NCBI RefSeq assembly: GCF_002115805.1
Contig: NZ_JFKC01000002.1
Span: 1 to 64,000 of the forward strand
Reading direction: 5' to 3'
Source of the DNA: Marivita geojedonensis
Lineage (GTDB): Bacteria; Pseudomonadota; Alphaproteobacteria; Rhodobacterales; Rhodobacteraceae
DNA length: 64,000 nucleotides
In this document: positions 1-64,000 of the stretch, one piece after another
Layout of the letters: each line of letters opens with the position of its first letter
Position numbering within the stretch: position 1 is the stretch's first letter
Position numbers and translations under genes: made by a program
Notes under the pieces: model-generated
Database searches by the model: none
What the model saw: the letters and a program-made list of their open reading frames with translations, nothing else
What the model was told of the DNA's origin: nothing

Positions 1-12
1 TCCTGACCCTAG
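1..12 (+). mobile_element. Right terminus of an IS5-family element (remnant at window edge)
   Basis: The first 12 bases (TCCTGACCCTAG) are identical to the bases that follow the IS5-family transposase at 29571-29582. The window therefore opens on the right end of another copy of that element. CTAG may be the target duplication. The rest of the element lies outside the window. A gene fragment resumes immediately afterwards, so the element interrupts it. Confidence 0.6.
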
Positions 13-178
13 CCTAAACGACACCATTCTTTGGGCGGCACCGATGCAGTTCGCCATCCGATCTTGGCAGTATTTTGACGGATTGGAAGATGGGTGTGAT
101 TTTGTTGGTCGTGTTGCCGAGGGTAAGGTGGACTTCACGTCAGGCACAGAGATTTGCGTCCGCCCACCATGCGATTAG
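9..178 (+). pseudogene. C-terminal fragment of a DUF6639-like secreted protein, cut by an IS
   Basis: An open frame without a start runs from the IS end to the TAG at 176-178. It reads SLNDTILWAAP, then SWQYFD, LEDGCDFVGRV and CVRPPCD. This aligns with the last ~55 residues of the two complete relatives at 21778-22503 (LNDFFL, WAWRHFE, QEDGCGF) and 40301-41071. The N-terminal part carrying the HELAH motif is missing, replaced by the IS terminus. It is a dead gene and the third family member in the window, one per proposed element. Confidence 0.75.
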
Positions 179-308
179 GTGCAGCGCAGCTTCGCCAGAC
201 CGGACATTCGTCTATCGTGCAGCATTTTGAGAAGTCGAAGGTCAGCAGAGCGGGACTTTTCTGCCATCCATGGCAGAAATACGAATGACCGCTTCCCTGT
301 CAGTGATC

Positions 309-1034
309 CTATGTCGAGCCTGCTTTACCCACGCGATTTTCTAAAGGTCGCTTAGAAATTCCGGATAAGCCGCTGAGGCCCAGCCAATCACGTGACCTTT
401 TGACGATTCCGTCTCGACCGGTGATATCCAAGGAACCATCCCTGACCGCGTCATCGAGATCGCGCCATCCCATCCAGACGCGGGTCATGGTGCGTAAGTC
501 TGTCTCGACAAAAACGTCGATCTCACGCCCGGGATCGACATAACACAAGTCGACATCGTTGTTCTCGAAGACGAGCCAATGATCCGTCAATCCCTCGGGC
601 GCATCCGAAAAGATGAATTGCACGGTGAACGGGTCGGGGAGGAAGCTCGCGGGTTTGACATTCCGTCGCATGTCCCACATCAAAAACCTGACGTCGATGT
701 CCTTGAGGGAAGGCTCTTCGCCGATCCATTCCTGTCCCCAGATCGCCATCGCGCGAACCACGCTCGACAAGGCTTTGCCAGCCTCTGTAAGCCGGTAGTC
801 GCCGAACTTTCCTCGCGTCCCAGCTCGGTGTTTGACGAGACCGTTTTCTTCCAGGTCGCGCAGCCGTCGCGCAAGCAACGATCGAGAGGCAAGCGGTAGG
901 CCCCGTGCGATATCGTTGAAGCTGGTCGATCCGTCGAGAAGCTCGCGGATAACAAGCAACGTCCACTTGTTCCCGAGCATTTCGCTGGCCATCGCAAGCG
1001 GACAATACTGACCGTAGCCTTTTTCAGAGCCCAT
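309..1034 (-). CDS. HxlR-type winged-helix transcriptional regulator
   Basis: The protein is about 241 residues. Residues ~10-95 form an HxlR winged helix: CPLAMASEMLGNKWTLLVIR, a recognition helix around SRSLLARRLRDLEE, and the wing GDYRLTEAGK. The C-terminal ~130 residues are an extra domain, as in longer HxlR proteins, and may bind a ligand. ATG at 1034 is chosen because GGAGG lies 8 bases upstream; the GTG and ATG at 1043 and 1040 overlap that site. The gene is divergent from a flavin oxidase at 1165 with a 25-bp palindrome between them, so it probably represses that neighbour and itself. HxlR proteins often sense reactive electrophiles or quinones; the signal here is unknown. Confidence 0.85.
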   Translation of the reverse strand: MGSEKGYGQYCPLAMASEMLGNKWTLLVIRELLDGSTSFNDIARGLPLASRSLLARRLRDLEENGLVKHRAGTRGKFGDYRLTEAGKALSSVVRAMAIWGQEWIGEEPSLKDIDVRFLMWDMRRNVKPASFLPDPFTVQFIFSDAPEGLTDHWLVFENNDVDLCYVDPGREIDVFVETDLRTMTRVWMGWRDLDDAVRDGSLDITGRDGIVKRSRDWLGLSGLSGISKRPLENRVGKAGST

Positions 1035-1080
1035 CTGCATCACCTCCGTCTATGCTAAAATAATCGCGGCACGGCTCGCA

Positions 1081-1105
1081 AACCAGTCCAATCCGTGGAC
1101 TGGTT
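1081..1105. promoter_or_regulatory. Palindromic operator candidate between hxlR-type gene and flavin oxidase
   Basis: A perfect 10-bp inverted repeat, AACCAGTCCA (1081-1090) and TGGACTGGTT (1096-1105), is separated by five bases. It sits in the 130-bp divergent promoter region. HxlR dimers bind dyads of this size, so this is the obvious binding site. The assignment is from position and symmetry only. Confidence 0.6.
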
Positions 1106-1164
1106 GGAAGCGTCGCGACCCGGCAACGTGATCATCGAAACCACACAGAACCCCGGAGGACCAG

Positions 1165-2586
1165 ATGGGCACGGAATTTCAAACGCTGAATGGACAAACA
1201 AAGAGCATTGGCGAAGAAGCGATCAACGGTCTCGAATCGGCAATGAGGGGTCGGCTCCTTTCCAAGGATCACCCTGACTACGACAATGCCCGGCGCATCT
1301 GGAACGGCATGATCGACAAGCGGCCAGCCCTGATCGCCGAGTGCAGCGGCACCGCGGACATTATCTCCGCTGTCAGGTTCGCCGCCGCACATGGCCTGCT
1401 GACGTCGGTGCGCGGCGGCGGTCACAATATCGCCGGAAGCGCGGTTTGCGACGACGGGCTCATGATCGACCTGTCGCTTTTGCGGGCCGTTCGCGTCGAT
1501 CCCGAGGCGCGTCGGGCATTCGTCCAGCCCGGGGCATTGCTGGGCGATGTCGATCACGAAACCCAGGCCTTCGGACTAGCTGTGCCTACCGGAATCAACT
1601 CAACCACCGGCATCGCAGGACTGGCTTTAGGTGGTGGCTACGGATGGCTGTCGCGAAAGCATGGTCACACGGTCGACAATCTTGTGTCAGTGCAGATCGT
1701 AACCGCCGACGGCGTTCTGATAAAGGCTTCTGAAAATGTTAACTCCGAGCTGTTCTGGGCGATCCGCGGTGGCAGCGGCAATTTCGGTATCGTGACGGAG
1801 TTCGAATTTGCACTCCATCCTGTCGAGACATCGATGATGACGGGTCCTGTCGTTCATTCGCTGGAGGATGCCGCGTCCACATTGAAAGCGTATCGCGACG
1901 TCGCGGCCCAGTTGCCTGACGAAGCCACATGCTGGTTCGTGCTTCGCAAGGCACCGCCGTTGCCTTTTCTTGCGCCAGAGCATCATGGCAAGACTGTCCT
2001 GCTGATGCCCATGGCATTTGCCGGCCCACTTGACGGGAGCGAGGCGGCTCTCGCTCCGCTGCGGTCTATTGGCAACCCCATTGCCGATGGCGTTTCACCG
2101 CATCCCTACACCGGATGGCAAGCGGCCTTTGATCCCCTGCTTACTGAGGGCGCCAGAAACTATTGGAAATCGCACGACTTCAGGGAACTAACTGACGATG
2201 TGATCGGCCTGATGATCGAGGCAGCGAGCGATCTGCCGACCGACGAGTGCGAGATTTTCGTCGCACAGTTGGGAGGGGCAGCTGGTCGTGTAGACGAGGA
2301 AGCGATGGCTTACGCTCATCGGAAAACTCGCTATGTCATGAACATTCACGCCCGATGGAGCAATGAAAATCAGGATGAGGTCTGCAAGACATGGGCGCGC
2401 GCGTTGTTCGACAAGGCCGCACCGCTCGCTGAAGGCAGTGTCTATATCAATTTCGTTCCTGAAGCCGGGGAAGAGCGGAGCAAAGGCGCGTTCGGAACCA
2501 ATCAGACGCGGCTGGAGAACATCAAAGCTAAGGTCGATCCTGCAAACCTGTTCCGCGCCAATGTCATGATCCAGCCCAATCCGTGA
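1165..2586 (+). CDS. FAD-linked oxidase, BBE (berberine bridge enzyme) type
   Basis: The protein is 473 residues. Residues ~50-220 form an FAD-binding PCMH domain. SVRGGGHNIAG contains the histidine that carries the 8-alpha covalent FAD bond in this family, followed by GINSTTGIAGLALGGGYGWL and WAIRGGSGNFGIVTEF. The cysteine that makes a second covalent bond in plant BBEs is absent, as in single-bond bacterial enzymes. The C-terminus (SVYINFVPEAG, NLFRANVMIQPNP) is the BBE tail that helps shape the substrate pocket. No signal peptide is seen. ATG 1165 follows GGAGGA by four bases. The substrate cannot be deduced; the family oxidises alcohols, sugars and alkaloid-like compounds. Control by the divergent HxlR protein is likely. 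Confidence 0.88.
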   Translation: MGTEFQTLNGQTKSIGEEAINGLESAMRGRLLSKDHPDYDNARRIWNGMIDKRPALIAECSGTADIISAVRFAAAHGLLTSVRGGGHNIAGSAVCDDGLMIDLSLLRAVRVDPEARRAFVQPGALLGDVDHETQAFGLAVPTGINSTTGIAGLALGGGYGWLSRKHGHTVDNLVSVQIVTADGVLIKASENVNSELFWAIRGGSGNFGIVTEFEFALHPVETSMMTGPVVHSLEDAASTLKAYRDVAAQLPDEATCWFVLRKAPPLPFLAPEHHGKTVLLMPMAFAGPLDGSEAALAPLRSIGNPIADGVSPHPYTGWQAAFDPLLTEGARNYWKSHDFRELTDDVIGLMIEAASDLPTDECEIFVAQLGGAAGRVDEEAMAYAHRKTRYVMNIHARWSNENQDEVCKTWARALFDKAAPLAEGSVYINFVPEAGEERSKGAFGTNQTRLENIKAKVDPANLFRANVMIQPNP

Positions 2587-2834
2587 ACCTTGCAAGCGGA
2601 GGGAGCTAAATCTGAGGGGGGTGCGCCCGGCTTTTATGCCGATGGCGTGCCTCTTTTCAGTTGCCAGAAGCAGTCGTTCGCAAAAAACTGCAGCATCCGG
2701 TACTTTGGGCTCGAAGCCGTCATGTGGTGACGCAGCATAAACACCGCTTCAATCGTCGCTTGAATGGCAGCTGTTTGCTATGCGACCAAATCGGTTTGCA
2801 GGCGCGAAGAAGGTCGGCTTCCCGCGCGGAGTGC

Positions 2835-4085
2835 TCAGACTCGCCCGTTTTCTTTCGCCTTCTGCTCTGCATATTCCTCCGCTGACAGCTCGTATCGCTT
2901 GCCGGTGAACATATCCTTCTTCATGCGCGGGGTCAGATGGCTGTAGTGTCGTTCGATCATGCCAATCGACGTCCCCATCTGCTTGGCCAATGCGTGCACA
3001 TCCATACCGTCGTTCACGAGTGCAAAGGTCGCGTATGTGTGTCGCAGGCTGTAGAGTGTACGATCCTGCCCGGTCTTGGGGCACTTGAGCAAACCAGCGT
3101 CTTTGAGGAACGCCTTGAAGGTTTGCCGAAGGTGCTCTGTCACAGTGCCATCGGGCAAGCAGAACACTGGCAGGTCCAGCTTCTGCTTGAGCATGTCGTA
3201 GAAGTCGATGTCTTTGATCGCGTCCGTGCGGGAGTGAATGCGCTTGAGATAGTCGATGGTGCCCGCGCGACCGATGGCTTCGTGCGGCTTGGTCTTTCCG
3301 TGCAGATAGAGTTCAACGTACTCCAAGCCATTCTCAGTAAAGACTGTAACGTGCTTCCATCGTAGGTTCTGCGCCTCAGTGCCGTGACGCATGCCGGTAT
3401 TGGCGAGGATCAATACGTAGTCGCGGAGCAGGTAGCGCATGTCCCGTGACTTGCCGCCTTTGCCCTTGTCGATCCAATGCGGCAGCTTGCGGATCATCGT
3501 GCGATAGTCTTCCAAGCTGAAATCAGGACGCCTAGTGGCACCTTCACCTTTGTTGGACAGGATCGGCACTTTGCCTTGCGTGATGAAACCACGAGCGACC
3601 GCCTCAGCGTAAACTTTGTTCATAGCTGAGTTGTGTGTATTCAGCGTTGATGCCTTTGGCTCCCTACCAATCTGCTCCGCGCGCCACGCGTTGAAGGCTT
3701 GGATTTTTTCGTGGTCAACGTTGGTAATGAACGTCTTTCCGAAGAAAGGAATGAAGTAGAGGTTGAGAGCCTTGATGTAATCCTTGAACACCTTGCGCCC
3801 GGCACCCGCATCCAGCTGCCGCTGCATGTCCGCAATTGCCAATCGTGCGACATCCTCAAATCGCTTAGTGACAACGGGCAGGTCGTGCTTGGCGCGGAAT
3901 TTGTAGTCGAGGTACTGCTCACGGGCGACCGTCTTTGCTTCTTCAAGATCGCGCTTGCCCGTGCTGATGCGCACCCAGTGTTCGTCGATTTTGAACGTGG
4001 CCTGCCAGCGCTTGCTTTTGGGGCGCTTGTAGACCTTCACCTCCCCATCCAGCAGCACATGCGTATCTGCGCCCAGCTTGGCCAT
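2835..4085 (-). CDS. Tyrosine recombinase (phage/island integrase), apparently intact
   Basis: The protein is 416 residues with an AP2-like DNA-binding start (WQATFKIDEHWVRISTGKRD), a core-binding SAM-like domain around residues 75-180, and a catalytic domain to the end. Catalytic residues visible are Arg ~233 (NTGMRHGTEAQNLRW), Arg ~348 (YSLRHTYATF) and the nucleophile Tyr ~381 (MIERHYSHLTP). The usual histidine of the HxxR box is Tyr and the second histidine box reads MGTS, a known variation. ATG 4085 follows GAGGAG. It differs from the integrase family seen at 11708 and 38739. It is the only full-length recombinase in the window and could mobilise element 1; no att site is evident next to it. 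Confidence 0.9.
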   Translation of the reverse strand: MAKLGADTHVLLDGEVKVYKRPKSKRWQATFKIDEHWVRISTGKRDLEEAKTVAREQYLDYKFRAKHDLPVVTKRFEDVARLAIADMQRQLDAGAGRKVFKDYIKALNLYFIPFFGKTFITNVDHEKIQAFNAWRAEQIGREPKASTLNTHNSAMNKVYAEAVARGFITQGKVPILSNKGEGATRRPDFSLEDYRTMIRKLPHWIDKGKGGKSRDMRYLLRDYVLILANTGMRHGTEAQNLRWKHVTVFTENGLEYVELYLHGKTKPHEAIGRAGTIDYLKRIHSRTDAIKDIDFYDMLKQKLDLPVFCLPDGTVTEHLRQTFKAFLKDAGLLKCPKTGQDRTLYSLRHTYATFALVNDGMDVHALAKQMGTSIGMIERHYSHLTPRMKKDMFTGKRYELSAEEYAEQKAKENGRV

Positions 4086-4365
4086 TCCTGCTCCTCGGTA
4101 ACCTCATCACACACTAAGTTCGTGTGTTGGTGATGTCAGCCGAAAATCGACAACTTTGTGCCGAGGACTGATAGTTTGGTGAGTGCGGCAAGGACCGCTG
4201 TAGTGAGATGCAGAAGTTGGGTGGCAGTGGGCCATTGGCGTAGCTGCGGACGAAGAGGCCATTGTTTCAAGCGAAAAGACTTTCCAAGCTCGAGTCCGCT
4301 GACTAACCTATAAATCCATGCAAGTTAGAGAAACGCAAAACCAAACGGTTCAGAAGGGAAGAGGG

Positions 4366-4632
4366 ATGAACATAAAATTGCTGTCAGCCGGAATTGTTGC
4401 TTTAGGGCTTGCGGGATGTGTGGAAGTCGGAGATGCAATTGAGGACCCGGGAGCATTTGAGTGCCGCGAGAGAGGAGCGTCTCTGATGCGGGTTGGCTAT
4501 GATCAGACGTCGGCAAGTCCGATCAATTTCGATGCCTTCGGAACACGGAACTACTCCGTATACGCTGGAGGAACCACTTTCCGTTGCTCGGTGAACTCGG
4601 ACGACCAGATTATCGCATTCAATCGTATGTGA
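4366..4632 (+). CDS. Small lipoprotein, W/F-x-C...D family
   Basis: The protein is 88 residues with a short lipoprotein signal ending in the lipobox LGLAGC, so the mature protein should be lipid-anchored at Cys ~18. The mature part is rich in short polar segments and ends with FRCSVNSDDQIIAFNRM. The layout resembles the broken lipoprotein gene at 30533-30829 (PWQCIAYSDG...), so both may belong to one family of small lipoproteins. ATG 4366 follows GGGAAGAGGG. A terminator hairpin lies 24 bases after the stop, so it is probably monocistronic. Function unknown. Confidence 0.7.
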   Translation: MNIKLLSAGIVALGLAGCVEVGDAIEDPGAFECRERGASLMRVGYDQTSASPINFDAFGTRNYSVYAGGTTFRCSVNSDDQIIAFNRM

Positions 4633-4656
4633 GCTAGCGGAATATTTTTCGGCGCG

Positions 4657-4683
4657 GGGCGGGCTTTCTGGTCCGCCCATTTT
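4657..4683 (+). terminator. Rho-independent terminator after the lipoprotein gene
   Basis: A hairpin of GGGCGG (4657-4662) and CCGCCC (4673-4678) with a 10-base loop is followed by ATTTTG. It lies just downstream of the stop at 4632. Confidence 0.6.
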
Positions 4684-4904
4684 GATATCGCCGGTCGACT
4701 TAACATCACGCCTGAGTATATTGCGACGCCGGACCGGAAAGGTAGCCTAATCAGATAGCCGACATTCCCGAGATCGAGCTCTATTCCCGAGATGCGGACG
4801 AAGCAGACTGTTGCAGTTGCGGCATCTGATTAGATCGACCAAAGCTTGCAAGATGTCTCCTCCTGTCAGAAAGTACCTGTCAACCTATTCAGGGAGGTTG
4901 CAAA

Positions 4905-5421
4905 TATGGGTTTTGTTGAAGCCACCAAGACATGCCTTACAAAATACTTCGTTTTTTCCGGGCGCGCGGCGCGGCCCGAGTACTGGTGGTTCGTGTTGTT
5001 CGTGGTTGTCGTCAGCGTTGTCTTGGCAGTTGTCGACGCCTCCCTGTTTGGCACGGACCCGGAAACTGGAGAGAGCAGCCAAGTCCTCACTCCGATATTC
5101 CAACTTGCCGTTGTCGTACCCATGCTTGCCGCTGGATGGCGTCGACTGCACGACACCGGAAGACCAGGCTGGTACTTGCTTTTGCCTGCAGCACTGAGCA
5201 TCGCAACCATGTTCATGCTGTTCAGTGGCATCGCTGTATTTTCAGTCCTCGAGCAAGGGGCTGACGACCCTGAAGCGTTGAGAGGCCCAGCGGCACTACT
5301 TGGTGTAACTGGTTTGATGGTTGTGGGAGTTCTTCAACTGATACTCTCGGTGTTGATGATCTGGTGGCTCAGCCGACCATCACAGGAAGGTACAAATGAA
5401 TATGGTCCACCCGCAGCTTGA
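4905..5421 (+). CDS. DUF805 inner-membrane protein
   Basis: The protein is 171 residues. The N-terminus has the DUF805 signature (FSGRAARPEYWWFVLF), followed by a second conserved block, AAGWRRLHDTGRPGWYLLLP. Four hydrophobic membrane segments are predicted at about residues 22-42, 60-80, 95-115 and 130-155. DUF805 proteins are small integral membrane proteins of unknown function that often sit beside stress or envelope genes. ATG 4905 follows AGGGAGG by 8 bases, preferred over an upstream ATG at 4846 without a ribosome site. Confidence 0.85.
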
Positions 5422-5494
5422 ACTTATGACGTAGATCATCAGCGCCTTCGCGGCGAAATGACGAACCACGGCCAAACTGACCAGGGGGTTATCT

Positions 5495-6265
5495 ATGAAG
5501 CGACATCTTGTTGCCGGCTCGGTCTTCACAATCATGATGTCATCACCGGCCATGGCTGACTGGAACTTCAGTGGACCGCCCAATGCCAACGCCTTCATTC
5601 AGACGGGCAACATGACGCTGGAGTTACAATGCGATCGGGTCCGTTTTGCGCCAGCAGGTTACGAGGACTCGCAAGACATCGTTTCCAAGCAGGGCCTTTC
5701 CTTTCGGTTCATGAAGGATGGTTCGACCGAGGTAGGTGCGTTTCAGGCCGGATCGGTGAATGCGGATATATCGCTCGTCGACAACTATCCTGTTGAGGTC
5801 CGTTTCTTCGATCAGGGCGACTATGATTTCGTTTTGGATCAGATCGCGCAGAACGCAGTTCTGAACCTTTCGATGGCTGATCAGGATGTCTCTTATGGCA
5901 TTTTTACGCTCAAAGGCTCATCTGCGGCGGTCAGATCCCTGCGCGCTTCCTGCACCTCCAACGCGTCGACATCACAGAGCATGGAGGCGCCAGAAGGCAT
6001 TGTGTATTGCGGTGGCGGTGCTGTGCAAAGGGTCATCGAATACGCAATAGTAGGTCAATCAGGCGACCAGTGGGATGCTGCTGTGACCGTCAATGGTGAG
6101 ACCATTCGCGCCATGACCTCATATAGCTTCTTCGGAAACTCCGAACCACCGGCAGGCTTCCAGATGGCGCTGCTGGGTGAAGATCGGTCAGAGTTCCTCG
6201 TCTTCAGCGATGGTGGCCGGAACTGGATCGAGTTTGGCGATTACACCTACGATCAGTGTAATTGA
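5495..6265 (+). CDS. Exported protein of unknown function
   Basis: The protein is 256 residues with a Sec signal peptide (MKRHLVAGSVFTIMM...PAMA, cleavage near residue 21). The mature part is beta-rich by composition and has four cysteines, including CDRV, CTSN and CGGG, suggesting disulphides in the periplasm. No domain was recognised. It stands first in a run of three exported-protein genes (5495, 6294, 6821) with gaps of 28 and 5 bases, probably an operon. ATG 5495 is preceded by GGGGG about 10 bases upstream. Confidence 0.65.
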   Translation: MKRHLVAGSVFTIMMSSPAMADWNFSGPPNANAFIQTGNMTLELQCDRVRFAPAGYEDSQDIVSKQGLSFRFMKDGSTEVGAFQAGSVNADISLVDNYPVEVRFFDQGDYDFVLDQIAQNAVLNLSMADQDVSYGIFTLKGSSAAVRSLRASCTSNASTSQSMEAPEGIVYCGGGAVQRVIEYAIVGQSGDQWDAAVTVNGETIRAMTSYSFFGNSEPPAGFQMALLGEDRSEFLVFSDGGRNWIEFGDYTYDQCN

Positions 6266-6293
6266 GCCGCATGAGAAGGCCGGAAATACAGAC

Positions 6294-6815
6294 ATGGTGA
6301 GCCGACCATCTGAAAAGGGAAAACGCGCTGGTGCCGGCACAAGATTGGCTGTCTTCTGTGCGATCTCCGCAGCTATTAACACTGCTTCGGCTCATGCGCA
6401 GGACTTGTCCGGGTTGCCCACACAGTTGCTTGAGAAAGTCGAAGCCGCGCAGCAGGCATGCTCGAATTTCGAAAATGGACAGTTCGCCCTTGAATTGGGA
6501 GCCATTCACCGCGTCGATCTCGATGGGGACAACCAGCGGGACTGGGTTCTGGACGAGGCGGGTTTTGCCTGTTCCACCGCTGTGTCGCTCTATTGCGGGA
6601 CAGGCGGTTGCGTGTCTCACTTCCTGATCGAGGATCGTATGTTTTCGCTTCTCAATCAGGGATGGGACATGGCGAACATTGGACCATTCCGTGTGCTATT
6701 AGCGGATGTGCATGGCTCGCAATGTGGTGGGATCAACCCAACGCCCTGCGTCGTGGCCAGTGTTTGGGATTCAGATGAAATGGTCTGGCGCAGCACGGGT
6801 GCAGAGTGGGAGTAG
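6294..6815 (+). CDS. Exported protein with YCGTGGC motif (paralogue of 34890-35351)
   Basis: The protein is 173 residues with an N-terminal signal region ending near AHAQ. The mature part has a conserved core: CSNFENGQF, RVDLDGDNQRDWVLDE, then SLYCGTGGC, QGWDMANIGPFRVLL and CGGINPTPC. The same layout, with an identical YCGTGGC motif and a matching W-x-L/G-P-x-R-x-L-L block, occurs at 34890-35351. Both copies sit near the right end of their proposed elements. The DxDGDxxxD stretch could bind calcium. Function unknown. ATG 6294 is used because the longer open frame overlaps the upstream gene and lacks a signal peptide. Confidence 0.65.
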   Translation: MVSRPSEKGKRAGAGTRLAVFCAISAAINTASAHAQDLSGLPTQLLEKVEAAQQACSNFENGQFALELGAIHRVDLDGDNQRDWVLDEAGFACSTAVSLYCGTGGCVSHFLIEDRMFSLLNQGWDMANIGPFRVLLADVHGSQCGGINPTPCVVASVWDSDEMVWRSTGAEWE

Positions 6816-6820
6816 AAAAC

Positions 6821-7147
6821 ATGGAAAGGCGCCTCGAAAAGGTCATGCGTGCTATCTGTGCCTGCGCTCTGGCGCTGACGGTGACGGGATGCGTCGAAAC
6901 CGCTCCAGAGTTCGCGATCAGCGAACCTGACCCGCAACTGAACTTCGTTCGCGGTTACCGAAGCGTTGCGGACGAGTGCCGGCTTGTCGGCGAAACCGCG
7001 TTCACTGTCGATTTCCTCGACGATGCGGCCGATCTTGTGGCCTGTCCGACGGGAAGTGCTGCAATGGCAAGCCTGATGGCGGAAACGGGAGCGCCCGTAA
7101 TCACCCAAACCAACAGCTTCTCGTTCTTCAGCATTCCCTACCGCTGA
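6821..7147 (+). CDS. Small lipoprotein
   Basis: The protein is 108 residues. A lipoprotein signal with lipobox TVTGC is present, so Cys ~24 would be lipidated. The mature region, ETAPEFAISEPDPQLNF then CRLVGETAFTVDFLD and ACPTGSAAM, has no recognised domain. It follows the previous gene by 5 bases and is probably co-transcribed. ATG 6821 follows GGGAG by 10 bases; ATG 6845 would also leave a valid lipoprotein signal. Confidence 0.6.
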   Translation: MERRLEKVMRAICACALALTVTGCVETAPEFAISEPDPQLNFVRGYRSVADECRLVGETAFTVDFLDDAADLVACPTGSAAMASLMAETGAPVITQTNSFSFFSIPYR

Positions 7148-7354
7148 ACTGAGCGGCCCCATTCGATCGGTCCAAGTAGAGAGCTAGTGCATGACCGGCC
7201 TCTGATCCATCGGGATGACAGGTTCGGGGCCTTAGGTTCATAGCCGAGCGTGCTGTGCGGCCGTCACCGCTAGATTTCACACGGCCAGTCGTCCCGCGCA
7301 TGGATGAGTTGGCCCGCAGCCGCCAAAACCACGATGTCGGCGTAGCGCCCGCCC

Positions 7355-8242
7355 TCAGAACATTCCGCCGTGCGCCTTATAGCCCCTTTCGTCGATAGAC
7401 TGCAGCGCATGGTAGCGTTTCACCCCGACCGCATGGTTCGACATGATATTGGCGGCGCGGATGAACCATTCGTTACGTTCATCTTCTGACTGCACCTTCA
7501 GTTCGTCGTGGTTGACCTTGTGGTTAATCCAAGGGCCGGCCATCAGCAGTGATATCGTCTCGCGGTGGTGGTCGCAGACCGAGTGAGCCAGCCGGTCTGC
7601 CGAATACTCTTGTGCGCGGATCGTGCTGACACCCAAAACAGGGATGAGGTTCGGGAGGAAGGTGATGATCAGGCGCCAGAGTGACACGTGGCGCAGGCGG
7701 TGGTGGGAAAGTTCGTGGGCGATTACGAATTCGACCGTTTCGGGGGACCGGTCCATCAAGAGCGCGATCTCGGCGAAGATGACGACGTACTTGTAGCGCG
7801 CGTTGCAGGACAAAGCATAGGCGTTCACCACGCCATTACCGTTCTTCACGTATAGCCGGGGCGGGTTTTCCATACCCATGCGCTGTGCGACGTCTTGATA
7901 GAGCGTCCAGATCTCGGGGAACTGGTTCGGGCCGACCCGCACCGCATTCGCCTTGTCCATGGCGATCCGGTAGAACCGCGTGAGGAAGATGATGACTGGC
8001 GCGGCAAGAAGAAGAAGTGCGTACTGGCCGAAGTCGCTGGCATCCTCAGTGGCTGCATCTGTCACCGCGCCCGAGTCCTCTTGCGCCAAGAAGCTGGCGA
8101 GGCCGAGGATCAGCACGAGGATCGAGATGATATAGGCCACGGTGACTAGCGGCATCTCCCACCTGTGGCGGTAGCGTTCGGGGCTGGTTTGTGGGTTGGC
8201 GAAAGCTGCGGCTTCGGGGCGAATAGCGGAGGTGTCTGCCAC
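7355..8242 (-). CDS. M48-family membrane zinc metallopeptidase
   Basis: The protein is 295 residues. Two membrane segments lie near residues 30-52 and 70-92. The zinc-binding HExxH is VIAHELSHHRLRH, and the third ligand is the glutamate of RAQEYSADRLAH. This is the layout of M48 peptidases such as HtpX, which degrade misfolded membrane proteins from the cytoplasmic face. The C-terminus ends with a short SIDERGYKAHGGMF tail. It is convergent with the exported-protein operon and stands alone on its strand. No accessory domains are present. Assignment is firm at family level; the substrate is unknown. Confidence 0.88.
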   Translation of the reverse strand: MADTSAIRPEAAAFANPQTSPERYRHRWEMPLVTVAYIISILVLILGLASFLAQEDSGAVTDAATEDASDFGQYALLLLAAPVIIFLTRFYRIAMDKANAVRVGPNQFPEIWTLYQDVAQRMGMENPPRLYVKNGNGVVNAYALSCNARYKYVVIFAEIALLMDRSPETVEFVIAHELSHHRLRHVSLWRLIITFLPNLIPVLGVSTIRAQEYSADRLAHSVCDHHRETISLLMAGPWINHKVNHDELKVQSEDERNEWFIRAANIMSNHAVGVKRYHALQSIDERGYKAHGGMF

Positions 8243-8620
8243 TGGAAATTCCCTTTAGAGCTTTTGTGACATTACTCTACGGGGCTTTGACGATTTCTTG
8301 GAGCGCTAGTTACTTGTGTCCGTAGGCTTTGGCGGCGCCCAGTATGAAACTTGTGCTCAGTGCTGCACTCTTCATAAAGTCCAGATCCAAGACGAGGCCG
8401 CGCTTCTGGTCCGCACCATAATTCACCTTGGCCAGGAGCCGCGCAAGAGAAGCGGGCAGTCGATCCAGCCGTCGACAGGCAAGATTGGGCTCGATCCGGC
8501 CTTTCGCAGCACATAACACGAAAGCCTGCTCTCGGCGCATCCAGCGTCGTCCAGGCTTGTGTGGAGTTGATGTGTTTGGAGATTTCGCCGAGTTTCTGTG
8601 TTTCAAGAGTGGGTTCAGTT

Positions 8621-8869
8621 ACTGTGTTCCAGTTACTGTGGGCAAACACTGTGTTGCGAACAGTATGGTCAACACAGCGATTCCAAACACTGTGGTCAAC
8701 ACAGTCTTTCAGCCAGCCCAGCGCCATTTCAACGCACGAAAAACTGTGCGATGAGTGTGCAACGCACGAACTAAAAACTGTGCGATGCGCAAGTGGCTTG
8801 TTTTTATGACTAAAGTGGTGCCCGGGGGCGGAATCGAACCACCGACACGAGGATTTTCAATCCGACCAC
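8621..8869 (-). repeat. Attachment-site repeat, copy A (arms plus tRNA-Phe 3' half)
   Basis: This is a 249-bp sequence identical by eye to 35396-35644 and about 90% identical to 58054-58303, all in the same orientation. The first ~190 bp hold repeated ACTGTG or its complement (8621, 8635, 8648, then inside CACGAAAAACTGTGCG and AAAAACTGTGCGATGCGC). The last part is a tRNA-Phe fragment. Clustered short repeats next to a tRNA core are typical of integrase arm sites. Sequences to the right differ at each copy, marking element boundaries. Confidence 0.8.
8816..8863 (-). other. tRNA-Phe(GAA) 3' half, att core A
   Basis: Read on the minus strand, this is the anticodon loop TTGAAAA, the 3' anticodon strand, TCGGTGGTTCGATTCCG (T arm) and the acceptor end CCCCGGGCACCA. 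The 5' half (D arm and acceptor 5' strand) is missing; the sequence diverges just 5' of GGA. It cannot make a tRNA. It is the usual footprint left when an element integrates into the 3' end of a tRNA gene. Confidence 0.85.
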
Positions 8870-9104
8870 TTCGTTGCGCAATCTTTCCTGCGACCAGAAT
8901 GGCGATACTCTTAATCTGCGGTGACGAGTTCGCGATAGTTTGAGCTCCATACAGAGTACATCTGTGTTTTCACTACACAGTCTACACTGTTCCCGACCGT
9001 GCGTTGCAGGAGGCTAGATTTCTCCTCCCGTCTCACGATGAAAGAGTTTTGCTCGAAGGTCCGGAATCCATATTATTGTGACTGAAGAAGGCGCATATCG
9101 CGTT

Positions 9105-9395
9105 GCTATCGTGAGGGTGACCATCGGCCATGACGTCTGGATCGGGCACGAGGTGACCATCGGAACAGGGGCCGTGATCGGTGCGGGGCAGTTGAGACAC
9201 GCGATGTTGCGCCCTATACGGTTGTGGGAGGCATTCCCGCGCGTCCCATCAAACAAACGCCGATTTACCGAGGCACAGGCCGAGGCGCTGCTGGAGATCG
9301 CCGTCTGGGACTGGCCGAGAGAGACATACAAAGCGGCATTGCCGGACATACGGGCGCTCGACATTGATGCCTTCATTGAAGAATATCGCCGCTGA
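9105..9395 (+). pseudogene. C-terminal fragment of a hexapeptide-repeat acetyltransferase, frameshifted
   Basis: The frame reads VTIGHDVWIGHEVTIGTGAV, a left-handed beta-helix repeat of CatB/DapH-like acetyltransferases, and ends with LLEIAVWDWPRE and DIDAFIEEYRR, the usual tail. Between about 9190 and 9255 the family sequence continues in another frame (DVAPYTVVGGIPARPIKQ), then returns. Two compensating frameshifts and the missing N-terminus show decay. It overlaps the start of the next gene by about 29 bases. Confidence 0.7.
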
Positions 9396-9930
9396 CTCAC
9401 CGCCCGAGCAACCCGCGCGCCGTATCTTCGACACTGGGTTCCTGTTCCTGGCGCTGTCTGCGCTTCTGGCTGGTGTGTTGGTTGTCGTGCTAAAGGGGTG
9501 GGAGCGAGCGGTTGAAATCGCGTTGTCCGAGCTGTGGTTCATGACCGTTCTGGCCCCAAAGATAGCCGCGGGCATGTTCATCGCGGCTACGCTGCCGCTG
9601 CTACTGCCCCGCGATAAGGTGGCGATCTGGATCGGACGGGAAAGTGGTCTTCGTGGGCTGCTTCTGGCAGCTTTAGCGGGAGCCGCGATTCCTGGCGGTC
9701 CGGCGATGACCTTTCCCCTGGCGGCGAGTTTCGGTCTCGTAGGCGCGGATGTCGGCGCGATCATGACCTTCGTCAGCAGCTGGGCGCTGCTCAGCCTGAA
9801 CCGCACTCTGATCTGGGAATTCTCGTTCCTGCCGGTCGATTTGGTCTCGTGGCGCATTCTTCTGTGCCTTCCGGTGCCGATCCTGGTCGGGATGGCCGCG
9901 CGGGCGGTTTTTGGGCGGAGTTCCGAGTGA
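9367..9930 (+). CDS. Permease half, DUF318/UPF0718 (YraQ-like) family, first subunit
   Basis: The protein is 187 residues with about five hydrophobic segments. The glycine/proline-rich motif AALAGAAIPGGPAMTFPLAA is the family's conserved membrane loop, and FVSSWALLSLNRTLIWE follows. Members are predicted inner-membrane permeases of uncertain substrate; some sit in metal or arsenic loci. The next gene encodes a homologous half and overlaps by four bases (GTGA), so the two probably form one transporter. ATG 9367 is chosen over TTG 9364. Confidence 0.75.
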   Translation: MPSLKNIAADSPPEQPARRIFDTGFLFLALSALLAGVLVVVLKGWERAVEIALSELWFMTVLAPKIAAGMFIAATLPLLLPRDKVAIWIGRESGLRGLLLAALAGAAIPGGPAMTFPLAASFGLVGADVGAIMTFVSSWALLSLNRTLIWEFSFLPVDLVSWRILLCLPVPILVGMAARAVFGRSSE

Positions 9931-10409
9931 ACATTCTCATTGGAACAGTCCTGCTGGGAGCCGTGGCGCTGTGGCTTTACTTGCGCCTGCCCAATGCCGA
10001 ATGGCGCGCCGCCGGGATGGCGAACGCCTGGCGCATGGCGCAGTTCACCGCCCCCCGGATCATTGTCGCACTTCTGGGGGCCGGATTCTTTGCCGAGCTA
10101 TTGCCTCCCGAGAAGGTGCGCGCATTATTCGGAGAAGGAGCAGGCGTGTCGGGTGTTCTTCTGGCGATTGCCTTGGGTCCGATCACGCCGGGCGGGGCCT
10201 TCGTGGCTTTTGCGGTGGGGGCGGCTGCACTCAAGGCGGGGGCCACATCGAGCCTCGTCGTGACCTATGTCACGGCGTGGTCTCTTTATTCCGCGTCACG
10301 CTTTCTGGCCTATGAACTGCCGCTGATGGGCCGCCAATTGGCCTTGCGTCGGTTGATCTTGTGTCTGCCAGTGCCCTTCGTGATTGCCGGCGCTGCGCAT
10401 GTATTCTGA
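9927..10409 (+). CDS. Permease half, DUF318/UPF0718 family, second subunit
   Basis: The protein is 160 residues, starting at GTG 9927, which overlaps the previous stop by four bases and implies translational coupling. About four hydrophobic segments are present. The family motif is GPITPGGAFVAFAVGAAALK, followed by TYVTAWSLYSASRFLAYE, parallel to SSWALLSLNRTLIWE in the first subunit. The pair looks like a split or duplicated permease. Substrate unknown. Confidence 0.75.
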   Translation: MNILIGTVLLGAVALWLYLRLPNAEWRAAGMANAWRMAQFTAPRIIVALLGAGFFAELLPPEKVRALFGEGAGVSGVLLAIALGPITPGGAFVAFAVGAAALKAGATSSLVVTYVTAWSLYSASRFLAYELPLMGRQLALRRLILCLPVPFVIAGAAHVF

Positions 10410-10497
10410 GCGCAACCGTGTCGATTCGCTGCTCGCGCTGGTGTGGTTGATGCGACCAGTTGCGTCCCGACTTGACCTCTGACAGGAGCCTGTCTGC

Positions 10498-10641
10498 ATG
10501 CCTGACAGTCAGATCGAAACCGAACGTCTGATCCTGATGCCTCCGGCGCTGGAGCATCTCGACGCCTATGTCTCATACTGCGCGAGCGAGCGTGGCCGCG
10601 CTAGTGAAGTCGCATTTCCGATTCAAGTGCCGTCTGCGTAG
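10498..10641 (+). pseudogene. N-terminal fragment of a GNAT acetyltransferase
   Basis: The frame starts MPDSQIETERLILMPPALEH and continues LDAYVSYCASERG, the first strand and helix of RimJ/RimL-type GNAT acetyltransferases (normally ~175 residues). It then runs into unrelated residues and stops after 47 codons, overlapping the end of the convergent PLP-enzyme gene. The acetyl-CoA-binding core is lost, so the gene is dead. The breakpoint is near 10600-10620. Confidence 0.7.
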
Positions 10642-11558
10642 ATATGGCCTCCCAGATATTTCGAGCCTGTATCGCAGCACAAGGTGACCACGCGTTTTGA
10701 CGGCCCAAGTTCGCGTGCGATCTCTATGGCCGCAACAACGTTGAGCCCGGTGGATCCGCCTCCAAACACGCCTGCGTCGCGCGACAGTTTCCGACACATG
10801 TCGAACGCCAATTCTTGATCGATTGCACGGCACTCGTCCACTTTGTCTCGATCTAGAAATGGCGGCTCGAATCCAACACCGATCCCCTCGACCCGATGCG
10901 GGCCACCCTTGCCGGTTGTCAGAAGCGGCGACTGCAAGGGTTCGAGTGCAACAATCTTCGGCTTAAGCCCAGTTCTTGCAAGACCGTCAGCCGTTCCCAT
11001 CAAGGCAGCTCCGGTGCCCACAGCGGCTACCAGTACGTCGATCCCCTCGCCAAGATCCGCTGCGATTTCTTGCCCCATGGGCTCATAACCTGCGCGAACG
11101 TCCGGTGACCCGAACTGGTCCGCGTAGTGACTGCCGGGTTCCTCTGCCAACGCGTGTGCGCGCGCTTTCATACGCTGGATGAGATCTGGAGTAATGGTGC
11201 CGTCTTCACTCTTTTCTACGAGAACCTCAGCACCGAAGGCCTGCATGGCTTGACGTTTGCTTTCGGAAAACGCGTCAGAGAAAACCGCTGTAAACTTCAA
11301 ACCCAGGACGGCCGAGACGAACGCAAGGGCCGTCCCTGTGCTCCCGCCCGTATATTCTACGACCCGGTCACCTGCTTTCAATTCCCCTCTCGCCATTGCG
11401 CGACCGAGAACCGAGACAGCCATTCGGTCCTTATAGGACCCCGTAGGGTTGCCGCCCTCCAGTTTGATCCATATTTCGGCGCCGTTTTCCGGCTCGAACT
11501 GCTTGAGCCTGACAAGAGGAGTGTTGCCGATCGCCCCCAAGGCGTCTTTTGTCCGCAT
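10623..11558 (-). CDS. PLP-dependent beta-family enzyme (cysteine synthase-like)
   Basis: The protein is 311 residues. The PLP lysine is Lys ~43 in NPTGSYKDRMA. The substrate-loop motif is EYTGGSTGTALAFV, and the PLP phosphate loop is VGTGAALMG. The C-terminal GGSTGLNVVAA is also typical of the O-acetylserine sulfhydrylase / cystathionine beta-synthase fold. The loop TGGSTG instead of the TSGNTG typical of CysK suggests a different substrate. No sulfur genes are adjacent. Reaction probably beta-replacement or beta-elimination on a serine derivative; exact product not assignable. Confidence 0.8.
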   Translation of the reverse strand: MRTKDALGAIGNTPLVRLKQFEPENGAEIWIKLEGGNPTGSYKDRMAVSVLGRAMARGELKAGDRVVEYTGGSTGTALAFVSAVLGLKFTAVFSDAFSESKRQAMQAFGAEVLVEKSEDGTITPDLIQRMKARAHALAEEPGSHYADQFGSPDVRAGYEPMGQEIAADLGEGIDVLVAAVGTGAALMGTADGLARTGLKPKIVALEPLQSPLLTTGKGGPHRVEGIGVGFEPPFLDRDKVDECRAIDQELAFDMCRKLSRDAGVFGGGSTGLNVVAAIEIARELGPSKRVVTLCCDTGSKYLGGHIYADGT

Positions 11559-12059
11559 ATCGCCCTCTATCTAGGTCAGAGATCGAAGCCAATTGTTATC
11601 GCTCATTGTCGTCCCATCAACGGGCAATTGAGCATTTCGTAGGGGCCAGCTTCGGCCGCTTCTAAATCATTCAACGAGAGCCCTCCAAAAGGCCGCATTC
11701 AGACGCTAAGCCGCCAAGAGATCGCTCTCCAGCTTCTCAAACAACGAGACATCTTCCTCGGGGCTTTCGAATAAGCGCGTCCGCCGTAGGGGATACGAAA
11801 GAACGTGAAGCTGTTCGTTTGTGCGCTCGTGCGGACTGAGGTTGGTGCCAAGTAGGTAACCACCGGTATGAAGGACCGCTTGAACCCAATTCAGGTAAAT
11901 TAAGCTGTATTGAAAGGCACGGCTGGATCTTGAGCATCGGAAATGAACACGATGGCAGTGACGCCTAACAGTCGATGGGCTAAGCGAGAAAGAGTGCCAA
12001 ATTCAGCTCAGTAGAAGCGAGCGCACCACGTTTGTTGTGCATGGTGCGCTCCATAAAGA
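11559..12059. other. Decayed intergenic region with an integrase 3'-end remnant
   Basis: No intact gene is seen in these 500 bases. A 64-bp stretch matches the 3' end of the integrase gene at 38739 (listed separately). The rest gives only short random frames. It appears to be the scar of a lost integrase region. Confidence 0.55.
11708..11771 (-). pseudogene. Remnant of the 3' end of a tyrosine recombinase gene
   Basis: This 64-bp segment matches 38741-38804 with one mismatch by eye. On the minus strand it encodes FESPEEDVSLFEKLESDLLA, the last residues of the integrase at 38739-39490. It lies ~2.8 kb from the left boundary of element 2, as the larger copy lies ~3.1 kb from that of element 3. 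It shows that element 2 once carried the same integrase. Confidence 0.8.
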
Positions 12060-12797
12060 TCAACTCTCGAGTTGCTCGCTTAGGAAGGTGGAAAAGGCGT
12101 CCCAGCTGGCTTGATCCGCGCGCTCTTGGTAGCGGCTCGAGCCGAAGACGGTAAAAGCGTGGGGGGCGTTCGAGTAAACCTTGATGGAATAGACGTTGCC
12201 CGACGCTTCGAGTTCGGTCGCGAAGGTTGCAACATCTTGCATTGTGATGGATGTGTCGGCTCCTCCGTGGAATACCAGAACGGGCGGTTCGTTCCCGTCC
12301 CAAGCTTGACCCACTGGCGTACCTAGCCCCCCGTGGAATGTCGCAAAGCCACTGACCATTTCCGCCATTTCGCTCCGCGCCATTTCCAAAGCCACTGCGC
12401 CGCCAAAGCAATAGCCGGTCACGACCATTGCGTCAGTTTCCGAGCGTGAAAGCGCTTGATCTACCCCAGCTTTGATTAGCGTACGCATGCGTTCACGGTC
12501 TTGATACAGCGCTCCCGTTGCAGCGCGCCGGTGATCCATGGTCTCTGTTGGTGTTTTATCACCGAACATATCCAATGCGAACGCATTGTAGCCCATTTCC
12601 GCAAGCATATCTGCGCGTTTGCGTTCGTAATCGGTCATACCATCCCAGTCATGAACAATCAGAACCAGGCCCTTCGGGTCGTCCGCTTGCGCCCAATAGC
12701 CGGTAAAGGCTTCGCCATCGACGTTGTAAGAGACGTCGTTAGCGAAAGCGGGGGTGGCGAGAAGAAGTGCTGTTGCAAGTGTTGATATAAAACGCAT
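12060..12797 (-). CDS. Exported dienelactone hydrolase-family protein
   Basis: The protein is 245 residues with a signal peptide (MRFISTLATALLLATPAFA). The alpha/beta-hydrolase fold is clear: VLIVHDWDGMTDYERKRADM, then the nucleophile elbow VVTGYCFGGA with cysteine as nucleophile, VLVFHGGADTSI for the acid, and NAPHAFTVFGS for the histidine. The C-D-H triad is that of dienelactone hydrolases, which open lactone or enol-lactone rings in the cytoplasm. Export to the periplasm is less usual, so the substrate may be an environmental ester. ATG 12797 is used because it starts the signal peptide and follows GGAGG. Confidence 0.82.
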   Translation of the reverse strand: MRFISTLATALLLATPAFANDVSYNVDGEAFTGYWAQADDPKGLVLIVHDWDGMTDYERKRADMLAEMGYNAFALDMFGDKTPTETMDHRRAATGALYQDRERMRTLIKAGVDQALSRSETDAMVVTGYCFGGAVALEMARSEMAEMVSGFATFHGGLGTPVGQAWDGNEPPVLVFHGGADTSITMQDVATFATELEASGNVYSIKVYSNAPHAFTVFGSSRYQERADQASWDAFSTFLSEQLES

Positions 12798-13106
12798 TTT
12801 GACCTCCAGTTTATCTGCGCTGGGAGCTATTCCACAAAGGACATAAGGCAAGTTGGGAGAGTGGTGCGCTTGGATTGATTGTCTGCAACGCACAGTTCAA
12901 TCTCAGCTTTCAGGAGCACTAACCTGGGAGCGGTTTCCATTTACACATTCTTGCAAGCCCAGCGGACCGACCCGCTTAGATCCACGAATTGGCGGGCGGG
13001 AGATAGCCTGTCTCCTGAGCATGCCCCGATTTGTGATTGTTGGATCGATGTAGTGCCCTAGTCTCTACTTTGTTGCAAAGCGCTTGAAGCCGAAGAGGAA
13101 TATTGG

Positions 13107-13571
13107 ATGACGATATCTTTGAAAATCAATGGTGCCCTCAAGGAAGTTGATCCGGCCCCGGGTACACCACTTCTTTGGGTGCTGCGAGAAGAGCTTGCAA
13201 TGACCGGGACCAAGTTCGGTTGTGGCGTGGCGGCTTGCGGAGCATGCACGGTTCACATTGACGGCGTTGCAGAACGTTCCTGTCAAGCTCTCGCAGAGGA
13301 TCTTGAAGGATCCGAAATTACCACGATTGAAGCGATTGGTTCCTCACCCGCAGGTGCGGCGGTCCAAAAAGCATGGACCGAGCTGGATGTGGTCCAATGC
13401 GGATATTGCCAGTCTGGTCAGATCATGTCGGCCGTAAAGCTGCTCAACGATATCGCAAATCCAACCGACCAGGACATTGACGACTACATGGACGGCAACG
13501 CCTGCCGCTGTGCCACCTATGTCCGTATCCGGGCTGCGATCCATCGCGCAGCGGATATCATGGAGGGTTGA
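13107..13571 (+). CDS. (2Fe-2S) subunit of a molybdenum hydroxylase (IorA-like)
   Basis: The protein is 154 residues and carries two [2Fe-2S] clusters. The first is plant-ferredoxin type in CGVAACGACTVHIDG plus a later Cys; the second is four-helix type in QCGYCQSGQ and ACRCATYVRIRAA. This matches the small subunit of xanthine dehydrogenase-family hydroxylases such as isoquinoline 1-oxidoreductase. It passes electrons from the molybdenum subunit encoded 3 bases downstream. No FAD subunit follows, as in IorAB-type two-subunit enzymes that donate to a cytochrome or other acceptor. Confidence 0.88.
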   Translation: MTISLKINGALKEVDPAPGTPLLWVLREELAMTGTKFGCGVAACGACTVHIDGVAERSCQALAEDLEGSEITTIEAIGSSPAGAAVQKAWTELDVVQCGYCQSGQIMSAVKLLNDIANPTDQDIDDYMDGNACRCATYVRIRAAIHRAADIMEG

Positions 13572-13574
13572 ACA

Positions 13575-15761
13575 ATGACCTTGAACACAACCAGGCGGAA
13601 GTTTCTGAGCGGTGCTGGCGCCGCGCTGTCCGTTTTTGTGATTGGCTTGAACCCGAAAGGAGTACTGGCGACGACGTCGGCTTCGGGAGGCAACATTACC
13701 CCGTTCCTCACTATTGCCGAGGACGGTACTGTGACCGCGATCATCAAGCATTTCGAGGGCGGGCAAGGTGTATCCACAGGCCTGTCCGCACTGATTGCTG
13801 AAGAGATGAATATGGCACTGGAAGACATCCAGTGGGAACATGCGCCGTCTGATCCATCACGATACGCCAACCTGTTCTTTGGTGGTTTCCAAGGCACTGG
13901 TGGATCGACCGCGATGGCCAATTCGTTCATACAATACCGCACTGCCGCTGCAGCCGCCAAGGAGATGCTGCTTGCCGCAGCAGCAGAAGCGTGGGGTGTG
14001 GATGCGTCCACTTTGTCCCTGTCAGAAGGCTTGATATTGGGGGCTGAGCAGCAGGCCGGAATTGGGGATTTCGTGGCCGCAGCAGGCGCCATGCAGGTGC
14101 CGGAGGCCCCGACGCTCAAAGATCCATCTGAGTTCCGCATCATTGGCAAAGAGATCCGGGCCCGACGGGACACCGCCGATAAGATCAATGGCCAGGCGAA
14201 GTATGCGATGGACGTGCAGCTTGAGGGCCAGATGGTCGTCGCTTTGAAGCGTGCTCCAAAATACGGTGCCAAGGTCGCGTCCTTCGACGACAGCGCTGCA
14301 AGAGAAGTGCCTGGATTTATCATGGCGCATACTCTGCCCACGGGTGATGCAGTCATGGCCTATGCGCAAACAACATGGGCCGCGTTTCAGGCACGGGATG
14401 CACTGGAGATAGAATGGGACATGGCAAACGCCGAGACCAGGAATTCGGCCGCCATTAAGGAAGAGCTTCTGGGGATGGTCCGAACCGAACCGCAGTTTAC
14501 CGGCAGCGCCACGGACCTTGCGACTGCTTCGAAAGCGATCGACGGATCGGCCAAAGTGGTCGAACGAGAATTCTATTTCCCGATGCTCGCCCACGCGCCT
14601 ATGGAACCGATGGGTGCGACGATCGAACCGACAGCCGATGGCGGCGTGATCATGCACGACGGGGCGCAGTTCCCGACTGCAAACAATATGGTCCTTGGTC
14701 AGGTCCTTGAACTGCCTCCTGAGAAGATCCAGGTGAACACGCTCTACGCCGGTGGGTTCTTTGGGCGGCGGGCAACGCCCAATTCCGACTACGTGGTCGA
14801 GGCGGCGCTTGCGTTTGCCACTACGGATCGCACTCGACCCGTGAAATTGGTCTGGTCGCGTGAAGATGACATCACGGGCGGGTATTACCGACCTGCGATG
14901 GCACATCGCGTCCGCGTTGGCCTTGACGCCAATGGCGCAATTGTTGGCTGGGATCACCGGGTCGCCGGCCAGTCGATCTTCAAAGGCACCGCATTCGAGC
15001 CGATGATTGTTCGAAACGGAGTGGATCATTCCTCGGTTGAGGGTATTGCCGACGGTGCCTACACAATCCCGACGCAGCATGTTGGCCTGACCGATGCTGT
15101 ACCGGCAACCACAGTCAACTGGTGGCGTTCTGTTGGTCACAGCCACACTGGGTATGTCATGGAGGTTATGATGGACCTTCTCGCGGAAGCTGCAGGTGCA
15201 GATCCAGTGGAGTATCGTCTCCGTTATCTCGATGAAACGAATCCCGACGGAGCACGGATGGCGACGACCCTGCGTTTGGCGGCTGAGAAAGCAGGTTGGG
15301 GAAACGACCTGCCACAAGGGCGCGCACGAGGCATCGCGGCCCATAAGTCGTTCGGTAGCTATTGTGCGATGGTGTGTGAAATCTCCACCGATGCAGACGG
15401 AGTCGTGAAGATCGAAAATGTGACCGCTGCCATCGATTGCGGTATCGCGGTTACGCCGGACGTCGTCCGAGCACAGATCGAGGGGGGTATAGGCTATGGT
15501 ATGGGGCACGTCATGCGCGATCAGATTACGCTTGAAGACGGGGCGGTCTATGAACAGAACTTCCCGGATTACGAGCCTCTTCGGATGCGGGATATCGCGG
15601 AAGTCAAAGTGTACATCGTGCCTTCGACCGAAGCACCCACCGGTGTCGGTGAGCCTGGAACGCCGCCGGCGGGCCCTGCATTGGCTAACGCAATCGCGGC
15701 TGCGAGTGGTAAGCGTGTTACGCATCTCCCTATGACATCATCAGATGTGGAATTTGCGTGA
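13575..15761 (+). CDS. Molybdopterin-binding subunit of a molybdenum hydroxylase (IorB-like), Tat-exported
   Basis: The protein is 728 residues. A twin-arginine signal (NTTRRKFLSGAGAAL) predicts export of the folded holoenzyme with its iron-sulfur partner. MoCo-domain motifs are present: GGFFGRRATPNSDYVVEAA near the middle, and near the end GVGEPGTPPAGPALANAIAA, containing the glutamate that acts as general base in this family. The enzyme hydroxylates an aldehyde or N-heterocycle using water. The usual XdhC-type maturation factor is not adjacent. A strong terminator follows, so this is a two-gene operon. Confidence 0.87.
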   Translation: MTLNTTRRKFLSGAGAALSVFVIGLNPKGVLATTSASGGNITPFLTIAEDGTVTAIIKHFEGGQGVSTGLSALIAEEMNMALEDIQWEHAPSDPSRYANLFFGGFQGTGGSTAMANSFIQYRTAAAAAKEMLLAAAAEAWGVDASTLSLSEGLILGAEQQAGIGDFVAAAGAMQVPEAPTLKDPSEFRIIGKEIRARRDTADKINGQAKYAMDVQLEGQMVVALKRAPKYGAKVASFDDSAAREVPGFIMAHTLPTGDAVMAYAQTTWAAFQARDALEIEWDMANAETRNSAAIKEELLGMVRTEPQFTGSATDLATASKAIDGSAKVVEREFYFPMLAHAPMEPMGATIEPTADGGVIMHDGAQFPTANNMVLGQVLELPPEKIQVNTLYAGGFFGRRATPNSDYVVEAALAFATTDRTRPVKLVWSREDDITGGYYRPAMAHRVRVGLDANGAIVGWDHRVAGQSIFKGTAFEPMIVRNGVDHSSVEGIADGAYTIPTQHVGLTDAVPATTVNWWRSVGHSHTGYVMEVMMDLLAEAAGADPVEYRLRYLDETNPDGARMATTLRLAAEKAGWGNDLPQGRARGIAAHKSFGSYCAMVCEISTDADGVVKIENVTAAIDCGIAVTPDVVRAQIEGGIGYGMGHVMRDQITLEDGAVYEQNFPDYEPLRMRDIAEVKVYIVPSTEAPTGVGEPGTPPAGPALANAIAAASGKRVTHLPMTSSDVEFA

Positions 15762-15769
15762 CGTCTATA

Positions 15770-15800
15770 GCGGCGCTCATTTGGGCGCCGCACTTTTGGC
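15770..15800 (+). terminator. Rho-independent terminator of the molybdenum hydroxylase operon
   Basis: A perfect stem of GCGGCGC (15770-15776) and GCGCCGC (15785-15791) is followed by ACTTTT. It lies 9 bases after the stop at 15761. Confidence 0.75.
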
Positions 15801-16081
15801 CTCGGGTTTTGTGATTAACGAAAACTGTCGGCTACGCACGTGTCTTCAGGTCTGTTTAGTTGGACTGCTTCAATCGGCGAAGCGCAATAAGGGTCTTGGT
15901 GCAGCAGATGGCGGAACGGAGCCCACATTGGACCGTCCCGGTCACATTCAGAAGCTTGAGCGATCTTAGATCGACACCTACTATGTTGGGTCCGTAGACC
16001 TCCACCGGTTTCAATTCGAAAAAACCGAGGCCCCCACAGTTATTACGATCGTTTCCAGTTCGTGGAAAACCAAGTGAGCGT

Positions 16082-16975
16082 TCACCTGCCCAGAAGCCCA
16101 AGAACGGCGTCAGGGTAGTCCGTAGTAAAAGCGGCGACCGGCTTGTTCAGTGCATCCAGCCACGGGGCAGTATCGCCACTCGTCAATGCTACGTCCTCAA
16201 CCGAACTGACGATACAAAGACGCACTTCGAGTTCTGCCGCTCGTGCAATCAGATCCTGACTGAGTTGGGTGGTGTAGACGTCAACGATCTTCAAGGCTGA
16301 GCCGTACGCGTCTACTAGCTTTTCCAGCGTTGCCGTTGTATCACGCACATCTGTCAAACTGTCCCATGCACCGATCCCGGTGGCGGTCATGATCTCGTGC
16401 AGTTTTGCCTTGTCTTCCCAACTGAACAGCAAGATGTTCTTTGGTTCCTGTGCTTCAAGCAGGGCTGTGAGGCTGTCTGGATCGTAGACGTCAAGTCTGA
16501 GCACGGCCAGCATTCGACCGGCAATCAGTTCGAGCACCTCCTTGAGTAAAGGCACCGGATGGTCGTCCCCGCTGGGATCGCGCAGTCGAAGCTTTCCAAT
16601 CTCCTCGAGCGTGTAGTCGTTAACCAAATGCCAAGCAGCAGCCATTTCCCCAGAATTGCGACGCGGGGGACCATCAGGATAGACCTCGCGAACGTTCGTT
16701 GTTCGGGTAAAGGTTGGGTCCTTCATTACGATATATTGATCGTCGGCGGTTTTCTGGACGCCGATAATTATTATGTCTACGCCGCGATTTATTGCCCACT
16801 CGAAACTGGCAAGCGATTGCTCAGGATAACCAGTGTCCACCGCCTTACTGCCTGCCACGACAGCCGGTGTCCGGTCAGGGGAGAGCCTTTCGGTCACGCT
16901 CATCTGAGCGAGACTGAAGTCGGGTGCGTACAGCATGGCTGCTGTCACCAATGTGAGTACGTATTTCATTAACAT
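16082..16975 (-). CDS. Exported GDPD-like protein lacking catalytic residues
   Basis: The protein is 297 residues with a signal peptide ending near FSLAQ. The TIM-barrel pattern of glycerophosphodiester phosphodiesterases is easy to follow: a YPEQSLASFEWAINRGVD block, VMKDPTFTRTTN, LEEIGKLRLRD, PVPLLKEVLELI, and a final TTDYPDAVLGLL. However, the AHRG histidine-arginine pair is replaced by AGSK, the metal-binding ExD strand reads IIIIGV, and the MHDPT histidine is MKDPT. All key catalytic positions are therefore changed together. It is probably a binding protein or pseudoenzyme. A second, truncated relative is at 21262-21764. Confidence 0.72.
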   Translation of the reverse strand: MLMKYVLTLVTAAMLYAPDFSLAQMSVTERLSPDRTPAVVAGSKAVDTGYPEQSLASFEWAINRGVDIIIIGVQKTADDQYIVMKDPTFTRTTNVREVYPDGPPRRNSGEMAAAWHLVNDYTLEEIGKLRLRDPSGDDHPVPLLKEVLELIAGRMLAVLRLDVYDPDSLTALLEAQEPKNILLFSWEDKAKLHEIMTATGIGAWDSLTDVRDTTATLEKLVDAYGSALKIVDVYTTQLSQDLIARAAELEVRLCIVSSVEDVALTSGDTAPWLDALNKPVAAFTTDYPDAVLGLLGR

Positions 16976-17382
16976 GTCGATCCCCGGGAAGAACCATTCT
17001 TGCGTCTAACTTTACTGCTGAGGTGAGTTCCGATTCTCAGTCTGTGCGACAGGCTTGGCTGTTGCCTTGATCTCGCGCAATGCCGCTGAAATCCGGAGAT
17101 GCGCCTCGCTCAGCGGACCCTAAAGCCAAGCGCGGCTCATGGCTGGAACGAGCCCAAGCAGAAGTGCTCGGTTCTTCGTGTTGATAATTTCTGCATTGAG
17201 ACTGCTCCAGCAATCGGTAGCAACGCAGAGGCAAAAGAGGTTCGCGTAAAGCGCGGCGGCTTTGTCTAGCCCGATGTCCGAGTTGCTGACGAACCGAGCG
17301 CCCTCGATTGCCCCACTCCCATTGTTAGAAGAAGGCGTTCAAACCTACTGAGGATCAAGCCCACACTTGATCGTTGATTTAT
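16976..17382. other. Gene-free stretch with a short dispersed repeat
   Basis: No supported gene lies here. The short imperfect palindrome GGCTGGAACGAGCC near 17141-17154 also occurs at about 35829 and 37093, each time in non-coding DNA. It may be a minor dispersed repeat. Confidence 0.4.
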
Positions 17383-17394
17383 TCGTTCGAACGA
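17383..17394. promoter_or_regulatory. Operator candidate upstream of the TetR-family gene
   Basis: TCGTTCGAACGA is a perfect 12-bp palindrome 25 bases before the start codon of the TetR gene. Self-repression through such a site is usual for the family. The assignment rests on position and symmetry. Confidence 0.45.
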
Positions 17395-17419
17395 TCTAAT
17401 AAAGTCTTGGGAGGATCAC

Positions 17420-18037
17420 ATGGCTCGGGTCACCGCAGAACGCGTTCTTCAAACAAAGCGGGAGCTGCTGGATTCGGCGCGGCTTGTTTTGACTCGCGAT
17501 GGATTTGCCAATCTATCTACCCGCGCCGTGGCCCAAGCGGCCGGAACGCAAATGAGCCAGATCCAGTATCATTTCGGATCGAAGGAGGGGCTGATCCTCG
17601 CGCTGTTCGAAGACATGAACACGCGGCTCGTGCACCGGCAGCGTGAAACATTCGAAAATCCTGACCTGACAGTATCGCAGAAGTGGTTCCTCGCGTGTGA
17701 TTATCTCGAGGAGGATCTGGCATCGGGTTATGTGCAAGTCCTTCAGGAGCTGATTGCGGCCGGTTGGTCCAACCCCAGGATTGCAGGGGTTGTCCGCTCG
17801 GGGCTGAGGCATTGGCATGATCTGATCGAAGGTCTCGGACGAGAGTTTCAGGATAAGTACGGCAACTTCGCCCCGTTTAATCCGTCAGAACTTGCTGCGC
17901 TTGTCAGCTCTGCGTTCATTGGGGCGGAGGCGTTCATCCTGCTCGGATACGATGACAAGGACCACCCGATCCGTACGGCGCTCCGCCGTGTGGGCGACGT
18001 AATGGCGGCGATTGAGGAACGTTCAACGGAAGGATAA
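17420..18037 (+). CDS. TetR/AcrR-family transcriptional regulator
   Basis: The protein is 205 residues. The helix-turn-helix lies in residues ~12-60: KRELLDSARLVLTRDGFANL, then STRAVAQAAGTQMSQIQYHF and GSKEGLILALF, the classic TetR DNA-binding unit. The ligand domain (to residue ~200) is all-helical and not specific. A palindrome lies just upstream. A downstream gene start (ATG 18042, GGAAGGAT upstream) breaks after 17 codons, so the original regulated partner may have been lost. Signal unknown. Confidence 0.87.
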   Translation: MARVTAERVLQTKRELLDSARLVLTRDGFANLSTRAVAQAAGTQMSQIQYHFGSKEGLILALFEDMNTRLVHRQRETFENPDLTVSQKWFLACDYLEEDLASGYVQVLQELIAAGWSNPRIAGVVRSGLRHWHDLIEGLGREFQDKYGNFAPFNPSELAALVSSAFIGAEAFILLGYDDKDHPIRTALRRVGDVMAAIEERSTEG

Positions 18038-18227
18038 GACAATGCGCGCAATGCTTCCCAATATCGAAGGCAGAAGGCGACGGGCGGGGCCGTGATAGGC
18101 GACTACGCTGTCCACTAGGAGTTGCAAGCGGAGTATTTCGAAGGTGGCCTGGGTACTGACTTCCGATGAGCTGCCCACGGTCAACGGCAAAGGGATTTTG
18201 GGCAACGGCGGCACCAGGACGCAAGAA

Positions 18228-20792
18228 CTATAGCAATCCTTCATTTCGCGCCTTTGCCGCAGCTTCGCCTCTGGAAGAGGCCTCGAGGCGCGAGAGAATA
18301 GCAGATACATGATGATCTACGGTTTTGGGCGAGATAAAGAGCCTTGCTCCAATCTGCTCATTGGTTAGCCCTTCATCGATTAACCGGAGCACGTCAATTT
18401 GTCGGTTTGTTAAGCCGTAAGGGCCTTCGGCCCGGGGACGGCCCCTCGATCTGTTTTTGGGGTTCCCGAGGATTTCATTCATGCGCCCGATTGCGGGAAA
18501 GGCCTGCAAAACTTCAAATGTCGACTGAGCCTCTTTTTGCTGTTCGGGAGAGCCGAATGCCAAAGCCAGGGCACGATTATAGGGTGCGCCCATGTCTGCC
18601 CATGCGCTCGCCGCTCCCGCAATGTCGCCCTTGAGCTCTAGTAGATAAGGTTTTGGAAAGCGCGCAATGTCGAGATCAGAAACCTCCGCACCAAGCCGAT
18701 TCAGCCAGACGGGAACTCCAGCAACCGCCTCTATGTCCGTAGACTTGGCCGCAACCAGTCTCAGACGCTCAATTGCTTCTGCCATTCCTTGTCCAGACAA
18801 CCACGCGCGTTCGGCAACTATTTCCGAATAGGGTCCTATCCTTTGCGCCTCAGACGTCTCATGATCGAACAACGCTAGGTATTCTCCGACATCGTCGTTT
18901 CGTTCGGCTCCGGTTCGTACCTGATAGATGAGCAGGGCGATGGCGCCATTGAAGTGATAGTTCTCTGGAACGCGGTCTTCTGGATCGAAGCCTCGAGATG
19001 CAAAGTGGACGACTTCGTCCCATTGTCCGAGGTCCATTTTGGTGCGTCCAATCATGCCGAGCGCATAACGATGATAGGCGTCCAACTCGTTCTCGAGGGT
19101 GAACTGGGCCGCAATCTCCGCACGCTCCAACGCGTTCTTGAACTCGCAACGGTGATACTCAAAGTGCATCCAGTTGCTCATTGCCCGCGCTGCATGGTCC
19201 GGATCGTCGAGTTTCAACCCAATCTCAATGCTTTCCGACAACAGCTTACGTCCAAGTTCGGGGTCAGAGTGCGTCTTTGACATGCCAAGGTTGTTGAGAG
19301 CGTGTGAAATGATGTCGGGACGATTGAACTCTCGGGCAAGCTCTATGGCACGTGTTGCTGGCGCTTCGACCTCGGGAGTGTGAAATCCTGTCATCAAGAG
19401 CTGCGACAGAGAAGAATAGGCCTGCGCCAATTCCGGCCCCCGATGATCGGCTAGAACTGCAATGGCTTCGCGAACCGCTTCGAAAGCTCCCGAGAAGTCG
19501 CTTCTTATCCAACGATATCTTGATAGTTTCCGCAGGGCATCTCCGCGCCTGATCGGGTCTGACTCACCAATCTTTTCAAGCGCCCTTGTTTGGAGGCCCG
19601 CCGCAGCGGGGTGATTGCCAACAAGATAGCAGGCTGCTGCTGCTGCCTCGAGAAGACTTGCGTCAGACGCGTCCGCGAGCGCGTCGACAGCCATAAGATA
19701 GAACTCGGCCGCCTCGCGCCTTGACCCTACCGCTTCGGCTGCGCGCGCGGCTTTTGGTGCGAGTTCAGCAACGGCCGACTTGTCTCCCGCAGCTTGTGCG
19801 TGATGGAGTATTCGTGGAAGACCGGCATCTTTTGAGTTTCCAAGTCTTTGAAAGAGACGCTTGTGCAGTGCCTGTCGTTTGATAGTTGAAATGGATGAAG
19901 ACACGGCTTCCCGCGCAATCTCATGGCGGAACGAAAGAGCCGTTTCGGACATTGTCAAAAGCCCTTCTTCCAGACAGATTTCGATCGCCGCCTCCGCGTC
20001 AGTGCAGTCCGCTATGGCCATCACATGCTCGACCTCCGCCCGGCGCGGCATGATGGAAGCAGCCTGGATAATTGACTTCGCATCGCCAGGAAGCTGATCA
20101 ATGCGCGCGAGAACAGCGTCCCTGATGCTTAGGGGAATCTTTTTTCCAGCATTGCTCAGCAGTTCGGAGACGTAGAAGGCGTTGCCTCCGCTCGCGGCGA
20201 ATACCTTCGACGGGTCTTTCAAACTCTCTCGACAAAGCTCAGAGACCGCAGCTTCGGACAGTCGAGAAAGCTCGACCCGGTTCATGATATTCGTCGGTAG
20301 GTCAACGAAGGCTCGGCGGATCATCCGGCGCTCTTCGACGCGTTCCGCCCTTGAGCTGACGACCAAGCAGATAGGATGGTCAACGATCCGTCTAGCGATG
20401 AAACGCACGAGATCAATTGTAGCGTCATCTGCCCAATGGAGGTCTTCCAAAACGACGAGCGTGCCGCCCGGGTGGTCTGCCAAGGCCGATAAGACATGAG
20501 AAAACACGGAGAAAGTGCGTTCAGAATCGGCGAGCCTGTCGGCAAGATGCAGGTCGACATCGACAAGAAGGTCACGCCAAGGACCCAACGGTTCTGCCAC
20601 GCGAAGATCTTCGCATGCGCCGCGCAGGATGCGAATGTTGGGGCTGACTTGCGATGTAAAGACCCTTAGAAGGCTCGTCTTTCCCACACCCGCTTCCCCG
20701 GAGACAAGCGTGACACGACCTTCGCCCGAGGTTGCGGGTGCGAGGCTTCGTAAGAGCGCTTCGAGCTCTTTCTCCCTGTCTAACAAACGCAT
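18228..20792 (-). CDS. Large LuxR-family regulator with AAA ATPase domain (MalT/LAL type)
   Basis: The protein is 854 residues. The N-terminal STAND-type ATPase has Walker A LVSGEAGVGKTSLLRV and a Walker B region VVLEDLHWADDAT, with the sensor stretch LVVSSRAER. The middle ~400 residues are helical TPR-like repeats. The last ~65 residues are a LuxR HTH: GLTNRQIDVLRLIDEGLTNE, then QIGARLFISPKTVDHHVSAI. Such LAL regulators bind a small inducer, oligomerise with ATP and activate a nearby operon. ATG 20792 follows AGGGAG by 8 bases; the open frame reaches a TTG at 20813. Its target may be the decayed genes upstream (21190 onward). Confidence 0.85.
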   Translation of the reverse strand: MRLLDREKELEALLRSLAPATSGEGRVTLVSGEAGVGKTSLLRVFTSQVSPNIRILRGACEDLRVAEPLGPWRDLLVDVDLHLADRLADSERTFSVFSHVLSALADHPGGTLVVLEDLHWADDATIDLVRFIARRIVDHPICLVVSSRAERVEERRMIRRAFVDLPTNIMNRVELSRLSEAAVSELCRESLKDPSKVFAASGGNAFYVSELLSNAGKKIPLSIRDAVLARIDQLPGDAKSIIQAASIMPRRAEVEHVMAIADCTDAEAAIEICLEEGLLTMSETALSFRHEIAREAVSSSISTIKRQALHKRLFQRLGNSKDAGLPRILHHAQAAGDKSAVAELAPKAARAAEAVGSRREAAEFYLMAVDALADASDASLLEAAAAACYLVGNHPAAAGLQTRALEKIGESDPIRRGDALRKLSRYRWIRSDFSGAFEAVREAIAVLADHRGPELAQAYSSLSQLLMTGFHTPEVEAPATRAIELAREFNRPDIISHALNNLGMSKTHSDPELGRKLLSESIEIGLKLDDPDHAARAMSNWMHFEYHRCEFKNALERAEIAAQFTLENELDAYHRYALGMIGRTKMDLGQWDEVVHFASRGFDPEDRVPENYHFNGAIALLIYQVRTGAERNDDVGEYLALFDHETSEAQRIGPYSEIVAERAWLSGQGMAEAIERLRLVAAKSTDIEAVAGVPVWLNRLGAEVSDLDIARFPKPYLLELKGDIAGAASAWADMGAPYNRALALAFGSPEQQKEAQSTFEVLQAFPAIGRMNEILGNPKNRSRGRPRAEGPYGLTNRQIDVLRLIDEGLTNEQIGARLFISPKTVDHHVSAILSRLEASSRGEAAAKARNEGLL

Positions 20793-21189
20793 CCAAAGGT
20801 TCTCCCTAGGCAAAACCTAGCGCGAGATCATTTTCATAGGGAGATAAAATGGGGAACTTGCGGCTCAAAAATGGGGAATGCTCCCGAAGCGCTGATCTTC
20901 TGGAGGTGCAATGCTGGCTTCAGAAACTAACGAGATGCCCCGCAAACAGGAGAATAAAACGATGGGACTCTTCCGCAAATTCCGCAACCTTCCCCGTGCT
21001 TCGTCGATAGTCGAAACTGCTGAAGCTGAACGCTTTCTCAGGAGAGGGCCGAATGATAAACCAGCCGGTATCCGGCATAATCATACGCTGCTTCGATCGC
21101 TCGGAGGGTGGTAAAGCCCTGGATCGAGTGGCCAAGAGAGTTTGTTTTCATGCAACATGAGATGGTTGGAAATCTGCAAGAAGGGTATC
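20793..21189. other. Gene-poor stretch upstream of the LuxR-type gene
   Basis: This ~400-bp stretch contains a short open frame starting MGLFRKFRNLPRAS near 20961, without recognisable homology. It lies between the LuxR-type gene and the hydrolase fragment. Nothing else is supported. Confidence 0.35.
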
Positions 21190-21258
21190 ATGGCCAAGAA
21201 AGAGATCACTTTTGTTCTGGTCCATGGTGCTTGGCATGGGGGCTGGTGTTGGAAACCG
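21190..21258 (+). pseudogene. N-terminal fragment of an alpha/beta hydrolase
   Basis: ATG 21190 begins MAKKEITFVLVHGAWHGGWC, the first strand and oxyanion loop (HGAWHGGWCW) of EstC-like alpha/beta hydrolases. After about 23 codons the sequence switches to unrelated DNA, where a GDPD-like gene continues in a different frame. The rest of the hydrolase, including the serine elbow, is missing. Confidence 0.7.
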
Positions 21259-21261
21259 GGC

Positions 21262-21764
21262 ATCAGATTCCGACACTCGATGAAGCGCTCAGTCTAATCG
21301 GCGACACGTGTCTCGTTGTGTTGAACCTTCAAGAGTTTGACTTGGAGGGTCTGAAGGCCGTGCTGGCGAAGCAGCCAAAAGGCAACCTCTTGGCATATGG
21401 CGTGGATCCAGAGGTCGTAGATGAGGTAGTAGATGCGACCGGCATCGCCGGATATGCAAATATTAGCCAAACGCGCTTGTTCGAGACGGAAACACCACTT
21501 CAAATCCTCGAAACTTGGTCTGAAGTGATCGGCGACGAATTGGTACTCGCGCATGTCAAACGAGTCCGGCACATAACTCCTGAACTTCTGGAACGCGCGG
21601 AGCAACTTGGCGTCAAGCTGTCGGTCTCCGGATATGGCAAGGAGGATATCGCGCTGGGTGACAAAGGAGATCAGTCTGCTTGGCTAGAGACGCTGGATAG
21701 TGGAGCGATGGTCTATTGGACAACCATACCGGACCAACTACTCGAAGTGCTTTGGGATAAATAG
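21262..21764 (+). pseudogene. C-terminal half of a GDPD-like protein
   Basis: The open frame reads HQIPTLDEALSLIGDTCLVV, then NLLAYGVDPEVVDEVV, ELVLAHVKRVRHITPELLER and WTTIPDQLLEVLW. This parallels the second half of the GDPD-like protein at 16082-16975 (HPVPLLKEVLELI ... FTTDYPDAVLGLL). The N-terminal half and signal peptide are replaced by a hydrolase fragment in another frame, so the gene is broken. It is a diverged relative, not a recent copy. Confidence 0.65.
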
Positions 21765-21777
21765 CGAGGCCACTCTG

Positions 21778-22503
21778 CTATCTGTTTATTGTGCACTCGG
21801 GTGGATTGAGGCACCGCGAAGCCGCGTCGAGTGTGAAGTCAATTTCTCCGGAGACGATGCCTGAAATGAACCCACAACCATCCTCCTGTTTTTCGAAGTG
21901 ACGCCACGCCCAACTGCCGAAAGTAATGGGCGACATTGTTAAGAAGAAATCGTTGAGCATGTCGCGGGTCACGTAACTCTCCTGCCCGGGCATAGCCCTG
22001 AGTAAAGACTCGCGTTCTGGCGCTGTCAGGGACAAGTATTGCATAGCGTAGGCGACATATTCATCTTCCGCGATGGTTTCTCCTGCTCCGTTTCTCATTT
22101 GAAACAACAATGCATGGGCCAATTCATGTGCGATAATGCTGGAGAAGAGGCTCTCGATCGGTATTGCAATCAGTGGGCTCTGATCTCCCAGCAGCTTTGA
22201 CATGACGTTGGGTTCAAGGACGTAAACTTGATTGCTCTCGCAATGATAGACTCCGAGACAGTTCTGATGATCCAGGAGAGGTCCAGCACCGATTTCGATC
22301 GCGATGGGCTCAGATTGGGAGAGCCCGCATCCTTCGAGCGTCGCAAGAGCCTCATGAACAGCATTACACGCAGCTTCTTGAATGGATTCGTTGTCTGAGA
22401 CGATGGATACTTCAATTGGTGAGCGGCGGCACAGTAACTCACCCGAGGCTGAAACCGTGCTGAAAGATATTGCCAAAGCGCAGAATGTGGCGAGCGACTT
22501 CAC
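21778..22503 (-). CDS. Exported DUF6639-like protein with HELAH zinc motif
   Basis: The protein is 241 residues with a signal peptide (MKSLATFCALAISFSTVSA). Conserved features are CRRSPIEVSI, GCGLSQSEPIAIEI, the segment CLGVYHCESNQVYVL, then SSIIAHELAHALLFQMRNG with an HExxH zinc motif and EDEYVAYAMQYL carrying a likely third ligand. The C-terminus is WAWRHFEKQEDGCGFISGIV. It is probably periplasmic and may be a peptidase, but no activity is known to me for this family. It overlaps the upstream gene by four bases, so the two are translationally coupled. Relatives: 40301-41071 and the fragment at 9-178. Confidence 0.75.
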   Translation of the reverse strand: MKSLATFCALAISFSTVSASGELLCRRSPIEVSIVSDNESIQEAACNAVHEALATLEGCGLSQSEPIAIEIGAGPLLDHQNCLGVYHCESNQVYVLEPNVMSKLLGDQSPLIAIPIESLFSSIIAHELAHALLFQMRNGAGETIAEDEYVAYAMQYLSLTAPERESLLRAMPGQESYVTRDMLNDFFLTMSPITFGSWAWRHFEKQEDGCGFISGIVSGEIDFTLDAASRCLNPPECTINR

Positions 22504-22889
22504 TCTGGATCCATACAGTTCACAAACGGATACACCTTGGACCGATGAACGGATGGGGCGTCTTCACCCGCTTTGTACATTGCCCATGTCGAAACGTATT
22601 CATTGCGATCCCTTGGAAGATAGATGTGCCGAAAGACTTCCGAGATTGACCCATCGGCAGCTTCGATCTGTTCTCGATTGAGACAGGACCGACCTGTGCA
22701 GAAGAACCTTGTCGTGACAGGTCCAGCAGTTGTTCTTCGATCAAGTTCCAGGCTTTCGCCATTCTTTCGGACCACACCGCAATCGAATTTGTTGAGATCA
22801 ACTGCCATGTCTTCCGCCGCAACTGCGGTTGCAATCAATGCTCCGGTAAGACCATGAAAGACAACTACGCATAAATTCTGATGAGCCAT
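22500..22889 (-). CDS. Small exported protein, first gene of the DUF6639 pair
   Basis: The protein is 129 residues with an N-terminal signal region (CVVVFHGLTGALIATAVAA). The mature part includes FDCGVVRKNGESLELDRRTT, then TRFFCTGRSCLNREQIEA and VYPFVNCMDPE, with four cysteines that may form disulphides. No domain was recognised. The stop overlaps the start of the HELAH protein gene (ATGA), indicating co-translation and possibly a shared periplasmic role. Confidence 0.6.
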   Translation of the reverse strand: MAHQNLCVVVFHGLTGALIATAVAAEDMAVDLNKFDCGVVRKNGESLELDRRTTAGPVTTRFFCTGRSCLNREQIEAADGSISEVFRHIYLPRDRNEYVSTWAMYKAGEDAPSVHRSKVYPFVNCMDPE

Positions 22890-23023
22890 TCTAGAATTCC
22901 TCTCTGCGTTCGCGGGTGAGTGGATAAAATGTGCGGCATTCTGAATGTGATGCTTTGAGGCAGATCAAAGCGATCGCTGATCCGCATTGGCACCCGCCCG
23001 AACCGGACGGGTGCCAAAGTATT

Positions 23024-24502
23024 TCAACCAAGCTGTCCCAGCGCTGCAATGCTGCGGGCGCGGTTGGGGGAAAGCGCAAGCGTCTTGCGATATGCCTCTG
23101 CTGCTGCTTCCGGCTGACCGGTCTCGCGCAGGAGATCGCCCAGAAGCTCGCGCGCAGGCAGAACATGGCCCGGCGTGACCGGACTCTTGCCAATTTCGTC
23201 CTCGAGGTCGGCGGCTTCTGTCTGAAGGCTGATTGCAAGGTCATCGTTCCCTTTGGCGCGTTCGATCCACGCCTTCACGCTCAGGATCTGGCCTTCAGTC
23301 AGCCGCGCCCAATAGTTCTGTCCCCGGTCGGTCATGGTCTTGTGAAGTGCGTCCAACTCTTCAACAGCCCCTTGCGCGGATTCCGTGTCGCCGGAGCGCG
23401 CCGCGCCTAACCCTCTGGCGAACGAATGCATTGCGACCGTTTGGGGAAAATTCTCCCACGGGATGGCAGAATGCATGTCCTTCGACAATGCCGCAGCCTC
23501 GGCCCACTTGTCCTCCTCGAGAAGCAAGCGGAGTGGAGATGCAGCCAGTGCATAAGCGCCCCCGAAGGATGGCTGATGGTTCGGGATCGCCATCATTTCC
23601 GCCACAAGCTCAGCAGCTTTCTCAGGCTCACCGATCTGGAGATGTCCATAAACCATGTAGTCGATGGCGTGGACATAATGCGTCTGCACGATATCGCCCG
23701 ACACCTTCAGCGCCGCCTCTGCAGAACGCCGATTCAGGTCGATCGATGTGGGCCAGTCGCCGGTACGTGTGAAGATATGCGCTGGCATGTGGAGTGCATG
23801 GGCCGCGTCAGGAGCAGTCTTGTCATAGATTTCCGCATACCGCAGCCCACGCCCTTTCAGTGGGGGATTGTCGTAGGCATGGATTGCGTAGTGAATCACG
23901 CCCGGATGATCAGGTGCAATCAGATGCAGACTGTCGAGAAGGTCACCAACCTCTGCATTGATTTTCACACGGTCCGGCCCGCCTGGTGCTGTGGCAAGCC
24001 GGGCAAGTGCAGCAAAGGCAGCAGCGTCAATGCTGTCGCCGTTTGCCTCGTATGCAGAGACTTGCGCGTCTGCCCAGGCGTTTATCCGGGCGCGGTAACC
24101 GTCGTGCCCGGGCGCATAGAAGGCGAGTGCCGCGTCAGAAAAAGCCTGTTCCAGTGCGCTTTCCGGTGACATCTTTGCCAAAGCCGCTGCGGCCGCGATG
24201 CCTCTTTCGGTTTCGTCAGGGGTCGGCCCGCCTGGCCACAACGGATGGAAATTCGCCATGGCTACGCCCCAGAAGGCCATCGCGCAGTTCGCGTCAGCTT
24301 CGGCCGCGCGGGTAAAGTCGGCCTCGGCCTCAATGTACATCATGTTGTGCAGGTCGGTCAGACCGTCATTGATGAGGTCGTCGGCTTCGGCAAGACAGGT
24401 CGTCGGAAAATCGATGCCCTGCGCCAAGCCCATGTTCGGAATTGCTACGGATGCTATGAGTGTAGCGAGCAGGCCGACTGACCGCGTTCTGAAAATCTGC
24501 AT
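23024..24502 (-). CDS. Exported TPR-repeat protein
   Basis: The protein is 492 residues with a signal peptide (RSVGLLATLIASVAIPNMG). The sequence is built of TPR-like helices, including the family hallmark ADANCAMAFWGVAMANFHPL, then HALHMPAHIFTRTGDW, HYVHAIDYMVYGHLQ and a classic final TPR, TGQPEAAAEAYRKTLALSPN. The same hallmark and HxPxHI-type motif appear in the cytosolic relative at 44087-45733. It is divergent from a wHTH-TM-TPR regulator (24689), an arrangement repeated in element 3. ATG 24502 follows GGGAGA; the open frame extends further upstream without a ribosome site. Probably a periplasmic scaffold; function unknown. Confidence 0.78.
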   Translation of the reverse strand: MQIFRTRSVGLLATLIASVAIPNMGLAQGIDFPTTCLAEADDLINDGLTDLHNMMYIEAEADFTRAAEADANCAMAFWGVAMANFHPLWPGGPTPDETERGIAAAAALAKMSPESALEQAFSDAALAFYAPGHDGYRARINAWADAQVSAYEANGDSIDAAAFAALARLATAPGGPDRVKINAEVGDLLDSLHLIAPDHPGVIHYAIHAYDNPPLKGRGLRYAEIYDKTAPDAAHALHMPAHIFTRTGDWPTSIDLNRRSAEAALKVSGDIVQTHYVHAIDYMVYGHLQIGEPEKAAELVAEMMAIPNHQPSFGGAYALAASPLRLLLEEDKWAEAAALSKDMHSAIPWENFPQTVAMHSFARGLGAARSGDTESAQGAVEELDALHKTMTDRGQNYWARLTEGQILSVKAWIERAKGNDDLAISLQTEAADLEDEIGKSPVTPGHVLPARELLGDLLRETGQPEAAAEAYRKTLALSPNRARSIAALGQLG

Positions 24503-24688
24503 AAGAAATCTCCCTTGGGTGCTGTGTGACTTGTTCTCATGCGCTGTTTGCGCAGGTGTCATTGGGGGATGCCGGAGAATGAAAGGCTTGAAGAAACCCT
24601 GAAATCGGTCTGAATTCTTTCCGCGGAACACAAAAACTCGCCCGACAGTCAAAGATGGCGTATCATCCGATCAGGGAGCCAGCGTCCA

Positions 24689-26353
24689 GTGACCCAGCAC
24701 GATCCGAACTTCCAGCCCCAAGATATCCGCCTTGGTGAAGCGGGCTTTCGGTGGCGGGACGGGTGCCTGCTTGGTCCCGACGGTGTGGAACTCCCTCTTC
24801 GGGCAAAATCACAAAAGATGCTGGCTGTCCTGCTAGCCGAACAAGGGCGCATTCTGTCAAAGGATCGGCTGTCCGACCTTATTTGGCCGGATACGGTCGC
24901 GACGGATGAAAGCATCGCGCGATGCATCTCTGATATCCGCAAGGCCCTAGGAGATGACGGCCACGACATCGTGCAGACCTTTCCCAAGCAAGGCTACCGT
25001 ATAAACGTCACGAGGTCCGAAGCGGCGGTCAAAGCGTCGCCAGCGCCTCGTCGCATGGCGGTTCTGGCGTCAGTCGGTGCGCTGGCCGCATTGGTGCTTC
25101 TGGCGGTGTATGTTTTCAATGCACGCCCCCAAGAGGCGGGTTCTGAAATCGCTGGTGTGACACCGACAGAGCTTCGAGAAGCGGTGGCCATCATTCCATT
25201 CTCAGCCAGCAACGAAACAGACCGGTTTCTTGCTGCAGGCCTTTCCGACGATCTCGAAATACATTTGGCTGAAATGTCCGGCATCAAGATCGTTGCACAA
25301 GTGCAATCCGATGGGGTCGAAAACACTACGCCAAACCTCTTGGATACGGCGCGTTTGCTTGACGCACGTTATCTCGTGCATGGCTCTGTGAGACAGCTCG
25401 AGGACAACGTCTCCCTCTCAGTTCGATTAATCGATGGGATTGACGGCTCTACGATCTGGGCCGACCGCCATGAAGGGTCACGCGCCGGGCTGATGACGTT
25501 CCGGGACGACTTACCCGAGGCTCTCCTCGCCGCCATGTCAGTCACGCTTAGCGAACGCGATCGTCAACGCCTTGCGCTGACCGACACCGAAGACCCCGAA
25601 GCCTTCGAAGAAGTGATGCATGCCCGCAGAGAGATCAGCACCTTCACCTACGAGGGCAGCCTTGCAGCAGAGCGACATCTTCTGCGAGCGGTTGCAGGGG
25701 ATCCAGCCTACGCGCGTGCCTACGCTGAACTCGCATCGGCGTATGCCATTCGACTCGAGAACGATTGGTCCGTGATCTCCGACGCAGACAGCGAGAAGGC
25801 GTTCTTCTTCGCCGAGCGTGCGCTCGAGCTGGACCCCGGGCTGTGGTTCGCCCACTACGCCCTTGGCCGACTGCATTCGGTGGCACCGGGCGGTGACACT
25901 GAAGCGGCTCTGACGCACCTTCGGGAGGCAATGTCACTTCAGCCGGATAACGATGATCCAAGAGCGTATTTCGCAATTGTCCTTGCGATGTCGGGCGATC
26001 TGGAAGATGGATTGGCGATCTTCGATGGCATTATGGCAACGCATCCGCAACCGCCATTCTGGTATCATCTCGGACAGGCGAATATCCTCCAGCATCTTGG
26101 CCGCAACGTGGAAGCAGAAACCGCGATCCTGAGATGCCTTGAGCAGATGCCGAACAGCCCATATTGCTTAAGGCTTCAGATCGCTATCCTGGCTCGTCTG
26201 GGGCGGCTGGACGACGCTGAATGGGCAATTGCTGAATATGCCATTCTCGGACACGATGTCAGCCTTGAGGCGATGATGAAGAGCGCACTCGAAACCGATG
26301 TCCGGATGAAAGAATACCTACGGGAATCGTACGAGCTCGCCGGTATCGAATAA
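24689..26353 (+). CDS. CadC/ToxR-like membrane regulator: wHTH, TM, FlgO-like domain, TPR
   Basis: The protein is 554 residues, starting at GTG 24689 after AGGGAG. Residues ~12-105 form an OmpR-type winged helix (GRILSKDRLSDLIWPDTVAT, RCISDIRKALGDDGHDIVQT, FPKQGYRINV). One membrane helix follows at ~120-142 (VLASVGALAALVLLAVYVF). The outer part begins with a FlgO/adenylate-cyclase-associated domain (VAIIPFSASNETDRFLAAGL, RYLVHGSVRQLEDNVSLSV, TIWADRHEG), then several TPRs. The layout suggests an envelope signal passed directly to DNA, as in CadC and ToxR. It is divergent from the exported TPR protein 186 bases away and probably controls it. A close relative is at 46320-47939. Confidence 0.85.
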   Translation: MTQHDPNFQPQDIRLGEAGFRWRDGCLLGPDGVELPLRAKSQKMLAVLLAEQGRILSKDRLSDLIWPDTVATDESIARCISDIRKALGDDGHDIVQTFPKQGYRINVTRSEAAVKASPAPRRMAVLASVGALAALVLLAVYVFNARPQEAGSEIAGVTPTELREAVAIIPFSASNETDRFLAAGLSDDLEIHLAEMSGIKIVAQVQSDGVENTTPNLLDTARLLDARYLVHGSVRQLEDNVSLSVRLIDGIDGSTIWADRHEGSRAGLMTFRDDLPEALLAAMSVTLSERDRQRLALTDTEDPEAFEEVMHARREISTFTYEGSLAAERHLLRAVAGDPAYARAYAELASAYAIRLENDWSVISDADSEKAFFFAERALELDPGLWFAHYALGRLHSVAPGGDTEAALTHLREAMSLQPDNDDPRAYFAIVLAMSGDLEDGLAIFDGIMATHPQPPFWYHLGQANILQHLGRNVEAETAILRCLEQMPNSPYCLRLQIAILARLGRLDDAEWAIAEYAILGHDVSLEAMMKSALETDVRMKEYLRESYELAGIE

Positions 26354-26527
26354 ACCTTCGCGCTTGACGAGTTGCACGGATTGCGCCGGGCTGCCCTATT
26401 GTGTGGCCCTGCATTCAGCGACCGAGTCCAATCGAGCTTTGGGCCGTGGTTGCCAAATAGTGACAACCACGGCTTATTCACCGACAATGTCGGATAGCGA
26501 CAACCTGTGCATGCTCCCCGTCATCTA

Positions 26528-28945
26528 TCAGGCGAATCCGTCGAACGGATTGTCGATCACACCCGCGAGCTGAATGATGAAGGTGTCTGAGTCCGGCTCT
26601 CCGGCCTCAGTTGCCCATCCGTCGATCAGGTCCTTTGCCTCTCGCAGGCTGGTGATGCGGTCGAGTAGGTCATAAGTCGCCAATGCGGTGGTGGCATCGG
26701 GGACGTCCGACAGCCCGTTGATGGCCGCGAAGTAGAGACCGAGATCGACCTGGTCCTGCAGTGTCTGCACATCGACGGCGGAACCGGTTGGTGCCCGGGC
26801 CCCTTCGTCGATCAGGGTGAAGAACTCGGGCACCGAGATCACGCCCAGCTCCAGAAGCCCGGTCCAGAAGACCTTGCCTGCAAGATCGACCTCGCGATCG
26901 AAGAAGTTCTGGAATGCGGCTTCTACGATCTCTTCCGAGCTGGGGGCAGCACCGTACAGAGCAATCGCTTCAGGGCTGTTGATGAAGGCCTGAGCAATCG
27001 TCGCCTCCTCGAGCCCGTTGGCCAGCTGCGTTGCCCAGAAGAAGAGGCCAAGTGCATCCGGAGCCCGGTTGAAGAGACCCACGTAGAACTGGGTGATCAC
27101 CTCCAGTTGCGCTTCTGTCAGGCCAAGGACACCCGCATACCCATCCAGGTCGAACGTCGTGCCCGAGTCCGGCGCTCCTGCCGGGTCGTCGCCGAAGCGA
27201 AGCGTTTCGATACCGATCAGCAGATCCGACCCGTCACCGTCTGCACGGCGGTCGGTGACGATAACCCCTTCCGGCGTGATGGCGATCGTATAGTAGCCCG
27301 CCGGTCCCCTGAACACCGCAACATCCGCATCCCCGGGGCCGCCGTCGAGCAAGTCATCACCTGCGAGACCGACCAGCGTGTCATTACCGCCGAGGCCCCG
27401 CAAATGGTCGGAAATCTGTGTGCCGATGAGCAGGTCGTCGGTATCGCCGCCGCCCTGATCGGTGTCGGGAACGACAAAGCTCAGCGCCACGCTGTCCTCG
27501 GGGCCGGAGCCAAGAGTGGGATCGTCAAGCTCGATCACCAGATCGAGCTGCGGTGTCGACACCGGGTCCAGTGCGATCCCCGGCTTGAGGTAGAGCGCAC
27601 CTGCATCAAGCTCGAACACCGTCGCATCCGACCCCGTGAGGCTCAGCAGGTTGCTTCCAGTGCCGTCGTCGAGGATGGTAACGGAGGCCACCTTGAGGCG
27701 GTCCGGACCCGATACCCCTTCGGGAAGCGCAGAGAATATCTGGGAAACCGACAGTTCCGGGGCCTCGTTGACATCCGTTATGGTGACGCTCAGCGGAACG
27801 CTGTTGCCGGCTCCCCCAAGGGTTGGGTCGCTCACCGTCACTGTCAGGTCGAGTGTCGCATTGGTCTCGTGGTCCAGAGCAGTCCCCGCCCTGAGGAACA
27901 GCGACATGCCATCGATTTCGAACAGGCCCGCGTCCGGTCCGGTGATGGACAGAAGATTTGTTCCCAGGCCGTCGTCTGCAATCATCAGATCCGCGACTTT
28001 CAACCGGTTGGACAGGGCCGTGTCCTCGGGCAACGAAGCGGTCGTGCCGGACAGCGTCAGAGTCGGAGGAAGATTGCTGGGGACATTTTCAAAGACAGTG
28101 AGATCGGCAGACCCGCCATTGATCGCATTGGCGGTTGCGGTAATGGTCACGGACTGACTGCCATCGAGGATGCCATCGTTCACCGCAGCCACCGTGAAGC
28201 TGGCGGAGTCATTTCCGACACCGATCACCACAGAGCCGGGCACAGTCGCCTCGGTGAGATCACTTGAGGTCAGGTAGACCGTCAACGCGGTCGATGTATC
28301 TCCGGACCGGGTTACGGTTCCCGTCGCCACGCCCCCGGTTTCCGCGATGCTGGTGGGCAGCAGCTCAACCGTCAGGTTGCCGAGGCGCTGCAACTCGACC
28401 GCACCCAGATCGACAAAACCTGCGCCATCATTGCCCACGCCCGGCAGATCGACCGCGCGTGGAAACCCTTGCGCGTCCGTTGTGAGACCTGAAACAGGAG
28501 ATACCTGGTCAAGCGCGGGGTTGGCCGCGTCGGCCAGCAGCGCGACGGTCTCGACCGGCCCGCCATTATCCGCCAGAACACCCGCCGTGGTGCTTGCGCC
28601 GCCCACGGTCAACGTCTGCGTCTGCGCAAACACCTCGTCCGCCGAAATCCCGGTGGCCTGCTCGACCCCGTCGATGCTGAAGCTGTCGCCGACGATGTTG
28701 CCGCCCGTGAGCGCGAGTGTCGCGCCGGGATGAATGCTCAACTCATCGTCTGCCGTCTGCGCCGACAGGTTGCCGACCACAAGGCTGTTGGTCAGGGTTA
28801 TGGCACTATTACGAGCGTACAGACCGCCACCTTCAGCAGTTGCACCCGTCGTAGAGTTCCCGGTGACGGTGCTATTGGTCAGCGTCACGTTGCCAAAGCG
28901 GGTATGCAGCCCGCCACCATTGGCAAATGTTCCCAGTGTGGAGTT
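26528..28945 (-). pseudogene. Truncated giant adhesin-like protein: beta-helix, Calx-beta, cadherin-like, RTX, DUF4214
   Basis: About 805 residues remain; the 5' end is cut by the IS5 element at ~28945. The remaining start is beta-helix repeats (LTNSTVTGNSTTGAT, GGGLYARNSAITLTNS) with a choice-of-anchor-Q style stretch. A Calx-beta domain follows (VTRSGDTSTALTVYLTSS), then two cadherin-like repeats (NLPPTLTLSGTTASLPEDTA, NEAPELSVSQIFSALPEG). RTX calcium-binding nonapeptides come next (LGGNDTLVGLAGDDLLDGG), and a C-terminal DUF4214 domain (EVITQFYVGLFNRAPDALGL). Intact proteins of this kind are secreted by type I systems and act at the cell surface. Lacking its own promoter and N-terminus, it is probably not functional. 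Confidence 0.8.
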
Positions 28946-29569
28946 ACGGTGGCGCGACGCGCCTGCGGATTATGGTCCGCACAAGACGCTGTACAACCGT
29001 TGGAAGCGGTGGAGCGACAAGGGTATCTTCGCTCGAATGATGACAGGTTTGGCCGCAGATCACGGAGAAAAGAAGACTGTTATGATCGACGCCACATACC
29101 TAAAGGCACACCACACAGCGACCAGTTTGGGCGTCAAAAAGGGGGGCGCGGCCGCCTGATCGGTCGGACAAAGGGTGGTATGAACACCAAGCTGCACGCC
29201 ATCTGCGACAGCCAGGGCCGCCCGCTCAACCTGTTTGTCACCGCAGGTCAGGTCAGCGACTACATCGGAGCGCGAGCTTTGCTGAGCAGTATTCCTGATG
29301 TTGACAGGTTACTCGGAGATCGCGGCTATGACGCAGATTGGTTCAGAGAAGCGTTGAAAGACAAAGGGATACGCGCCTGTATCCCCGGTCGAAAGCAGAG
29401 AAAGACGACGATCAAATACGACAAGCGCCGATATAAACGGCGCAACCGCATCGAGATTATGTTTGGCAGGCTCAAGGATTGGCGACGCGTGGCGACACGC
29501 TATGACCGCTGTCCCAAGGTCTTCCTCTCAGCCATCGCACTCGCTGCTGTCGTGATCTACTGGTTATGA
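28946..29569 (+). pseudogene. IS5-family transposase, two frames joined by programmed frameshift, N-terminus missing
   Basis: Frame A reads LRWRDAPADYGPHKTLYNRW, then WSDKGIFARMMTG, MIDATYLKAHHTATSLG and ends at 29159. Frame B continues RGRLIGRTKGGMNTKLHAIC, then SIPDVDRLLGDRGYDADWFR and MFGRLKDWRRVATRYDRCPK to 29569. The shift point is the slippery run A5G6 at 29136-29146, as in IS427-group elements that make the full transposase by frameshift. DDE residues are visible at MIDATY, LGDRGYDAD and the final RIEIMFGRLKDW region. About 40 N-terminal residues are missing. Confidence 0.82.
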
Positions 29570-29582
29570 ATCCTGACCCTAG
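28946..29582 (+). mobile_element. Partial IS5-family (IS427-like) insertion sequence, left end missing
   Basis: The element begins abruptly inside the transposase at ~28945, fused to the adhesin gene, and ends at the right terminus TCCTGACCCTAG (29571-29582). About 130 bp of the left end, including the terminal repeat and transposase start, is gone. It cannot transpose by itself. The same right terminus occurs at 1-12, so at least two copies exist nearby, and recombination between copies could explain the truncation. Confidence 0.8.
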
Positions 29583-29585
29583 CAG

Positions 29586-29729
29586 GTGGACCAGGTTCTT
29601 ATTCGCGCAACAACCGACCTTGCTCAGATGTCCGGCGAGACTGCGTCTGACGCGCTCTTGTGGGAATTACGTTGGATTGCCAAGCTGTGCTGGAGCAATT
29701 TTGTACCGCCAGCGAAGACTAAGGGATAG
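29586..29729 (+). pseudogene. Possible C-terminal gene fragment next to the IS right end
   Basis: An open frame without a proper start continues from the IS end: VDQVLIRATTDLAQMSGETA, then LLWELRWIAKLCWSNFVP, stopping at 29727-29729. It resembles the tail of a gene cut by the IS rather than random sequence. I do not recognise the family. Confidence 0.3.
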
Positions 29730-29740
29730 GGAGACACTTA

Positions 29741-30496
29741 ATGGCTATGCCTGCTGACAGCCGCGACTACGCTGGTATGGCGCATGATAATCGCTCCCGA
29801 CTCCATTGGCTTGACGTCGCGCGGACGGCGGCGCTCTGCGGCATGATCGCCTTCCACTTCGTCCGCGACATGGAGATGTTCGAATTCATGCCTCCGGGAA
29901 CGACGCTTGGCGGCTTCTGGGCGGTCTTCGCCCGACTAGTCGCGGGCTCTTTCCTACTCCTGTCGGGGGTCAGCTTTGTTCTAGCCCATGGTGATGGCCT
30001 TCGGCTGAAAGCGTGGGCAAAACGAATAGCTGTCATCGCCGGTGCCGCGGTCCTCGTTTCACTCGTAACCCGCCTGGTCATGCCGCATGCGTGGATTCAG
30101 TTCGGAATCCTTCACGCGATTGCCGCAGCAAGCCTTCTCGGTGTGATATTGCTTCGCGCGCCAGCACTCGTAACAGCGGCTGCAGCAAGCGCGGTCCTGG
30201 GATTATCGTTTGTGCTGGGGCGTAGCCTCGATCTACCCTCGTGGATGGTCTGGACGGGTCTCGGCGCGGCAGTGCCGCCATCGCTCGACTACATCCCGCT
30301 CGTACCTTGGCTTGCCCTATTCCTGATCGGCATGGCTCTTGCACAGGCCGTCGATCCCGCTCGGTTGGAACCTCGCTGGAAGACACCGCCACCGCTTGCC
30401 CTGACGCTACCCGGGCAACACAGTCTTCTCATCTACCTCGTTCATCAACCGATTCTGATCGCCATTCTCGCCGCGTTTTCTTGGGTTCTGCGGTAG
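29741..30496 (+). CDS. DUF1624 (HGSNAT-like) multi-pass membrane protein
   Basis: The protein is 251 residues with about seven hydrophobic segments. The start RLHWLDVARTAALCGMIAFH is the typical first helix and charged turn of DUF1624 proteins, related to heparan-alpha-glucosaminide N-acetyltransferase and acyltransferase-3 families. GSFLLLSGVSFVLAHGDG and YIPLVPWLALFLIGMALAQ follow, and PGQHSLLIYLVHQPILIAI ends the domain. Members may acylate envelope sugars, but most are uncharacterised. ATG 29741 follows GGGAG. It is monocistronic or leads into the following lipoprotein pseudogene. Confidence 0.8.
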   Translation: MAMPADSRDYAGMAHDNRSRLHWLDVARTAALCGMIAFHFVRDMEMFEFMPPGTTLGGFWAVFARLVAGSFLLLSGVSFVLAHGDGLRLKAWAKRIAVIAGAAVLVSLVTRLVMPHAWIQFGILHAIAAASLLGVILLRAPALVTAAAASAVLGLSFVLGRSLDLPSWMVWTGLGAAVPPSLDYIPLVPWLALFLIGMALAQAVDPARLEPRWKTPPPLALTLPGQHSLLIYLVHQPILIAILAAFSWVLR

Positions 30497-30532
30497 ATTT
30501 GACGTAATCGACTTTCAACAAGGAGGAAGAAG

Positions 30533-30829
30533 ATGAAGAAGATCAAGATCACGGCAGCGCTGTCTGCTGCGTTTGTTCTGGCGGGCTGCGTTGAGGATAC
30601 GGGCGGCGTGGTGACATCTTCCTCATCGGCGGCGGAGCAGGCGTGCCTGCAGCGCGTGTCAATCGAGACCAAGAATGCAGATGTGTCTGTGCTAAGGTCT
30701 AGCTTTTCCTAGGCTGGGACGGAAGTCATCGTCGGCGTGGGACCCCAGCAAGCACCATGGCAGTGCATTGCCTATAGCGACGGCTCGACCATACGTCCGA
30801 TGTCTTTGACGAACGAGGGCTTTTTGTGA
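30533..30829 (+). pseudogene. Small lipoprotein gene with an in-frame amber stop
   Basis: ATG 30533 follows AGGAGGA. The protein begins MKKIKITAALSAAFVLAGCV with lipobox VLAGC, then EQACLQRVSIETKNADVSVL. TAG at 30710-30712 interrupts it, where a glutamate or glutamine codon would differ by one base. The same frame continues AGTEVIVGVGPQQAPWQCIA, then YSDGSTIRPMSLTNEGFL to the stop at 30827-30829. The conserved continuation shows a recent nonsense mutation. It resembles the lipoprotein at 4366 in layout. Confidence 0.75.
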
Positions 30830-30879
30830 AGCCGGTGCCCAGCCGCACAAATGGCGGGGCACCCTTGAAAGGGAGAAGA

Positions 30880-31545
30880 ATGCAAGTGGAACCTAGAATC
30901 TTCAAGGCAGCGGTGTTGGCCGTGATTGCCTCTCTGAGTGTTGCAGGCACGGGCAAAGCCGATGTAAACGCCCGAGACGGTGGCCCGTCGCGTTCGGAAA
31001 TGCTCGCACGAAGCAACACGGGCGCGCCCGACGGCAGCGCCTTCTTCCGTCCGGTCCTTGACGGGGTCTTATATCGCGGAGGTTTCTCAGGCGGAGACAA
31101 AGGCCGCACCGGCCTCTCCTCGTCACAGCGGGAGGCTCTCTGTTCCGAAGGCTTCTCTCGTGGCTTCTATGCCGATTTCGGAAAGAACACTGATTACGGT
31201 GTAACATCTTGCGGTGATGGCAATTTCGACTATCAGGCCGCACGTTCCTCAAGACCTGCAAACGTGATGAAGGCGATCCACGACGTCATCAAGAATGGTG
31301 ACGGACCGGTCTACGTCCATTGCATGTGGGGCGTTCACTCCTCGGGCGCCCTTTCGGCTATGGCGCTGGTCCAGTTCTGCGGCTGGTCCGAGGAGCGTGC
31401 CAAGGAATACTGGAACGACGCACGCAACGGCGCCCCATGCTCAGGTGGTTGCGACAAATGGATCGACGCAAAGTTCGACCGCTTCTCAGTAGATCAGAGC
31501 CTGTCGATCAGTGACGCCGAGCGCGCCGCGATTTGCCCCAAATAG
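30880..31545 (+). CDS. Exported protein-tyrosine-phosphatase-like protein with altered P-loop
   Basis: The protein is 221 residues with a signal peptide (AAVLAVIASLSVAGTGKA). The fold pattern is that of dual-specificity/PTP-like phosphatases: VLDGVLYRGG near residue 60, a helical middle, and the P-loop GPVYVHCMWGVHSSGALSAM around residue 148. The active-site HC is present, but the arginine expected six residues after the cysteine is Ser ~154. It may be inactive, use another residue, or act as a phosphate-binding protein. Four further cysteines (AICPK, CSGGCDK) suggest disulphides. ATG 30880 follows GGGAGAAG. It is the first gene of an apparent four-gene operon. Confidence 0.7.
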   Translation: MQVEPRIFKAAVLAVIASLSVAGTGKADVNARDGGPSRSEMLARSNTGAPDGSAFFRPVLDGVLYRGGFSGGDKGRTGLSSSQREALCSEGFSRGFYADFGKNTDYGVTSCGDGNFDYQAARSSRPANVMKAIHDVIKNGDGPVYVHCMWGVHSSGALSAMALVQFCGWSEERAKEYWNDARNGAPCSGGCDKWIDAKFDRFSVDQSLSISDAERAAICPK

Positions 31546-31556
31546 GATGTTCGAAG

Positions 31557-32981
31557 ATGCGCCTTGTTCTTTCTGTTGCAGCCCTGCTTTTGCCGACTGC
31601 CCTTTGCGCATCGGATGCGGTTGAAGGTGACGTCACTGTTTTCGAAAGCCCGAACGGAGTGGCCGAACGCTGCGTCCGCATCAAACCGCTCCCCGGCGCA
31701 GAATACTCGAAAGATGATCTGGAAGATGAGGCAGCTTTCTGCGCCATCAACTTCTATGCCTCTGACGTGGCGCTTTGCCCGAAAACATGGAGCACAAGCC
31801 CTGGAATGATGGTCTACGACATCAGCGCAGGGCCTTATGCAAATGACCGTGCCGCGTTCGAACGGAATGCCTGCAAGGAAGGGAAATCGGCCAAGGATCT
31901 GGCAAAAGACGATCTCGCCAAGTTCAAGGTAACGATGAACCAGAAGGGAACCAGCGGCACCTTTGCACCGTCATCCCTGCTCTACTACCACTTCTCCCGC
32001 TACTTTGACATGATCGTCCATGTTCCCGTGTCAGTCTGGCGTTCAATGGACAAGGAACGTCATGCAACTGAGGTCGCCAAGCCCGGACTAGCGATCTCGG
32101 GTACACACGCACGGATGAACCATGAAGGCTGGCGTTGGCTGGTCGAAAGTGAAGCAAATCCCTCACTTTATTCGCCGACCGATGATCTTTTCACGACAGA
32201 CCGCAAGAACATATACGGCGTAATGGTTCTAAGTCCGGGTCACCGGTATGGGGCCGAAATCAACGGAACGAGGAAATCCGGCTGGGGCAAAGGACAAAAC
32301 CTTGATTTTCAGGAAACCCCGGCCTTCCTCGCACTCCGGACCGAGGCGCCCCTGCGTGACGCAATTGCACGTGGACTGGCCGAAGGGCGCAAAGACAGCA
32401 CGATTTCCAAGGATCTCGGGCCAGATGTAAGCGAGGAACAAATGGCTTACTGGATGCGCGAGCTGTCCGAAATTGTCCTGCTGGATTTCATCTTCAGCCA
32501 GCAGGACAGGGTCGGAAATATTGACTTCACGCCCTACTACTACTGGGCAGAAGGGGGCGACCTTGAACACAAGAAGGCCAAGCACCACGAAGCGGGTGAC
32601 GGAACCGTCCCGGAAGGCGCGCAGCTGATCCGCCGGACGAACCTCAATGACAATGACGCAGGCGGACGTGTCCAATATGCAAACTTTGCTAAATCAACAC
32701 AGATGTTGGGAAAGCTTCGTCATTTCGATGCCGGCGTGTATCGAAAGCTCGTAGCACTCGATGCGGACCTGCAGTCTCAGGGACCTATCTACCAGTGGAC
32801 AGCAAACAGCCTTGGCCTTAGCGAAGGAGAGGTATCACAGATCGTCAAGAACACTGAGTTGGCGACCCGGATATTGCAGGACAGCTGCCGACGCGGAGAC
32901 CTGATCTTCGACCTTAACCCGAAAGAGTTCTTCCTGACCGGCGACACGACCCCGGACGACGTGGATTGCGATGCTGACTGA
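31557..32981 (+). CDS. Exported kinase-like protein (atypical, Fam20/PI4K/CotH-like pattern)
   Basis: The protein is 474 residues with a signal peptide (MRLVLSVAALLLPTALCAS). I do not recognise the family, but three blocks resemble atypical kinases. Residues 122-165 have KFKVTMNQKG and SSLLYYHFSRYFD, then VHVPVSVWRSMD, like the lobe where a lysine binds ATP and a partner helix follows. Residues 308-323 (LLDFIFSQQDRVGNID) match the catalytic-loop pattern D-R-x-x-N. Residues 363-369 (LNDNDAG) could be the metal-binding aspartate. This suggests an extracytoplasmic kinase. It follows the phosphatase-like gene by 11 bases and overlaps the phosphoesterase gene by 11 bases. Function is inferred, not established. 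Confidence 0.55.
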   Translation: MRLVLSVAALLLPTALCASDAVEGDVTVFESPNGVAERCVRIKPLPGAEYSKDDLEDEAAFCAINFYASDVALCPKTWSTSPGMMVYDISAGPYANDRAAFERNACKEGKSAKDLAKDDLAKFKVTMNQKGTSGTFAPSSLLYYHFSRYFDMIVHVPVSVWRSMDKERHATEVAKPGLAISGTHARMNHEGWRWLVESEANPSLYSPTDDLFTTDRKNIYGVMVLSPGHRYGAEINGTRKSGWGKGQNLDFQETPAFLALRTEAPLRDAIARGLAEGRKDSTISKDLGPDVSEEQMAYWMRELSEIVLLDFIFSQQDRVGNIDFTPYYYWAEGGDLEHKKAKHHEAGDGTVPEGAQLIRRTNLNDNDAGGRVQYANFAKSTQMLGKLRHFDAGVYRKLVALDADLQSQGPIYQWTANSLGLSEGEVSQIVKNTELATRILQDSCRRGDLIFDLNPKEFFLTGDTTPDDVDCDAD

Positions 32982-33861
32982 TACGTTAATCGCGGGCGGC
33001 ATTGCAATCGTCGTTGCGTCGCCTGCGGTCGCATTGCAAGTTGCCGTAATATCGGACCTTAATGGATCATATGGCTCTACAGACTACGGGAGCCAAGTCG
33101 CGGACGCGGTATCCGCGATATTGGAACTCCATCCTGACTTGGTTCTCGTGACAGGTGACATGGTCGCGGGCCAGCGTAGACCGGTCCTCGCCACAAGCGA
33201 AGTCAAGGCAATGTGGGATGCTTTTCACGCGATCGTCACCGAGCCACTAACGTCTGCCGGCATCGCTGTGGCCGTTACCCCCGGGAACCATGACGCGTCG
33301 GCCTACGACGCTTTCAGGGCAGAGCGGAACGTCTATGCGAAAGAATGGCGCGACAGGCGACCTGACGTGTCCTTCAGTTCGGACGAAGAATACCCTTTCT
33401 CCTATGCCTTCGACGTCGATGGGGTGCGTTTCGTATCGCTAGATGTGACGACAGTCGGTCCGTTGTCGGCCGACCAGGTCGTGAAACTTGAGAGCGTATT
33501 TGAGGGCGCCGGCGAGACCCGCATCGTCTTCAGTCATCTTCCGTTGTGGGAATTTGCACAGGGTCGCGAAACCGAGATTATCGGTGACCCAGAACTGGCT
33601 TCGGTCTTCGAGACGCTGGGCATCGATCTGCATCTCTCCGGGCATCACCATGCTTTCTATCCGGGAGCGTCGGAGGGCATCGCCTATGTCGGTCAGGCCT
33701 GCCTTGGTGCCAGCCCGCGTAGGCTCATGGGGGCGTCAGACCGTGCGCCGCGCGGATTTACCCTTCTCGACATCGACGTTGACACCGGAGACATTGTTAT
33801 TGATTTCCGGGCGTCTCCCGATTTCACCAATCGATATGACCACGCTTCCGCCTCGTCTTGA
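32971..33861 (+). CDS. Exported calcineurin-like metallophosphoesterase
   Basis: The protein is 296 residues with an N-terminal hydrophobic signal (LIAGGIAIVVASPAVA). Metal-binding motifs appear in order: AVISDLNGSYG (the usual DxH reads DLN), LVTGDMV, TPGNHDAS, VFSHLPLWEF and LHLSGHHHAFYPG. The fold hydrolyses phosphomonoesters or diesters with two metals. The change of the first histidine to asparagine may lower affinity for one metal. The start codon overlaps the end of the kinase-like gene, implying coupled translation. With its neighbours it suggests a periplasmic phosphorylation cycle. Confidence 0.82.
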   Translation: MLTDTLIAGGIAIVVASPAVALQVAVISDLNGSYGSTDYGSQVADAVSAILELHPDLVLVTGDMVAGQRRPVLATSEVKAMWDAFHAIVTEPLTSAGIAVAVTPGNHDASAYDAFRAERNVYAKEWRDRRPDVSFSSDEEYPFSYAFDVDGVRFVSLDVTTVGPLSADQVVKLESVFEGAGETRIVFSHLPLWEFAQGRETEIIGDPELASVFETLGIDLHLSGHHHAFYPGASEGIAYVGQACLGASPRRLMGASDRAPRGFTLLDIDVDTGDIVIDFRASPDFTNRYDHASASS

Positions 33862-33930
33862 AGGTTTCGAAGCGAGTCTGATCCGGATTGATCTGGCTAA
33901 TCTGCCATCCGTTCATTTGGAGCCCCGCGA

Positions 33931-34689
33931 GTGACCAAGACGCTATCTTATCTTCTGCTCGGTCTCATCGCACTTACGGCACCCTTAGCCGCCCAGACGA
34001 TCGAGGGTGCAATAACGATTCCTAGCGAGTTCGATATCCATGATCGCGGCTGGGCGCAGTTGCGTGACCTTGAAGAGGTGAGTGAGTTCCTGTTTGCCCT
34101 TGTCGAGGCGATGGCAATGACCGCAGCCATTGCCTTTCATCCGCGCATCGTCGCGCGCCGCCGGGGCAGCAACGACTGGGACCTGCCGCGGTCGATGTTT
34201 CTATACGCATTGATCGGCTTGGTCGTCGGTTTCCTCGTCATTCACCACGGCGTACTGATAGGATTCGTGGTCTTCGGAATCGGTGGACTATTCCGGTTCA
34301 GAATGGAGACGCTCAGCGCTTCGGACACTGCGCTGATGATCTTCGTGGCGCTGATCGGTCTGTCGATCGGTCTGGATTTGCCGGTTATGGCCCTGCTCCT
34401 GACGATTGCTGCGGCCGTTGTTCTTTCTGTCTTTTCCCGGCAGTTGCATATCTCGATCGAGATCAAGTTTGACAACACGGAAGATTTCACCGGAAAGGTC
34501 GCGCGGCTACGCGATGCTCTGTCGGCCGAGGGCTTCGCGACGCGCACGGTCACGAAGTCGAAGTTCAAACCGTTTGCTGAGATCGTGCTTTCGACTTCTG
34601 AGGAGAGCCCAAGTGAAGCCTTGGCAGCTACCCTTACAAAGCACCAGGCTAAGCCAGATAGCGGCATTGAAGATTGGCACATCGAATAG
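33931..34689 (+). CDS. DUF4956 membrane protein
   Basis: The protein is 252 residues, starting at GTG 33931. A signal/first helix (YLLLGLIALTAPLAAQTIE) is followed by membrane segments at ~52-70, ~88-112, ~130-155 and a C-terminal cytoplasmic domain. The family motif is GLFRFRMETLSASDTALMIF, then VALIGLSIGL; compare the canonical RFR...DTA of DUF4956. The C-terminal part (HISIEIKFDNTEDFTGKVAR) has an ACT-like look. DUF4956 genes often sit with CotH-kinase and polyphosphate-polymerase (VTC) genes, which fits the kinase-like gene here. It is the last gene of the operon. Confidence 0.75.
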   Translation: MTKTLSYLLLGLIALTAPLAAQTIEGAITIPSEFDIHDRGWAQLRDLEEVSEFLFALVEAMAMTAAIAFHPRIVARRRGSNDWDLPRSMFLYALIGLVVGFLVIHHGVLIGFVVFGIGGLFRFRMETLSASDTALMIFVALIGLSIGLDLPVMALLLTIAAAVVLSVFSRQLHISIEIKFDNTEDFTGKVARLRDALSAEGFATRTVTKSKFKPFAEIVLSTSEESPSEALAATLTKHQAKPDSGIEDWHIE

Positions 34690-34889
34690 CGGCACACACA
34701 GTTGCTCACCAGCGCGAGCACAGGAAGCGCTGTCGAGCCTGAGTTCCATCGATAGCACCCGCCTGCGTCATCGCGAGGCAAGCCTCGCCGGACCGTAGGG
34801 ATTATCGGTCCGCGAAATTGATGGCTTCCTTGTTGCCAGCTTTGCCAAACGCCCGCTTAATACTCTTTAGGTTTTGAAAGGAATTGAAA

Positions 34890-35351
34890 ATGATCCACAG
34901 GGTTTTGGCCTTTTTGACGATGCTCGCTTTGAGCGCGGGCTCGGCAATGGCGGTTTCCCCCGAAGCACAACAACTCATCGACCGTGCAGCTGCAGACTGC
35001 CAAGCCTTTGAGAAAGGTGAGTTTAATCAAGGCGACGCGGTTACGGAGATCGAACTGCGCTCTCAATTTGGAACGGTAAACGCAGAGCTGGTGGACGAGA
35101 GCCAGTACGCATGCTCGTCGGCCGCGTCGCTCTACTGCGGGACAGGTGGGTGTATGCTCAATTTGGTCGTCAACGGCGAGACGATGGCATGGCAGACAAC
35201 AGGCTGGCGCCTGCTTGATTGGGGTCCTGATCGCATACTCCTTATTGGACGCGACGGAGGCTGGTGTGGCGGTGCTGGCGCAGAGGTGTGCTATGAAGCA
35301 CTGGTTTGGAGCAACGACAGGATATTGACCGTCGGTCCAGCACCTGAGTGA
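34890..35351 (+). CDS. Exported protein with YCGTGGC motif (paralogue of 6294-6815)
   Basis: The protein is 153 residues with a signal peptide (RVLAFLTMLALSAGSAMA). The core CQAFEKGEF, SLYCGTGGCMLNLVVNGETM, then TGWRLLDWGPDRILL and GWCGGAGAEVCYEALVW repeats the layout of 6294-6815. It lacks that protein's calcium-like DxDGD stretch. ATG 34890 follows AAGGA. It ends only 45 bp from att repeat B, as the relative lies close to repeat A, so the family may mark element right ends. Function unknown. Confidence 0.65.
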   Translation: MIHRVLAFLTMLALSAGSAMAVSPEAQQLIDRAAADCQAFEKGEFNQGDAVTEIELRSQFGTVNAELVDESQYACSSAASLYCGTGGCMLNLVVNGETMAWQTTGWRLLDWGPDRILLIGRDGGWCGGAGAEVCYEALVWSNDRILTVGPAPE

Positions 35352-35395
35352 ACAGGCGTTGTCATTGACTGTGCTCCAAAACGCTGTGGTCGAGA

Positions 35396-35644
35396 ACTGT
35401 GTTCCAGTTACTGTGGGCAAACACTGTGTTGCGAACAGTATGGTCAACACAGCGATTCCAAACACTGTGGTCAACACAGTCTTTCAGCCAGCCCAGCGCC
35501 ATTTCAACGCACGAAAAACTGTGCGATGAGTGTGCAACGCACGAACTAAAAACTGTGCGATGCGCAAGTGGCTTGTTTTTATGACTAAAGTGGTGCCCGG
35601 GGGCGGAATCGAACCACCGACACGAGGATTTTCAATCCGACCAC
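35396..35644 (-). repeat. Attachment-site repeat, copy B (arms plus tRNA-Phe 3' half)
   Basis: This is identical by eye to copy A (8621-8869) over 249 bp. A further ACTGTG-type stretch precedes it (GACTGTGCTCC and ACGCTGTGGTCG, about 35368-35393). The unique DNA to the right begins element 3. Confidence 0.82.
35591..35638 (-). other. tRNA-Phe(GAA) 3' half, att core B
   Basis: The sequence is the same 48 bases as core A: anticodon loop, T arm and acceptor end to CCA on the minus strand. The 5' half of the tRNA is absent. Confidence 0.85.
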
Positions 35645-35912
35645 GTCTGTCGCTGTTCAGCTTGACCTGGTGTCGAACAAGTGTAGCCAAATGAGTGGGT
35701 TTTGGTTTCGTGGGCTGAAACACATCATTGGTGCATTTGTGTTGTTGATACACAACCATGCCCCGGGGGAAATCACGGAATGTCGGGTTTCCAAACGAAA
35801 CCGGCAATGATCCTGACTGGAGCCAATGGCTGGAACGAGCCCATCCTACGTGCTTGCTGCAACGCCGCGAATGGCCGGTTCAGCTCTCGCGCGGAACTGA
35901 GGCGCAGCACAG

Positions 35913-36545
35913 TCAATTCGTGTATTCGTGTGATGACATTGCTTCGATCATTGTGGTCCGGTCCTGAACCGCGCCCGTTTGCAGATACTCCATAGCTTTG
36001 AGCGCCGCCTCATGTGCCTCCACCGATGAGCCGCCTGTACAATCTTCAGCGACCCGGCAGAAGTAGTCGGACTGGTGCCCATCCACGAACGTGTAGTGAA
36101 CACAAACATCTGTCAGACCACCGCACAGGAGCAACGTGTCGACTTTCAGGCCGCGCAGTAGGATTTCAAGGTCAGTTCCGAAGAATGCCGAATAACGCCG
36201 CTTTGGGATGATGTAGTCGCCTTTGCGATATCCCATTTCCTCTTTGGCGACCTCGGTGCGCGGATCGCCCTCAAGGCAATGGACGTCCTCGTCTCCGTCC
36301 AATTCTCGACCGAAATCGATCAGATCGGGACGATGGACTTCTTGGATGAAGATCACGGGTATATCGTTCTCATGAGCCGCATCGACCAGATCGCGCGCAG
36401 CGATCATGCGATCCTTGTAACCCGGCATATTGTCGATGGACCGCACTTCGCTGTTGTCAATGAAGGTGCTTTTTTGAATGTCGATCACGATGAGCGCGGA
36501 CCGACCTTCGATCAGGTTTCTTGCTGTTTTCGTCTTTGTCGTCAT
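35913..36545 (-). CDS. Isochorismatase-fold cysteine hydrolase in a guanidine-riboswitch operon
   Basis: The protein is 210 residues. The D-K-C triad of the family is visible: Asp ~22 in ALIVIDIQKS, Lys in DYIIPKRRYSAFFGTDLE, and the nucleophile Cys in LLLCGGLTDVCVHYT. The fold hydrolyses amides such as N-carbamoyl compounds, biuret or ureidoacrylate; from memory, guanylurea hydrolase is also in this superfamily. It lies 18 bases after the Gdx-type exporter gene and behind a guanidine-II riboswitch. A substrate that is, or releases, a guanidino compound is therefore plausible. The substrate itself is an inference from context. Confidence 0.82.
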   Translation of the reverse strand: MTTKTKTARNLIEGRSALIVIDIQKSTFIDNSEVRSIDNMPGYKDRMIAARDLVDAAHENDIPVIFIQEVHRPDLIDFGRELDGDEDVHCLEGDPRTEVAKEEMGYRKGDYIIPKRRYSAFFGTDLEILLRGLKVDTLLLCGGLTDVCVHYTFVDGHQSDYFCRVAEDCTGGSSVEAHEAALKAMEYLQTGAVQDRTTMIEAMSSHEYTN

Positions 36546-36563
36546 TTTCCGTGTCCTTTCGTC

Positions 36564-36881
36564 TTAGTGCGCATCTGAACCGAGCAGAAACATCCCCGCA
36601 ATGAGAAGTGTCAGACCAGCGATTCCGGACATGCTGAGGTTTTGATTGAAGGACATCACTCCAACCAGGACCGATCCGACAGAGCCGATTCCGGTCCAGA
36701 TCGGATAGGCGATCCCAAGGGGGAGCCGGGTCATCGCGGCATAGAGGGCGACGATGCTTGCAATCATTGCGATGAGGGTCAGAGCGCCAAGTGTCCAAGT
36801 GAAACCAAAGCCGAGCTTCTTCAGCCCGGTCGCCCAAGCGACTTCCAAAGCACCTGCTGTCAAAAGAAAAACCCAAGCCAT
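36564..36881 (-). CDS. gdx: SMR-family exporter, Gdx/SugE subtype (guanidinium exporter)
   Basis: The protein is 105 residues with four membrane helices. The SMR glutamate is Glu ~13 in LTAGALEVAWATGLKKLGFG, and the second helix region TRLPLGIAYPIWTGIGSVGS matches the Gdx/SugE subtype rather than EmrE. Known Gdx proteins exchange two protons for one guanidinium ion. A mini-ykkC riboswitch directly upstream supports this function. ATG 36881 follows GGAGG. The gene is followed by a hydrolase in the same operon. Confidence 0.88.
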   Translation of the reverse strand: MAWVFLLTAGALEVAWATGLKKLGFGFTWTLGALTLIAMIASIVALYAAMTRLPLGIAYPIWTGIGSVGSVLVGVMSFNQNLSMSGIAGLTLLIAGMFLLGSDAH

Positions 36882-36899
36882 TTCGACCTCCACTTTACG

Positions 36900-36944
36900 C
36901 AGGTCGTCCTGGCAAATACCCGTTCATAGCCGGGTCGTCCCGGC
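36900..36944 (-). promoter_or_regulatory. Guanidine-II (mini-ykkC) riboswitch
   Basis: On the minus strand, two hairpins each carry an ACGA tetraloop. P1 is GCCGGG-ACGA-CCCGGC (36944-36929) and P2 is CAGG-ACGA-CCTG (36911-36900), joined by a 17-base linker. Two ACGR-capped stems 7-40 bases apart, just before a ribosome site, define this class. GGAGG of the exporter gene follows 6-12 bases later. Guanidine should stabilise both loops and free the ribosome site. Confidence 0.88.
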
Positions 36945-37187
36945 AGGCTATCGACTATTCGCTAAATGTGGGATCACTTATTGTCAATCCGCCAGCTGAC
37001 CGCATGACGACTTGAAAGCGGACCTTCGGAGCCTGACTTCCAAGGTCCGCTTCGTCCCGCCAAGCCGACCTTAGCGCTGAACGCAGCTGACGGCTGGAAC
37101 GAGCCCGTACCTACCGAATGCTGCGCCTACAACGAATGGCGGCTTACGTAGCTGAGGCGCTCGCACGCTGATTTGTGGCTAATGGGT

Positions 37188-38204
37188 TCAATGATGCCGA
37201 TAGGTTGGAGGGCCCAACATGTTCAGCGAACATACTCCGGGCGCAGCGGCGATTATGTCCGGAATGCGATTGATAAGCGACGAGCAGGTTGTAAATCGAT
37301 AATTCGCGTTGTTGCAGTTCAGTTCCAGATCAGGCTCGCCGTCAATCTTCCACGCGTTAGTGTCGGTTTCACCAGGGCGGTACACGCGCCCTTCCATCGC
37401 AAATGAGAATACCGGCCCTTCGTTCGTCGTGATGCGCGTGCGGTCCACGGTGCCGATCATGCCGCCCGGAGGGATATCGGTACTCATACTTGTGCTGTGA
37501 ATCGGTTCGTCCAGGGTCACCGCTGTCACGTCAGATGAGATCGCCGATACGGTGAGCCCGAGGCGCGCCACCAGCGCTTCGAGCGTTTGACGGGCCACGA
37601 ATTCAGGCCAGCCATCAGACGTGATAACTTTTTCGAACGCAGCCTTGGGTTGGCAGACCATCAAATGATCGGCGACTTCGGGTCCGTAATCGTCAACATT
37701 CCATCGGCAATGTCCCGTCACGCGATCCACCTTATGTACCGCTCCGAGCAGAGTTGTGACCAGGTTCACCCAGAACACATCCTGCGCGCCGGAGGCGGCC
37801 AGCGTCACGCCGTTGGATTTGGCGAGCGCGTCCAAAGCCTTGGCGTGATCGGGAGCGGTCGTCCAAGGGAAGATGGTTTCTTCCTCGATCGTGACGACAT
37901 TGGCGCCATTCCCGAGACAGATTTCGAAGTGCGGGCGCATCGTGGAAAGGTAGCTGCCCACGCAGACCACCGCGATATCGGCACCGCGGGAAAGCACTGC
38001 GTTTGCATCGTTTTCGACAGGGATGCCGAGACTGATACCGAGTCGGGCGACATCGCCAAGGTCCCGGCCGACCTTGGAAGGACTGCGCCCGATTGCGCCG
38101 ACGATTTCGGCGCCTTTGTCAACAAGTAGACGCGTCGCGATGGCTCCCATCGTGCCGACACCGTAGACAACAACGCGCATTCCGGAAAATGGCTTGAGGG
38201 TCAT
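37188..38204 (-). CDS. DapB-like NAD(P)-dependent dehydrogenase
   Basis: The protein is 338 residues. The Rossmann start MRVVVYGVGTMGAIATRLLV and the stretch EIVGAIGRSPSKVGRDLGDV, followed by IAVVCVGSYLST and VTIEEETIFPW, are typical of the dihydrodipicolinate-reductase-like group, including 2,4-diaminopentanoate dehydrogenase relatives. These act on amino or amine substrates. The C-terminal half is less conserved. It overlaps the upstream SnoaL-like gene by four bases, so the pair is co-translated. Specific substrate unknown. Confidence 0.72.
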   Translation of the reverse strand: MTLKPFSGMRVVVYGVGTMGAIATRLLVDKGAEIVGAIGRSPSKVGRDLGDVARLGISLGIPVENDANAVLSRGADIAVVCVGSYLSTMRPHFEICLGNGANVVTIEEETIFPWTTAPDHAKALDALAKSNGVTLAASGAQDVFWVNLVTTLLGAVHKVDRVTGHCRWNVDDYGPEVADHLMVCQPKAAFEKVITSDGWPEFVARQTLEALVARLGLTVSAISSDVTAVTLDEPIHSTSMSTDIPPGGMIGTVDRTRITTNEGPVFSFAMEGRVYRPGETDTNAWKIDGEPDLELNCNNANYRFTTCSSLINRIPDIIAAAPGVCSLNMLGPPTYRHH

Positions 38205-38593
38205 CCGGCGACTTGTCGGTCATAATCATCGCCGTCGAACCAGCCAAGCGAAGACGTGATCTTCATCTCGTCGTTCAGGTTCCACTCCTCCCAGCCGCAC
38301 ACATCGAGCGGGTTACCGGTCTCGGCGTGATGCCCGGAAAATGTCCACAGGTAGATAACGTGGCTGCCCGCAGACCGAATGCCATCGCACACCAAACGCA
38401 AGTCAGGGACATCGGCGTGGAACCCTGCGGCCATGGCTGTAAGGCCTTCGTGACCTAACGACGGTTCGCCCTGATTGATAACGATGCTGCTGCCCGAAGT
38501 ATGAAAGGCCGCGACGTTTTCCGGCACTTTTGAATTCCACGCCTGTGTATAGCGGCGCGCAAGGTCGTCCAATTCACTTTTTGCAAATGCCAT
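38201..38593 (-). CDS. SnoaL/NTF2-like protein
   Basis: The protein is 130 residues. The cone-like NTF2 fold pattern is LARRYTQAWNSKVPENVAAF, then GHEGLTAMAAGFHADVPDLR and VIYLWTFSGHHAETG. This is the SnoaL-like polyketide-cyclase/ester-binding group, which acts as small hydrolases, isomerases or binding proteins. It overlaps the downstream DapB-like gene by ATGA. ATG 38593 is preceded by GGGAGG; the open frame reaches further upstream. Confidence 0.72.
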   Translation of the reverse strand: MAFAKSELDDLARRYTQAWNSKVPENVAAFHTSGSSIVINQGEPSLGHEGLTAMAAGFHADVPDLRLVCDGIRSAGSHVIYLWTFSGHHAETGNPLDVCGWEEWNLNDEMKITSSLGWFDGDDYDRQVAG

Positions 38594-38738
38594 TTTTCCC
38601 TCCCAATCAACTTTGGGAACGGTACTTTCACTTCGCTTCCGAGGCAACAAGCAGACCTTGGCTTGAAGAGACGAGCGACAGCTTTGTCCCGCGACCTGTT
38701 CATTGAAAATGCAAGGTCTCAGCGCCTGCTCTCAAATC

Positions 38739-39490
38739 TCAAGCCGCCAACAGATCGCTCTCCAGCTTCTCAAACAACGAGACATCTTCCTCGGGGCTTT
38801 CGAACAGATGCCCGTAGGTGTCCATCGTCATGGTGATAGAGGCATGTCCGAGCAGTGTCTGGATCTTCTTGGGGTTCCAGCCCTGCTCGATAAAGAGCGA
38901 CGCCGCCGCATGCCGAAGAGCATGGATGCCGAACTTCGCCTCCCCGCGATCGTTCACGATGCCGTTTGCGACCAGCATCGGCTTGAAGATACGATTGTAG
39001 ATGTTGGAGTAGTTCTGCACCCGCCCAGCGCCATTCGGGAAGACGAGCTCCAAATCGTTCTCCAGAGCCTCTGAGCGCCACGCTGAGAGCGTCTGATGAA
39101 CAATTGGGGCCATAGGGATATCGCGCAGCCCAGCGCGGCTCTTGGGCGCTCCCATCGCCCCGAACTCGTCGGCGCGTTTCGTGACTTTGATCACCCGACG
39201 GGTGAGATCGACGCAGTCCCATGTCAGCCCGCGCAGTTCAGAGATCCGCATGCCTGTGAAGATCGCCGTGATGAACATCGCGCGATGGCTTGCGGGAGCG
39301 TTTTCGATGATCAGCCTGATCTCGTCTTTGGTCGGGATGATCTTCTCATCTTCCGCAGTCCGAGACTTGCGACGCAGCTTCACATCCAATGCCACATTGT
39401 GGGTGATCCATTCCCGTTCGACGGCCTCGGAGAGGATCGACCGCAGGCTGACCATGACCTTCTTCACATGTGCCCGGGAGACGCCCTCGC
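38739..39490 (-). pseudogene. Tyrosine recombinase (element integrase), N-terminus cut by IS3
   Basis: About 250 C-terminal residues remain. The catalytic domain is complete: Arg in TGMRISELRGLTWDCVDL, HALRHAAASLFIEQGW with the H-x-x-R pair, LLGHASITMTMDTYGHL with the second histidine and the Tyr nucleophile. The end FESPEEDVSLFEKLESDLLA is duplicated as a remnant at 11708-11771. The frame is open to ~39490, where IS3 orfA sequence begins in the same strand, so the N-terminal arm-binding and core-binding domains are lost. It was probably the integrase that used the tRNA-Phe sites. Confidence 0.82.
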
Positions 39491-39586
39491 CGACCAGCGG
39501 CTCTCATGCTGCCCCGCGTTGTCCAAAACCATCCGTACGGCACGTTCGCGCACTTCTGGGGAATATTTGTTCGTCGTCTTGCTCAT
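39490..39586 (-). pseudogene. IS3-family orfA, N-terminal fragment
   Basis: From ATG 39586 on the minus strand the frame reads [20 protein letters not shown], then [11 protein letters not shown], the helix-turn-helix start of IS3-type OrfA (usually ~90 residues). After about 32 codons it runs into the integrase gene. The product would be non-functional. Confidence 0.75.
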
Positions 39587-39640
39587 GATGCTCCATCCTA
39601 CTCAGGAGTTGGAGCCTCCGGAAAACCCGGCGCGGTTCAG

Positions 39641-40213
39641 GTGCCACCTAAACAGCCGAAGAGATCCAGGCTGTGGCTGAACGACGGATCCTGCATCAGA
39701 CTGCGCCCGGAGTATCAGAACCATGTTTGGAGCTATGACTTCGTCCATTGCCGCACAGACGACGGCAAGGCGTTCCGAACATTGAACATCCTGGACGAGT
39801 TCAGTCGAAATTGCCTGGCGATACGCGTGAAGCGAAAGCTGAACTCGACCGACGTGATTGATGCCCTCACCGACCTGTTCAACCTGCGCGGGCCGCCAGC
39901 ATTTGTCCGCAGCGACAATGGTCCTGAGTTCGTTGCCAGGGATGTCAGAGCTTGGATCGAAGCCGTTGGCGCCAAGACCGCCTTCATTGAGCCAGGCAGT
40001 CCTTGGGAAAACGGCTATATTGAGAGCTTCAACGCTCGGTTCCGGGACGAACTGCTGAACAGGGAGATCTTCTACTCGCTCAGAGAAGCCCAGATCATCA
40101 TTGAGGGTTGGAGGAAACACTACAACACGAAGCGGTCACACAGCGCTCTAGGATACCGACCACCGGCGCCAGAAACCATTGTCTCGATGGAACCCAGGCC
40201 GACAATGCACTAA
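39641..40213 (+). pseudogene. IS3-family orfB (transposase catalytic part), 5' end missing
   Basis: The frame reads VPPKQPKRSRLWLNDGSCIR, then NHVWSYDFVHCRTDDGKAF, PAFVRSDNGPEFVARDVRAW and SPWENGYIESFNARFRDELL. All three DDE residues (D in SYDFV, D in RSDNG, E in YIES) remain, as does the final HYNTKRSHSALGYRPPAPE. The N-terminal ~90 residues and the orfA frame are missing upstream, replaced by an inverted IS terminus. It is not translated from its normal signal. Confidence 0.8.
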
Positions 40214-40300
40214 CAATCAAACTGGACCGGTCAGATCAGGCTGCTCAGGCGCGGATAGGGATTAGCGATCTCTGGCGTCGCGAATGTCGCGGCACTTGCT

Positions 40301-41071
40301 TCACTCCAAGTCCGGTAATGCCAATGTGACATTGCCATTGATCAGTTCATTAATGAAGCGACAGCCATTGTCCGGACTGGAGAAATGAGACCAAGCCAAG
40401 ACGCCAAACATGTCGGGTGAAAAGCCAAGCACAAAATCATTCAGTTTCTGTTCTGGTACCGGCCGTTTCACTTCTCGAAAGGAAAGCACCGTCTCACGAT
40501 CGGAATGGGGAAGGCTTTCTATCTGAAGTGCGTAGGCGATGTACTCACTGTCTGCCGAACACTTCAGCGCGTTTGCGTTTCGCTGTTCTGTAAAGGCGTG
40601 CGCGAGCTCGTGAACGAGCAGACTGTCAAAGAATACGTCAGCTTCGAGGGTGGAGAAGGCACTGTCCAAAGGCATCATACCGCTCACTAGTGACGGTGCT
40701 ACCAAGGCGACATGGTTGGTTCCCGGGAAGTATACACCTGCGCAGTGATCGGAAACCCCTACAATCTTGTCTCTAAGTTCTATGGTGATTGGTTGAGTCT
40801 GCTCAATCCCACAGTTCGCAAGGAAAGACTTGGCTTTGACAGCAGCTTCACATACCCTAAGCCCATCCGCATTTGTTTTGCTCTCCACTGACAACAGTGG
40901 GTCCGAGCATTCGAGCTCGTCTGCAACTGTAGCCAACGGCATCCACTGAGTTGCCGTAGCGACAATTGCTGCAATCAACGCTTTTTGCCGAAAGACGGTT
41001 TCCTTTTGGCAGAGCGGAGGCGAACCACTTGGTTCGAAGACTGGTGGTACTTTGCAGCGGTCAATTTCCAT
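40301..41071 (-). CDS. Exported DUF6639-like protein with HELAH zinc motif
   Basis: The protein is up to 256 residues. A hydrophobic export signal (KALIAAIVATATQWMPLATV) lies about 28 residues from the ATG at 41071, so the true start may be a later non-ATG codon. The core matches 21778-22503: CSDPLLSVESK, NCGIEQTQPITIEL, FFDSLLVHELAHAFTEQRNA with HExxH, SADSEYIAYALQIESL, and LAWSHFSSPDNGCRFINELI. Probably a periplasmic metalloprotein of unknown activity. It stands alone here, without the small partner found in element 2. Confidence 0.72.
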   Translation of the reverse strand: MEIDRCKVPPVFEPSGSPPLCQKETVFRQKALIAAIVATATQWMPLATVADELECSDPLLSVESKTNADGLRVCEAAVKAKSFLANCGIEQTQPITIELRDKIVGVSDHCAGVYFPGTNHVALVAPSLVSGMMPLDSAFSTLEADVFFDSLLVHELAHAFTEQRNANALKCSADSEYIAYALQIESLPHSDRETVLSFREVKRPVPEQKLNDFVLGFSPDMFGVLAWSHFSSPDNGCRFINELINGNVTLALPDLE

Positions 41072-41150
41072 GCGTCTATGTGCAGATCCTCTGAGCAGCA
41101 GGAGGTCGCAGCAGTGCCCCTAGCCCGTCGGCAAACCTTTGATTGTGTTC

Positions 41151-41438
41151 TTAGAGGCCCTCAACGAGGATGAGGTCGGTGTCTGAAATCTTCTCTCTGA
41201 TGGCACGTGCCTCTGTGTACGCGTCGGATTCGTAGAAAGCCCGGGCCGCATCAATGCTCTCGAACTCAATGACGATGGCAAGGCCCTGTGCGCCGCCTTC
41301 GCGATGATCCGGCGAAGGGTTCCTGACCAAAACTTTGCCGTTGTGCGCTTTGATCGCAGCACCCGACAGCTGCTTGAACTCCTCAAATGCGTCCTTGTCG
41401 TGAATACGGATGTGCGCGACCAGATATCCTTTCGGCAT
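41151..41438 (-). CDS. DUF1330 protein (dimeric alpha-beta barrel)
   Basis: The protein is 95 residues: MPKGYLVAHIRIHDKDAFEE, then YKQ-like FKQLSGAAIKAHNGKVLVR and GLAIVIEFESIDAARAFYES, ending TDLILVEGL. This is the DUF1330 variant of the ferredoxin-like dimeric barrel. Such proteins may bind small aromatic or lipid ligands; no activity is known. Monocistronic, with GGAGG before the ATG at 41438. Confidence 0.82.
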   Translation of the reverse strand: MPKGYLVAHIRIHDKDAFEEFKQLSGAAIKAHNGKVLVRNPSPDHREGGAQGLAIVIEFESIDAARAFYESDAYTEARAIREKISDTDLILVEGL

Positions 41439-41706
41439 TGTTGTCCTCCCAAATCGTTATTCCCTGAGAAGAAATGGTAGCTGCGGTTCAAAGACTGTGT
41501 CTACAGCTGTTCCTCGCTAAGCTAGAGATCGAAACAGAGCACCTCTAACGAGACCAAAAAATAGGTGAGCACGGCAAGGAGCGCCACCGAGAGAAGCTGA
41601 AATTTGGTGACTGTGGGCCAAAGGTGTAGTTGCGGGACAAAGCGAGCATTGCGTGGTTGTGAACCAGTGTCGGCTTTTTGGCGTGGGACTAGATTCAAGA
41701 ACGAGA

Positions 41707-42516
41707 TCACGCCGATTTGCGAGCAACGACGATGAATTGCGTGATTGAGAAAAAGAACCGCCCCTCATCCGAGAGCGTTTGCTGCTCAGCAAACCAAGAC
41801 TGCGCCTCTTGCTCTTCGACGTGTTGATTTGCAATCGCGTATTGCCTCATGAGGTGCATCATCATGATTGCAATCCCGTCAGGCCTAAGCTCGTGGTCAG
41901 ACAGGGTAACGTGCAACAGGACTTCAACGTGTTGGCCTTTCGCTTTGAGAATACCGGGAAGCCGTTCCGGGAGCGTGCCACTGACGAAATGCTGGTCCCA
42001 AGATGAGACCATCTTGGACATGCGTTCGGGACGGTCAGAATACCAGATAAGGCTGCCAAAGTGCAGGTCGCTGATCACCATGCGTCCGCCCGGTCTCAGG
42101 CAACGTAACGCTTCATCTATAGCGCCGCCTACGTCTTCGATGTATTCGAAGACCTGCACCGATATGGCCTTTTCTGCTGTGCCATCCGCAATCGGGAGGC
42201 TGTTCGCAAAACCCTTGGAGAATGCCACATTTTCGTAGTCGCTACAGCGATCTATCCCCGCCTTCAGCATAGCCTCGCTGGGATCAACGCCTATGATTTT
42301 GCCAGTAGGCCCGACCGCTCTGGCAAGTTCGGCTGTCAGCAAGCCATTCCCGCATCCAATGTCAATTATCGTGTCGCCTGGGCTTGGATTGAGCGCATCA
42401 AAGGATGCTTGCCGCCTGCGCGTGAGGTCGGCGCCTTGGTAGGCGTTGTTTAATATCCTGGTAATTTCTGCATTAAACTCAAGCAATAGGATTTCCCTCA
42501 AATTGCGTAGCGCCAT
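41707..42516 (-). CDS. Class I SAM-dependent methyltransferase
   Basis: The protein is 269 residues. SAM-binding motif I is DTIIDIGCGNGLLTAELARA; motif II is KIIGVDPSEAM; the post-II motif is ISVQVFEYIEDVGGAIDEAL, followed by CLRPGGRMVISD. The cap and C-terminal domains (SDHELRPDGIAIMMMHLMRQ) resemble the arsenite/UbiE group but lack marker cysteines. ATG 42516 follows GGAG and overlaps the end of the GFA gene by 38 bases, so both may be one transcript. Substrate unknown. Confidence 0.78.
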   Translation of the reverse strand: MALRNLREILLLEFNAEITRILNNAYQGADLTRRRQASFDALNPSPGDTIIDIGCGNGLLTAELARAVGPTGKIIGVDPSEAMLKAGIDRCSDYENVAFSKGFANSLPIADGTAEKAISVQVFEYIEDVGGAIDEALRCLRPGGRMVISDLHFGSLIWYSDRPERMSKMVSSWDQHFVSGTLPERLPGILKAKGQHVEVLLHVTLSDHELRPDGIAIMMMHLMRQYAIANQHVEEQEAQSWFAEQQTLSDEGRFFFSITQFIVVARKSA

Positions 42517-42892
42517 GAATCTCCGCGACCCACGCCAGGCGGGATTGTGTCCAGCATTCGAAGCGCGGAACAAGTTTGGCGCGTTGTTTCATCGTCCCGG
42601 TACGAAGGTTATATGCCGGTGGGTTATCTTCGACGCCGCAAGAGTAGAGCGCGGAGCCGCAGTCGGAGCAGAAAGCCTGAACACGCGGATTACCACTGTC
42701 TCCGACTTTCACGTAATGCTTCGGCTTGCCCGTCAAAATCTGGAAGTTGTCGCTTTGGACGATGGCAAGCGATCGAAAGGCCGAAGCGGAAAGCGCCTGA
42801 CAATCGGTACAATGACATATCCCAACCGACGTCGGCTCTAGCTCCGCGTGGTAGGTGATTGCCCCACAATGGCACGCTCCATCGATCTTCAT
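42479..42892 (-). CDS. GFA-family zinc protein (formaldehyde-activating/CENP-V fold)
   Basis: The protein is 137 residues. Two zinc sites are visible: ACHCGAITYHAELE and GICHCTDCQALSASAFR, then VQAFCSDCGSALYSCG. This is the GFA fold, named for glutathione-dependent formaldehyde-activating enzyme, though most members have other or unknown roles. ATG 42892 is chosen because the conserved domain starts there (MKIDGACHCGAI). The downstream methyltransferase gene overlaps it. Confidence 0.8.
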   Translation of the reverse strand: MKIDGACHCGAITYHAELEPTSVGICHCTDCQALSASAFRSLAIVQSDNFQILTGKPKHYVKVGDSGNPRVQAFCSDCGSALYSCGVEDNPPAYNLRTGTMKQRAKLVPRFECWTQSRLAWVAEIHGATQFEGNPIA

Positions 42893-43128
42893 GACGCTCT
42901 CCCACACCTTCTGATTTTCGGTAGAGTAGCAGGATTGTAAGGAGGTGTTGTCACATATCTGAGCACTTGCCCTGAAACCTGACATCTGTGCGTGCTGTAG
43001 CACTGGGTAAATTGGGCGCGCCCGGTCATTAGATGCGCTCGGTATTCAGATCTGCCGATCGGACAATTAAGTCGTCTAATTCGAACAGACGAAATCACCT
43101 TTCTATGCGAAGAGCTTCGACAACCATT

Positions 43129-43971
43129 TCATGGTGAACAAGAGAATATGTTCACCACTGCCGGAATCCGTACGACATTTCCCTCGGAGAACTTCTCGAA
43201 GGATGCCAAAACAGCACGTTCAATCGCCGCTTCATCAGCTTCCTTCCCAGCATAGGCTTTCATGATGCGAGCCGCAGGGCCAACCTTGCTGGCAGCGCGT
43301 GCAGCACCTGCTACTCCACCAGACGGCGTCAGTACAATGTCTACCGGATGCGCTTCAATATTCGATAGGCCCGCCTGAGACATCAGATCGGCCACACGAT
43401 CACAATCCTGAAAGGCCGTTGGGCCGGGTGCGTTAGGATCCCCTTTCGGTTGCGTTCCCAGCCGTTCCTCTGCAGCTTGTTTGGGAATATCAAACCAAGG
43501 GTTCTTTGCCACCGAGGCCCAGCAAACGAAGACCATCCTACCATTATCGTGCAGCGCATTGGACAGGTTCTGCAGAGCAGCGATTGTGTCGGAGAAGAAG
43601 CTCATACCCAATCGCGACACCAGGAGATCGAAGGGTTGGGCAGAAAAGTTATGTGATTGAGCGTCGGCCAACAAGAACGCCGCGTTTCGAGCGCCCACTG
43701 CTTCAGCCCTTTTGGCGGCGCGTGCAAGAAGCGGGTCAGAAATATCCACGCCTAAAACTTTGCCAATCGGAGCGCGTCGTGCGGCTTCGATCGTGCTTGC
43801 GCCCGTTCCACATCCAATGTCGATGATGCGGTCAGTCGAGGCAATGTCAGCCGTATCGAGCATCATGTCCAACATACCGGCCATCGCGGTATCCAGGGCG
43901 TGTTCGTGTTCAATCCACTTCAGGCCTGCGGGAGAAGCCCAGTAGTCAGCCTGCGCCCTGTTTGCATCCAT
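43129..43971 (-). CDS. Class I SAM-dependent methyltransferase
   Basis: The protein is 280 residues. It starts MDANRAQADYWASPAGLKWI, typical of the family that begins with an NxxQ-x-YW block. Motif I is DRIIDIGCGTGASTIEAARR, then VLGVDISDPLLARA, FDLLVSRLGMSFFSDTIAAL and GRMVFVCWAS. ATG 43971 is preceded by AGAGG at 8-12 bases; an ATG at 44007 is also possible. No specific substrate can be assigned. It stands next to the TPR gene on the same strand. Confidence 0.8.
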   Translation of the reverse strand: MDANRAQADYWASPAGLKWIEHEHALDTAMAGMLDMMLDTADIASTDRIIDIGCGTGASTIEAARRAPIGKVLGVDISDPLLARAAKRAEAVGARNAAFLLADAQSHNFSAQPFDLLVSRLGMSFFSDTIAALQNLSNALHDNGRMVFVCWASVAKNPWFDIPKQAAEERLGTQPKGDPNAPGPTAFQDCDRVADLMSQAGLSNIEAHPVDIVLTPSGGVAGAARAASKVGPAARIMKAYAGKEADEAAIERAVLASFEKFSEGNVVRIPAVVNIFSCSP

Positions 43972-44086
43972 GAACTGCCACCCTCTTTCATTGTGCCTGA
44001 CAGGCATTCGAGTTTGAGGCGGCAACTCTTGCACTGGACCAAGATCCGCCTACGGCTGCGCGGTAAACCTACGGTAGCTTCTAGTA

Positions 44087-45733
44087 TTATTCGGCGGCTA
44101 ATTCCTTCTGCCGACAATAACACGACGCTTTGATCGGGACTTCGGCTCGTGCCAATGCTTTATCCAGCTGTAGCTTGATGTGTGCTGCTTCGACCGTTTC
44201 ACCACGTTTCGTTAGACATTCATGCAGGCCGTGCAGGCTCCAGACGTTGCCAGGGTGTTGGCACGCTCGGCTAAGTGTTTCATCTAAACCAAGGTCTGCA
44301 CGGTATACCGCCTCGGCCTCTTCCATTTGACCTTGCTCAAGCAATAGTGCGCCCAGTGCATGGCGCGTGGGTTGCATCCACCCCCAAGGTTCATCGTATG
44401 GGAGGTTGTCGTCGATCTCGACCGACTTGCGAAGATGGTTGAATGCGTCGCCAGGCTCTCCTTTATGATATGCGAGTTCGCCAAGCATCATTTGCTCGGC
44501 CACCATAAGGACGTCCCGACAAGTGTTGTTGAATAGCATTCTGCTTTCTGGCACCCGCGCCAACGCTTCGTAGAACTTGGACTTTTCTATCTCAGCGTCC
44601 GCAACCCTGTGCAGGTTCGCCATGGCAACTGTTCGCGCATATCGCATCATGGCGATTGTTACGCAGTACAGCTCTTCATCCTTGGGCATTTCTTGAGCAA
44701 GGATTTCCCGCCACATGCCAAAGCGGATCAGGGCATGTTGCTTCATAGGGACAAATCCTTCGAACCAATCCGCCAGTGGCCGCAGGATTTCCGACGGTAA
44801 CGTGTCGATCAGTTCGTCGGCCGCTTCGAGTGCTGGAGTGGGTTGGCCGAGGAACATGGCTCCGTAGATTTTGAAATGGTAGTTGTGGCACCGATATACC
44901 GAGTAAAAGTTGTCCGGCCCTTCGCGACTCAGGAATTTCCGATCTGCCACAATGCCCGCGTGGTTGCGTGACACAACATTGACGTAGTCTCCACACAGCA
45001 CATCAATGTGGGTCGACATATGAAGAAGGTGCCCAGCGTCAGGCACCAGATTACTCAGCACATCGCCATGTCGAAGTGCTCGTTCAGGGTGTGGCGACAT
45101 TTCCATCAGATGAATGTACATGTGAAGAAGGCCTGCATGCGCCCAAGCGCCGGGCAGGGCTTCGAAGGCATTTTCGAGAACCTCTAGCGCTTCCAGCGTA
45201 TCAGCACCCTCTGAAGGCTGCCCAGTGCGAAGGTCCCAAAGTTGCCAAGGTGTCCGGTTCATGAGAGCCTCCGCGAAGATCGCGCAGACCTCAAGGTCCT
45301 GGCCAAACTCAGAATGTACTTTGCGCATCGCATTCGCGAAGGCATCATTCCAAGGACCAAAATCCTCAATCTCTGGTGACGAAGGATAACGGGTACCGAT
45401 TGCTTCAATCAGTGCGCGTTCAACGGGTGTCACTTGATCGAGCAATGCTGTTGCTGCTTCAATCGAAGAGGTGGCAAGTTTTATGCAATCGGGCTTCTCG
45501 TCTTCCTCGAAGGCTTCCCACGGTTTGTTGTAATTTGGCCCAATGCAATAGGCGATACCCCAATACGCCATTGCGCAGTTAGCGTCTGCGGCTAAGGCTC
45601 TTTCAAAGCATACAATTGCCTCTTCGTGATTGTAGCCATACGTCCACGCCAATCCGCGATCAAACCACAGTTGGGCGTCTCCCGACGGCGTTGTGATCGT
45701 CCGGGTGTATTTACCGAGATCATAGTATTCCAT
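44087..45733 (-). CDS. TPR-repeat protein (cytosolic relative of 23024-24502)
   Basis: The protein is 548 residues without a signal peptide. It starts MEYYDLGKYTRTITTPSGDA, then the family hallmark AADANCAMAYWGIAYCIGPN. Later blocks are AGHLLHMSTHIDVLCGDYVN, NYHFKIYGAMFLGQPTPALE and a terminal TPR in LLLEQGQMEEAEAVYRADLG. The hallmark and the histidine-containing helix parallel the exported protein in element 2. The family is widespread but undefined. ATG 45733 follows GGGAGGAG. It shares its flank with a small exported protein and a divergent wHTH-TM-TPR regulator. Confidence 0.78.
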   Translation of the reverse strand: MEYYDLGKYTRTITTPSGDAQLWFDRGLAWTYGYNHEEAIVCFERALAADANCAMAYWGIAYCIGPNYNKPWEAFEEDEKPDCIKLATSSIEAATALLDQVTPVERALIEAIGTRYPSSPEIEDFGPWNDAFANAMRKVHSEFGQDLEVCAIFAEALMNRTPWQLWDLRTGQPSEGADTLEALEVLENAFEALPGAWAHAGLLHMYIHLMEMSPHPERALRHGDVLSNLVPDAGHLLHMSTHIDVLCGDYVNVVSRNHAGIVADRKFLSREGPDNFYSVYRCHNYHFKIYGAMFLGQPTPALEAADELIDTLPSEILRPLADWFEGFVPMKQHALIRFGMWREILAQEMPKDEELYCVTIAMMRYARTVAMANLHRVADAEIEKSKFYEALARVPESRMLFNNTCRDVLMVAEQMMLGELAYHKGEPGDAFNHLRKSVEIDDNLPYDEPWGWMQPTRHALGALLLEQGQMEEAEAVYRADLGLDETLSRACQHPGNVWSLHGLHECLTKRGETVEAAHIKLQLDKALARAEVPIKASCYCRQKELAAE

Positions 45734-45916
45734 CGCGCGCTCCTCCCAACACAATATCGAAAGATACCATGGAATAGTGTTATTCCAAACTTGCACCCAA
45801 CAAATGAGTAGGTTGCGGACGATGCAGTCACTGTGTGGTTGGAAACCCGGATCGCAGAACTCACATCAAGGCTGGCAGGCTCCACCGGGTAACTCGTTTC
45901 GCCCGCCAGGCTTATT

Positions 45917-46216
45917 TCACTCGGTCATTGCAAGCGCGTCAGCACCTTGTGGGCCGCAATCCTCCAGGAAGGTCCATTCGGGCTTGGCATTCTCTTCGAT
46001 GATCAAGTCGATCACCCGTACATACCGAGTACCATACTGCTGCAGCATCGTCACTTGCGCGGCAGTATCAGCCGGTAGTTCAATCTGCTCACCGTTCACG
46101 TCTACAAAGGTGATCGCCGGGCAGTTTTTGGGGGCTGCCTGTAACTCACTAATGCCGACTGTCACCGACAGTGCGAAAGTGGCGACAAACGCTGTGGATT
46201 TTGCAATACTTGTCAT
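45917..46216 (-). CDS. Small exported protein
   Basis: The protein is 99 residues with a signal peptide (MTSIAKSTAFVATFALSVTV, cleavage near ELQAA). The mature part APKNCPAITFVDVNGEQIEL, then VTMLQQYGTRYVRVIDLIIE and FLEDCGPQGADALAMTE, has two cysteines. No domain was recognised. It is divergent from the regulator at 46320 by 103 bases and may be its target. GGAGG precedes the ATG. Confidence 0.6.
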   Translation of the reverse strand: MTSIAKSTAFVATFALSVTVGISELQAAPKNCPAITFVDVNGEQIELPADTAAQVTMLQQYGTRYVRVIDLIIEENAKPEWTFLEDCGPQGADALAMTE

Positions 46217-46319
46217 GATGTCCTCCGTTGGTTGAGTTCGCAGGGCCCTTCGAGATCGAGCGCCTGCCTCCAGTGGGGCCTCAAAGCGACGGCGAAAGTC
46301 ACGAAAGCGGCCACGAAAA

Positions 46320-47939
46320 ATGCCGAAATCGGATCAAACTGTTGATATTAATGGTTTTCGTTTTGATCAGCGATCACTTGAGCTGCGGGATCCTGACGGG
46401 AATGTGGTGCCCTTGCGCCCGCAATCGCTCCGCGTTTTGTCAATTCTGAGCGAACAGGCAGGGGAGCTCGTTTCTAAGGACAGCCTTATGGAACGGGTCT
46501 GGGCGGACACCCACGTGACAGATGACAGCCTCGTCCAGTGCATCTCGGAGATCCGGAAAGCACTTGGTTCGGAGGCGAGCGCTCTCCTGCGCACTGTGCC
46601 GAAACAGGGGTACTGTCTGGATGCGTCGCACGCTTCGGCACGTCGCCTTCCCTTGTTCAGCACCGTTCGGATCGCCGCTCTGGTGCTCGTCTCAGCTGCT
46701 CTCGCACTTTCGGCGCTATTGCTTGCGCCTCGCCTGCAAACCGCATCGGAGGTTCAGTCGATCGCCGTTCTGCCTTTCGAGAACCTCAGCGGCAATGCCG
46801 AGCAGGCCTATTATTCCAACGGCCTCGCCGAGGAACTGATCGTCAACCTCTCGAGGATCGCAGATCTGAGGGTCGTGTCGCGTGCAGCGTCTTTCTCGGT
46901 GGCCGAAAGCGCAAGCGATCCGCGACAAGTCGCTCGGGAATTGCGCGTGTCCTACCTTGTGGACGGGAGCGTGCGTCGCGAGGGCCAGACTTTACGGATT
47001 ACGGCAGCACTCATCGACGGTGCGAACGGCGAAAACATCTGGGCTGACAGCTATTCGGGGGCTGAAGCGGATGTGTTCGCTTTGCAGGAAACGGTCCTCA
47101 CCGAACTCGTGCGCGTGATGTCGGTCCGTCTGTCCCGGCAAGAGCGTGAACGTCTGGGGGTCCGTGGCACGCGCGATGTCGATGCCTTTGACAACTACCT
47201 GCGGGGCAGAGAATTGGCCGGCTTCCTGACTGCGAGCCATAATGAACAAGCGGAAGAGGCCTTTGCCGAGGCCATCCGACGTGATCCAGATTATGCCGCA
47301 GCCCACGCGCAACTTTCGATCGTACTTAGCATGCGGGTCGAGTACGGCTGGACCAACGATATGACGAACACTTTGGCGAGGGCGGTATGGCATGCAGAAC
47401 GGGCCGTCTCCCTGTCACCCGATCTGCCCTTTGCGCATTTCGCGCTCGGACGGCTTTTGTCTAGAAGTTTCATCTCGGATCTTGCGGAGGCGAGCGCCGA
47501 GTTCGAGAAGGCCATCGAACTCGACCCGAATTACACTGACGCCTACGCTTTTTACGCGATCGTGCAGGTGTCCGATGGGCGGGCAGAGGACGCGCTGAAT
47601 ACCATTTCGGAAGCGTTTGCGCGCAATCCCGTGCCCCCGTATTGGTACTTCATGTCGGTTGGCGCGGCCAACTTCCACCTCGGCAACTACGAAGCAGCTG
47701 AGGCCGCGCTCACAGAGCTTCTCCAGCGCAACCCGAACCTCCAGAATGCCTTGCGACTCCTGATCGCAACTTATGGTCATATGGGACGGCTGGACGACGC
47801 AGAGTGGCTGACCATGGAATACGAGGCCTTGGGCGGCCCCGCCGCGATCACCGAGATCATGCAGCTGGTCAACATTGAGCACCCTCCCTACCGAGAGGCG
47901 GTCATTGACGGGCTGAGGCTAGCCGGTCTGCCGGAATAG
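46320..47939 (+). CDS. CadC/ToxR-like membrane regulator: wHTH, TM, FlgO-like domain, TPR
   Basis: The protein is 539 residues. The winged helix is in residues ~10-98 (SIL...GELVSKDSLMERVWADTHVT, QCISEIRKALGSEASALLRT, VPKQGYCLDA). A membrane helix lies at ~108-130 (IAALVLVSAALALSALLLA). The outer part begins IAVLPFENLSGNAEQAYYSN, then YLVDGSVRREGQTLRITAAL and NIWADSYSG (FlgO-like), followed by TPRs such as ASAEFEKAIELDPNYTDAYA. It is a paralogue of 24689-26353 in the same context: divergent from exported or TPR proteins. No clear ribosome site precedes ATG 46320. Confidence 0.85.
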   Translation: MPKSDQTVDINGFRFDQRSLELRDPDGNVVPLRPQSLRVLSILSEQAGELVSKDSLMERVWADTHVTDDSLVQCISEIRKALGSEASALLRTVPKQGYCLDASHASARRLPLFSTVRIAALVLVSAALALSALLLAPRLQTASEVQSIAVLPFENLSGNAEQAYYSNGLAEELIVNLSRIADLRVVSRAASFSVAESASDPRQVARELRVSYLVDGSVRREGQTLRITAALIDGANGENIWADSYSGAEADVFALQETVLTELVRVMSVRLSRQERERLGVRGTRDVDAFDNYLRGRELAGFLTASHNEQAEEAFAEAIRRDPDYAAAHAQLSIVLSMRVEYGWTNDMTNTLARAVWHAERAVSLSPDLPFAHFALGRLLSRSFISDLAEASAEFEKAIELDPNYTDAYAFYAIVQVSDGRAEDALNTISEAFARNPVPPYWYFMSVGAANFHLGNYEAAEAALTELLQRNPNLQNALRLLIATYGHMGRLDDAEWLTMEYEALGGPAAITEIMQLVNIEHPPYREAVIDGLRLAGLPE

Positions 47940-48251
47940 GCGGTCCAACCAAGTGCCAAACACAGAGGCCCGGGAAATGGGATTTCCCGGAAAGGTCTCT
48001 AAGCTGGCGTTCGCTTCAGGAACCACAAATGTCTGACACCGGCGTAAAGATTCTGGTTCCGCAATCAGTCGCGTTGGTGTGTCAGGGGGCTGTGAATTGA
48101 CCTGCATCAACCGGCTGTATTGCCGCCCAAACACACGCAAAGAGCAATTGCTCAATGCACTCGCGCTGGACCCAAGTGATCTCGCAGTGACGGCACGGGC
48201 GCTGGCTGTGATGCTGGCTGACGGGTACTGAACCTTAACCAAGATAGCTCA
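47940..48251. other. Gene-poor stretch; possible 50-codon frame
   Basis: A frame from GTG 48079 reads MSGGCELTCINRLYCRPN, then TRKEQLLNALALDPSDLAVT and ends at 48231. It has no recognised homology and no ribosome site; it may be a remnant. Nothing else is supported here. Confidence 0.3.
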
Positions 48252-48283
48252 ACAAAAAAAGCTGCCGCGAACACGACAGCTTT
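48252..48283 (-). terminator. Rho-independent terminator after the DUF1127 gene
   Basis: On the minus strand AAAGCTGTCG and CGGCAGCTTT form a stem, followed by a run of T. It lies 24 bases after the stop of the DUF1127 gene. Confidence 0.75.
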
Positions 48284-48306
48284 CTTGTCAATTGAGTGCT
48301 TTGTGC

Positions 48307-48498
48307 TCAGCGCAGATCAGACAGCGTCAGGCCGATGTCATTGAGTTGATCTTCACTCAAGTTAAGCAGCTGTTTGCGTGTGATGCGCATCTCATTCCAC
48401 GCGACAACTGCCGCTTTGAGGCTCAGAATGCTGTCGACGACACGGAGAACTGTAATCGCGCCCATAGGCGCAGCGGGGTGAGTGACGGCAAGTGTCAT
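48307..48498 (-). CDS. DUF1127 (YjiS-like) small protein
   Basis: The protein is 63 residues. The C-terminal half, VAWNEMRITRKQLLNLSEDQ and LNDIGLTLSDLR, matches the DUF1127 signature (R-x-L-x-x-L-x-D-x-L-x-D-I-G-L). Members are small, often arginine-rich proteins; some affect phosphate, RNA turnover or stress responses in alphaproteobacteria. The gene is monocistronic with its own terminator. Confidence 0.75.
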   Translation of the reverse strand: MTLAVTHPAAPMGAITVLRVVDSILSLKAAVVAWNEMRITRKQLLNLSEDQLNDIGLTLSDLR

Positions 48499-48741
48499 TT
48501 TGTATGTCCCTAAAAAGCAGCCGAAGCTGTGCCCATTGATGAAGGCAGGTAGTTTGGGGGGCTAAGACTCACAACTGCTCGTTTCGCAAGGCTGATTTGC
48601 GGCCAGCGCATAATTATCGGGCAGTTTGAAAACTCTGACTGAGTATTCCTGCTGCCGCATTGGCTTGGCTGTCGGCGTTATGACGGCTTGTGTCTCCAAG
48701 CAGTTCCGTGAAGCATTCCTGTTGAGCGAAAGGATTGCGCG

Positions 48742-49113
48742 ATGTTCAAATACAGACCCGGTGATGATGTCGGCGAACTCGAAGACTGGCCGTTCGACAA
48801 CCCACTGAGCAACTATCAGATCAAAAATGGTGATCCCAAGGCGTCTGGGCGCCTAGATGCTGGCGGACCCGGACATACCACCCGCACCGGTATCTGGCGC
48901 TGTACGAAGGGCATGTTCGAATGCACCGAGCAAGGCGACGAACTCATGACGATCCTGTCTGGTTGCTGTCGGTTAACCGATATGATCAGCGGAGAGAGCA
49001 CTGAGCTCAGCACGGGCGACAGCCTCTTCATTCGTGATGGCAGCCGTGTGACGTGGGACATCTTTGAGGATGTCACCAAGGCCTTCTTTGGCTTCAAGGC
49101 CGATGGGTTCTAG
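48742..49113 (+). CDS. Cupin-domain protein (DUF861/EutQ-like)
   Basis: The protein is 123 residues. A small cupin barrel: TRTGIWRCTKGMFECTEQGD, then ELMTILSGCCRLTDMISGES, TGDSLFIRDGSRVTWDIFED and KAFFGFK. This is the (S)-ureidoglycine aminohydrolase/EutQ-like cupin group, usually one metal site, but the standard histidines are not all present. Role unknown. The next gene starts within or just after its end. Confidence 0.75.
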   Translation: MFKYRPGDDVGELEDWPFDNPLSNYQIKNGDPKASGRLDAGGPGHTTRTGIWRCTKGMFECTEQGDELMTILSGCCRLTDMISGESTELSTGDSLFIRDGSRVTWDIFEDVTKAFFGFKADGF

Positions 49114-49123
49114 AGCAAAATCG

Positions 49124-49846
49124 ATGATCGAATTCCGCCAGCTGTCTGACGATCATCCCGAACTTGCGTATTCGCCCTTGTTGCGCGCAGCGTCACTGAC
49201 CCTGCAGCATGTGGAAGATTATGGGGCGATTGGATTGACACAGACAAAGGCTTTCAAGCGAACGTTTGTCAAATGGGCAGCCGAGCACTTTGACTGGCCA
49301 GGAATGAGCGCGGACGAGCTGCTTCGTTACAACAAGGTTTTGAACGAGTACGACTTCCCTCCGCTTGAACTGCTTCACTTCCTGCTCGTCGAACTCAAGC
49401 TGGGTCGGCATTACAAGGGTGCATTCAGGTTGACCAAGCGGGGCAAAGAGATCGCCAAGCATCCCGCGCGGCTCTTGGATACTCTAGTCCCGTTCTACGT
49501 CCTCAACGTTGATCACAGCAGCTACGGGCGTTTCGATGAACAGCCCTTAGGCAACTGGGATGTTTGGATGAACGTGATCAATGTCGAGATTGACCACGGC
49601 GCGTCAGAGGAAGATCTCTTCCGTGCATTTTATGGGGATGACGCAAATAGCGACGTCGGCACTTGGCGCGAGCGATCGGTGTTCAAATCGTTCGTGTTGC
49701 GTCCTTTAGAATGGTCAGGCTTGATCTTTTCTCAGGACACGGAACGCGATGGCCAAAGAGAGCGCCACTACTTCAAAAGTCCGTTGTGGCGGCAAGTTCT
49801 CGTCCTCGACACGGATGACTTGTTGAATCCTTTGTCAGTGCAATAG
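49124..49846 (+). CDS. Hypothetical protein of unknown family
   Basis: The protein is 240 residues: MIEFRQLSDDHPELAYSPLL, then LQHVEDYGAIGLTQTKAFKR and YDFPPLELLHFLLVELKLGR. RLTKRGKEIAKHPARLLDTL recalls a wing-helix-like winged turn, and WRERSVFKSFVLRPLEWSGL follows. I do not recognise the family; the LTKRGKEI pattern suggests a winged-helix segment. ATG 49124 or 49103 is possible; the latter overlaps the cupin gene. Confidence 0.6.
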   Translation: MIEFRQLSDDHPELAYSPLLRAASLTLQHVEDYGAIGLTQTKAFKRTFVKWAAEHFDWPGMSADELLRYNKVLNEYDFPPLELLHFLLVELKLGRHYKGAFRLTKRGKEIAKHPARLLDTLVPFYVLNVDHSSYGRFDEQPLGNWDVWMNVINVEIDHGASEEDLFRAFYGDDANSDVGTWRERSVFKSFVLRPLEWSGLIFSQDTERDGQRERHYFKSPLWRQVLVLDTDDLLNPLSVQ

Positions 49847-49903
49847 CGACAAGCTTCACTTGTCGGTTGGCCGGTCTAATTCCTCGCGAGAACCACAAGA
49901 GGA

Positions 49904-50098
49904 ATGGCCAAAATGACAGCACCCATCATCGCACAAAAATCGCCTTACGCCGTCGAAGTTGAAGAAGGCAAAAACTACTTCTGGTGTGCCTGTGGCAAGA
50001 GTAGCAAGCAGCCGTTTTGCGATGGGAGTCACAAGGATACCGGCGTTACGCCGATCAAGTACACAGCTGATGCCAGCAAGCGCGTGTTCTTCTGTGCG
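49904..50098 (+). pseudogene. CDGSH iron-sulfur protein, C-terminus lost at a deletion junction
   Basis: The protein starts MAKMTAPIIAQKSPYAVEVE, then NYFWCACGKSSKQPFCDGSH, the first CDGSH cluster-binding motif, and KYTADASKRVFFC. Dual-CDGSH proteins continue with a second motif beginning at FFC, but here the sequence enters the reverse strand of an mtfA-like gene. One cluster motif could remain, but the tail is foreign. Confidence 0.75.
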
Positions 50099-50367
50099 GC
50101 AATCGAGAGCTTCATCTCCTCTGTGACATCCAGGCCGTTGCACCCGCTGAACTCGACCTGGTTCAAGAACAGGTTAATCTTGCCGTCTAGCTTTTTGCGC
50201 AGTTGCGGCGGTAACTTTTCAATCAATGGAACCTGTTCAGCGAGAATGGCATGCTGGTGCTTGGACAGCGGCGTAGTGAGAAGTCGTTTGTGGGTCTCTT
50301 TTCTCGACCAGGACCAGTAAACCCATGCACCCGACACAATAAGCAAAGTGACTAGGAAAAGGGTCAT
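50098..50367 (-). pseudogene. mtfA: N-terminal fragment of an MtfA-like zinc peptidase
   Basis: From ATG 50367 the protein begins MTLFLVTLLIVSGAWVYWSW, then LAEQVPLIEKLPPQLRKKLD, FLNQVEFSGCNGLDVTEEMK and LSIAAQ, the N-terminal domain of MtfA (DgsA anti-repressor, zinc peptidase). It ends at the junction with the CDGSH gene, so the HExxH catalytic domain is missing. The two gene fragments meet tail to tail within a few bases of 50098. Confidence 0.75.
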
Positions 50368-50489
50368 TGCTTCGTACCTAAGTGCCTCGCTTTTGTAGGT
50401 ATAGCTAATCACAGCGCCGCAGGACAGGCGGCGCCTCATTCCCAGCCGTAGAAACTCGGAATGGCGCAGACGCATATGAGGGTCAGGTC

Positions 50490-50527
50490 AAAAAAAGGCG
50501 ACGCACAAGGGAGGAGAGTGCGCCGCC
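50490..50527 (-). terminator. Rho-independent terminator, minus strand
   Basis: GGCGACGCAC (50497-50506) and GTGCGCCGCC (50518-50527) form a stem with one mismatch. Read on the minus strand it is followed by seven T. It could end transcription from the methyltransferase gene at 50875 or insulate the mtfA fragment. Confidence 0.6.
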
Positions 50528-50874
50528 TAGAAATGTCCGTTGACCCAAGGGAGGAGGAGATGGGTCAGCGCTGAGGAACAAGTGAGCGCTGTGGCCGCGC
50601 TTTTCAATTGCCAATGCTGCAATGCAGTTATGCATTCTGAGAAAGTGATGTGTTCGCTAACAATTTGGGCGTATCGAGAGCGGTTTGTGTTCAGAACAGG
50701 CTTTCGCTATCTATCAAGATCGCAGCGTTTTCCCGTAACGTTGCCAGGCTCCGCTGTCTCCGTGGTTGGGAGGAGCGCGTCGCAGACTGCGGAGCCATCA
50801 CAAAGGTCAAACGCGTTGGTTCACCCAGGTTTGATAGCTACGCTACGAACGCGTGCTAGGTTTCCCGCTCCAAC
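50528..50874. other. Gene-free stretch
   Basis: A strong ribosome-like AAGGGAGGAGGAG near 50548 precedes an ATG, but the frame stops after four codons. I see no gene or clear repeat in the rest. Confidence 0.35.
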
Positions 50875-51684
50875 CTACTCTCGACGGGTAGAAGTCACGG
50901 CTAGGGCGGGCATTGGAACGCGATATTCCCCTTCAACCAAAAAGCTCTCTAGCTGGTTCTCCCAAGCGGCGTAGATTTCATTCAATGTATCGTCGGTCTG
51001 CTTGTCGAGTATGACGGCTGCCCTGGCGGCGAAGGCTCTGAAGTGTTCGGCAAATTTCCCTTGGGGGGCCTTAAAGACTAGCGGCAAAAGGCTGCACGAG
51101 ACCTCGCCAAAACCAGAACTCTGCAAGGCTTCTCGCATGGCATCTTCTGACGAAAGCGCGAACGGAGGCGGTGAAGGTGGTACGACTGACATATCTGCAA
51201 GACGCTGCATCGTTCCAAAGACGATCCGAAAAAGCGGAGAGTCCGGAGGCCCAACCCAATGGCTAAGCGCGACGCGGCCGCCGGGTTTCAAAACCCGAGC
51301 AATCTCTTTGAACATCGCCTCGGGACTACCAACATGCATGACCCCGAATGAGCAAATCACCGCGTCATAGAGATCGTCATCCTTCGGAATGGTTTCCGCA
51401 TCTCCCACACTGAACGACACTGCAGGAAAGGCCGCCTTCGCCGCACGCACCATTTCAGGGGAGACATCGAGCCCTTCGGCAATTGCACCCAATGCGCTGG
51501 CGGCGCCTGCAGCACGCCCGGTACCACAGCAAAGATCGAGAATACGGTTACCGGGGGCTGTTTCAGCCATCGCTAAAAGCGTTGGAATGGCTCCGGTTGT
51601 CACACGGCCTGTAAATTTGTCGTAGGCAGCCGCACGCGCATCCCACCCTTCCTTCTCTGCGGATTTGAATGCTTCAAAAGTCAT
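50875..51684 (-). CDS. Class I SAM-dependent methyltransferase (UbiE-like)
   Basis: The protein is 269 residues. Motif I is NRILDLCCGTGRAAGAASAL; then GLDVSPEMVRAAKAAFP, FSVGDAETIPKDDDLYDAVI and the post-motif CSFGVMHVGSPEAMFKEIAR, VLKPGGRVALSHWVGPPDSP. A Trp after SH is typical of the UbiE/COQ5-like group. Divergent from a GlxA-type regulator 123 bases away, so it may be its target. ATG 51684 follows GAGGGAAAT. Confidence 0.8.
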   Translation of the reverse strand: MTFEAFKSAEKEGWDARAAAYDKFTGRVTTGAIPTLLAMAETAPGNRILDLCCGTGRAAGAASALGAIAEGLDVSPEMVRAAKAAFPAVSFSVGDAETIPKDDDLYDAVICSFGVMHVGSPEAMFKEIARVLKPGGRVALSHWVGPPDSPLFRIVFGTMQRLADMSVVPPSPPPFALSSEDAMREALQSSGFGEVSCSLLPLVFKAPQGKFAEHFRAFAARAAVILDKQTDDTLNEIYAAWENQLESFLVEGEYRVPMPALAVTSTRRE

Positions 51685-51806
51685 GATTTCCCTCACAATG
51701 TTTCGTAGGCTTCTCCAAATTGCTGCGTAAAGATGCGTCGCGTTAGGGTCAGTCTGGCCACAACAGGGCCAATTCAGCCATGAGTTCGCCAGGGAGGTGA
51801 TGGAAA

Positions 51807-52844
51807 ATGAATGCGAGGGATTTCACCGTCGATCCGCTTAGGATTGACGTGCTCGCAGCAGAGAGCTGCCGAGGCGCCATACTTTACGGCCTCTACGACT
51901 TGCTGACATCTGTCGGGTCGGCATGGTCCTATCTCACGGAGGGTACACCTACACCCCCCATGACACGAGTTAGGGTCGTCGCTAGAGGCAAGGAACCATT
52001 TCGCTGTATCAGCGGTGTGCCCGTTATGCCGGACGCGAGTCTCGATGAAGCGGATGACGCAGAGATCATTTGTCTGCCCAATTTCAGGATCGGCATTTTA
52101 ACTCCACCCCGGGACGTTCTTGGGCCTGAGATTGACTGGGTAGTGGACCGACACGCATCCGGAGCGCGCCTCGCGACCGCGTGTTCAGGTTCAGCGCTAT
52201 TGGCCGATGCCGGCCTCTTGGATGGGGAAGAGGCAACAGCACATTGGTCCATGAGCGAGGTCTTTCAAAAGCGTTATCCAAAAGTGGACTTCTGTCCGGA
52301 TCGTACGCTTACCTTCGCCGGTGAAGGAGACTCCATCGTCATGTCGGGCGGTATGGCATCTTGGCAGGACCTCGCTCTGTATTTGATTGCGCGGTACATC
52401 GGCCCCGAGCACGCAGCCAAGTCTGCCCGGTTTTATTGTGTGGACCCAAAGCCCGATGGTCAGCGGCACTATGCGGCACCCATGAGACGGTTGCAAAGCG
52501 AGGATGCCGTCATCCATGAATGCCAGGCATGGCTAGCCGAGGCCTACAGTAAGCGTGATGCGGTCGGGCGCATGATCTCACGCTCTGGCCTTCCGAGACG
52601 AACTTTCGACCGGAGGTTCCGTGCGGCCACGGGATATAGCCCGAAAGACTACGTTAAGTCTCTGCGGGTCGAGGAGGCCAAACAATTTCTCGAGATGGAC
52701 GGATTGAGTGTTGATGCGATCGCAGATGCGGTGGGTTATGCGGACCCAAGAGCGTTTCGTAGGCTTTTCAAGAAGATGACCGGGCTCAGTCCAGCAGAAT
52801 ACCGGCGGCGCTTTTCAAGCAGAGGCTTCCTTTCGGCGCGTTGA
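51807..52844 (+). CDS. GlxA-family AraC-type regulator with DJ-1/PfpI domain
   Basis: The protein is 345 residues. Residues ~10-200 are a DJ-1/PfpI-like sensor fold (ATACSGSALLADAGLLDGEE, TAHWSMSEVFQKRYPKVDF). The C-terminal ~90 residues are an AraC HTH pair: SRSGLPRRTFDRRFRAATGY, SPKDYVKSLRVEEAKQFLEM and DAVGYADPRAFRRLFKKMTG. Members regulate amine or amino-acid catabolism. ATG 51807 follows GGGAGGTG. It is divergent from a methyltransferase gene. Confidence 0.87.
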   Translation: MNARDFTVDPLRIDVLAAESCRGAILYGLYDLLTSVGSAWSYLTEGTPTPPMTRVRVVARGKEPFRCISGVPVMPDASLDEADDAEIICLPNFRIGILTPPRDVLGPEIDWVVDRHASGARLATACSGSALLADAGLLDGEEATAHWSMSEVFQKRYPKVDFCPDRTLTFAGEGDSIVMSGGMASWQDLALYLIARYIGPEHAAKSARFYCVDPKPDGQRHYAAPMRRLQSEDAVIHECQAWLAEAYSKRDAVGRMISRSGLPRRTFDRRFRAATGYSPKDYVKSLRVEEAKQFLEMDGLSVDAIADAVGYADPRAFRRLFKKMTGLSPAEYRRRFSSRGFLSAR

Positions 52845-52923
52845 TGGGGCTTTTGCCCCTTGACCACTCTGGGCTGGAAGCAATCGTAAACATGACCGAC
52901 GCCTTATCAAACCAATAACAGTT

Positions 52924-53166
52924 TCAGATTGATTTCCCGAAAGGTCGCGTCCAGCCCAAGAGCCTTTTCCCAACTTTTGCAGCAATCGCACGGCCGGACT
53001 TCTCAGCAGGTCTCTGGCAGCAGGGTTCCTCTCTTTGAATCCAGTCACGCTCCGCTCTCCAACCGTGATACTGTTGCGGGCCATGAAGGGTCTGGCCTAA
53101 TCCATATTTCGTTTCCAATTGCTTCAGATGCTGGGTTACGTCTCGCGGTCCTTCATAAAGGCTCAT
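52924..53166 (-). CDS. Small hypothetical protein
   Basis: The protein is 80 residues: MSLYEGPRDVTQHLKQLETK, then YGLGQTLHGPQQYHGWRAER. It may be a real small gene because CGAGGAGA lies at a good distance before ATG 53166. The second half (GRAIAAKVGKRLLGWTRP) looks less like a folded protein and may reflect a frameshift. No family recognised. Divergent from the SARP-like gene. Confidence 0.4.
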   Translation of the reverse strand: MSLYEGPRDVTQHLKQLETKYGLGQTLHGPQQYHGWRAERDWIQREEPCCQRPAEKSGRAIAAKVGKRLLGWTRPFGKSI

Positions 53167-53250
53167 CTCTTTTCTCCTCGATTCTGTAGGTTGCTGGCTT
53201 TAGTTTTGAGATGACCGCGTCAGCTAAGGCGGGAGGCGATCGTCAAAGAA

Positions 53251-55257
53251 ATGCAAAATCGTGAGAATCCGGACGACTATTTGTACTGTTTCCGATTGAT
53301 CGGTGCGTTTTCCGTGACCGACGCGTTTGGCAAAAATTGCCCTTTACCAGGCCGTAAAGACCGTGCGGTTCTTGCTTTTCTTGCCGCACACTCGGGCCAT
53401 CCAGTTGCGAGGGACAGGCTCGTCGAATTGGTGTGGCCAGGCTCTCTTGAAGGTGCTGGACGCGCCAGTCTTCGCCAATCGCTGAGCACGATACGCAAAG
53501 CGCTCGCCCATGAGAGCATCCTGACGGTTGATCGTGACACGATAATGCTGAATGCCGGGCCTATCAGAACCGATATAGCCCGGCTGGGAATTGGAGACCT
53601 CAAGGTTAGCGAAAGCGAGGTCGCGCCAATCGCAAATGGCGAGATGTTCCTGGACGATCTCAGCGGTATTTCTTCCGAATACGACACCTGGCGAGCGACA
53701 GAACAATCGCGGTTGTCCGCCGTGGTGGCCAAGTCTCTTATCTCTCTCGCCGAAGAAGCCGAAGCGACACAAAACTTTGCTCGAGCAGTGTCGTATCTAT
53801 CTCAACTCAGTTCGCTCGACCCGCTGAACGAAAATGCCGTGCGACGGCTGATGCGCAGTCAAATACTTGTCGCGCAACCAAACGCGGCGGTGCAGCGCTA
53901 TCGCCGTTTTGAGTCCTTTCTCGATAAAGAATTGGGTATACGACCGGAACCAGAAACACAGGACATGTTTAGGCATGCGATGGCGCAGAGGTCTGGGCAT
54001 TCGGGTGCGGCACGGACTGAGGAAACACCAATCCCTGCAGATGTGCCAGAGGTAGGAACGCCGCCAACAATCCTGGTGCGGCCGTTCCGTGATCTGTCAG
54101 CCGACCAGTCGGACACGTATTTCACGGACGGACTGACCGAAGATGTTACGATCGAACTGGGGCGGTTTCCCGGTCTAAGAGTGATGGCACCCGAAACTGG
54201 CTTCGCGTATCGGGACACGTCGGTTGGTGCACAGGAGATCGCGCAGGAAATTGGCGTCCGATATATTTTGACGTGCACCGTGAGGCGAACATCGAAACGT
54301 CTGCGCGTCTCGGCACAGCTGCTCGATGCAAACAACAACCACTTGGTATGGGCTGAGCGTTTTGATCGCGAACTGTCCGAGTTGTTCGACCTTCAGGACG
54401 ACATAACGGCAAGTGTGGTAGGTGCCGTTGCGCCACAAATCGAGATCACAGAGGGACTTAGGGCAAGCCGTGCGGAAATCACGTCTATGTCGCTCTACGA
54501 TCGAGCGCTGAGAGCTCATCATGACCTGAATATTGGAAAGCGAAATTCGGGCCCTGAACACGTTGCGCGCGCAATCAGCGCAGCGGAGGATATATTGCAA
54601 GAACAGCCAGACATGCCCCAAGCGTTGTTGGTTTTGGCTTGGGGGCACTTCTACAGCTTTCTTTGCCGGTGGCCTCCTGATCCAGATTTGGCGAAGGAAC
54701 AGGCGCTGGACGCCGCTGAAAGACTCTTGGGTTTAGAGCCAAACAATGTTCATGCGCTGACGGTTCGCGGCGAGCTACGTGCCTCTCTTGGGCAATATGA
54801 AGCGGCACTTCGGGACCACCGAAAAGCTTTGGACATCAACCCAAATTTCACCTGGACGCTATTCTTCATGTCCATTTGTGAAGCTCTTGTGGGTAGGCCG
54901 GATGAGGCACGCGCGCATGCCAAGCGAGGGCTCATGCTGAGTCCAAAGAGCCGGGACACAGGTATCGCAGGTGCCTATTTGGCAATGGCTTTGGCAAGCT
55001 TTTCCGAGGATAAGCTTAAAGATGCCATTCACTGGGGTGAACTCGCAATAGAAACGCAGCCCAAAGTGCCTTATCGCCGCTTGTTGGTGGCTGCATGCTA
55101 CGGACTGCTGGATCGGCACGATGAGGCGCGCGAGCATCTTGAGGCTTTGAACGCGTTCGCTCCGAAGTTCGTGTCCGACTTTCGAGCAGGTTGCATTGAC
55201 ATCTTTCTTGATCCAAAGCTCGACGATTTGCTGAGAGAAGGCCTTGCCCGTTTATAG
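53251..55257 (+). CDS. SARP/BTAD-type regulator fused to a FlgO-like domain and TPRs
   Basis: The protein is 668 residues without a membrane helix. Residues ~10-95 form a winged helix (GRKDRAVLAFLAAHSGHPVA, RDRLVELVWPGSLEGAGRAS). Residues ~100-235 are a bacterial transcriptional activator domain (NAVRRLMRSQILVAQPNAAV, RYRRFESFLDKELGIRPEPE). A FlgO-like domain follows (ILVRPFRDLSADQSDTYFTD, GVRYILTCTVRRTSKRLRVS, VWAERFDRELSELFDLQDDI), then TPRs. It resembles the two membrane regulators but has a SARP-type start and is cytosolic. ATG 53251 follows GGGAGG. Target unknown. Confidence 0.85.
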   Translation: MQNRENPDDYLYCFRLIGAFSVTDAFGKNCPLPGRKDRAVLAFLAAHSGHPVARDRLVELVWPGSLEGAGRASLRQSLSTIRKALAHESILTVDRDTIMLNAGPIRTDIARLGIGDLKVSESEVAPIANGEMFLDDLSGISSEYDTWRATEQSRLSAVVAKSLISLAEEAEATQNFARAVSYLSQLSSLDPLNENAVRRLMRSQILVAQPNAAVQRYRRFESFLDKELGIRPEPETQDMFRHAMAQRSGHSGAARTEETPIPADVPEVGTPPTILVRPFRDLSADQSDTYFTDGLTEDVTIELGRFPGLRVMAPETGFAYRDTSVGAQEIAQEIGVRYILTCTVRRTSKRLRVSAQLLDANNNHLVWAERFDRELSELFDLQDDITASVVGAVAPQIEITEGLRASRAEITSMSLYDRALRAHHDLNIGKRNSGPEHVARAISAAEDILQEQPDMPQALLVLAWGHFYSFLCRWPPDPDLAKEQALDAAERLLGLEPNNVHALTVRGELRASLGQYEAALRDHRKALDINPNFTWTLFFMSICEALVGRPDEARAHAKRGLMLSPKSRDTGIAGAYLAMALASFSEDKLKDAIHWGELAIETQPKVPYRRLLVAACYGLLDRHDEAREHLEALNAFAPKFVSDFRAGCIDIFLDPKLDDLLREGLARL

Positions 55258-55792
55258 CTCTCCCACGGTAGGCTCTCCCCAGCCATTCACCGCTACCTGC
55301 CCGGAAGTCCGCTATTCCCTCCAGAGACTGATATGGCCTTCCTATGGAACCTGATAGGCAGCCTAGAGATGGGCATAGTCAGCCTAGAGAGGGCGCTGAC
55401 GGCCTCTGCGATGGTAGAGGTAAAGCTCTTGGATAGGGATGAGGGGATGAAGAGACCTGCGTGCAGGAAGAGGGTCCCAGGTTAGCCCACAGATCTCTTC
55501 GTTCTGGTGATGTAGCTAGAGGAGTGTACATCATTGCTGATCCTCCGAATGTCAGCGGTAAATGCAAGACAGAGGTTCTGACCTATCACCGAAAAAAACT
55601 GCGCTGCCGGGAGACAGCCATGTCTGAGTAGTTTGGAACTTAATGTTGCATACCAAACTACTCGCATGCCAATGATATCCATGATAATCTGCTAACCTAC
55701 CAAGTTAAAGGCACTGACCGAAGTGGCCATAGTATGCTGTGGCTGGTGAACAGAAGAGCGAAGATCTTGCAGGGCAATGCCGCCGTTCGCAC
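55258..55792. other. Gene-free region with a long inverted repeat
   Basis: This 535-bp stretch lies between the SARP-like gene and the LysR gene and holds no supported gene. A perfect 11-bp inverted repeat, GAGTAGTTTGG (55626-55636) and CCAAACTACTC (55653-55663), stands out in an AT-richer part. It could be an operator or the edge of a mobile element. Confidence 0.5.
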
Positions 55793-56683
55793 TTATTCCC
55801 TTGTGAGATCGTCTCGCAACCATTCGGCAAATGCGATCACTCTTGGGTCCGGTGCAGGGGTTTTCGGGAAAACCACATACATCGCTTCAGTTCCGTTGAT
55901 TGCGTGTGGGTGAAGCTGAACCAATCGGCCAGAGTCCAAATCCTCCTGCAACAATCGTTTGTCTCCAAGCGCAACTCCATGACCAGAAAAAGCGAGATCG
56001 ATCACGCGGGCACGGTTTCCGTATTGAAGAAAGGTCGCCGGAATGACCCCGGTGTACCCAACTGTCGCAAACCATCGCTCCCACCGAGATTCTTGACCGC
56101 CAACGTAACCAAGGTTCATCGTGGCAATTTCACTTGGATCCAACGGCGGTTTTCGACCTTCCAGCATCACGGGTGCAGCTACGGGTATCAGAAGGTCGCT
56201 GTGTAATTCGACCTCACCCAGCCCTGCCCAACTGCCCGCACCATACCGCAAGCCGGCGTCCAAGTCGGACTTGCCGAAGTCAATGACAGTAGAATCCATC
56301 TCGGGCATGATCTTAAGCCCGGGGTGGGCTGCGTGAAACCGGGCCAACCGCGGTAAAAGCATACGGTTCCCGTAGTATGGCGCGCAGGATATTTTCAGGG
56401 TTCCATCCATGCGGCGATTACCCAAGTCGGCGGTGGCGCGTTCGATCAAGTCCAAAGCTTTTCCCAAGGCATCTGCATAGGCAACGGCCTCTGGCGTTGG
56501 GTCGATACGGCGCGTTCGTCGGTGAAACAGCTTGATATTGAGCGCCTCTTCCAACGCCTTGACCTGATGGCTGACAGCCGCCTGTGTCACATTCAACTCT
56601 TTGGCGGCAACCTTGAAACTGCCGTGTCGAGCAGCGGCCTCAAACGCGCGAAGTTGTTTCAAATTCGGAAGTCGTCGAACCAT
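55793..56683 (-). CDS. LysR-family regulator (GcvA-like)
   Basis: The protein is 296 residues. HTH residues ~8-65: LPNLKQLRAFEAAARHGSFK, then VAAKELNVTQAAVSHQVKAL and EEALNIKLFHRRTRRIDPTP. The start motif RRLPNLKQLRAFEAAARHGSF is the GcvA subgroup. The ligand domain spans ~95-296 (GTLKISCAPYYGNRMLLPRL). Divergent from the small gene at 56798, with 114 bases between. Effector unknown. Confidence 0.88.
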   Translation of the reverse strand: MVRRLPNLKQLRAFEAAARHGSFKVAAKELNVTQAAVSHQVKALEEALNIKLFHRRTRRIDPTPEAVAYADALGKALDLIERATADLGNRRMDGTLKISCAPYYGNRMLLPRLARFHAAHPGLKIMPEMDSTVIDFGKSDLDAGLRYGAGSWAGLGEVELHSDLLIPVAAPVMLEGRKPPLDPSEIATMNLGYVGGQESRWERWFATVGYTGVIPATFLQYGNRARVIDLAFSGHGVALGDKRLLQEDLDSGRLVQLHPHAINGTEAMYVVFPKTPAPDPRVIAFAEWLRDDLTRE

Positions 56684-56797
56684 CTTGCCATACTTTTTCT
56701 AATGCACTGTGTGAAATATGATCGTTTGTGTCAATAAAACTAACGCAGCTATCACGGAGGTAGGATCACAAGACACCCAATCTGAGGAGCTGAACAG

Positions 56798-57007
56798 ATG
56801 TCACATAATTCCATGCGTCCCATCCAAGATAGCCAACTCAAAATGGAACTTCTCAAGATTGGAAGTCCCGCAGCGGTACGCGATGCGCCAACACTACGAC
56901 CACTTCGAACTCCGCGGTCATTCCGCTGTAAAACGTGTAAGTTCCTCGCGAACCGGATGCTGAGGATTGGCCATTGGTTCGAGCAGCGAGCCGAAGCCTA
57001 CGGGTGA
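56798..57007 (+). CDS. Small hypothetical protein divergent from the LysR gene
   Basis: The protein is 69 residues: MSHNSMRPIQDSQLKMELLK, then RPLRTPRSFRCKTCKFLANR and MLRIGHWFEQRAEAYG. ATG 56798 follows GAGGAG by 8 bases. A basic tail with CxxC (CKTC) is visible, but no family is recognised. Its position opposite the LysR gene makes it a candidate target. Confidence 0.5.
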   Translation: MSHNSMRPIQDSQLKMELLKIGSPAAVRDAPTLRPLRTPRSFRCKTCKFLANRMLRIGHWFEQRAEAYG

Positions 57008-57020
57008 TATTAGAGCGATA

Positions 57021-57093
57021 AACCAAACACTGTGGCTGAGAACTGTGTTGCAGGGCTATGGGCAAACAGTGTGTTCCCAACCCTGCATTTGCC
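57021..57093. repeat. Extra array of ACTGTG repeats without a tRNA core
   Basis: ACACTGTGGC, AACTGTGTTG and CAGTGTGTTCCC, then a GGGCAAAC block, match the order of the first part of the att repeats (compare 58035-58095). No tRNA fragment follows; the methyltransferase gene at 57159 lies between this array and repeat C. It could be a partly deleted attachment region. Confidence 0.6.
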
Positions 57094-57158
57094 CTATGGC
57101 AGACGTTATCTTCCAATTGTGCTAGTAGGTATAACTAGAAAGTCTGGAAGGCTGAGAC

Positions 57159-57956
57159 TTGGTGGACGAACCATTCTACAAGGCAAACTGGCGCGACATC
57201 GATCCAGATCGCATGTCAGCATACAAGGACGGGTTCCGATGGGACGACGCGGCTGAAGCGCTGTACGAACCAGCGAAGATTTCGTTAGGACAAACTGTTG
57301 CGGACTTTGGGTGCGGCCCGGGAAGAGTTGCTGTGGAGTTCGCCAAACGGGTGGGCGAGCGAGGGCACGTTCATGCCATCGACATCAATTCTCAATTCCT
57401 TGCATTTGCCAAGCAGAACGCAGCTGATGCGGCTGTTTCCGAACGACTAAGTACGCATCAAAGCGACGGTGGTTCGCTTCCGCTTTCAGACGGCTTGCTG
57501 GATCGGATTTCTGCTCGCAACACGATTATGTACGTCGACAATCCAGTCCAGACGTTGCGCGAATTTCGAAGAGTTCTTCGACCAGGTGGCTTGGCGCATG
57601 CCATTGATGGCGATTGGTACATGATGGTTGCTGAACCCGTCGAGCACGACGCTTGGCGTGAGTTCGTCAAGGCCGCATCACATGCTTGCCGAAACTCTGA
57701 CATGGGTCGAAAGCTCTACCGCACATTCGTAGATGCCGGTTTTAAAGACATTCAAGTTTCGATTATTGCGAATGCAGATGCGAACGGTCGTCTTTTGGGA
57801 ATGGTCCGCAACATGGCTAAATATGCTCACAAGAGCGGAACGCTTGACGCAACAATAATCAGAGGAGTTGTAGAACAAGTTGAGCAGGCCCTAGCTTCCG
57901 GCACCTATTTGCTAGTGTCTCCGCAATTCATCGTGACAGGACGAAATCCGGGTTAG
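57159..57956 (+). CDS. Class I SAM-dependent methyltransferase
   Basis: The protein is 265 residues. Motif I is VADFGCGPGRVAVEFAKRVG, then HVHAIDINSQFLAFAKQNAA, the post-motif LLDRISARNTIMYVDNPVQT and VLRPGGLAHAIDGDWYMMVA. The start YKDGFRWDDAAEALYEPAKI is unlike the other methyltransferases here. The start is TTG 57159 or GTG 57162, after TGGAAGG. It lies alone between two ACTGTG arrays. Confidence 0.78.
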   Translation: MVDEPFYKANWRDIDPDRMSAYKDGFRWDDAAEALYEPAKISLGQTVADFGCGPGRVAVEFAKRVGERGHVHAIDINSQFLAFAKQNAADAAVSERLSTHQSDGGSLPLSDGLLDRISARNTIMYVDNPVQTLREFRRVLRPGGLAHAIDGDWYMMVAEPVEHDAWREFVKAASHACRNSDMGRKLYRTFVDAGFKDIQVSIIANADANGRLLGMVRNMAKYAHKSGTLDATIIRGVVEQVEQALASGTYLLVSPQFIVTGRNPG

Positions 57957-58053
57957 AGATGGAGGCTGTCGCTCACGTTCGATTTCGTCTGCGCAGCTGG
58001 AAATTACACCAACACGCTATTTTCGACTGCGTTCCAAAACACTGTGGTTGCGA

Positions 58054-58303
58054 ACTGTGTTCAAGTTGGTGTGGGGCAAACACTGTGTTGCGAACAGTGT
58101 GTCCAACACAGCGATTCCAAACACGGTGTTCAACACAGTGTTTCAGCCCGCCCAGCGCCACTTCAACGCACGAAAAACTGTGCGATGAGTGTGCAACGCA
58201 TGAAGTGAAAACTGTGCGATGCGCAAGTGGCTTGTTTTTATTACTAAAGTGGTGCCCGGGGGCGGAATCGAACCACCGACACGAGGATTTTCAATCCGAC
58301 CAC
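58054..58303 (-). repeat. Attachment-site repeat, copy C (arms plus tRNA-Phe 3' half)
   Basis: The sequence aligns over its whole length with copies A and B, with scattered differences mainly in the arm part (for example GTGTCCAACACAG for TATGGTCAACACAG and TTATTACTAAAG for TTATGACTAAAG). It ends with the same tRNA half. Extra ACTGTG-type repeats precede it (58040-58052). It is the most diverged copy and so the oldest or from a different element. Confidence 0.8.
58250..58297 (-). other. tRNA-Phe(GAA) 3' half, att core C
   Basis: The same 48 bases as cores A and B. The 5' half is absent again; the sequence to the right differs after GACCAC. Confidence 0.85.
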
Positions 58304-58496
58304 ATCTTCGCTTCGCGTTTCATTAAATCTGCCCAGAGAGAAAGGAACTTGAATGATCCCCGCTGTCTTCAATTGAACAAATACAAGGGATCATTTCTGT
58401 TGTACGTACAGAGGGGTGCTCAACGAAGTGCCGATCAATATGCACTCCGTCTTTGCAACCTGCAGCGCTCTCTGGAGGCGATCCTGAAACGAATGC

Positions 58497-59789
58497 CTAT
58501 CCTACTGTAGACCCCAGCCAGAGAGTGATGGCTGGGAATGCCACCAGCAGCGCCAACCGAACGACATCAACGGCGATAAAGGGCACAAGTCCTTTGAAAA
58601 TGCGCACAACCGGGACCTCGGGCAAAACCGCTTTCAAGACGAATACGTTCATGCCAACGGGCGGCGTCACCAATGCGATCTCGGTCACGACGATCACGAT
58701 GATACCAAACCAGACCAGATCAAATCCCTGTGTCACCACAATGGGCGCAAAGAGCGGCACGAAGATCAGGATGATCGCCATGGAGTCCATGACGCAGCCC
58801 AGCACCAGAAACACCAGCATGATTGCGAAGATCAGCGCGTAGCCTTCCAGCCCGGTCGATTGCACCAGTGCCAGAACTCCTGCAGCAAGGCCTGACAGCG
58901 TGAGCAGCTTCGACAGCATCAGCGCACCGAACAGTACCGCGTAGAGCGAGACCGAGGTGTAGGCCGTGTCGATGATCACCGCCCGCAGAACCTTCCACGT
59001 TAGGCGGCCGTGAAAGGTCGCGATCAGAATGGCGAGACCCGCGCCCATGCCGGCCGCCTCGGTCGGGGTGAAGAGCTTGGCATAAAGCCCGCCGATGATC
59101 AGGCCGAACAGCAGGACAAACGGCCAGATCCCGGACAGCGCCTTGATCCGTTCGGACCAGTCACTTGTCTCGCCCTGCGGCGCATGTTCGGGATTGCGGG
59201 CCGCCACGACCCGGATCGCCAGCATGTAAAGCGCCAGCCCGATCAGGCCGGGAACAACGCCTGCGATGAACAGATCGCCGATATTGGTCTGGGTTAGGAT
59301 GCCATAGACCACCATGATGATCGACGGCGGGATCAGGATACCCAATGTGCCACCCGCCGCGATGGTGCCCGAGGCCAACTCGTCCGAGTAGTTGTACTTC
59401 TTCATGCTCGGATAGGCGACCTTGGCCATCGTCGCGGCCGTCGCATAGCTTGATCCGCAAACTGCGGAAAAGCCAGAACAGGCCACCATGGTCGACAGCG
59501 ACAGACCACCGCGTACATGGCCGACAAAGGCATAGGCTGCGCGGAATAGATCATGCGCGATGCCGGTCTTCGAGATGACGTTGCCCATCAGGATGAACAT
59601 CGGCACCACGGCCAGATCATAGGACAACACCGCGTCCGAGATCGTCAGCGGCAGGAGTTGGAAGGCGATGTTCCAGTTGATGGCGAACCCGATGCCGGCG
59701 ACAGACACCGACAGCAGAGAAATCGCCAGAGGGACGCGCAGAAAGGCCAGAAGGATGGCCGTGATCATGGCAATTGATCCGACGATCAT
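58497..59789 (-). CDS. dctM: TRAP transporter large permease (DctM)
   Basis: The protein is 430 residues with about 12 hydrophobic segments: AMITAILLAFLRVPLAISLL, then LPLTISDAVLSYDLAVVPMF and ILMGNVISKTGIAHDLFRAA, the loop GGTLGILIPPSIIMVVYGIL typical of DctM, and TPPVGMNVFVLKAVLPEVPV. It couples solute uptake to Na+ or H+ together with DctQ and a periplasmic binding protein. Starts at ATG 59789 behind GAGGAGGAAG and overlaps dctQ by four bases. Confidence 0.9.
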   Translation of the reverse strand: MIVGSIAMITAILLAFLRVPLAISLLSVSVAGIGFAINWNIAFQLLPLTISDAVLSYDLAVVPMFILMGNVISKTGIAHDLFRAAYAFVGHVRGGLSLSTMVACSGFSAVCGSSYATAATMAKVAYPSMKKYNYSDELASGTIAAGGTLGILIPPSIIMVVYGILTQTNIGDLFIAGVVPGLIGLALYMLAIRVVAARNPEHAPQGETSDWSERIKALSGIWPFVLLFGLIIGGLYAKLFTPTEAAGMGAGLAILIATFHGRLTWKVLRAVIIDTAYTSVSLYAVLFGALMLSKLLTLSGLAAGVLALVQSTGLEGYALIFAIMLVFLVLGCVMDSMAIILIFVPLFAPIVVTQGFDLVWFGIIVIVVTEIALVTPPVGMNVFVLKAVLPEVPVVRIFKGLVPFIAVDVVRLALLVAFPAITLWLGSTVG

Positions 59790-60286
59790 AACGCTTCCTC
59801 CTCGTGGGTGTCTTCGGGATCGATCATCGGGCCGGTGACCGCGACGATCAGGGCGGCAAGGGCCGACAGGGCGCAGCTCAGCGCCATGAAGAAATAAAGC
59901 GGGCCGCGTGGCACGCGGAGCGCCTGGCTCACTTCGGAAATCCGCGAGGCGTTCAGACCGTGTTTGACGAACAGCCATGCGATGACAGCCAGAACCACCG
60001 TCACCAGAAGGGCCACCAAACCCCGCCACCATGCCATCCACGGCTTGCTCACCAGCTTGTCGGCAAGGTCGATGGTCAGATGCGCCCCGGCGGCAGTCAC
60101 CAATGGCAGACCGGCAAAGACCACAAGTGCCATCAGATGTTCGGTGATGTCATTCGCGCCATAGATCGGTTTGCCGACCAAGCGCCGTCCGATCACGTCG
60201 GCAAATGTCAGTGCCACCATGGCCAGTAGAAACAGCGCCATCACCGTTTCGACGCCACGGCGTATTTTCCATGCCAAAGGCAGCAT
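59786..60286 (-). CDS. dctQ: TRAP transporter small permease (DctQ)
   Basis: The protein is 166 residues with four membrane helices. The DctQ signature is FADVIGRRLVGKPIYGANDI, then TEHLMALVVFAGLPLVTAAG and AHLTIDLADKLVSKPW. It pairs with DctM. ATG 60286 is followed by the overlap ATGA with dctM. A hairpin lies between dctP and dctQ, so fewer copies of permease than of binding protein are expected. Confidence 0.88.
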   Translation of the reverse strand: MLPLAWKIRRGVETVMALFLLAMVALTFADVIGRRLVGKPIYGANDITEHLMALVVFAGLPLVTAAGAHLTIDLADKLVSKPWMAWWRGLVALLVTVVLAVIAWLFVKHGLNASRISEVSQALRVPRGPLYFFMALSCALSALAALIVAVTGPMIDPEDTHEEEAL

Positions 60287-60310
60287 GACGGGTCTCCTCC
60301 CCAAGAAAAC

Positions 60311-60331
60311 GGGGGCCGGTGTGCGGCCCCC
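60311..60331 (-). terminator. Hairpin between dctP and dctQ
   Basis: GGGGGCCG (60311-60318) and CGGCCCCC (60324-60331) form a perfect 8-bp stem with a 5-base loop, followed on the minus strand by GTTTTCTT. Such hairpins lower expression of permeases relative to the binding protein. Confidence 0.75.
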
Positions 60332-60341
60332 GCGATATTGC

Positions 60342-61400
60342 TTACTGAGACACCGGTGCTGCGGCCTGCGCGGCAAGTGCCTGGTAGGTTTCGCCGTAGA
60401 AATCCAGCATCGCCTGCGGGTCTTCGACACCAGCCGCCTTGGCCGCATCGACCCACTCGCCAACCATCTCGCCATAGATGACATCGACGGCGGCGATCAG
60501 TTCGGGCGAGGCTTCGACAATCTCGTGACCGGCTGCGCTGAGTTTTTCGACGGCAGCGGGGTTCTGTGCGTCAAAGTTGCGGCCCCAGGCAGCAGACAGT
60601 GTCTCACCGCTGATGCTTTCGATGGCGGCCTTGTCCTCGGCACTCAGACCGTCCCACTTGGCACCGTTCATGACGACGAAGAAGGTCGCGTCATAAAAGC
60701 CGTTCGGGAAGATCGTGTGACGCTTCAGGCTGTCTTCGAGGCGGAAGTTCACCACCGACTCCATTGTGTGCAGAGACCCGTCGATGACGCCGCTTTCCAG
60801 CATTTCATAGGCCTTGGTGGCCGGAGCGGCGACAGGAACCGCTCCTAGAGAGGTCAGCAGTTTTTCCTGGATCGGGCCACCCATACGGAACTTGGTGTTC
60901 GCCATGTCCTCGGGCGTGGTCACGGCTTTGGTTCCGTGGTGCAACTGGCCACCACCAAACATGCCGACGCCCAGCATCTTCACACCGTCGAACGCTGCGT
61001 TGTCGGTGAGATAGGCTTCATATGTCTGCCACAGCGCACGGCTTTGCGCTTCGGCATTTGTGCCCGCGTTCGGGAATTCCGCGAACCACAGCGACACAAA
61101 GCGCTCGGGCTCGTAGGTGAAGTTGCCCCATGTGATGTCGGCCACGCCATTGCGGGCCAGTTCCCAATGCTGGGGCGGGCTGGCAAGAGGCGCGGGCAGG
61201 ATCGTCACGGTCACACGGCCTTCGGTCACTTCCGCGACCTTTTCAGTGAAGGGCACAAGGAAATCGGTGTGCACGAAATGGGTCGGCGGCACCCAGGACG
61301 ACATGGTCAGCATTTCGGCGCTGGCCAGTTGGGCTGAGGCGGCGATCAGGGCGCTGGCGGCAACGGCGCTTTTCAGCATAGTGGTGGAACAGAACGACAT
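60342..61400 (-). CDS. dctP: TRAP transporter substrate-binding protein (DctP)
   Basis: The protein is 352 residues with a signal peptide (AASALIAASAQLASA). Then EMLTMSSWVPPTHFVHTDFL, the DctP start, VTVTILPAPLASPPQHWELA, VLQ-like NTKFRMGGPIQEKLLTSLGA carrying the conserved carboxylate-binding arginine, and GVIDGSLHTMESVVNFRLED. The ligand is probably a carboxylate. The M20 amidohydrolase gene 28 bases upstream on the same strand suggests an N-acyl or amide-containing substrate. Confidence 0.88.
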   Translation of the reverse strand: MSFCSTTMLKSAVAASALIAASAQLASAEMLTMSSWVPPTHFVHTDFLVPFTEKVAEVTEGRVTVTILPAPLASPPQHWELARNGVADITWGNFTYEPERFVSLWFAEFPNAGTNAEAQSRALWQTYEAYLTDNAAFDGVKMLGVGMFGGGQLHHGTKAVTTPEDMANTKFRMGGPIQEKLLTSLGAVPVAAPATKAYEMLESGVIDGSLHTMESVVNFRLEDSLKRHTIFPNGFYDATFFVVMNGAKWDGLSAEDKAAIESISGETLSAAWGRNFDAQNPAAVEKLSAAGHEIVEASPELIAAVDVIYGEMVGEWVDAAKAAGVEDPQAMLDFYGETYQALAAQAAAPVSQ

Positions 61401-61428
61401 GGGTATCCTCCCTCGGATGATGTCTGTG

Positions 61429-62619
61429 TCAGGTCAGGTGGTGAGAGTTGAGCGAAACGCTCGTGCGGTGCTTTGCCAGATCGGCAAAGATGGCGGCTCC
61501 GACAGGAATGATGTCCGTGTCGAAGACAAATTCGGGATGGTGCGGGGCAGGGCCGGACTGCCCGATAAAGAAATAGGCCCCCGGCACACGGGCCGAGAGT
61601 TCCGCGAAATCCTCGGAAGCCATCAGGCTGCGGGCGTTCTCGGTCACGCGGTCGACACCAACCACGCGTGTCGCGGCAGATACTGCGGCGGCAACACAGG
61701 ACGGGCTGTTTACGGTGACAGGGGTGACGGTTTCGATGTCGATCTCGATCAGGACACCGAACAGCAGTTCAGTTGCGCGCACCGCGTCTTGCAACATGTC
61801 CGCCAGACGATTGCGCACTGCCTCCGCAGTCGTACGCATCGTGCCCTCGAGCCGTACGGTGTCGGGCAGGATGTTCCGGGCGGTTCCACCGTGCAGCAGG
61901 CCAAAGGAAATCACCCCAGCGGCGCGTGCATCGACCAGCCGTGTGGCGGCCTGCTGCACCGATGTAATCAGATGCGCGGCAGCGGCAATGGCATCCTCGC
62001 CCGTATGCGGCATGGAGCCATGCGCGCCGTTTGCGCGAATGGTGATGTCGATATTGTCGGCCGAAGACAGCGCGGCAGTTGTCGGCACGCCGATCTGCCC
62101 GGCTGGCAGGTCAGGCGAATTGTGCAGGGCGAAAATCTCGTCGCAGGGGAAACTGTCGAAGAGGCCATCGGCGATCATCGCGCGGGCACCTGTCAGAAGC
62201 TCTTCAGCAGGCTGAAAGATGAAACGGACCGTGCCGTCGAAATCGCGGTGCTCGGCCAGATAGGCGGCGGCGGTCAGTGCGGTGACCATGTGTCCGTCGT
62301 GTCCACAGCCATGAAATCGTGCCGGGTCTGTCGAGGCATAAGCTAGCTTGGTCGCTTCCTGCATCGGCAGTGCGTCCAACTCTGCCCGAAAGGCAACGAT
62401 GCGGCCCGGGGCGTTCCGCGACGCCTTGGCGCCGTGAAGCGTGCCAACCACGCCGGTGCCACCGATCCTGGTTGTCACGTCGTAGCCGAACTTGGTCAGC
62501 CGTTCTGCGACAAAGGCGGCGGTGCGAATTTCCTCGAACCCGGTTTCCGGGTGTCGGTGCAGATCGTGCAACCAGTCATGAGAGGTCGCCTGCTGCGAAT
62601 TGTACCATTTGGTAAACAT
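61429..62619 (-). CDS. M20-family amidohydrolase (hippurate/N-acyl-amino acid hydrolase-like)
   Basis: The protein is 396 residues. Metal-binding motifs: HDLHRHPETGFEEIRTAAFV, HGCGHDGHMVTALTAAAYL, FQPAEELLTGARAMIADGLF with the catalytic glutamate, ANGAHGSMPHTGEDAI in the dimerisation lid, and LMASEDFAELSARVPGAYFF near the end. This is the M20D group that removes acyl groups from amino acids (hippurate, indole conjugates). It probably acts on the TRAP substrate after import. Divergent from the MarR gene. Confidence 0.88.
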   Translation of the reverse strand: MFTKWYNSQQATSHDWLHDLHRHPETGFEEIRTAAFVAERLTKFGYDVTTRIGGTGVVGTLHGAKASRNAPGRIVAFRAELDALPMQEATKLAYASTDPARFHGCGHDGHMVTALTAAAYLAEHRDFDGTVRFIFQPAEELLTGARAMIADGLFDSFPCDEIFALHNSPDLPAGQIGVPTTAALSSADNIDITIRANGAHGSMPHTGEDAIAAAAHLITSVQQAATRLVDARAAGVISFGLLHGGTARNILPDTVRLEGTMRTTAEAVRNRLADMLQDAVRATELLFGVLIEIDIETVTPVTVNSPSCVAAAVSAATRVVGVDRVTENARSLMASEDFAELSARVPGAYFFIGQSGPAPHHPEFVFDTDIIPVGAAIFADLAKHRTSVSLNSHHLT

Positions 62620-62724
62620 CCGTGAGTCGCCTCATTTAGTTGCAATTTGAGATTATCTGGTGTTGATGCTTGTACCCCGGAATAGTTGTTTGTTAAGACT
62701 ATTTCGTGCTTGGATTTGGGTAAC

Positions 62725-62749
62725 GGTTGATACCTTTTCGGTATCGACC
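62725..62749. promoter_or_regulatory. Operator candidate between amidohydrolase and MarR genes
   Basis: GGTTGATACC (62725-62734) and GGTATCGACC (62740-62749) form a 10-bp inverted repeat with one mismatch, 23 bases before the MarR start. MarR dimers bind such dyads. Confidence 0.5.
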
Positions 62750-62772
62750 AGACGTGAAACGGCGAGGCGCAG

Positions 62773-63255
62773 ATGGACAAACCCTTCAAGAACGAGCGGT
62801 TGACCTACAAGCTGAACATCGTGGCCCAGCAGGCGATCACGGCAAATGACGCGATCTTCTTTCAGGAAACCGGTTGCCACATCCGCGACCTGCGCGTGCT
62901 GCGCCTGATCGACGACACACCGGGGACGACCTTTGCGGAAATCGCCAAAATAACCGGTTTCGAGAGGAGTTTGACGTCGCGTATTCTTCAGAACCTGATC
63001 GGGTCAAGGCTGATCACTCGCGAAAACTCGACCGAGGATGCGCGGGTGTTTCTGCTTTTCACAACCGGGAAAGGCAAAGAGGTACGCCAGGTGGCGCGGC
63101 GCCTGTCTGACCGGCTGGAGGTAATTCTGACCGATCCACTATCCTCTCAGGAGCTGCGGGCCTTAAACGAGATTCTCGAGCGTCTGGGAAACTGGGTCAC
63201 TTCGGAAGACTATAGTCAGGCTCTTGATCGGGAAGTCAATAAGGCATCAGGTTAA
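62773..63255 (+). CDS. MarR-family transcriptional regulator
   Basis: The protein is 160 residues. Winged-helix features: DLRVLRLIDDTPGTTFAEIA, then KITGFERSLTSRILQNLIGS and RLITRENSTEDARVFLLFTT (wing). Short N- and C-terminal helices form the dimer interface. Divergent from the amidohydrolase-TRAP genes, which it likely controls through the dyad upstream. The ligand may be the pathway substrate. Confidence 0.87.
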   Translation: MDKPFKNERLTYKLNIVAQQAITANDAIFFQETGCHIRDLRVLRLIDDTPGTTFAEIAKITGFERSLTSRILQNLIGSRLITRENSTEDARVFLLFTTGKGKEVRQVARRLSDRLEVILTDPLSSQELRALNEILERLGNWVTSEDYSQALDREVNKASG

Positions 63256-63311
63256 AATAGTCTTGACTTGAGAATATCATCCGGCTTACCTGATAGCGCC
63301 TACCAAGCTGA

Positions 63312-63392
63312 CACAGGAGAGGCCGATCGCATCGGCGCCGAAGGAGCAACCCCCCGGAACCTCTCAGGCAAAAGGACTGTGATCGGCAAGGG
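63312..63392 (+). promoter_or_regulatory. Glycine riboswitch (single aptamer)
   Basis: Conserved aptamer blocks are in order: CAGGAGAGGCC, GGCGCCGAAGGAGCAA, CCCCCCGGAACCTCTCAGGC and AAAAGGACTGTG. Only one aptamer is clear; the next 90 bases lack a second set. CCCGCGAC (63424-63431) can pair with GTCGCGGG (63473-63480) at the ribosome site of the next gene, a probable expression platform. Glycine should turn on the following gene. Confidence 0.88.
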
Positions 63393-63488
63393 CGTCTGAA
63401 GCGCGCTGCGACCCTGTTCGCGACCCGCGACAGAGGGGATTGGACCTGCCATCCGGCAGGACGAAACCTTGGGTCGCGGGAGGATACC

Positions 63489-64000
63489 ATGACCAGACTT
63501 GCCGTAATCGGCGCCGGGGTCACCGGCGTGACAACCGCATCCAGCCTCATGGACCGAGGCTATGATGTGACTCTGTTCGACCGCAACCGCTATGCCGCGA
63601 TGCAGACCTCCTTCGCCAATGGCGGGCAACTCTCGGCTTCGAATGCCGAAACGTGGAACCGCTGGTCCACCGTGTTCAAAGGCATGAAGTGGATGATGAC
63701 ACGCGGCGCGCCCTTGCTCGTCAATCCCAAGCCAAGCTGGCACAAATACAGTTGGATGGCGGAATTCGTGGCGTCGATCCCGCAATACCGGGCGAACACC
63801 ATTGAGACCACACGCATGGCCATCGCCGCGCGGGGGCTATTGCGGGAAAAGGCAGAGCGGCACGGGTTCGACTTCGACTGCGAAGACCGCGGCATCCTGC
63901 ACATCTACACCAACAAGGCCGAGTTCGACCACGCGACCGAGGTGAACAAGCTGCTCGCCGAGGGAGGATTGGACCGTCGCGCGGTGGCGCCGGAAGAAGT
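63489..64000 (+). CDS. dadA: DadA-like D-amino-acid dehydrogenase/glycine oxidase, cut by window end
   Basis: The first ~170 residues are present. The FAD-binding start is MTRLAVIGAGVTGVTTASSL, then DVTLFDRNRYAAMQTSFANG, with NGGQLSASNAETWNRWSTVF typical of DadA. ATG 63489 follows GGGAGGA. The gene runs past the window end. A glycine riboswitch upstream fits oxidation of glycine or a D-amino acid to remove excess amino acid. Exact substrate unclear. Confidence 0.85.
   Translation, partial: MTRLAVIGAGVTGVTTASSLMDRGYDVTLFDRNRYAAMQTSFANGGQLSASNAETWNRWSTVFKGMKWMMTRGAPLLVNPKPSWHKYSWMAEFVASIPQYRANTIETTRMAIAARGLLREKAERHGFDFDCEDRGILHIYTNKAEFDHATEVNKLLAEGGLDRRAVAPEE

Follow-up and report, generated by a model that had tools for sequence, protein, structure and literature searches.

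A four-gene operon of Marivita geojedonensis may encode an extracytoplasmic phosphoryl-transfer module, in which gene B would supply a kinase-fold enzyme and A, C, D and possibly a fifth gene, E, its partners. The probability of this reading is put at about 0.5. The window, i.e. the whole stretch of DNA that was analysed, comprises 64,000 nucleotides (assembly GCF_002115805.1, contig NZ_JFKC01000002.1, positions 1 to 64,000 of the forward strand). As originally predicted, the four genes lie on the + strand with intergenic spacings of 11 (A/B), -11 (B/C) and 69 (C/D) bases:

30880..31545, + strand: gene A, exported protein with a predicted dual-specificity-phosphatase (DSP) fold and a degenerate P-loop
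31557..32981, + strand: gene B, exported protein with a predicted Fam20-like kinase fold
32971..33861, + strand: gene C, exported calcineurin-type metallophosphoesterase
33931..34689, + strand: gene D, DUF4956-like membrane protein

Signal-peptide-like N-termini are present in A, B and C, in agreement with the export proposed for the three proteins, and D has several membrane segments. Kinases acting outside the cytoplasm are rare in bacteria. The combination of the kinase-fold protein B with the phosphatase-like protein A, the phosphoesterase C and the membrane protein D points to an undescribed system by which phosphate is attached and removed extracytoplasmically; no description of it was found in the literature searched, a scope outside which most subscription journals lie.

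Conservation and genomic setting of the operon

Relatives of B with 67-76% identity are encoded on 23 other contigs of Rhodobacterales, and on all 23 B is flanked by A and C, the three genes being adjacent and co-oriented (C is cut by the contig end in one case). Of 29 loci that extend 3.5 kb or more on each side, 28 have C, 27 have A, 26 have D and 21 have E, a gene that encodes an SdiA-regulated/phytase-like propeller and directly adjoins D. The D-E block is located either downstream or upstream of A-B-C, with D inverted in some clades, and the preservation of two blocks in permuted order argues that both serve one function. Lack of a conserved neighbourhood in other genomes had been named beforehand as refuting the original prediction, and the neighbourhood turned out to be kept. 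All four genes are under purifying selection (dN/dS is 0.02-0.17 in every close pair with unsaturated dS).

Within the family, B is intact in 16 of 296 genomes and decayed in one more (G397). A occurs in 14 of these 296 genomes, always beside B, and D in 13, all of which are also A genomes. Co-occurrence of A, B and D by chance has a probability below 1e-20 under independence, an assumption that common ancestry and the transfer of the genes as one operon violate. The four genes are a real unit, far beyond chance. A class-wide search of 385 genomes detected B only in the M. geojedonensis genome itself and the module was absent from 16 genomes of the same genus, so that its distribution is patchy; the module belongs to a minority of marine Rhodobacterales. 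Among plasmids and viral contigs, no B homologue of known function was found. Two genomes lacking both A and D count against the full-module reading: one encodes B alone (G579) and the other B and C (G657), so that not every genome requires the remaining parts. The remnant of B-C in G397 (L049 4966-5979) contains stops and frame breaks and shows that module loss occurs.

A second complete copy, A-B-C-D-E, is encoded on contig C36 of the same genome (L026 1-14217), where it adjoins a tyrosine recombinase-like gene (L026 12597-13313); E is absent from the copy at 30880-34689. Neither E nor this second copy could be seen when the original prediction was made. In the tree of B the two copies do not group as sisters, which makes separate acquisition probable. 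The operon in the window is located among mobile elements. Integrase-like and transposase-like genes are found downstream at 38739-40213. A long minus-strand gene at 26528-29569 encodes an adhesin-like repeat protein, the start of which extends into a transposase gene (28730-29569), which hints at truncation by an insertion. A promoter and terminator scan gave nothing above chance. Two further features lie upstream of the module:

29741..30496, + strand: HGSNAT-like (PF07786) membrane acyltransferase, an optional neighbour
30533..30829, + strand: small lipoprotein-like frame, broken by an in-frame TAG at 30710-30712

The HGSNAT-like acyltransferase is found near 10 of 40 related loci. In many loci, relatives of the small frame are found no more than about 7 kb from the module, including a larger one (L026 5618-6226) with which it has a W-x-C-x-A-Y-S-D-G-like motif in common.

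Predicted fold and candidate active site of B

A Pfam search of B gave no match. No Pfam kinase family matched any of 20 B members, PF06702 (Fam20) giving nothing at E<=10, and the profiles for CotH, HipA and PI3K-PI4K had no match in B either. Neither NCBIfam nor the PDB sequences, the latter searched with the single sequence and with a profile, yielded a homologue of known function. A search with PF06702 across the phylum gave nothing above the cut-off, and the B HMM scored Fam20 sequences no better than shuffled ones.

The AlphaFold2 model of B, built from an alignment of 23 sequences that left out the most divergent B members, has a pLDDT of 70 and a pTM of 0.75, with middle segments below 50. 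In a Foldseek search of 350,542 PDB chains, ranks 1-25 were all Fam20 proteins, namely Fam20C, Fam20A, the C. elegans Golgi casein kinase and Hydra Fam20, with E-values from 1.5e-3 (probability 1.00) to 0.08. Weaker matches were PI3Ks, only at E of at least 0.49, and unrelated proteins; a viral fold library gave nothing useful. The original prediction had compared B with several atypical kinases and had made its fold a refuting test. The predicted fold is kinase-like and specifically Fam20-like, which supports the kinase idea at the fold level, but CotH and HipA are absent from the 50 best PDB fold matches. The TM-scores to the Fam20 matches are low (0.28-0.45), which is compatible with a partly wrong model and does not in itself prove the fold.

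A rival reading, which we consider improbable, regards the Fam20 similarity as an artefact, caused by a model that is shallow and of low confidence, and B as an unrelated enzyme or binding protein that is exported. The pLDDT, the TM-scores and the negative HMM control would fit such an artefact, but the 25 best matches among all chains searched come from a single family, and its helix ending in DR is the one stretch in which the sequence profiles of B and Fam20 agree too. In this profile comparison of B with the Fam20 sequences of the PDB, controlled by 150 column shuffles, the DR core of the helix beats 150 of 150 shuffles and the whole C-lobe 148 of 150; the N-lobe is not significant (37/150). 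Sequence support for the kinase idea is thus confined to the DR-motif helix. The DRVGNID and NDNDAG motifs of the original prediction are present where it had placed them, and the candidate active-site residues of B are as follows:

31926..31928, + strand: Lys124 (FK of AKFKVTMN), invariant; candidate counterpart of the Lys of FKPM in Fam20C, aligned by eye
32505..32519, + strand: D317-R-V-G-N321, candidate catalytic loop; D317, R318 and N321 invariant in 20 diverse members
32649..32657, + strand: D365-N366-D367, candidate DFG/DNG-like metal site; invariant in 20 diverse members

These seven residues (K124, D317, R318, N321, D365, N366, D367) are unvarying down to 39-40% identity, and nearly all of the six Cys of mature B are conserved. 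D317 is aligned to Fam20 by the profile, and D365/D367 are placed by order. A common order of elements can be read by eye, which is not a test: a beta-strand with FK, a helix with YYHxSR in B and AFHLDR in Fam20, a strand with VP, a long gap, the helix ending in DR, and DND or DNG, followed in both by four helices ending near a Cys. An FJX1 (Four-jointed) sequence was negative against shuffles in the same kind of direct HMM comparison as Fam20, so that its resemblance to B by eye is no more than a lead; a search of the PDB for an FJX1 structure found none.

In Fam20C, Lys271 and Asp478 bind ATP and metal (PMC5413348), and a Mn-coordinating Glu is essential, which is a Gln (Gln258) in the pseudokinase Fam20A (PMC7948968). 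No conserved acidic counterpart of this Glu is found in the aligned beta3-alphaC segment of B, where the N-lobe alignment is uncertain. The sequence profile and this residue speak against B as a member of the Fam20 family (PF06702) itself. B might be a pseudokinase like Fam20A, or use the fold for another transfer (cf. SelO, SidJ), so that the module would sense or bind a nucleotide or phospho-ligand outside the cytoplasm with C as its sole phospho-enzyme. This is unlikely but deserves consideration: besides the Glu without a counterpart in the aligned segment, the partner A likewise lacks its catalytic Arg (see below), and ATP is not expected in the periplasm, which is not known to hold it. 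On the other hand, the D, N and DND residues for metal and catalysis, which pseudokinases often lose, are invariant in B. That the periplasm is not known to hold ATP and that the Glu has no aligned counterpart also counts against B as a kinase of any sort, as do the mediocre model, the negative HMM and N-lobe controls and the lack of a Pfam kinase match. The model supports B as a Fam20-like kinase-fold protein, and B may be an active kinase.

The partner proteins A, C and D

A matches DSPc in Pfam weakly (2.8e-3, below the cut-off). Its model (pLDDT 79) gave 82 PDB matches at E<=1e-3, and those listed are essentially all of the DSP/PTP type, with human STYX (2r0b) first and the Pseudomonas phosphatase TpbA, which is also exported, among them. 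A resembles these proteins in its predicted fold and in the HC of the P-loop. In contrast to them, the loop of A (HC-MWGVH-S-SG) keeps the Cys (C148, 31321-31323) but carries S154 (31339-31341) in the position of the catalytic, phosphate-binding Arg, and all 38 A members have HCMWGVH(S/A)SGA. In STYX, the Cys is lost instead of the Arg. The designation of A as PTP-like therefore holds for the predicted DSP fold, but the expected HCx5R loop is HCx5(S/A) throughout, and A is probably not a standard phosphatase. For the proposed phosphorylation/dephosphorylation system this means that the kinase-like fold of B speaks for the first part, whereas plain dephosphorylation by A is not supported and the picture needs correction there. 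Strong purifying selection on a protein with an Arg-less P-loop points to binding or regulation as its role, or to a changed chemistry.

The assignment of C as a calcineurin-type phosphoesterase was borne out by Pfam (Metallophos, PF00149, 6.5e-14, above the cut-off). C has motifs II-V of this family intact (GDMV, GNHD, SH, GHHH), but motif I is SDLN (D29, N31), and SD(L/F/M)N in its relatives, i.e. DxN instead of DxH. As the metal motifs are otherwise kept, phosphoesterase activity of C is likely from its sequence. Distant homologues of C are rare in the phylum. A C-like metallophosphoesterase with 35% identity is encoded on an Acaryochloris plasmid (L059 7001-7729), where the rest of the module is absent and there is no similar operon.

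D can be called DUF4956-like rather than a DUF4956 protein as first proposed: its match to PF16316 (4.3e-4) scores 20.5 bits against a curated cut-off of 30.6, and its relatives also remain below. The D family has an invariant core. The association of DUF4956 with CotH kinases is documented for Gram-positive Pel polysaccharide clusters, in which DUF4956 genes lie beside genes for a CotH kinase and a polyphosphate polymerase (PMC7112168).

Proposed mechanism and comparison with known kinase systems

In the proposed phosphoryl-transfer module, exported B with its Fam20-type fold would bind metal and a phosphoryl donor, either a nucleotide or another one, through K124, D317, N321 and D365/D367, and would phosphorylate a secreted protein or glycan. 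C would remove phosphate from, or break a phosphodiester on, the target or product of B, and A may be a non-catalytic phospho-binding or regulatory partner. D and the exported beta-propeller E would be the second sub-block, with the task of anchoring the module or of providing donor or substrate. It is rather doubtful that bacteria own the complete extracytoplasmic phosphorylation cycle that could be imagined from these parts, with a Fam20-type secretory kinase regulated by a pseudophosphatase, a phosphoesterase as its counterpart and a DUF4956-type membrane protein providing the phosphoryl donor across the inner membrane.

The target may be an exopolysaccharide or surface glycan instead of a protein, with B as a glycan kinase, C as a glycan phosphoesterase and the HGSNAT-like enzyme acetylating the glycan. 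This is a sub-case of the phosphoryl-transfer module and not exclusive of it, and we regard it as a serious, if tentative, possibility. Fam20B phosphorylates xylose. The two most divergent B genes adjoin DUF3131 genes and a GT2/polysaccharide-deacetylase fusion or its relative, and together with the HGSNAT-like neighbours this makes a glycan substrate as likely as a protein substrate; the company of CotH/DUF4956 genes and Pel clusters points in the same direction. However, no glycosyltransferase was seen in the conserved core, and the divergent B loci lack A and D.

If the phosphoryl-transfer reading is true, a bacterial exported Fam20-like protein makes the donor problem, i.e. phosphorylation where there is no ATP, directly testable, and likewise the origin of secretory kinases, and a function is offered for DUF4956-type membrane proteins. 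A kinome survey describes the FAM20 cluster as specific to eukaryotes or Metazoa (PMC9758233). B resembles Fam20A, Fam20B and Fam20C in its export, its conserved cysteines, the predicted fold (at TM-scores of at most 0.45), the helix ending in DR and, judged by order, a later conserved Asp (DND in B, DNG in Fam20). It differs from them in having no Pfam or HMM match and no recognizable Mn-binding Glu, in its catalytic loop (D-R-x-x-N instead of DRHHYE), in a long insertion before DND, and in being bacterial and encoded in an operon with phospho-enzymes. Until activity is shown, the system is best called a variant of known atypical secretory kinase modules. By analogy, its nearest parallel is the CotH/DUF4956 arrangement of Pel clusters, in which an atypical surface kinase has the same kind of membrane partner (PMC7112168). 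Both systems would combine an atypical kinase-fold protein with a DUF4956-like membrane protein in a surface-related locus; in contrast to the CotH system, B has no CotH Pfam match, and the module, at which no polyphosphate polymerase was seen, has genes for a PTP-like protein, a metallophosphoesterase and a propeller in its place.

Follow-up and report, generated by a model that had tools for sequence, protein, structure and literature searches.

The window analysed here, a stretch of 64,000 nucleotides from contig NZ_JFKC01000002.1 of the alphaproteobacterium Marivita geojedonensis, contains a gene that raises the question of whether bacteria possess an exported family of kinase-like proteins outside the named kinase families. 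A first-pass annotation had suggested such a family from four short stretches lying in the order expected for the lysine, catalytic Asp/Asn and metal-binding Asp of atypical kinases. The structural model and the alignments support this idea and sharpen it, pointing to a new family of predicted exported kinase-fold proteins in marine bacteria, with the Fam20 kinases as nearest relatives. Fam20 kinases have so far been discussed as an animal family, and one survey describes the FAM20 cluster as specific to eukaryotes or to Metazoa (PMC9758233). An exported bacterial family would bear on the origin of the Fam20 fold.

The Kinase-Like Gene and Its Conserved Residues

The gene, its product and the features referred to below are the following.

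31557..32981, plus strand: gene of the kinase-like protein, ATG to TGA, open reading frame of 474 amino acids
Product of this gene: predicted exported kinase-like protein, residues 1-20 signal-peptide-like, residues ~43-456 predicted kinase fold (basis: open reading frame, model, Fam20 fold matches and N-terminus)
31776..31802, plus strand: family signature CPKTWSTSP, residues 74-82, with C74, P75, K76, S79, T80 and S81 invariant in 62/62 rows
31926..31928, plus strand: K124, candidate ATP-binding Lys, invariant in 62/62 rows, in strand 118-125 of the model
32505..32519, plus strand: putative catalytic loop D317-R318-x-G-N321, with D317, R318 and N321 invariant in 62/62 rows
32649..32657, plus strand: putative metal-binding motif D365-N366-D367, invariant in 62/62 rows

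All four stretches quoted in the first-pass annotation are carried by this frame in the order claimed, with KFKVTMNQKG at residues 122-131, SSLLYYHFSRYFD at 139-151, LLDFIFSQQDRVGNID at 308-323 and NDNDAG at 364-369; the listing of open reading frames also gives an alternative upstream start, a TTG at 31533. For the alignment, 61 of 80 homologous loci were used, L068 having been dropped for an in-frame stop and 18 others as close relatives of retained rows. In the resulting 62 rows, 41 of the 474 positions are invariant, including K76, K124, N128, D310, Q315, Q316, D317, R318, N321, D365, N366, D367 and A368; by residue type, the invariant positions take in 5 of the protein's 40 Asp, 4 of its 18 Asn and 2 of its 25 Lys. 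The candidate lysine, catalytic Asp and Asn and metal-binding Asp are conserved among homologues, as the proposal implied. At these rates, the chance of K124, D317, N321, D365 and D367 all being invariant is about 2e-5, a rough figure which treats positions as independent and counts, for each quoted stretch, a residue picked by the analyst. Addition of L101, a distant homologue of 27% identity, leaves K76, K124, D310, Q315, Q316, D317, R318, N321, D365, N366 and D367 invariant, along with C74, P75, S79 and T80, which together with K76 make up the signature (CPK..ST).

The suggestion that no named family fits has been borne out. The window protein has no Pfam match at E<=1, and the 62 homologues, scanned singly, have none to a kinase family at the same threshold. 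NCBIfam gave no match for the window protein and no kinase family for 20 homologues at E<=0.1, and PADLOC gave no match for the kinase-like protein. Searches of PDB sequences with the single protein and with three profiles reached no named family; weak matches to phosphorylase kinase and STENOFOLIA were rejected as chance, the wrong regions being aligned. A literature search whose scope took in few subscription papers or preprints found no paper on bacterial or Fam20-like families of this kind.

Predicted Fold and Relation to Known Kinases

An AlphaFold2 model built from the 62-row alignment has a pLDDT of 93.8 and a pTM of 0.92, and the fold predicted with this high confidence is a kinase fold; a non-kinase fold was not found. 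When the model was compared with the PDB by Foldseek, 25 matches were obtained at E<=0.001, with a probability of 1.00 and a lowest E of 1.3e-5, and each of the 25 is a chain of Fam20A or Fam20C; a steroid kinase follows at E 0.33; the TM-scores to Fam20 are modest, at 0.34-0.54. The best VIA alignments are to hydra Fam20 (Z 18.3, 281-285 residues, 3.8-4.1 A), with DrFam20C1 at Z 16.9, PI4KII-alpha at 15.3, Helicobacter pylori CtkA at 12.2, CotH at 9.9 and HipA at 9.1. Altogether 54 of 862 compared chains reach Z>=8, and all 50 of the 50 entries listed are of kinase fold, HipA and lipid kinases included. The first-pass annotation had named Fam20, PI4K and CotH as the matches to be expected, and each has been recovered, Fam20 as the best. 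While fold and residue conservation have been established computationally, an enzymatic activity, with its donor and substrate, would be a deduction from them.

The resemblance to Fam20 (Fam20B/C, hydra Fam20 and Fam20A) comprises the fold, a secreted location (predicted here), the order of Lys, catalytic Asp and metal Asp, and cysteines of disulfide type. K124, D317 and D365 have been paired with these Fam20 residues by order, strand position and invariance rather than by superposition. In Fam20C, the substitutions K271A and D478A are reported to abolish ATP binding (PMC5413348), and in hydra Fam20 Asp152 is described as pairing with Lys133, Asp299 as the catalytic base and His301 as contacting xylose (PMC5865150). 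Several differences stand against this resemblance. The acid of the Kb3-Ka3 loop (Glu213 in ceFam20, Asp152 in hydra) is absent from the window family, in which no Glu is invariant and acidic residues occur in at most 11% of the 62 rows at every position from 121 to 150; an acid from elsewhere may take its place. Nor does the family keep the His with which Fam20B contacts xylose, at +2 from the catalytic Asp (His301 in hydra), position 319 being V in 60% of rows and otherwise I, L, F or P among the rows listed, and because of this absence xylose specificity is not expected. The catalytic and metal Asp of the window protein lie 48 residues apart, a longer spacing than the roughly 20 residues of human Fam20C. 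The Asn of the putative catalytic loop follows the catalytic Asp by four residues, where the usual kinase spacing is five. The window family also differs from Fam20 in its bacterial operon setting.

The Pfam Fam20C model (PF06702) has no match at E<=1 in the window protein or among the 62 members. The same model found nothing in the window's own genome (0/1 at E<=10), a weak test of absence since the controls were silent too, and in 398 genomes of the phylum it gave one weak partial match and none over the cut-off, which says little for the same reason. Because the Fam20C model finds no match and the Kb3-Ka3 acid is absent, the window protein is regarded as Fam20-like, at most a Fam20-fold enzyme, and is not classed as Fam20.

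Other kinases are more distant. PI4KII and PI3K share the kinase fold (PI4KII at Z 14.0-15.3) and a DRxxN-like loop, but their Z-scores lie below those of Fam20, the PI3K chains listed by Foldseek have E values of at least 0.54, and the window protein is predicted to be exported. CotH, bacterial like the window protein, is an atypical kinase, and its alignment (Z 9.9, 237 residues, 4.2 A) falls well under those of Fam20; the 62 members contain no Pfam CotH match at E<=1.

Evidence for Export

The proposal that the protein is exported finds support in its signal-peptide-like N-terminus and in the disappearance of a pair of cysteines from the sole clade devoid of a signal peptide, signal peptides having been called with a hydropathy window rather than with SignalP. 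A strongly hydrophobic N-terminal stretch is present in 55 of 62 rows, of which 54 keep both C39 and C62 (the exception being L064). In each of the remaining seven rows, from Thiothrix and relatives, one or both of these cysteines are gone. Since these seven rows form one clade, with a support of 100/100, the loss of signal peptide and cysteines is taken as a single event. The pattern is the one to be expected of a periplasmic disulfide and a return to the cytoplasm. In this clade, too, the catalytic residues are invariant, and ATP would be available there; the periplasm normally offers none.

Operon and Partner Genes

Three genes close to that of the kinase-like protein in the window belong to the same arrangement.

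30826..31545, plus strand: partner 1, DSP/TpbA-like protein, predicted exported, with the loop HCMWGVHSSG (DSPc E 0.0032, below cut-off; TpbA alignment)
32971..33861, plus strand: partner 2, calcineurin-like metallophosphoesterase, predicted exported (Metallophos 6.5e-14)
33931..34689, plus strand: partner 3, DUF4956-like membrane protein (DUF4956 E 4e-4, 20.5 bits against a cut-off of 30.6)

The stop codon of partner 1 precedes the kinase-like ATG by 11 bases, and the ATG of partner 2 overlaps the end of the kinase-like gene by 11 bases. Profile searches across 81 loci, namely the 80 relatives and the window, have revealed a typical order of DSP-like, kinase-like and metallophosphoesterase genes, close to which lie genes for a beta-propeller and for a membrane protein resembling DUF4956; partners were counted only in loci with enough flank. 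On this basis, the DSP-like gene lies immediately upstream of the kinase-like gene in 56 of 77 loci and the phosphoesterase downstream in 62 of 76. Of 53 loci, 41 have a DUF4956-like gene no more than 4.5 kb away, 36 have the propeller and 36 the full set of five; in the nine of these 53 that have no DSP-like gene, the DUF4956-like gene occurs in 0/9 and the phosphoesterase in 4/9. The window operon is without the propeller, and in the distant homologue L101 a DSP-like gene adjoins the kinase-like gene. Since two further phosphate-linked genes share the operon, a function in phosphorylation is likely.

Partner 1 resembles TpbA in its predicted export and aligns with it through the HCxxG active loop. 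It differs in that the Arg of the CX5R motif, for which Arg138 is given as the conserved PTP arginine of TpbA (PMC4409338), has given way to Ser (as in the window) or Ala in all 58 of the 58 copies detected, with the Cys kept, and L101 has Ala there as well; a conserved His stands one position before the lost Arg. This loss indicates that partner 1 is probably not an ordinary phosphatase. Partner 2, judged by its HMM match, appears to be a normal calcineurin-like enzyme, and its metal motifs are kept in most copies (GNHD in 66 of 68 detected frames). Partner 3 is by sequence a remote relative of DUF4956, a match at E<=0.01 having been obtained in 8 of 19 members. Its model comprises a helical bundle and a C-terminal ACT/ferredoxin-like domain; the fold search with it returned no convincing whole-protein match, only the C-terminal domain matching small folds (best E 0.012). 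The beta-propeller partner gave matches to SdiA-regulated and phytase-like models in all 12 cases.

In Gram-positive pel loci, DUF4956 is described as lying next to genes for a polyphosphate polymerase and a CotH kinase (PMC7112168). This likeness, in which CotH genes also lie beside DUF4956 genes, may be read as a parallel and is not a test. A link to polyphosphate was sought and found unsupported in the window's own genome, where a VTC polyphosphate polymerase was detected in 0/1 and the controls matched in 3.

Distribution of the Family

In the family draw, 17 of 295 genomes match the kinase-like protein, including G013, which has only a weak 51-residue match (L018) and has been excluded as a member. 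Only 1 of 385 genomes drawn from the class and 2 of 398 drawn from the phylum match, the window's own genome being among the matches in both draws, which indicates a sporadic family. Across 84,980 species genomes, 97 relatives were detected, 80 of which were kept. These are found mostly in Roseobacter-type Rhodobacterales, as well as in Thiothrix and other Gammaproteobacteria, with further relatives in metagenome-assembled genomes labelled Desulfobulbaceae, Acidobacteriota, Bdellovibrionota and Aquificaceae, labels which may be wrong. The collections of plasmids and phages held no match to the kinase-like protein. An incomplete relative lies at the end of an IMG/VR contig labelled viral (L103 5001-5573), which is likely bacterial DNA. 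The window's own genome holds a second kinase-like protein, 74% identical, on another contig (L104), and the 14.2-kb contig in question (G000:C36) carries a complete copy of the five-gene operon at 7260-12145.

Proposed Function and Alternative Explanations

The reading that we favour, and consider moderately probable, is that of an atypical kinase of Fam20-type fold which is exported and phosphorylates a substrate in the cell envelope, with co-encoded partners that reverse or read the modification. The fold, residue conservation, export signal and operon used in its favour have been computed, and from them the catalysis, donor, substrate and partner roles are inferred. The kinase-like protein would be exported to the periplasm or beyond and stabilised by a disulfide, and it would transfer phosphate to a protein or glycan of the envelope. 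The catalytic base would be D317, with K124 and D365/N366/D367 holding the metal-nucleotide. The calcineurin-like phosphoesterase would be the likely eraser of the phosphate, and the Arg-less TpbA-like protein may serve as a regulator or as a reader or sensor of the phosphate; coupling of the set to the cytoplasm may fall to the DUF4956-like membrane protein. Several findings count against this reading: the missing acid, the modest TM-scores, the lack of a kinase HMM match, the spacing of the Asn and the lack of periplasmic ATP. Activity is the main doubt, because the Kb3-Ka3 acid is missing and the donor is in question; with the absence of this acid, which forms an ion pair needed by Fam20C, a pseudokinase or a different transferase becomes possible.

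A pseudokinase would be a kinase-fold binder or scaffold that regulates the phosphatases or another enzyme, much as Fam20A does for Fam20C. The inactivity of Fam20A has been attributed in part to a Gln at the Asp152/Glu213 position (PMC7948968, PMC5865150), and the loss of the PTP Arg from the operon partner in every detected copy suggests that the module may concern binding rather than catalysis. A dead fold, however, has no need of the invariant K124, D317, N321, D365, N366 and D367. The missing helix-C acid also has a precedent, since E91 could not be identified in the Legionella kinase-like families Lani_1194 and Lcin_0519, in a survey whose text describes key residues as well preserved in almost all of its kinase-like families (PMC9758233). 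A pseudokinase is regarded as rather unlikely, though it deserves more weight than a different chemistry at the retained active site, which is considered improbable. AMPylation, glutamylation or another nucleotidyl transfer of the kind seen with SelO or SidJ could be envisaged, as could phosphotransfer from a donor other than ATP. The unusual invariants outside the core kinase motifs (C74, P75, K76, S79 and T80), the predicted location without ATP and the DUF4956-like partner, whose Pfam relatives adjoin CotH and polyphosphate polymerase in pel loci (PMC7112168), speak for such a transfer; yet the sequence points to no particular donor, the own genome holds no VTC polymerase match, and the best structural relatives are phosphotransferases. 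That an unrelated enzyme resembles kinases by chance, with a coincidental motif order, is highly improbable. The lack of a kinase HMM match and the chance nature of the weak PDB profile matches would fit it, but the confident Foldseek matches to 25 Fam20 chains, the length and score of the hydra Fam20 alignment, the uniformly kinase-fold VIA entries and the naming of the motifs before the fold was computed bring it close to refutation.

An envelope system unlike those described, combining an extracytoplasmic Fam20-fold kinase, a donor other than ATP and an Arg-less PTP-fold reader, is a quite improbable outcome; such a donor could be, for example, polyphosphate or a lipid-linked phosphate, with the DUF4956-like membrane protein as its route of supply. 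If true, this system would also turn the Fam20 fold into a bacterial one instead of one specific to animals. Under the favoured reading of an exported kinase, this family, with the two phosphatase-type genes that are fixed parts of its operon, would allow phosphorylation beyond the cytoplasm of bacteria to be put to the test. The supply of a phosphate donor to an extracytoplasmic kinase becomes testable as well, with the natural signal-less clade as a control.

Neighboring Genes

Further genes have been noted beside the operon. Directly upstream in the window (29741-30496) lies a gene for a membrane protein of HGSNAT_cat type (heparan-alpha-glucosaminide N-acetyltransferase), homologues of which occur in 5 of 81 loci, by median position close upstream of the operon. 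Small, mostly exported neighbour proteins form a recurrent cluster in 32 of 81 loci, built by single linkage and therefore possibly mixing families; an open reading frame resembling them, L104 5594-6223 (plus strand), has no Pfam match. Adjoining L101, a second exported kinase-like frame of another family is found at L105 5176-6339 (plus strand), with TQQWDRYSGGNV followed by YMTDNGGADL and an EIAAFNL helix. The C-terminal 287 residues of this frame have no Pfam or PDB sequence match, and the frame is oriented convergently with the two genes for the DSP-like and kinase-like proteins. Elsewhere in the window, an RTX/DUF4214 gene (26528-28888, minus strand) abuts a DDE transposase of IS4/5 type (28730-29569, plus strand, in two frames), whose insertion may have cut the RTX gene in its 5' portion.

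Follow-up and report, generated by a model that had tools for sequence, protein, structure and literature searches.

A guanidine-II riboswitch before a Gdx-type exporter gene and an isochorismatase-fold hydrolase gene: a candidate guanidine-responsive operon in Marivita geojedonensis

Guanidine riboswitches have been described together with exporters, carboxylase-pathway genes, GdmH, CtdA and GNATs (PMC12186494, PMC9788692, PMC10018355). Where the guanidine of bacteria comes from, and why riboswitches that sense it are so abundant, is an open question, and it is on this question that the hydrolase considered here bears. Control of gdx by the guanidine-II class is already known; within the literature searched, the association with a hydrolase appears new. 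We found no paper there that treats a guanidine riboswitch and an isochorismatase together, although an earlier mention is possible, key primary papers having been outside the search.

The guanidine-II locus and its predicted switch

The window analysed here is the 64,000-nucleotide stretch that opens contig NZ_JFKC01000002.1 of M. geojedonensis. An earlier note had placed in it a guanidine-II riboswitch that controls a Gdx-type SMR gene and a hydrolase gene, and the features listed below, judged from sequence, confirm the identity of all three.

36898–36947 (−): guanidine-II (mini-ykkC) riboswitch aptamer (RF01068 and local covariance model)
36929–36944 (−): P1 hairpin, GCCGGG-ACGA-CCCGGC (sequence; covariation in a 48-site alignment)
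36900–36911 (−): P2 hairpin, CAGG-ACGA-CCTG (sequence; helix 2 paired in 100% of 48 sites)
36901–36906 (−): anti-Shine-Dalgarno segment CGACCT in the P2 loop and 3' arm, a six-base perfect complement of AGGTCG
36884–36891 (−): Shine-Dalgarno region of gdx, GGAGGTCG, just before the ATG at 36881
36564–36881 (−): gdx (PF00893, 73 bits)
35913–36545 (−): gene for an isochorismatase-fold cysteine hydrolase (PF00857, 147 bits), 18 bases after gdx, as the note had stated

The two ACGA-capped hairpins, 17 bases apart as described in the note, have the paired GG-ACGR-CC form of the class. The mini-ykkC covariance-model search that the note had proposed (run on 2 kb) matched RF01068 at 36899–36946 (−) over its full length (48/48) with 35.2 bits against a gathering threshold of 32 (E 7.4e-5), and a genome-wide covariance-model search found this to be the sole RF01068 site in the 4.31-Mb genome. 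With a local covariance model made from 48 guanidine-II sites of Rhodobacterales and relatives, the window site being one of the 48, the aptamer scores 51.8 bits. Both GGACGRCC cores are near-invariant across the 48-site alignment, and its stems covary, with 77 double-changed cells against 29.7 in shuffles and much worse values for all slid versions.

The segment complementary to CGACCT is AGGTCG at 36884–36889. In the predicted ligand-free minimum-energy fold (z −2.4), P1 is kept, P2 is opened and CGACCU pairs with AGGUCG, so that an aptamer strand occludes the Shine-Dalgarno region, as expected for a member of guanidine-II; the fold agrees with the SD/anti-SD scheme published for this class (PMC7544219). 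A six-base complement of the CGACCT type was found in many other hydrolase-linked leaders, and over 71 leaders the longest Shine-Dalgarno complement averages 4.2 bases versus 3.3 in shuffles. The predicted fold thus fits a translational ON switch: guanidinium would bind the P1 and P2 hairpins, whose ACGA loops would kiss, the CGACC segment of P2 would then be unavailable for pairing with the AGGTCG Shine-Dalgarno, and translation of gdx would follow, the hydrolase gene 18 bases further on being read from the same mRNA. In this operon form the hydrolase has a start region of its own, so its control depends on coupling or polarity. We infer ligand binding by the leader, co-translation of hydrolase and gdx, export by Gdx and the class of the hydrolase substrate; evidence from the sequences themselves covers the identity of the riboswitch, the predicted occlusion, the gene order, selection on the protein and the recurrent co-regulation of hydrolase and exporter.

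Some 240 bases upstream of the riboswitch, genes resembling those for 2,4-diaminopentanoate dehydrogenase and SnoaL lie on the same strand (37188–38650, −), and a glycine riboswitch is found at 63304–63389 (+; 62.6 bits). PADLOC defence annotation gave no match, and in a scan for promoters and terminators the sigma-70 consensus was of little help for this group. Four exact minus-strand copies of one 36-base stretch from the 3' half of tRNA-Phe occur, at window positions 8827–8862, 35602–35637 and 58261–58296 and at contig positions 94694–94729; the complete tRNA-Phe gene is found only at the 94.7-kb copy. To judge from sequence, the copies resemble att sites, arranged in tandem, of elements that integrated at tRNA-Phe, and the gdx–hydrolase operon lies just within the 22.7-kb segment between two of them (35602–58261).

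The exporter and hydrolase proteins

The SMR protein has 105 residues and scores 73 bits with PF00893. Its residues G10, E13, W16, S42, Y59 and W62 are present, which bears out its designation as Gdx-type, and all of these except G10, which was scored in the window protein, are kept in it and 10 relatives, the pattern of the Gdx subtype: E13, W16, S42, Y59 and W62 have been described for Gdx-Clo, and W16 distinguishes Gdx from Qac transporters (PMC7695847). It falls short of the NCBIfam SugE equivalog NF008512 (70 bits vs a cut-off of 126) and shares ~40% identity with the canonical SugE of the same genome. By sequence it is a separate, Gdx-like branch outside the canonical SugE branch; it would export guanidinium.

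The hydrolase (210 residues) is a clear member of the isochorismatase-like family, with 147.4 bits for PF00857 against a cut-off of 27. In 95 relatives there is no variation at the catalytic triad positions D22, K115 and C148 or at E69, D77, R80, E86, H89 and Y118. Strong purifying selection acts on the protein (dN 0.029 and dS 0.45 versus the homologue at L032; dN/dS ~0.06 versus near relatives). Its AlphaFold2 model (mean pLDDT 88) has its best VIA Z, ~22, to the isochorismatase-type fold and is about equally close to maleamate amidase, RutB, N-carbamoylsarcosine amidohydrolase, BiuH and TrtA (VIA Z 20–22). Structure therefore does not discriminate the substrate, and naming one from the fold was abandoned, none of the five amidohydrolases being singled out. 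Membership in the BiuH/TrtA/GuuH clade, tried with family models, phmmer and pairwise BLAST, was likewise rejected. We know of no assay for any member of this hydrolase's clade.

Genomic contexts of the hydrolase and of guanidine-II sites

That a co-regulated isochorismatase-fold hydrolase, a non-standard partner according to the note, does accompany the riboswitch is borne out by the comparison across genomes: a guanidine-II site adjoins the hydrolase gene at 24 of 80 genome loci encoding relatives. Linkage follows identity to the window hydrolase, being found at 18 of 21 loci at ≥84% and at six of 59 below that value (1/5 at 79–84%, 3/16 at 74–79% and 2/38 lower). In 87 hydrolase-bearing records the local model recovered 25 sites at E 1.1e-5 or better, the next match having E 0.29; the window and several of these loci are in the training alignment and many others are outside it. 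With the riboswitch occurring about once per genome, chance would essentially never place it beside the hydrolase. In the tree of the hydrolases the linked loci fall together, a group of 27 rows that surrounds the window having support 98, while several deeper branches are weak. The linked loci are arranged as follows.

Riboswitch–gdx–hydrolase: the window, L032–L038, L042, L043, L046, L049, L051 and L062
Riboswitch directly on the hydrolase, without gdx: L039, L040, L041, L045, L047, L048, L056 and L058 (six Ruegeria and two Roseibium loci)
Riboswitch–gdx remnant–hydrolase: L053
Riboswitch–PACE transporter–hydrolase apparently as a single operon: L078, 3467–4621, in a metagenome genome of the Rhizobiaceae group
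Divergent riboswitch–gdx unit next to the hydrolase: L087

Where the switch sits directly on the hydrolase, seven of the eight genomes carry a separate gdx (SMR) gene directly after a second guanidine-II site, and the genome with the gdx remnant has such a second site directly before a separate SMR gene. In each of the three operon-type genomes checked there is a single guanidine-II site. Where the linked gdx was lost, the switch has stayed on the hydrolase, which argues that guanidine control of this gene is itself under selection. The gdx-less loci were also considered as proof of guanidine degradation, an argument that was dropped because nearly all of these genomes have a second riboswitch–gdx unit elsewhere. 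In Maritalea mobilis DP3N28-3 (L031, upstream of 4001), transposase-like sequence reaches to ~30 bases before the hydrolase and stands in place of gdx and the riboswitch.

Homologues below ~79% identity are mostly found elsewhere, near DgcN/DgcA-like genes, a fumarate-reductase-like flavoprotein, GlpD-like genes or amino-acid ABC importers, and a scan of 55 loci of the more distant hydrolases gave no other class of guanidine riboswitch at the gathering threshold. From these contexts, the substrate range of the clade may be broader or different, and guanidine control may extend to part of it only. At L082, L094, L099, L100, L106 and L110 the hydrolase lies between genes that were named, by reading their sequences, as DgcN/DgcA-like and D-amino-acid-aminotransferase-like; neighbourhoods of the L082 type suggest that the family may have further substrates.

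A second context is provided by the M. geojedonensis genome itself, which encodes a hydrolase paralogue with 63% identity over aligned residues. Its operon (L179, 763–7622; genome G000, contig C5) also encodes a Lys/Arg/Orn-type ABC importer, a DMT transporter, ornithine cyclodeaminase (582 bits vs a cut-off of 350), ArgE (acetylornithine deacetylase), SugE/Gdx (131 vs 126 bits) and RidA. Related putative catabolic operons were found at L220 (3772–11208) and L219 (3763–9564); in Roseovarius sp. W115 the order importer, hydrolase, DMT transporter, ornithine cyclodeaminase, SugE, RidA is the same, and the first part of such an operon is present in Sulfitobacter pontiacus S1704. No guanidine-II site was found beside the paralogue operon of M. 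geojedonensis. By analogy, the pairing of RidA with an isochorismatase-fold hydrolase is reminiscent of pyrimidine breakdown, where RutC accompanies RutB. Active-site residues are common to the riboswitch-linked and paralogue contexts, which suggests a substrate akin to basic or guanidino amino acids.

Guanidine-II sites were also surveyed for their first downstream gene. At 53 sites in 295 genomes of the family this was a PACE transporter gene in 27 cases (including L120, L121, L123, L125, L127, L130 and L131), gdx in 22, a carboxyguanidine-deiminase-like gene in two and unclear in two, the PACE assignment being backed by PF05232 and NF033664 on two examples. Among 29 further sites across the class, PACE came first at three (L258, L260 and L267, in other families), Gdx at 16 and deiminase-like genes at eight. 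No link between PACE and guanidine riboswitches was found in the literature searched. Their recurring guanidine-II control suggests that the chlorhexidine-type PACE exporters may carry guanidinium or related cations as native substrates. A PF05232 search of the M. geojedonensis genome gave no match, and neither did its controls. ACT_3 proteins (PF10000) are encoded directly downstream of guanidine-II or a riboswitch–gdx unit, at L162 (1447–1839) and as the first gene at L253, and are another possible guanidine-regulated gene.

Substrate of the hydrolase and relation to known systems

We are highly confident, from the sequence comparisons, that the operon is regulated by guanidine-II and that the hydrolase belongs to the guanidine response, and the enzyme is probably part of how these marine Roseobacter-type bacteria handle guanidine-related compounds. 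The account that we favour, and consider reasonably probable as a whole, is a guanidine-induced two-gene operon in which the hydrolase cuts a guanidino compound that accompanies guanidine. As an Asp–Lys–Cys amidohydrolase it would act on a small guanidino compound, probably one derived from arginine, and cut its amide, ureido or carbamoyl bond; since the arrival or breakdown of that compound would also yield guanidine, guanidine would then act as a product or indicator of the substrate, as proposed for CtdA and canavanine (PMC10018355). A guanidino or carbamoyl substrate, as guessed in the earlier note, is plausible from the contexts of the hydrolase, and we give a substrate of the guanidino/ureido class about an even chance. 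More tentatively, the hydrolase might represent an unrecognised branch of the isochorismatase fold, dedicated to the guanidine response, accompanied by Gdx in two types of operon and acting on a new guanidino substrate, either guanidine or a guanidine-releasing, arginine-derived guanidino amide.

A more specific proposal is that the enzyme hydrolyses guanylurea (N-carbamoylguanidine), the released guanidine inducing the operon and Gdx exporting both guanylurea and guanidinium. Guanylurea hydrolases do belong to the isochorismatase-like superfamily (PMC9800807), and the triad and an HRPDL/HRPEI motif are common to the window hydrolase and the MET guanylurea hydrolase of Pseudomonas mendocina (L111, 20653–21288, picked as the plasmid's cysteine hydrolase beside a nucleoside deaminase). 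Two points make such a substrate conceivable: identity between the MET enzyme, the second guanylurea hydrolase, and the first, GuuH, is itself only 44.8% (PMC9800807), and guanylurea is a good substrate of Gdx exporters, with a Km about twofold lower than that for guanidinium (PMC10829512). The comparison with the characterised enzyme that the note had called for turned out otherwise: the window hydrolase has 29% identity to the MET enzyme and by sequence falls outside the guanylurea/biuret clade, and whereas the MET enzyme scores 227 bits against biuret hydrolase, the window enzyme scores 66. Moreover, guanylurea is known chiefly as a product of metformin, but marine Rhodobacterales carry the operon widely and in diverged forms. 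We regard this reading as unlikely.

The hydrolase could instead have an unrelated function and lie after a guanidine-II/gdx cassette by chance, given that many homologues occur in unrelated contexts without a guanidine riboswitch and that the gdx–hydrolase pair lies at the edge of the repeat array associated with tRNA-Phe, a place of fluid gene order. This is quite improbable, the switch having been kept on the hydrolase after loss of gdx, the link recurring with another transporter at L078, and the paralogue lying in an operon with SugE/Gdx. Very improbable, too, is a new metal-free, cysteine-dependent guanidinase that yields urea and ammonia, by which the regulon would both export and destroy its ligand. 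It would suit the observation that guanidine-riboswitch genes mostly export or degrade guanidine (PMC12186494), the control of the hydrolase alone at some loci, the invariant or nearly invariant acidic residues E69, D77, E81 and E86, and a genome in which no urea/guanidine carboxylase scores above the cut-off and a single DUF1989 gene was found. However, a guanidinase would lessen the need for the separate switch-controlled gdx that genomes with a hydrolase-only switch nearly always keep, and the paralogue lies in an amino-acid operon. To our knowledge, characterised isochorismatase-fold amidohydrolases cut amide and urea C–N bonds, not guanidinium. For a hydrolase under guanidine control independently of the exporter, as the favoured account has it, the substrate would point to a natural guanidino compound that marine Roseobacter-type bacteria deal with.

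Of the known systems, the guanidine-II–sugE/gdx unit of Escherichia coli likewise has two ACGR-capped hairpins, the SD/anti-SD arrangement and a Gdx-type first gene; the window differs from it in its second gene, for an isochorismatase-fold hydrolase, which elsewhere is the sole gene controlled. GuuH and the MET enzyme share the fold, the cysteine triad and a guanidine-related setting, with SugE in their genomes (PMC9800807), but the window hydrolase bears no sequence sign of membership in their clade, the MET enzyme being much closer to biuret hydrolase. BiuH and RutB also share the fold and triad, and the window hydrolase is far below the equivalog cut-offs of both (68.3 vs 370 bits for BiuH). 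Operons for guanidine carboxylase, CgdAB and AtzF and for the guanidinase GdmH resemble the window in the guanidine-riboswitch control of enzymes and transport, whereas the window hydrolase is of an unrelated family. Finally, with CtdA and the canavanine-acting GNAT enzymes, guanidine has been proposed to be an indicator of guanidino antimetabolites (PMC10018355, PMC9788692); their protein families differ from those of the window, and their riboswitches are of classes I and IV.
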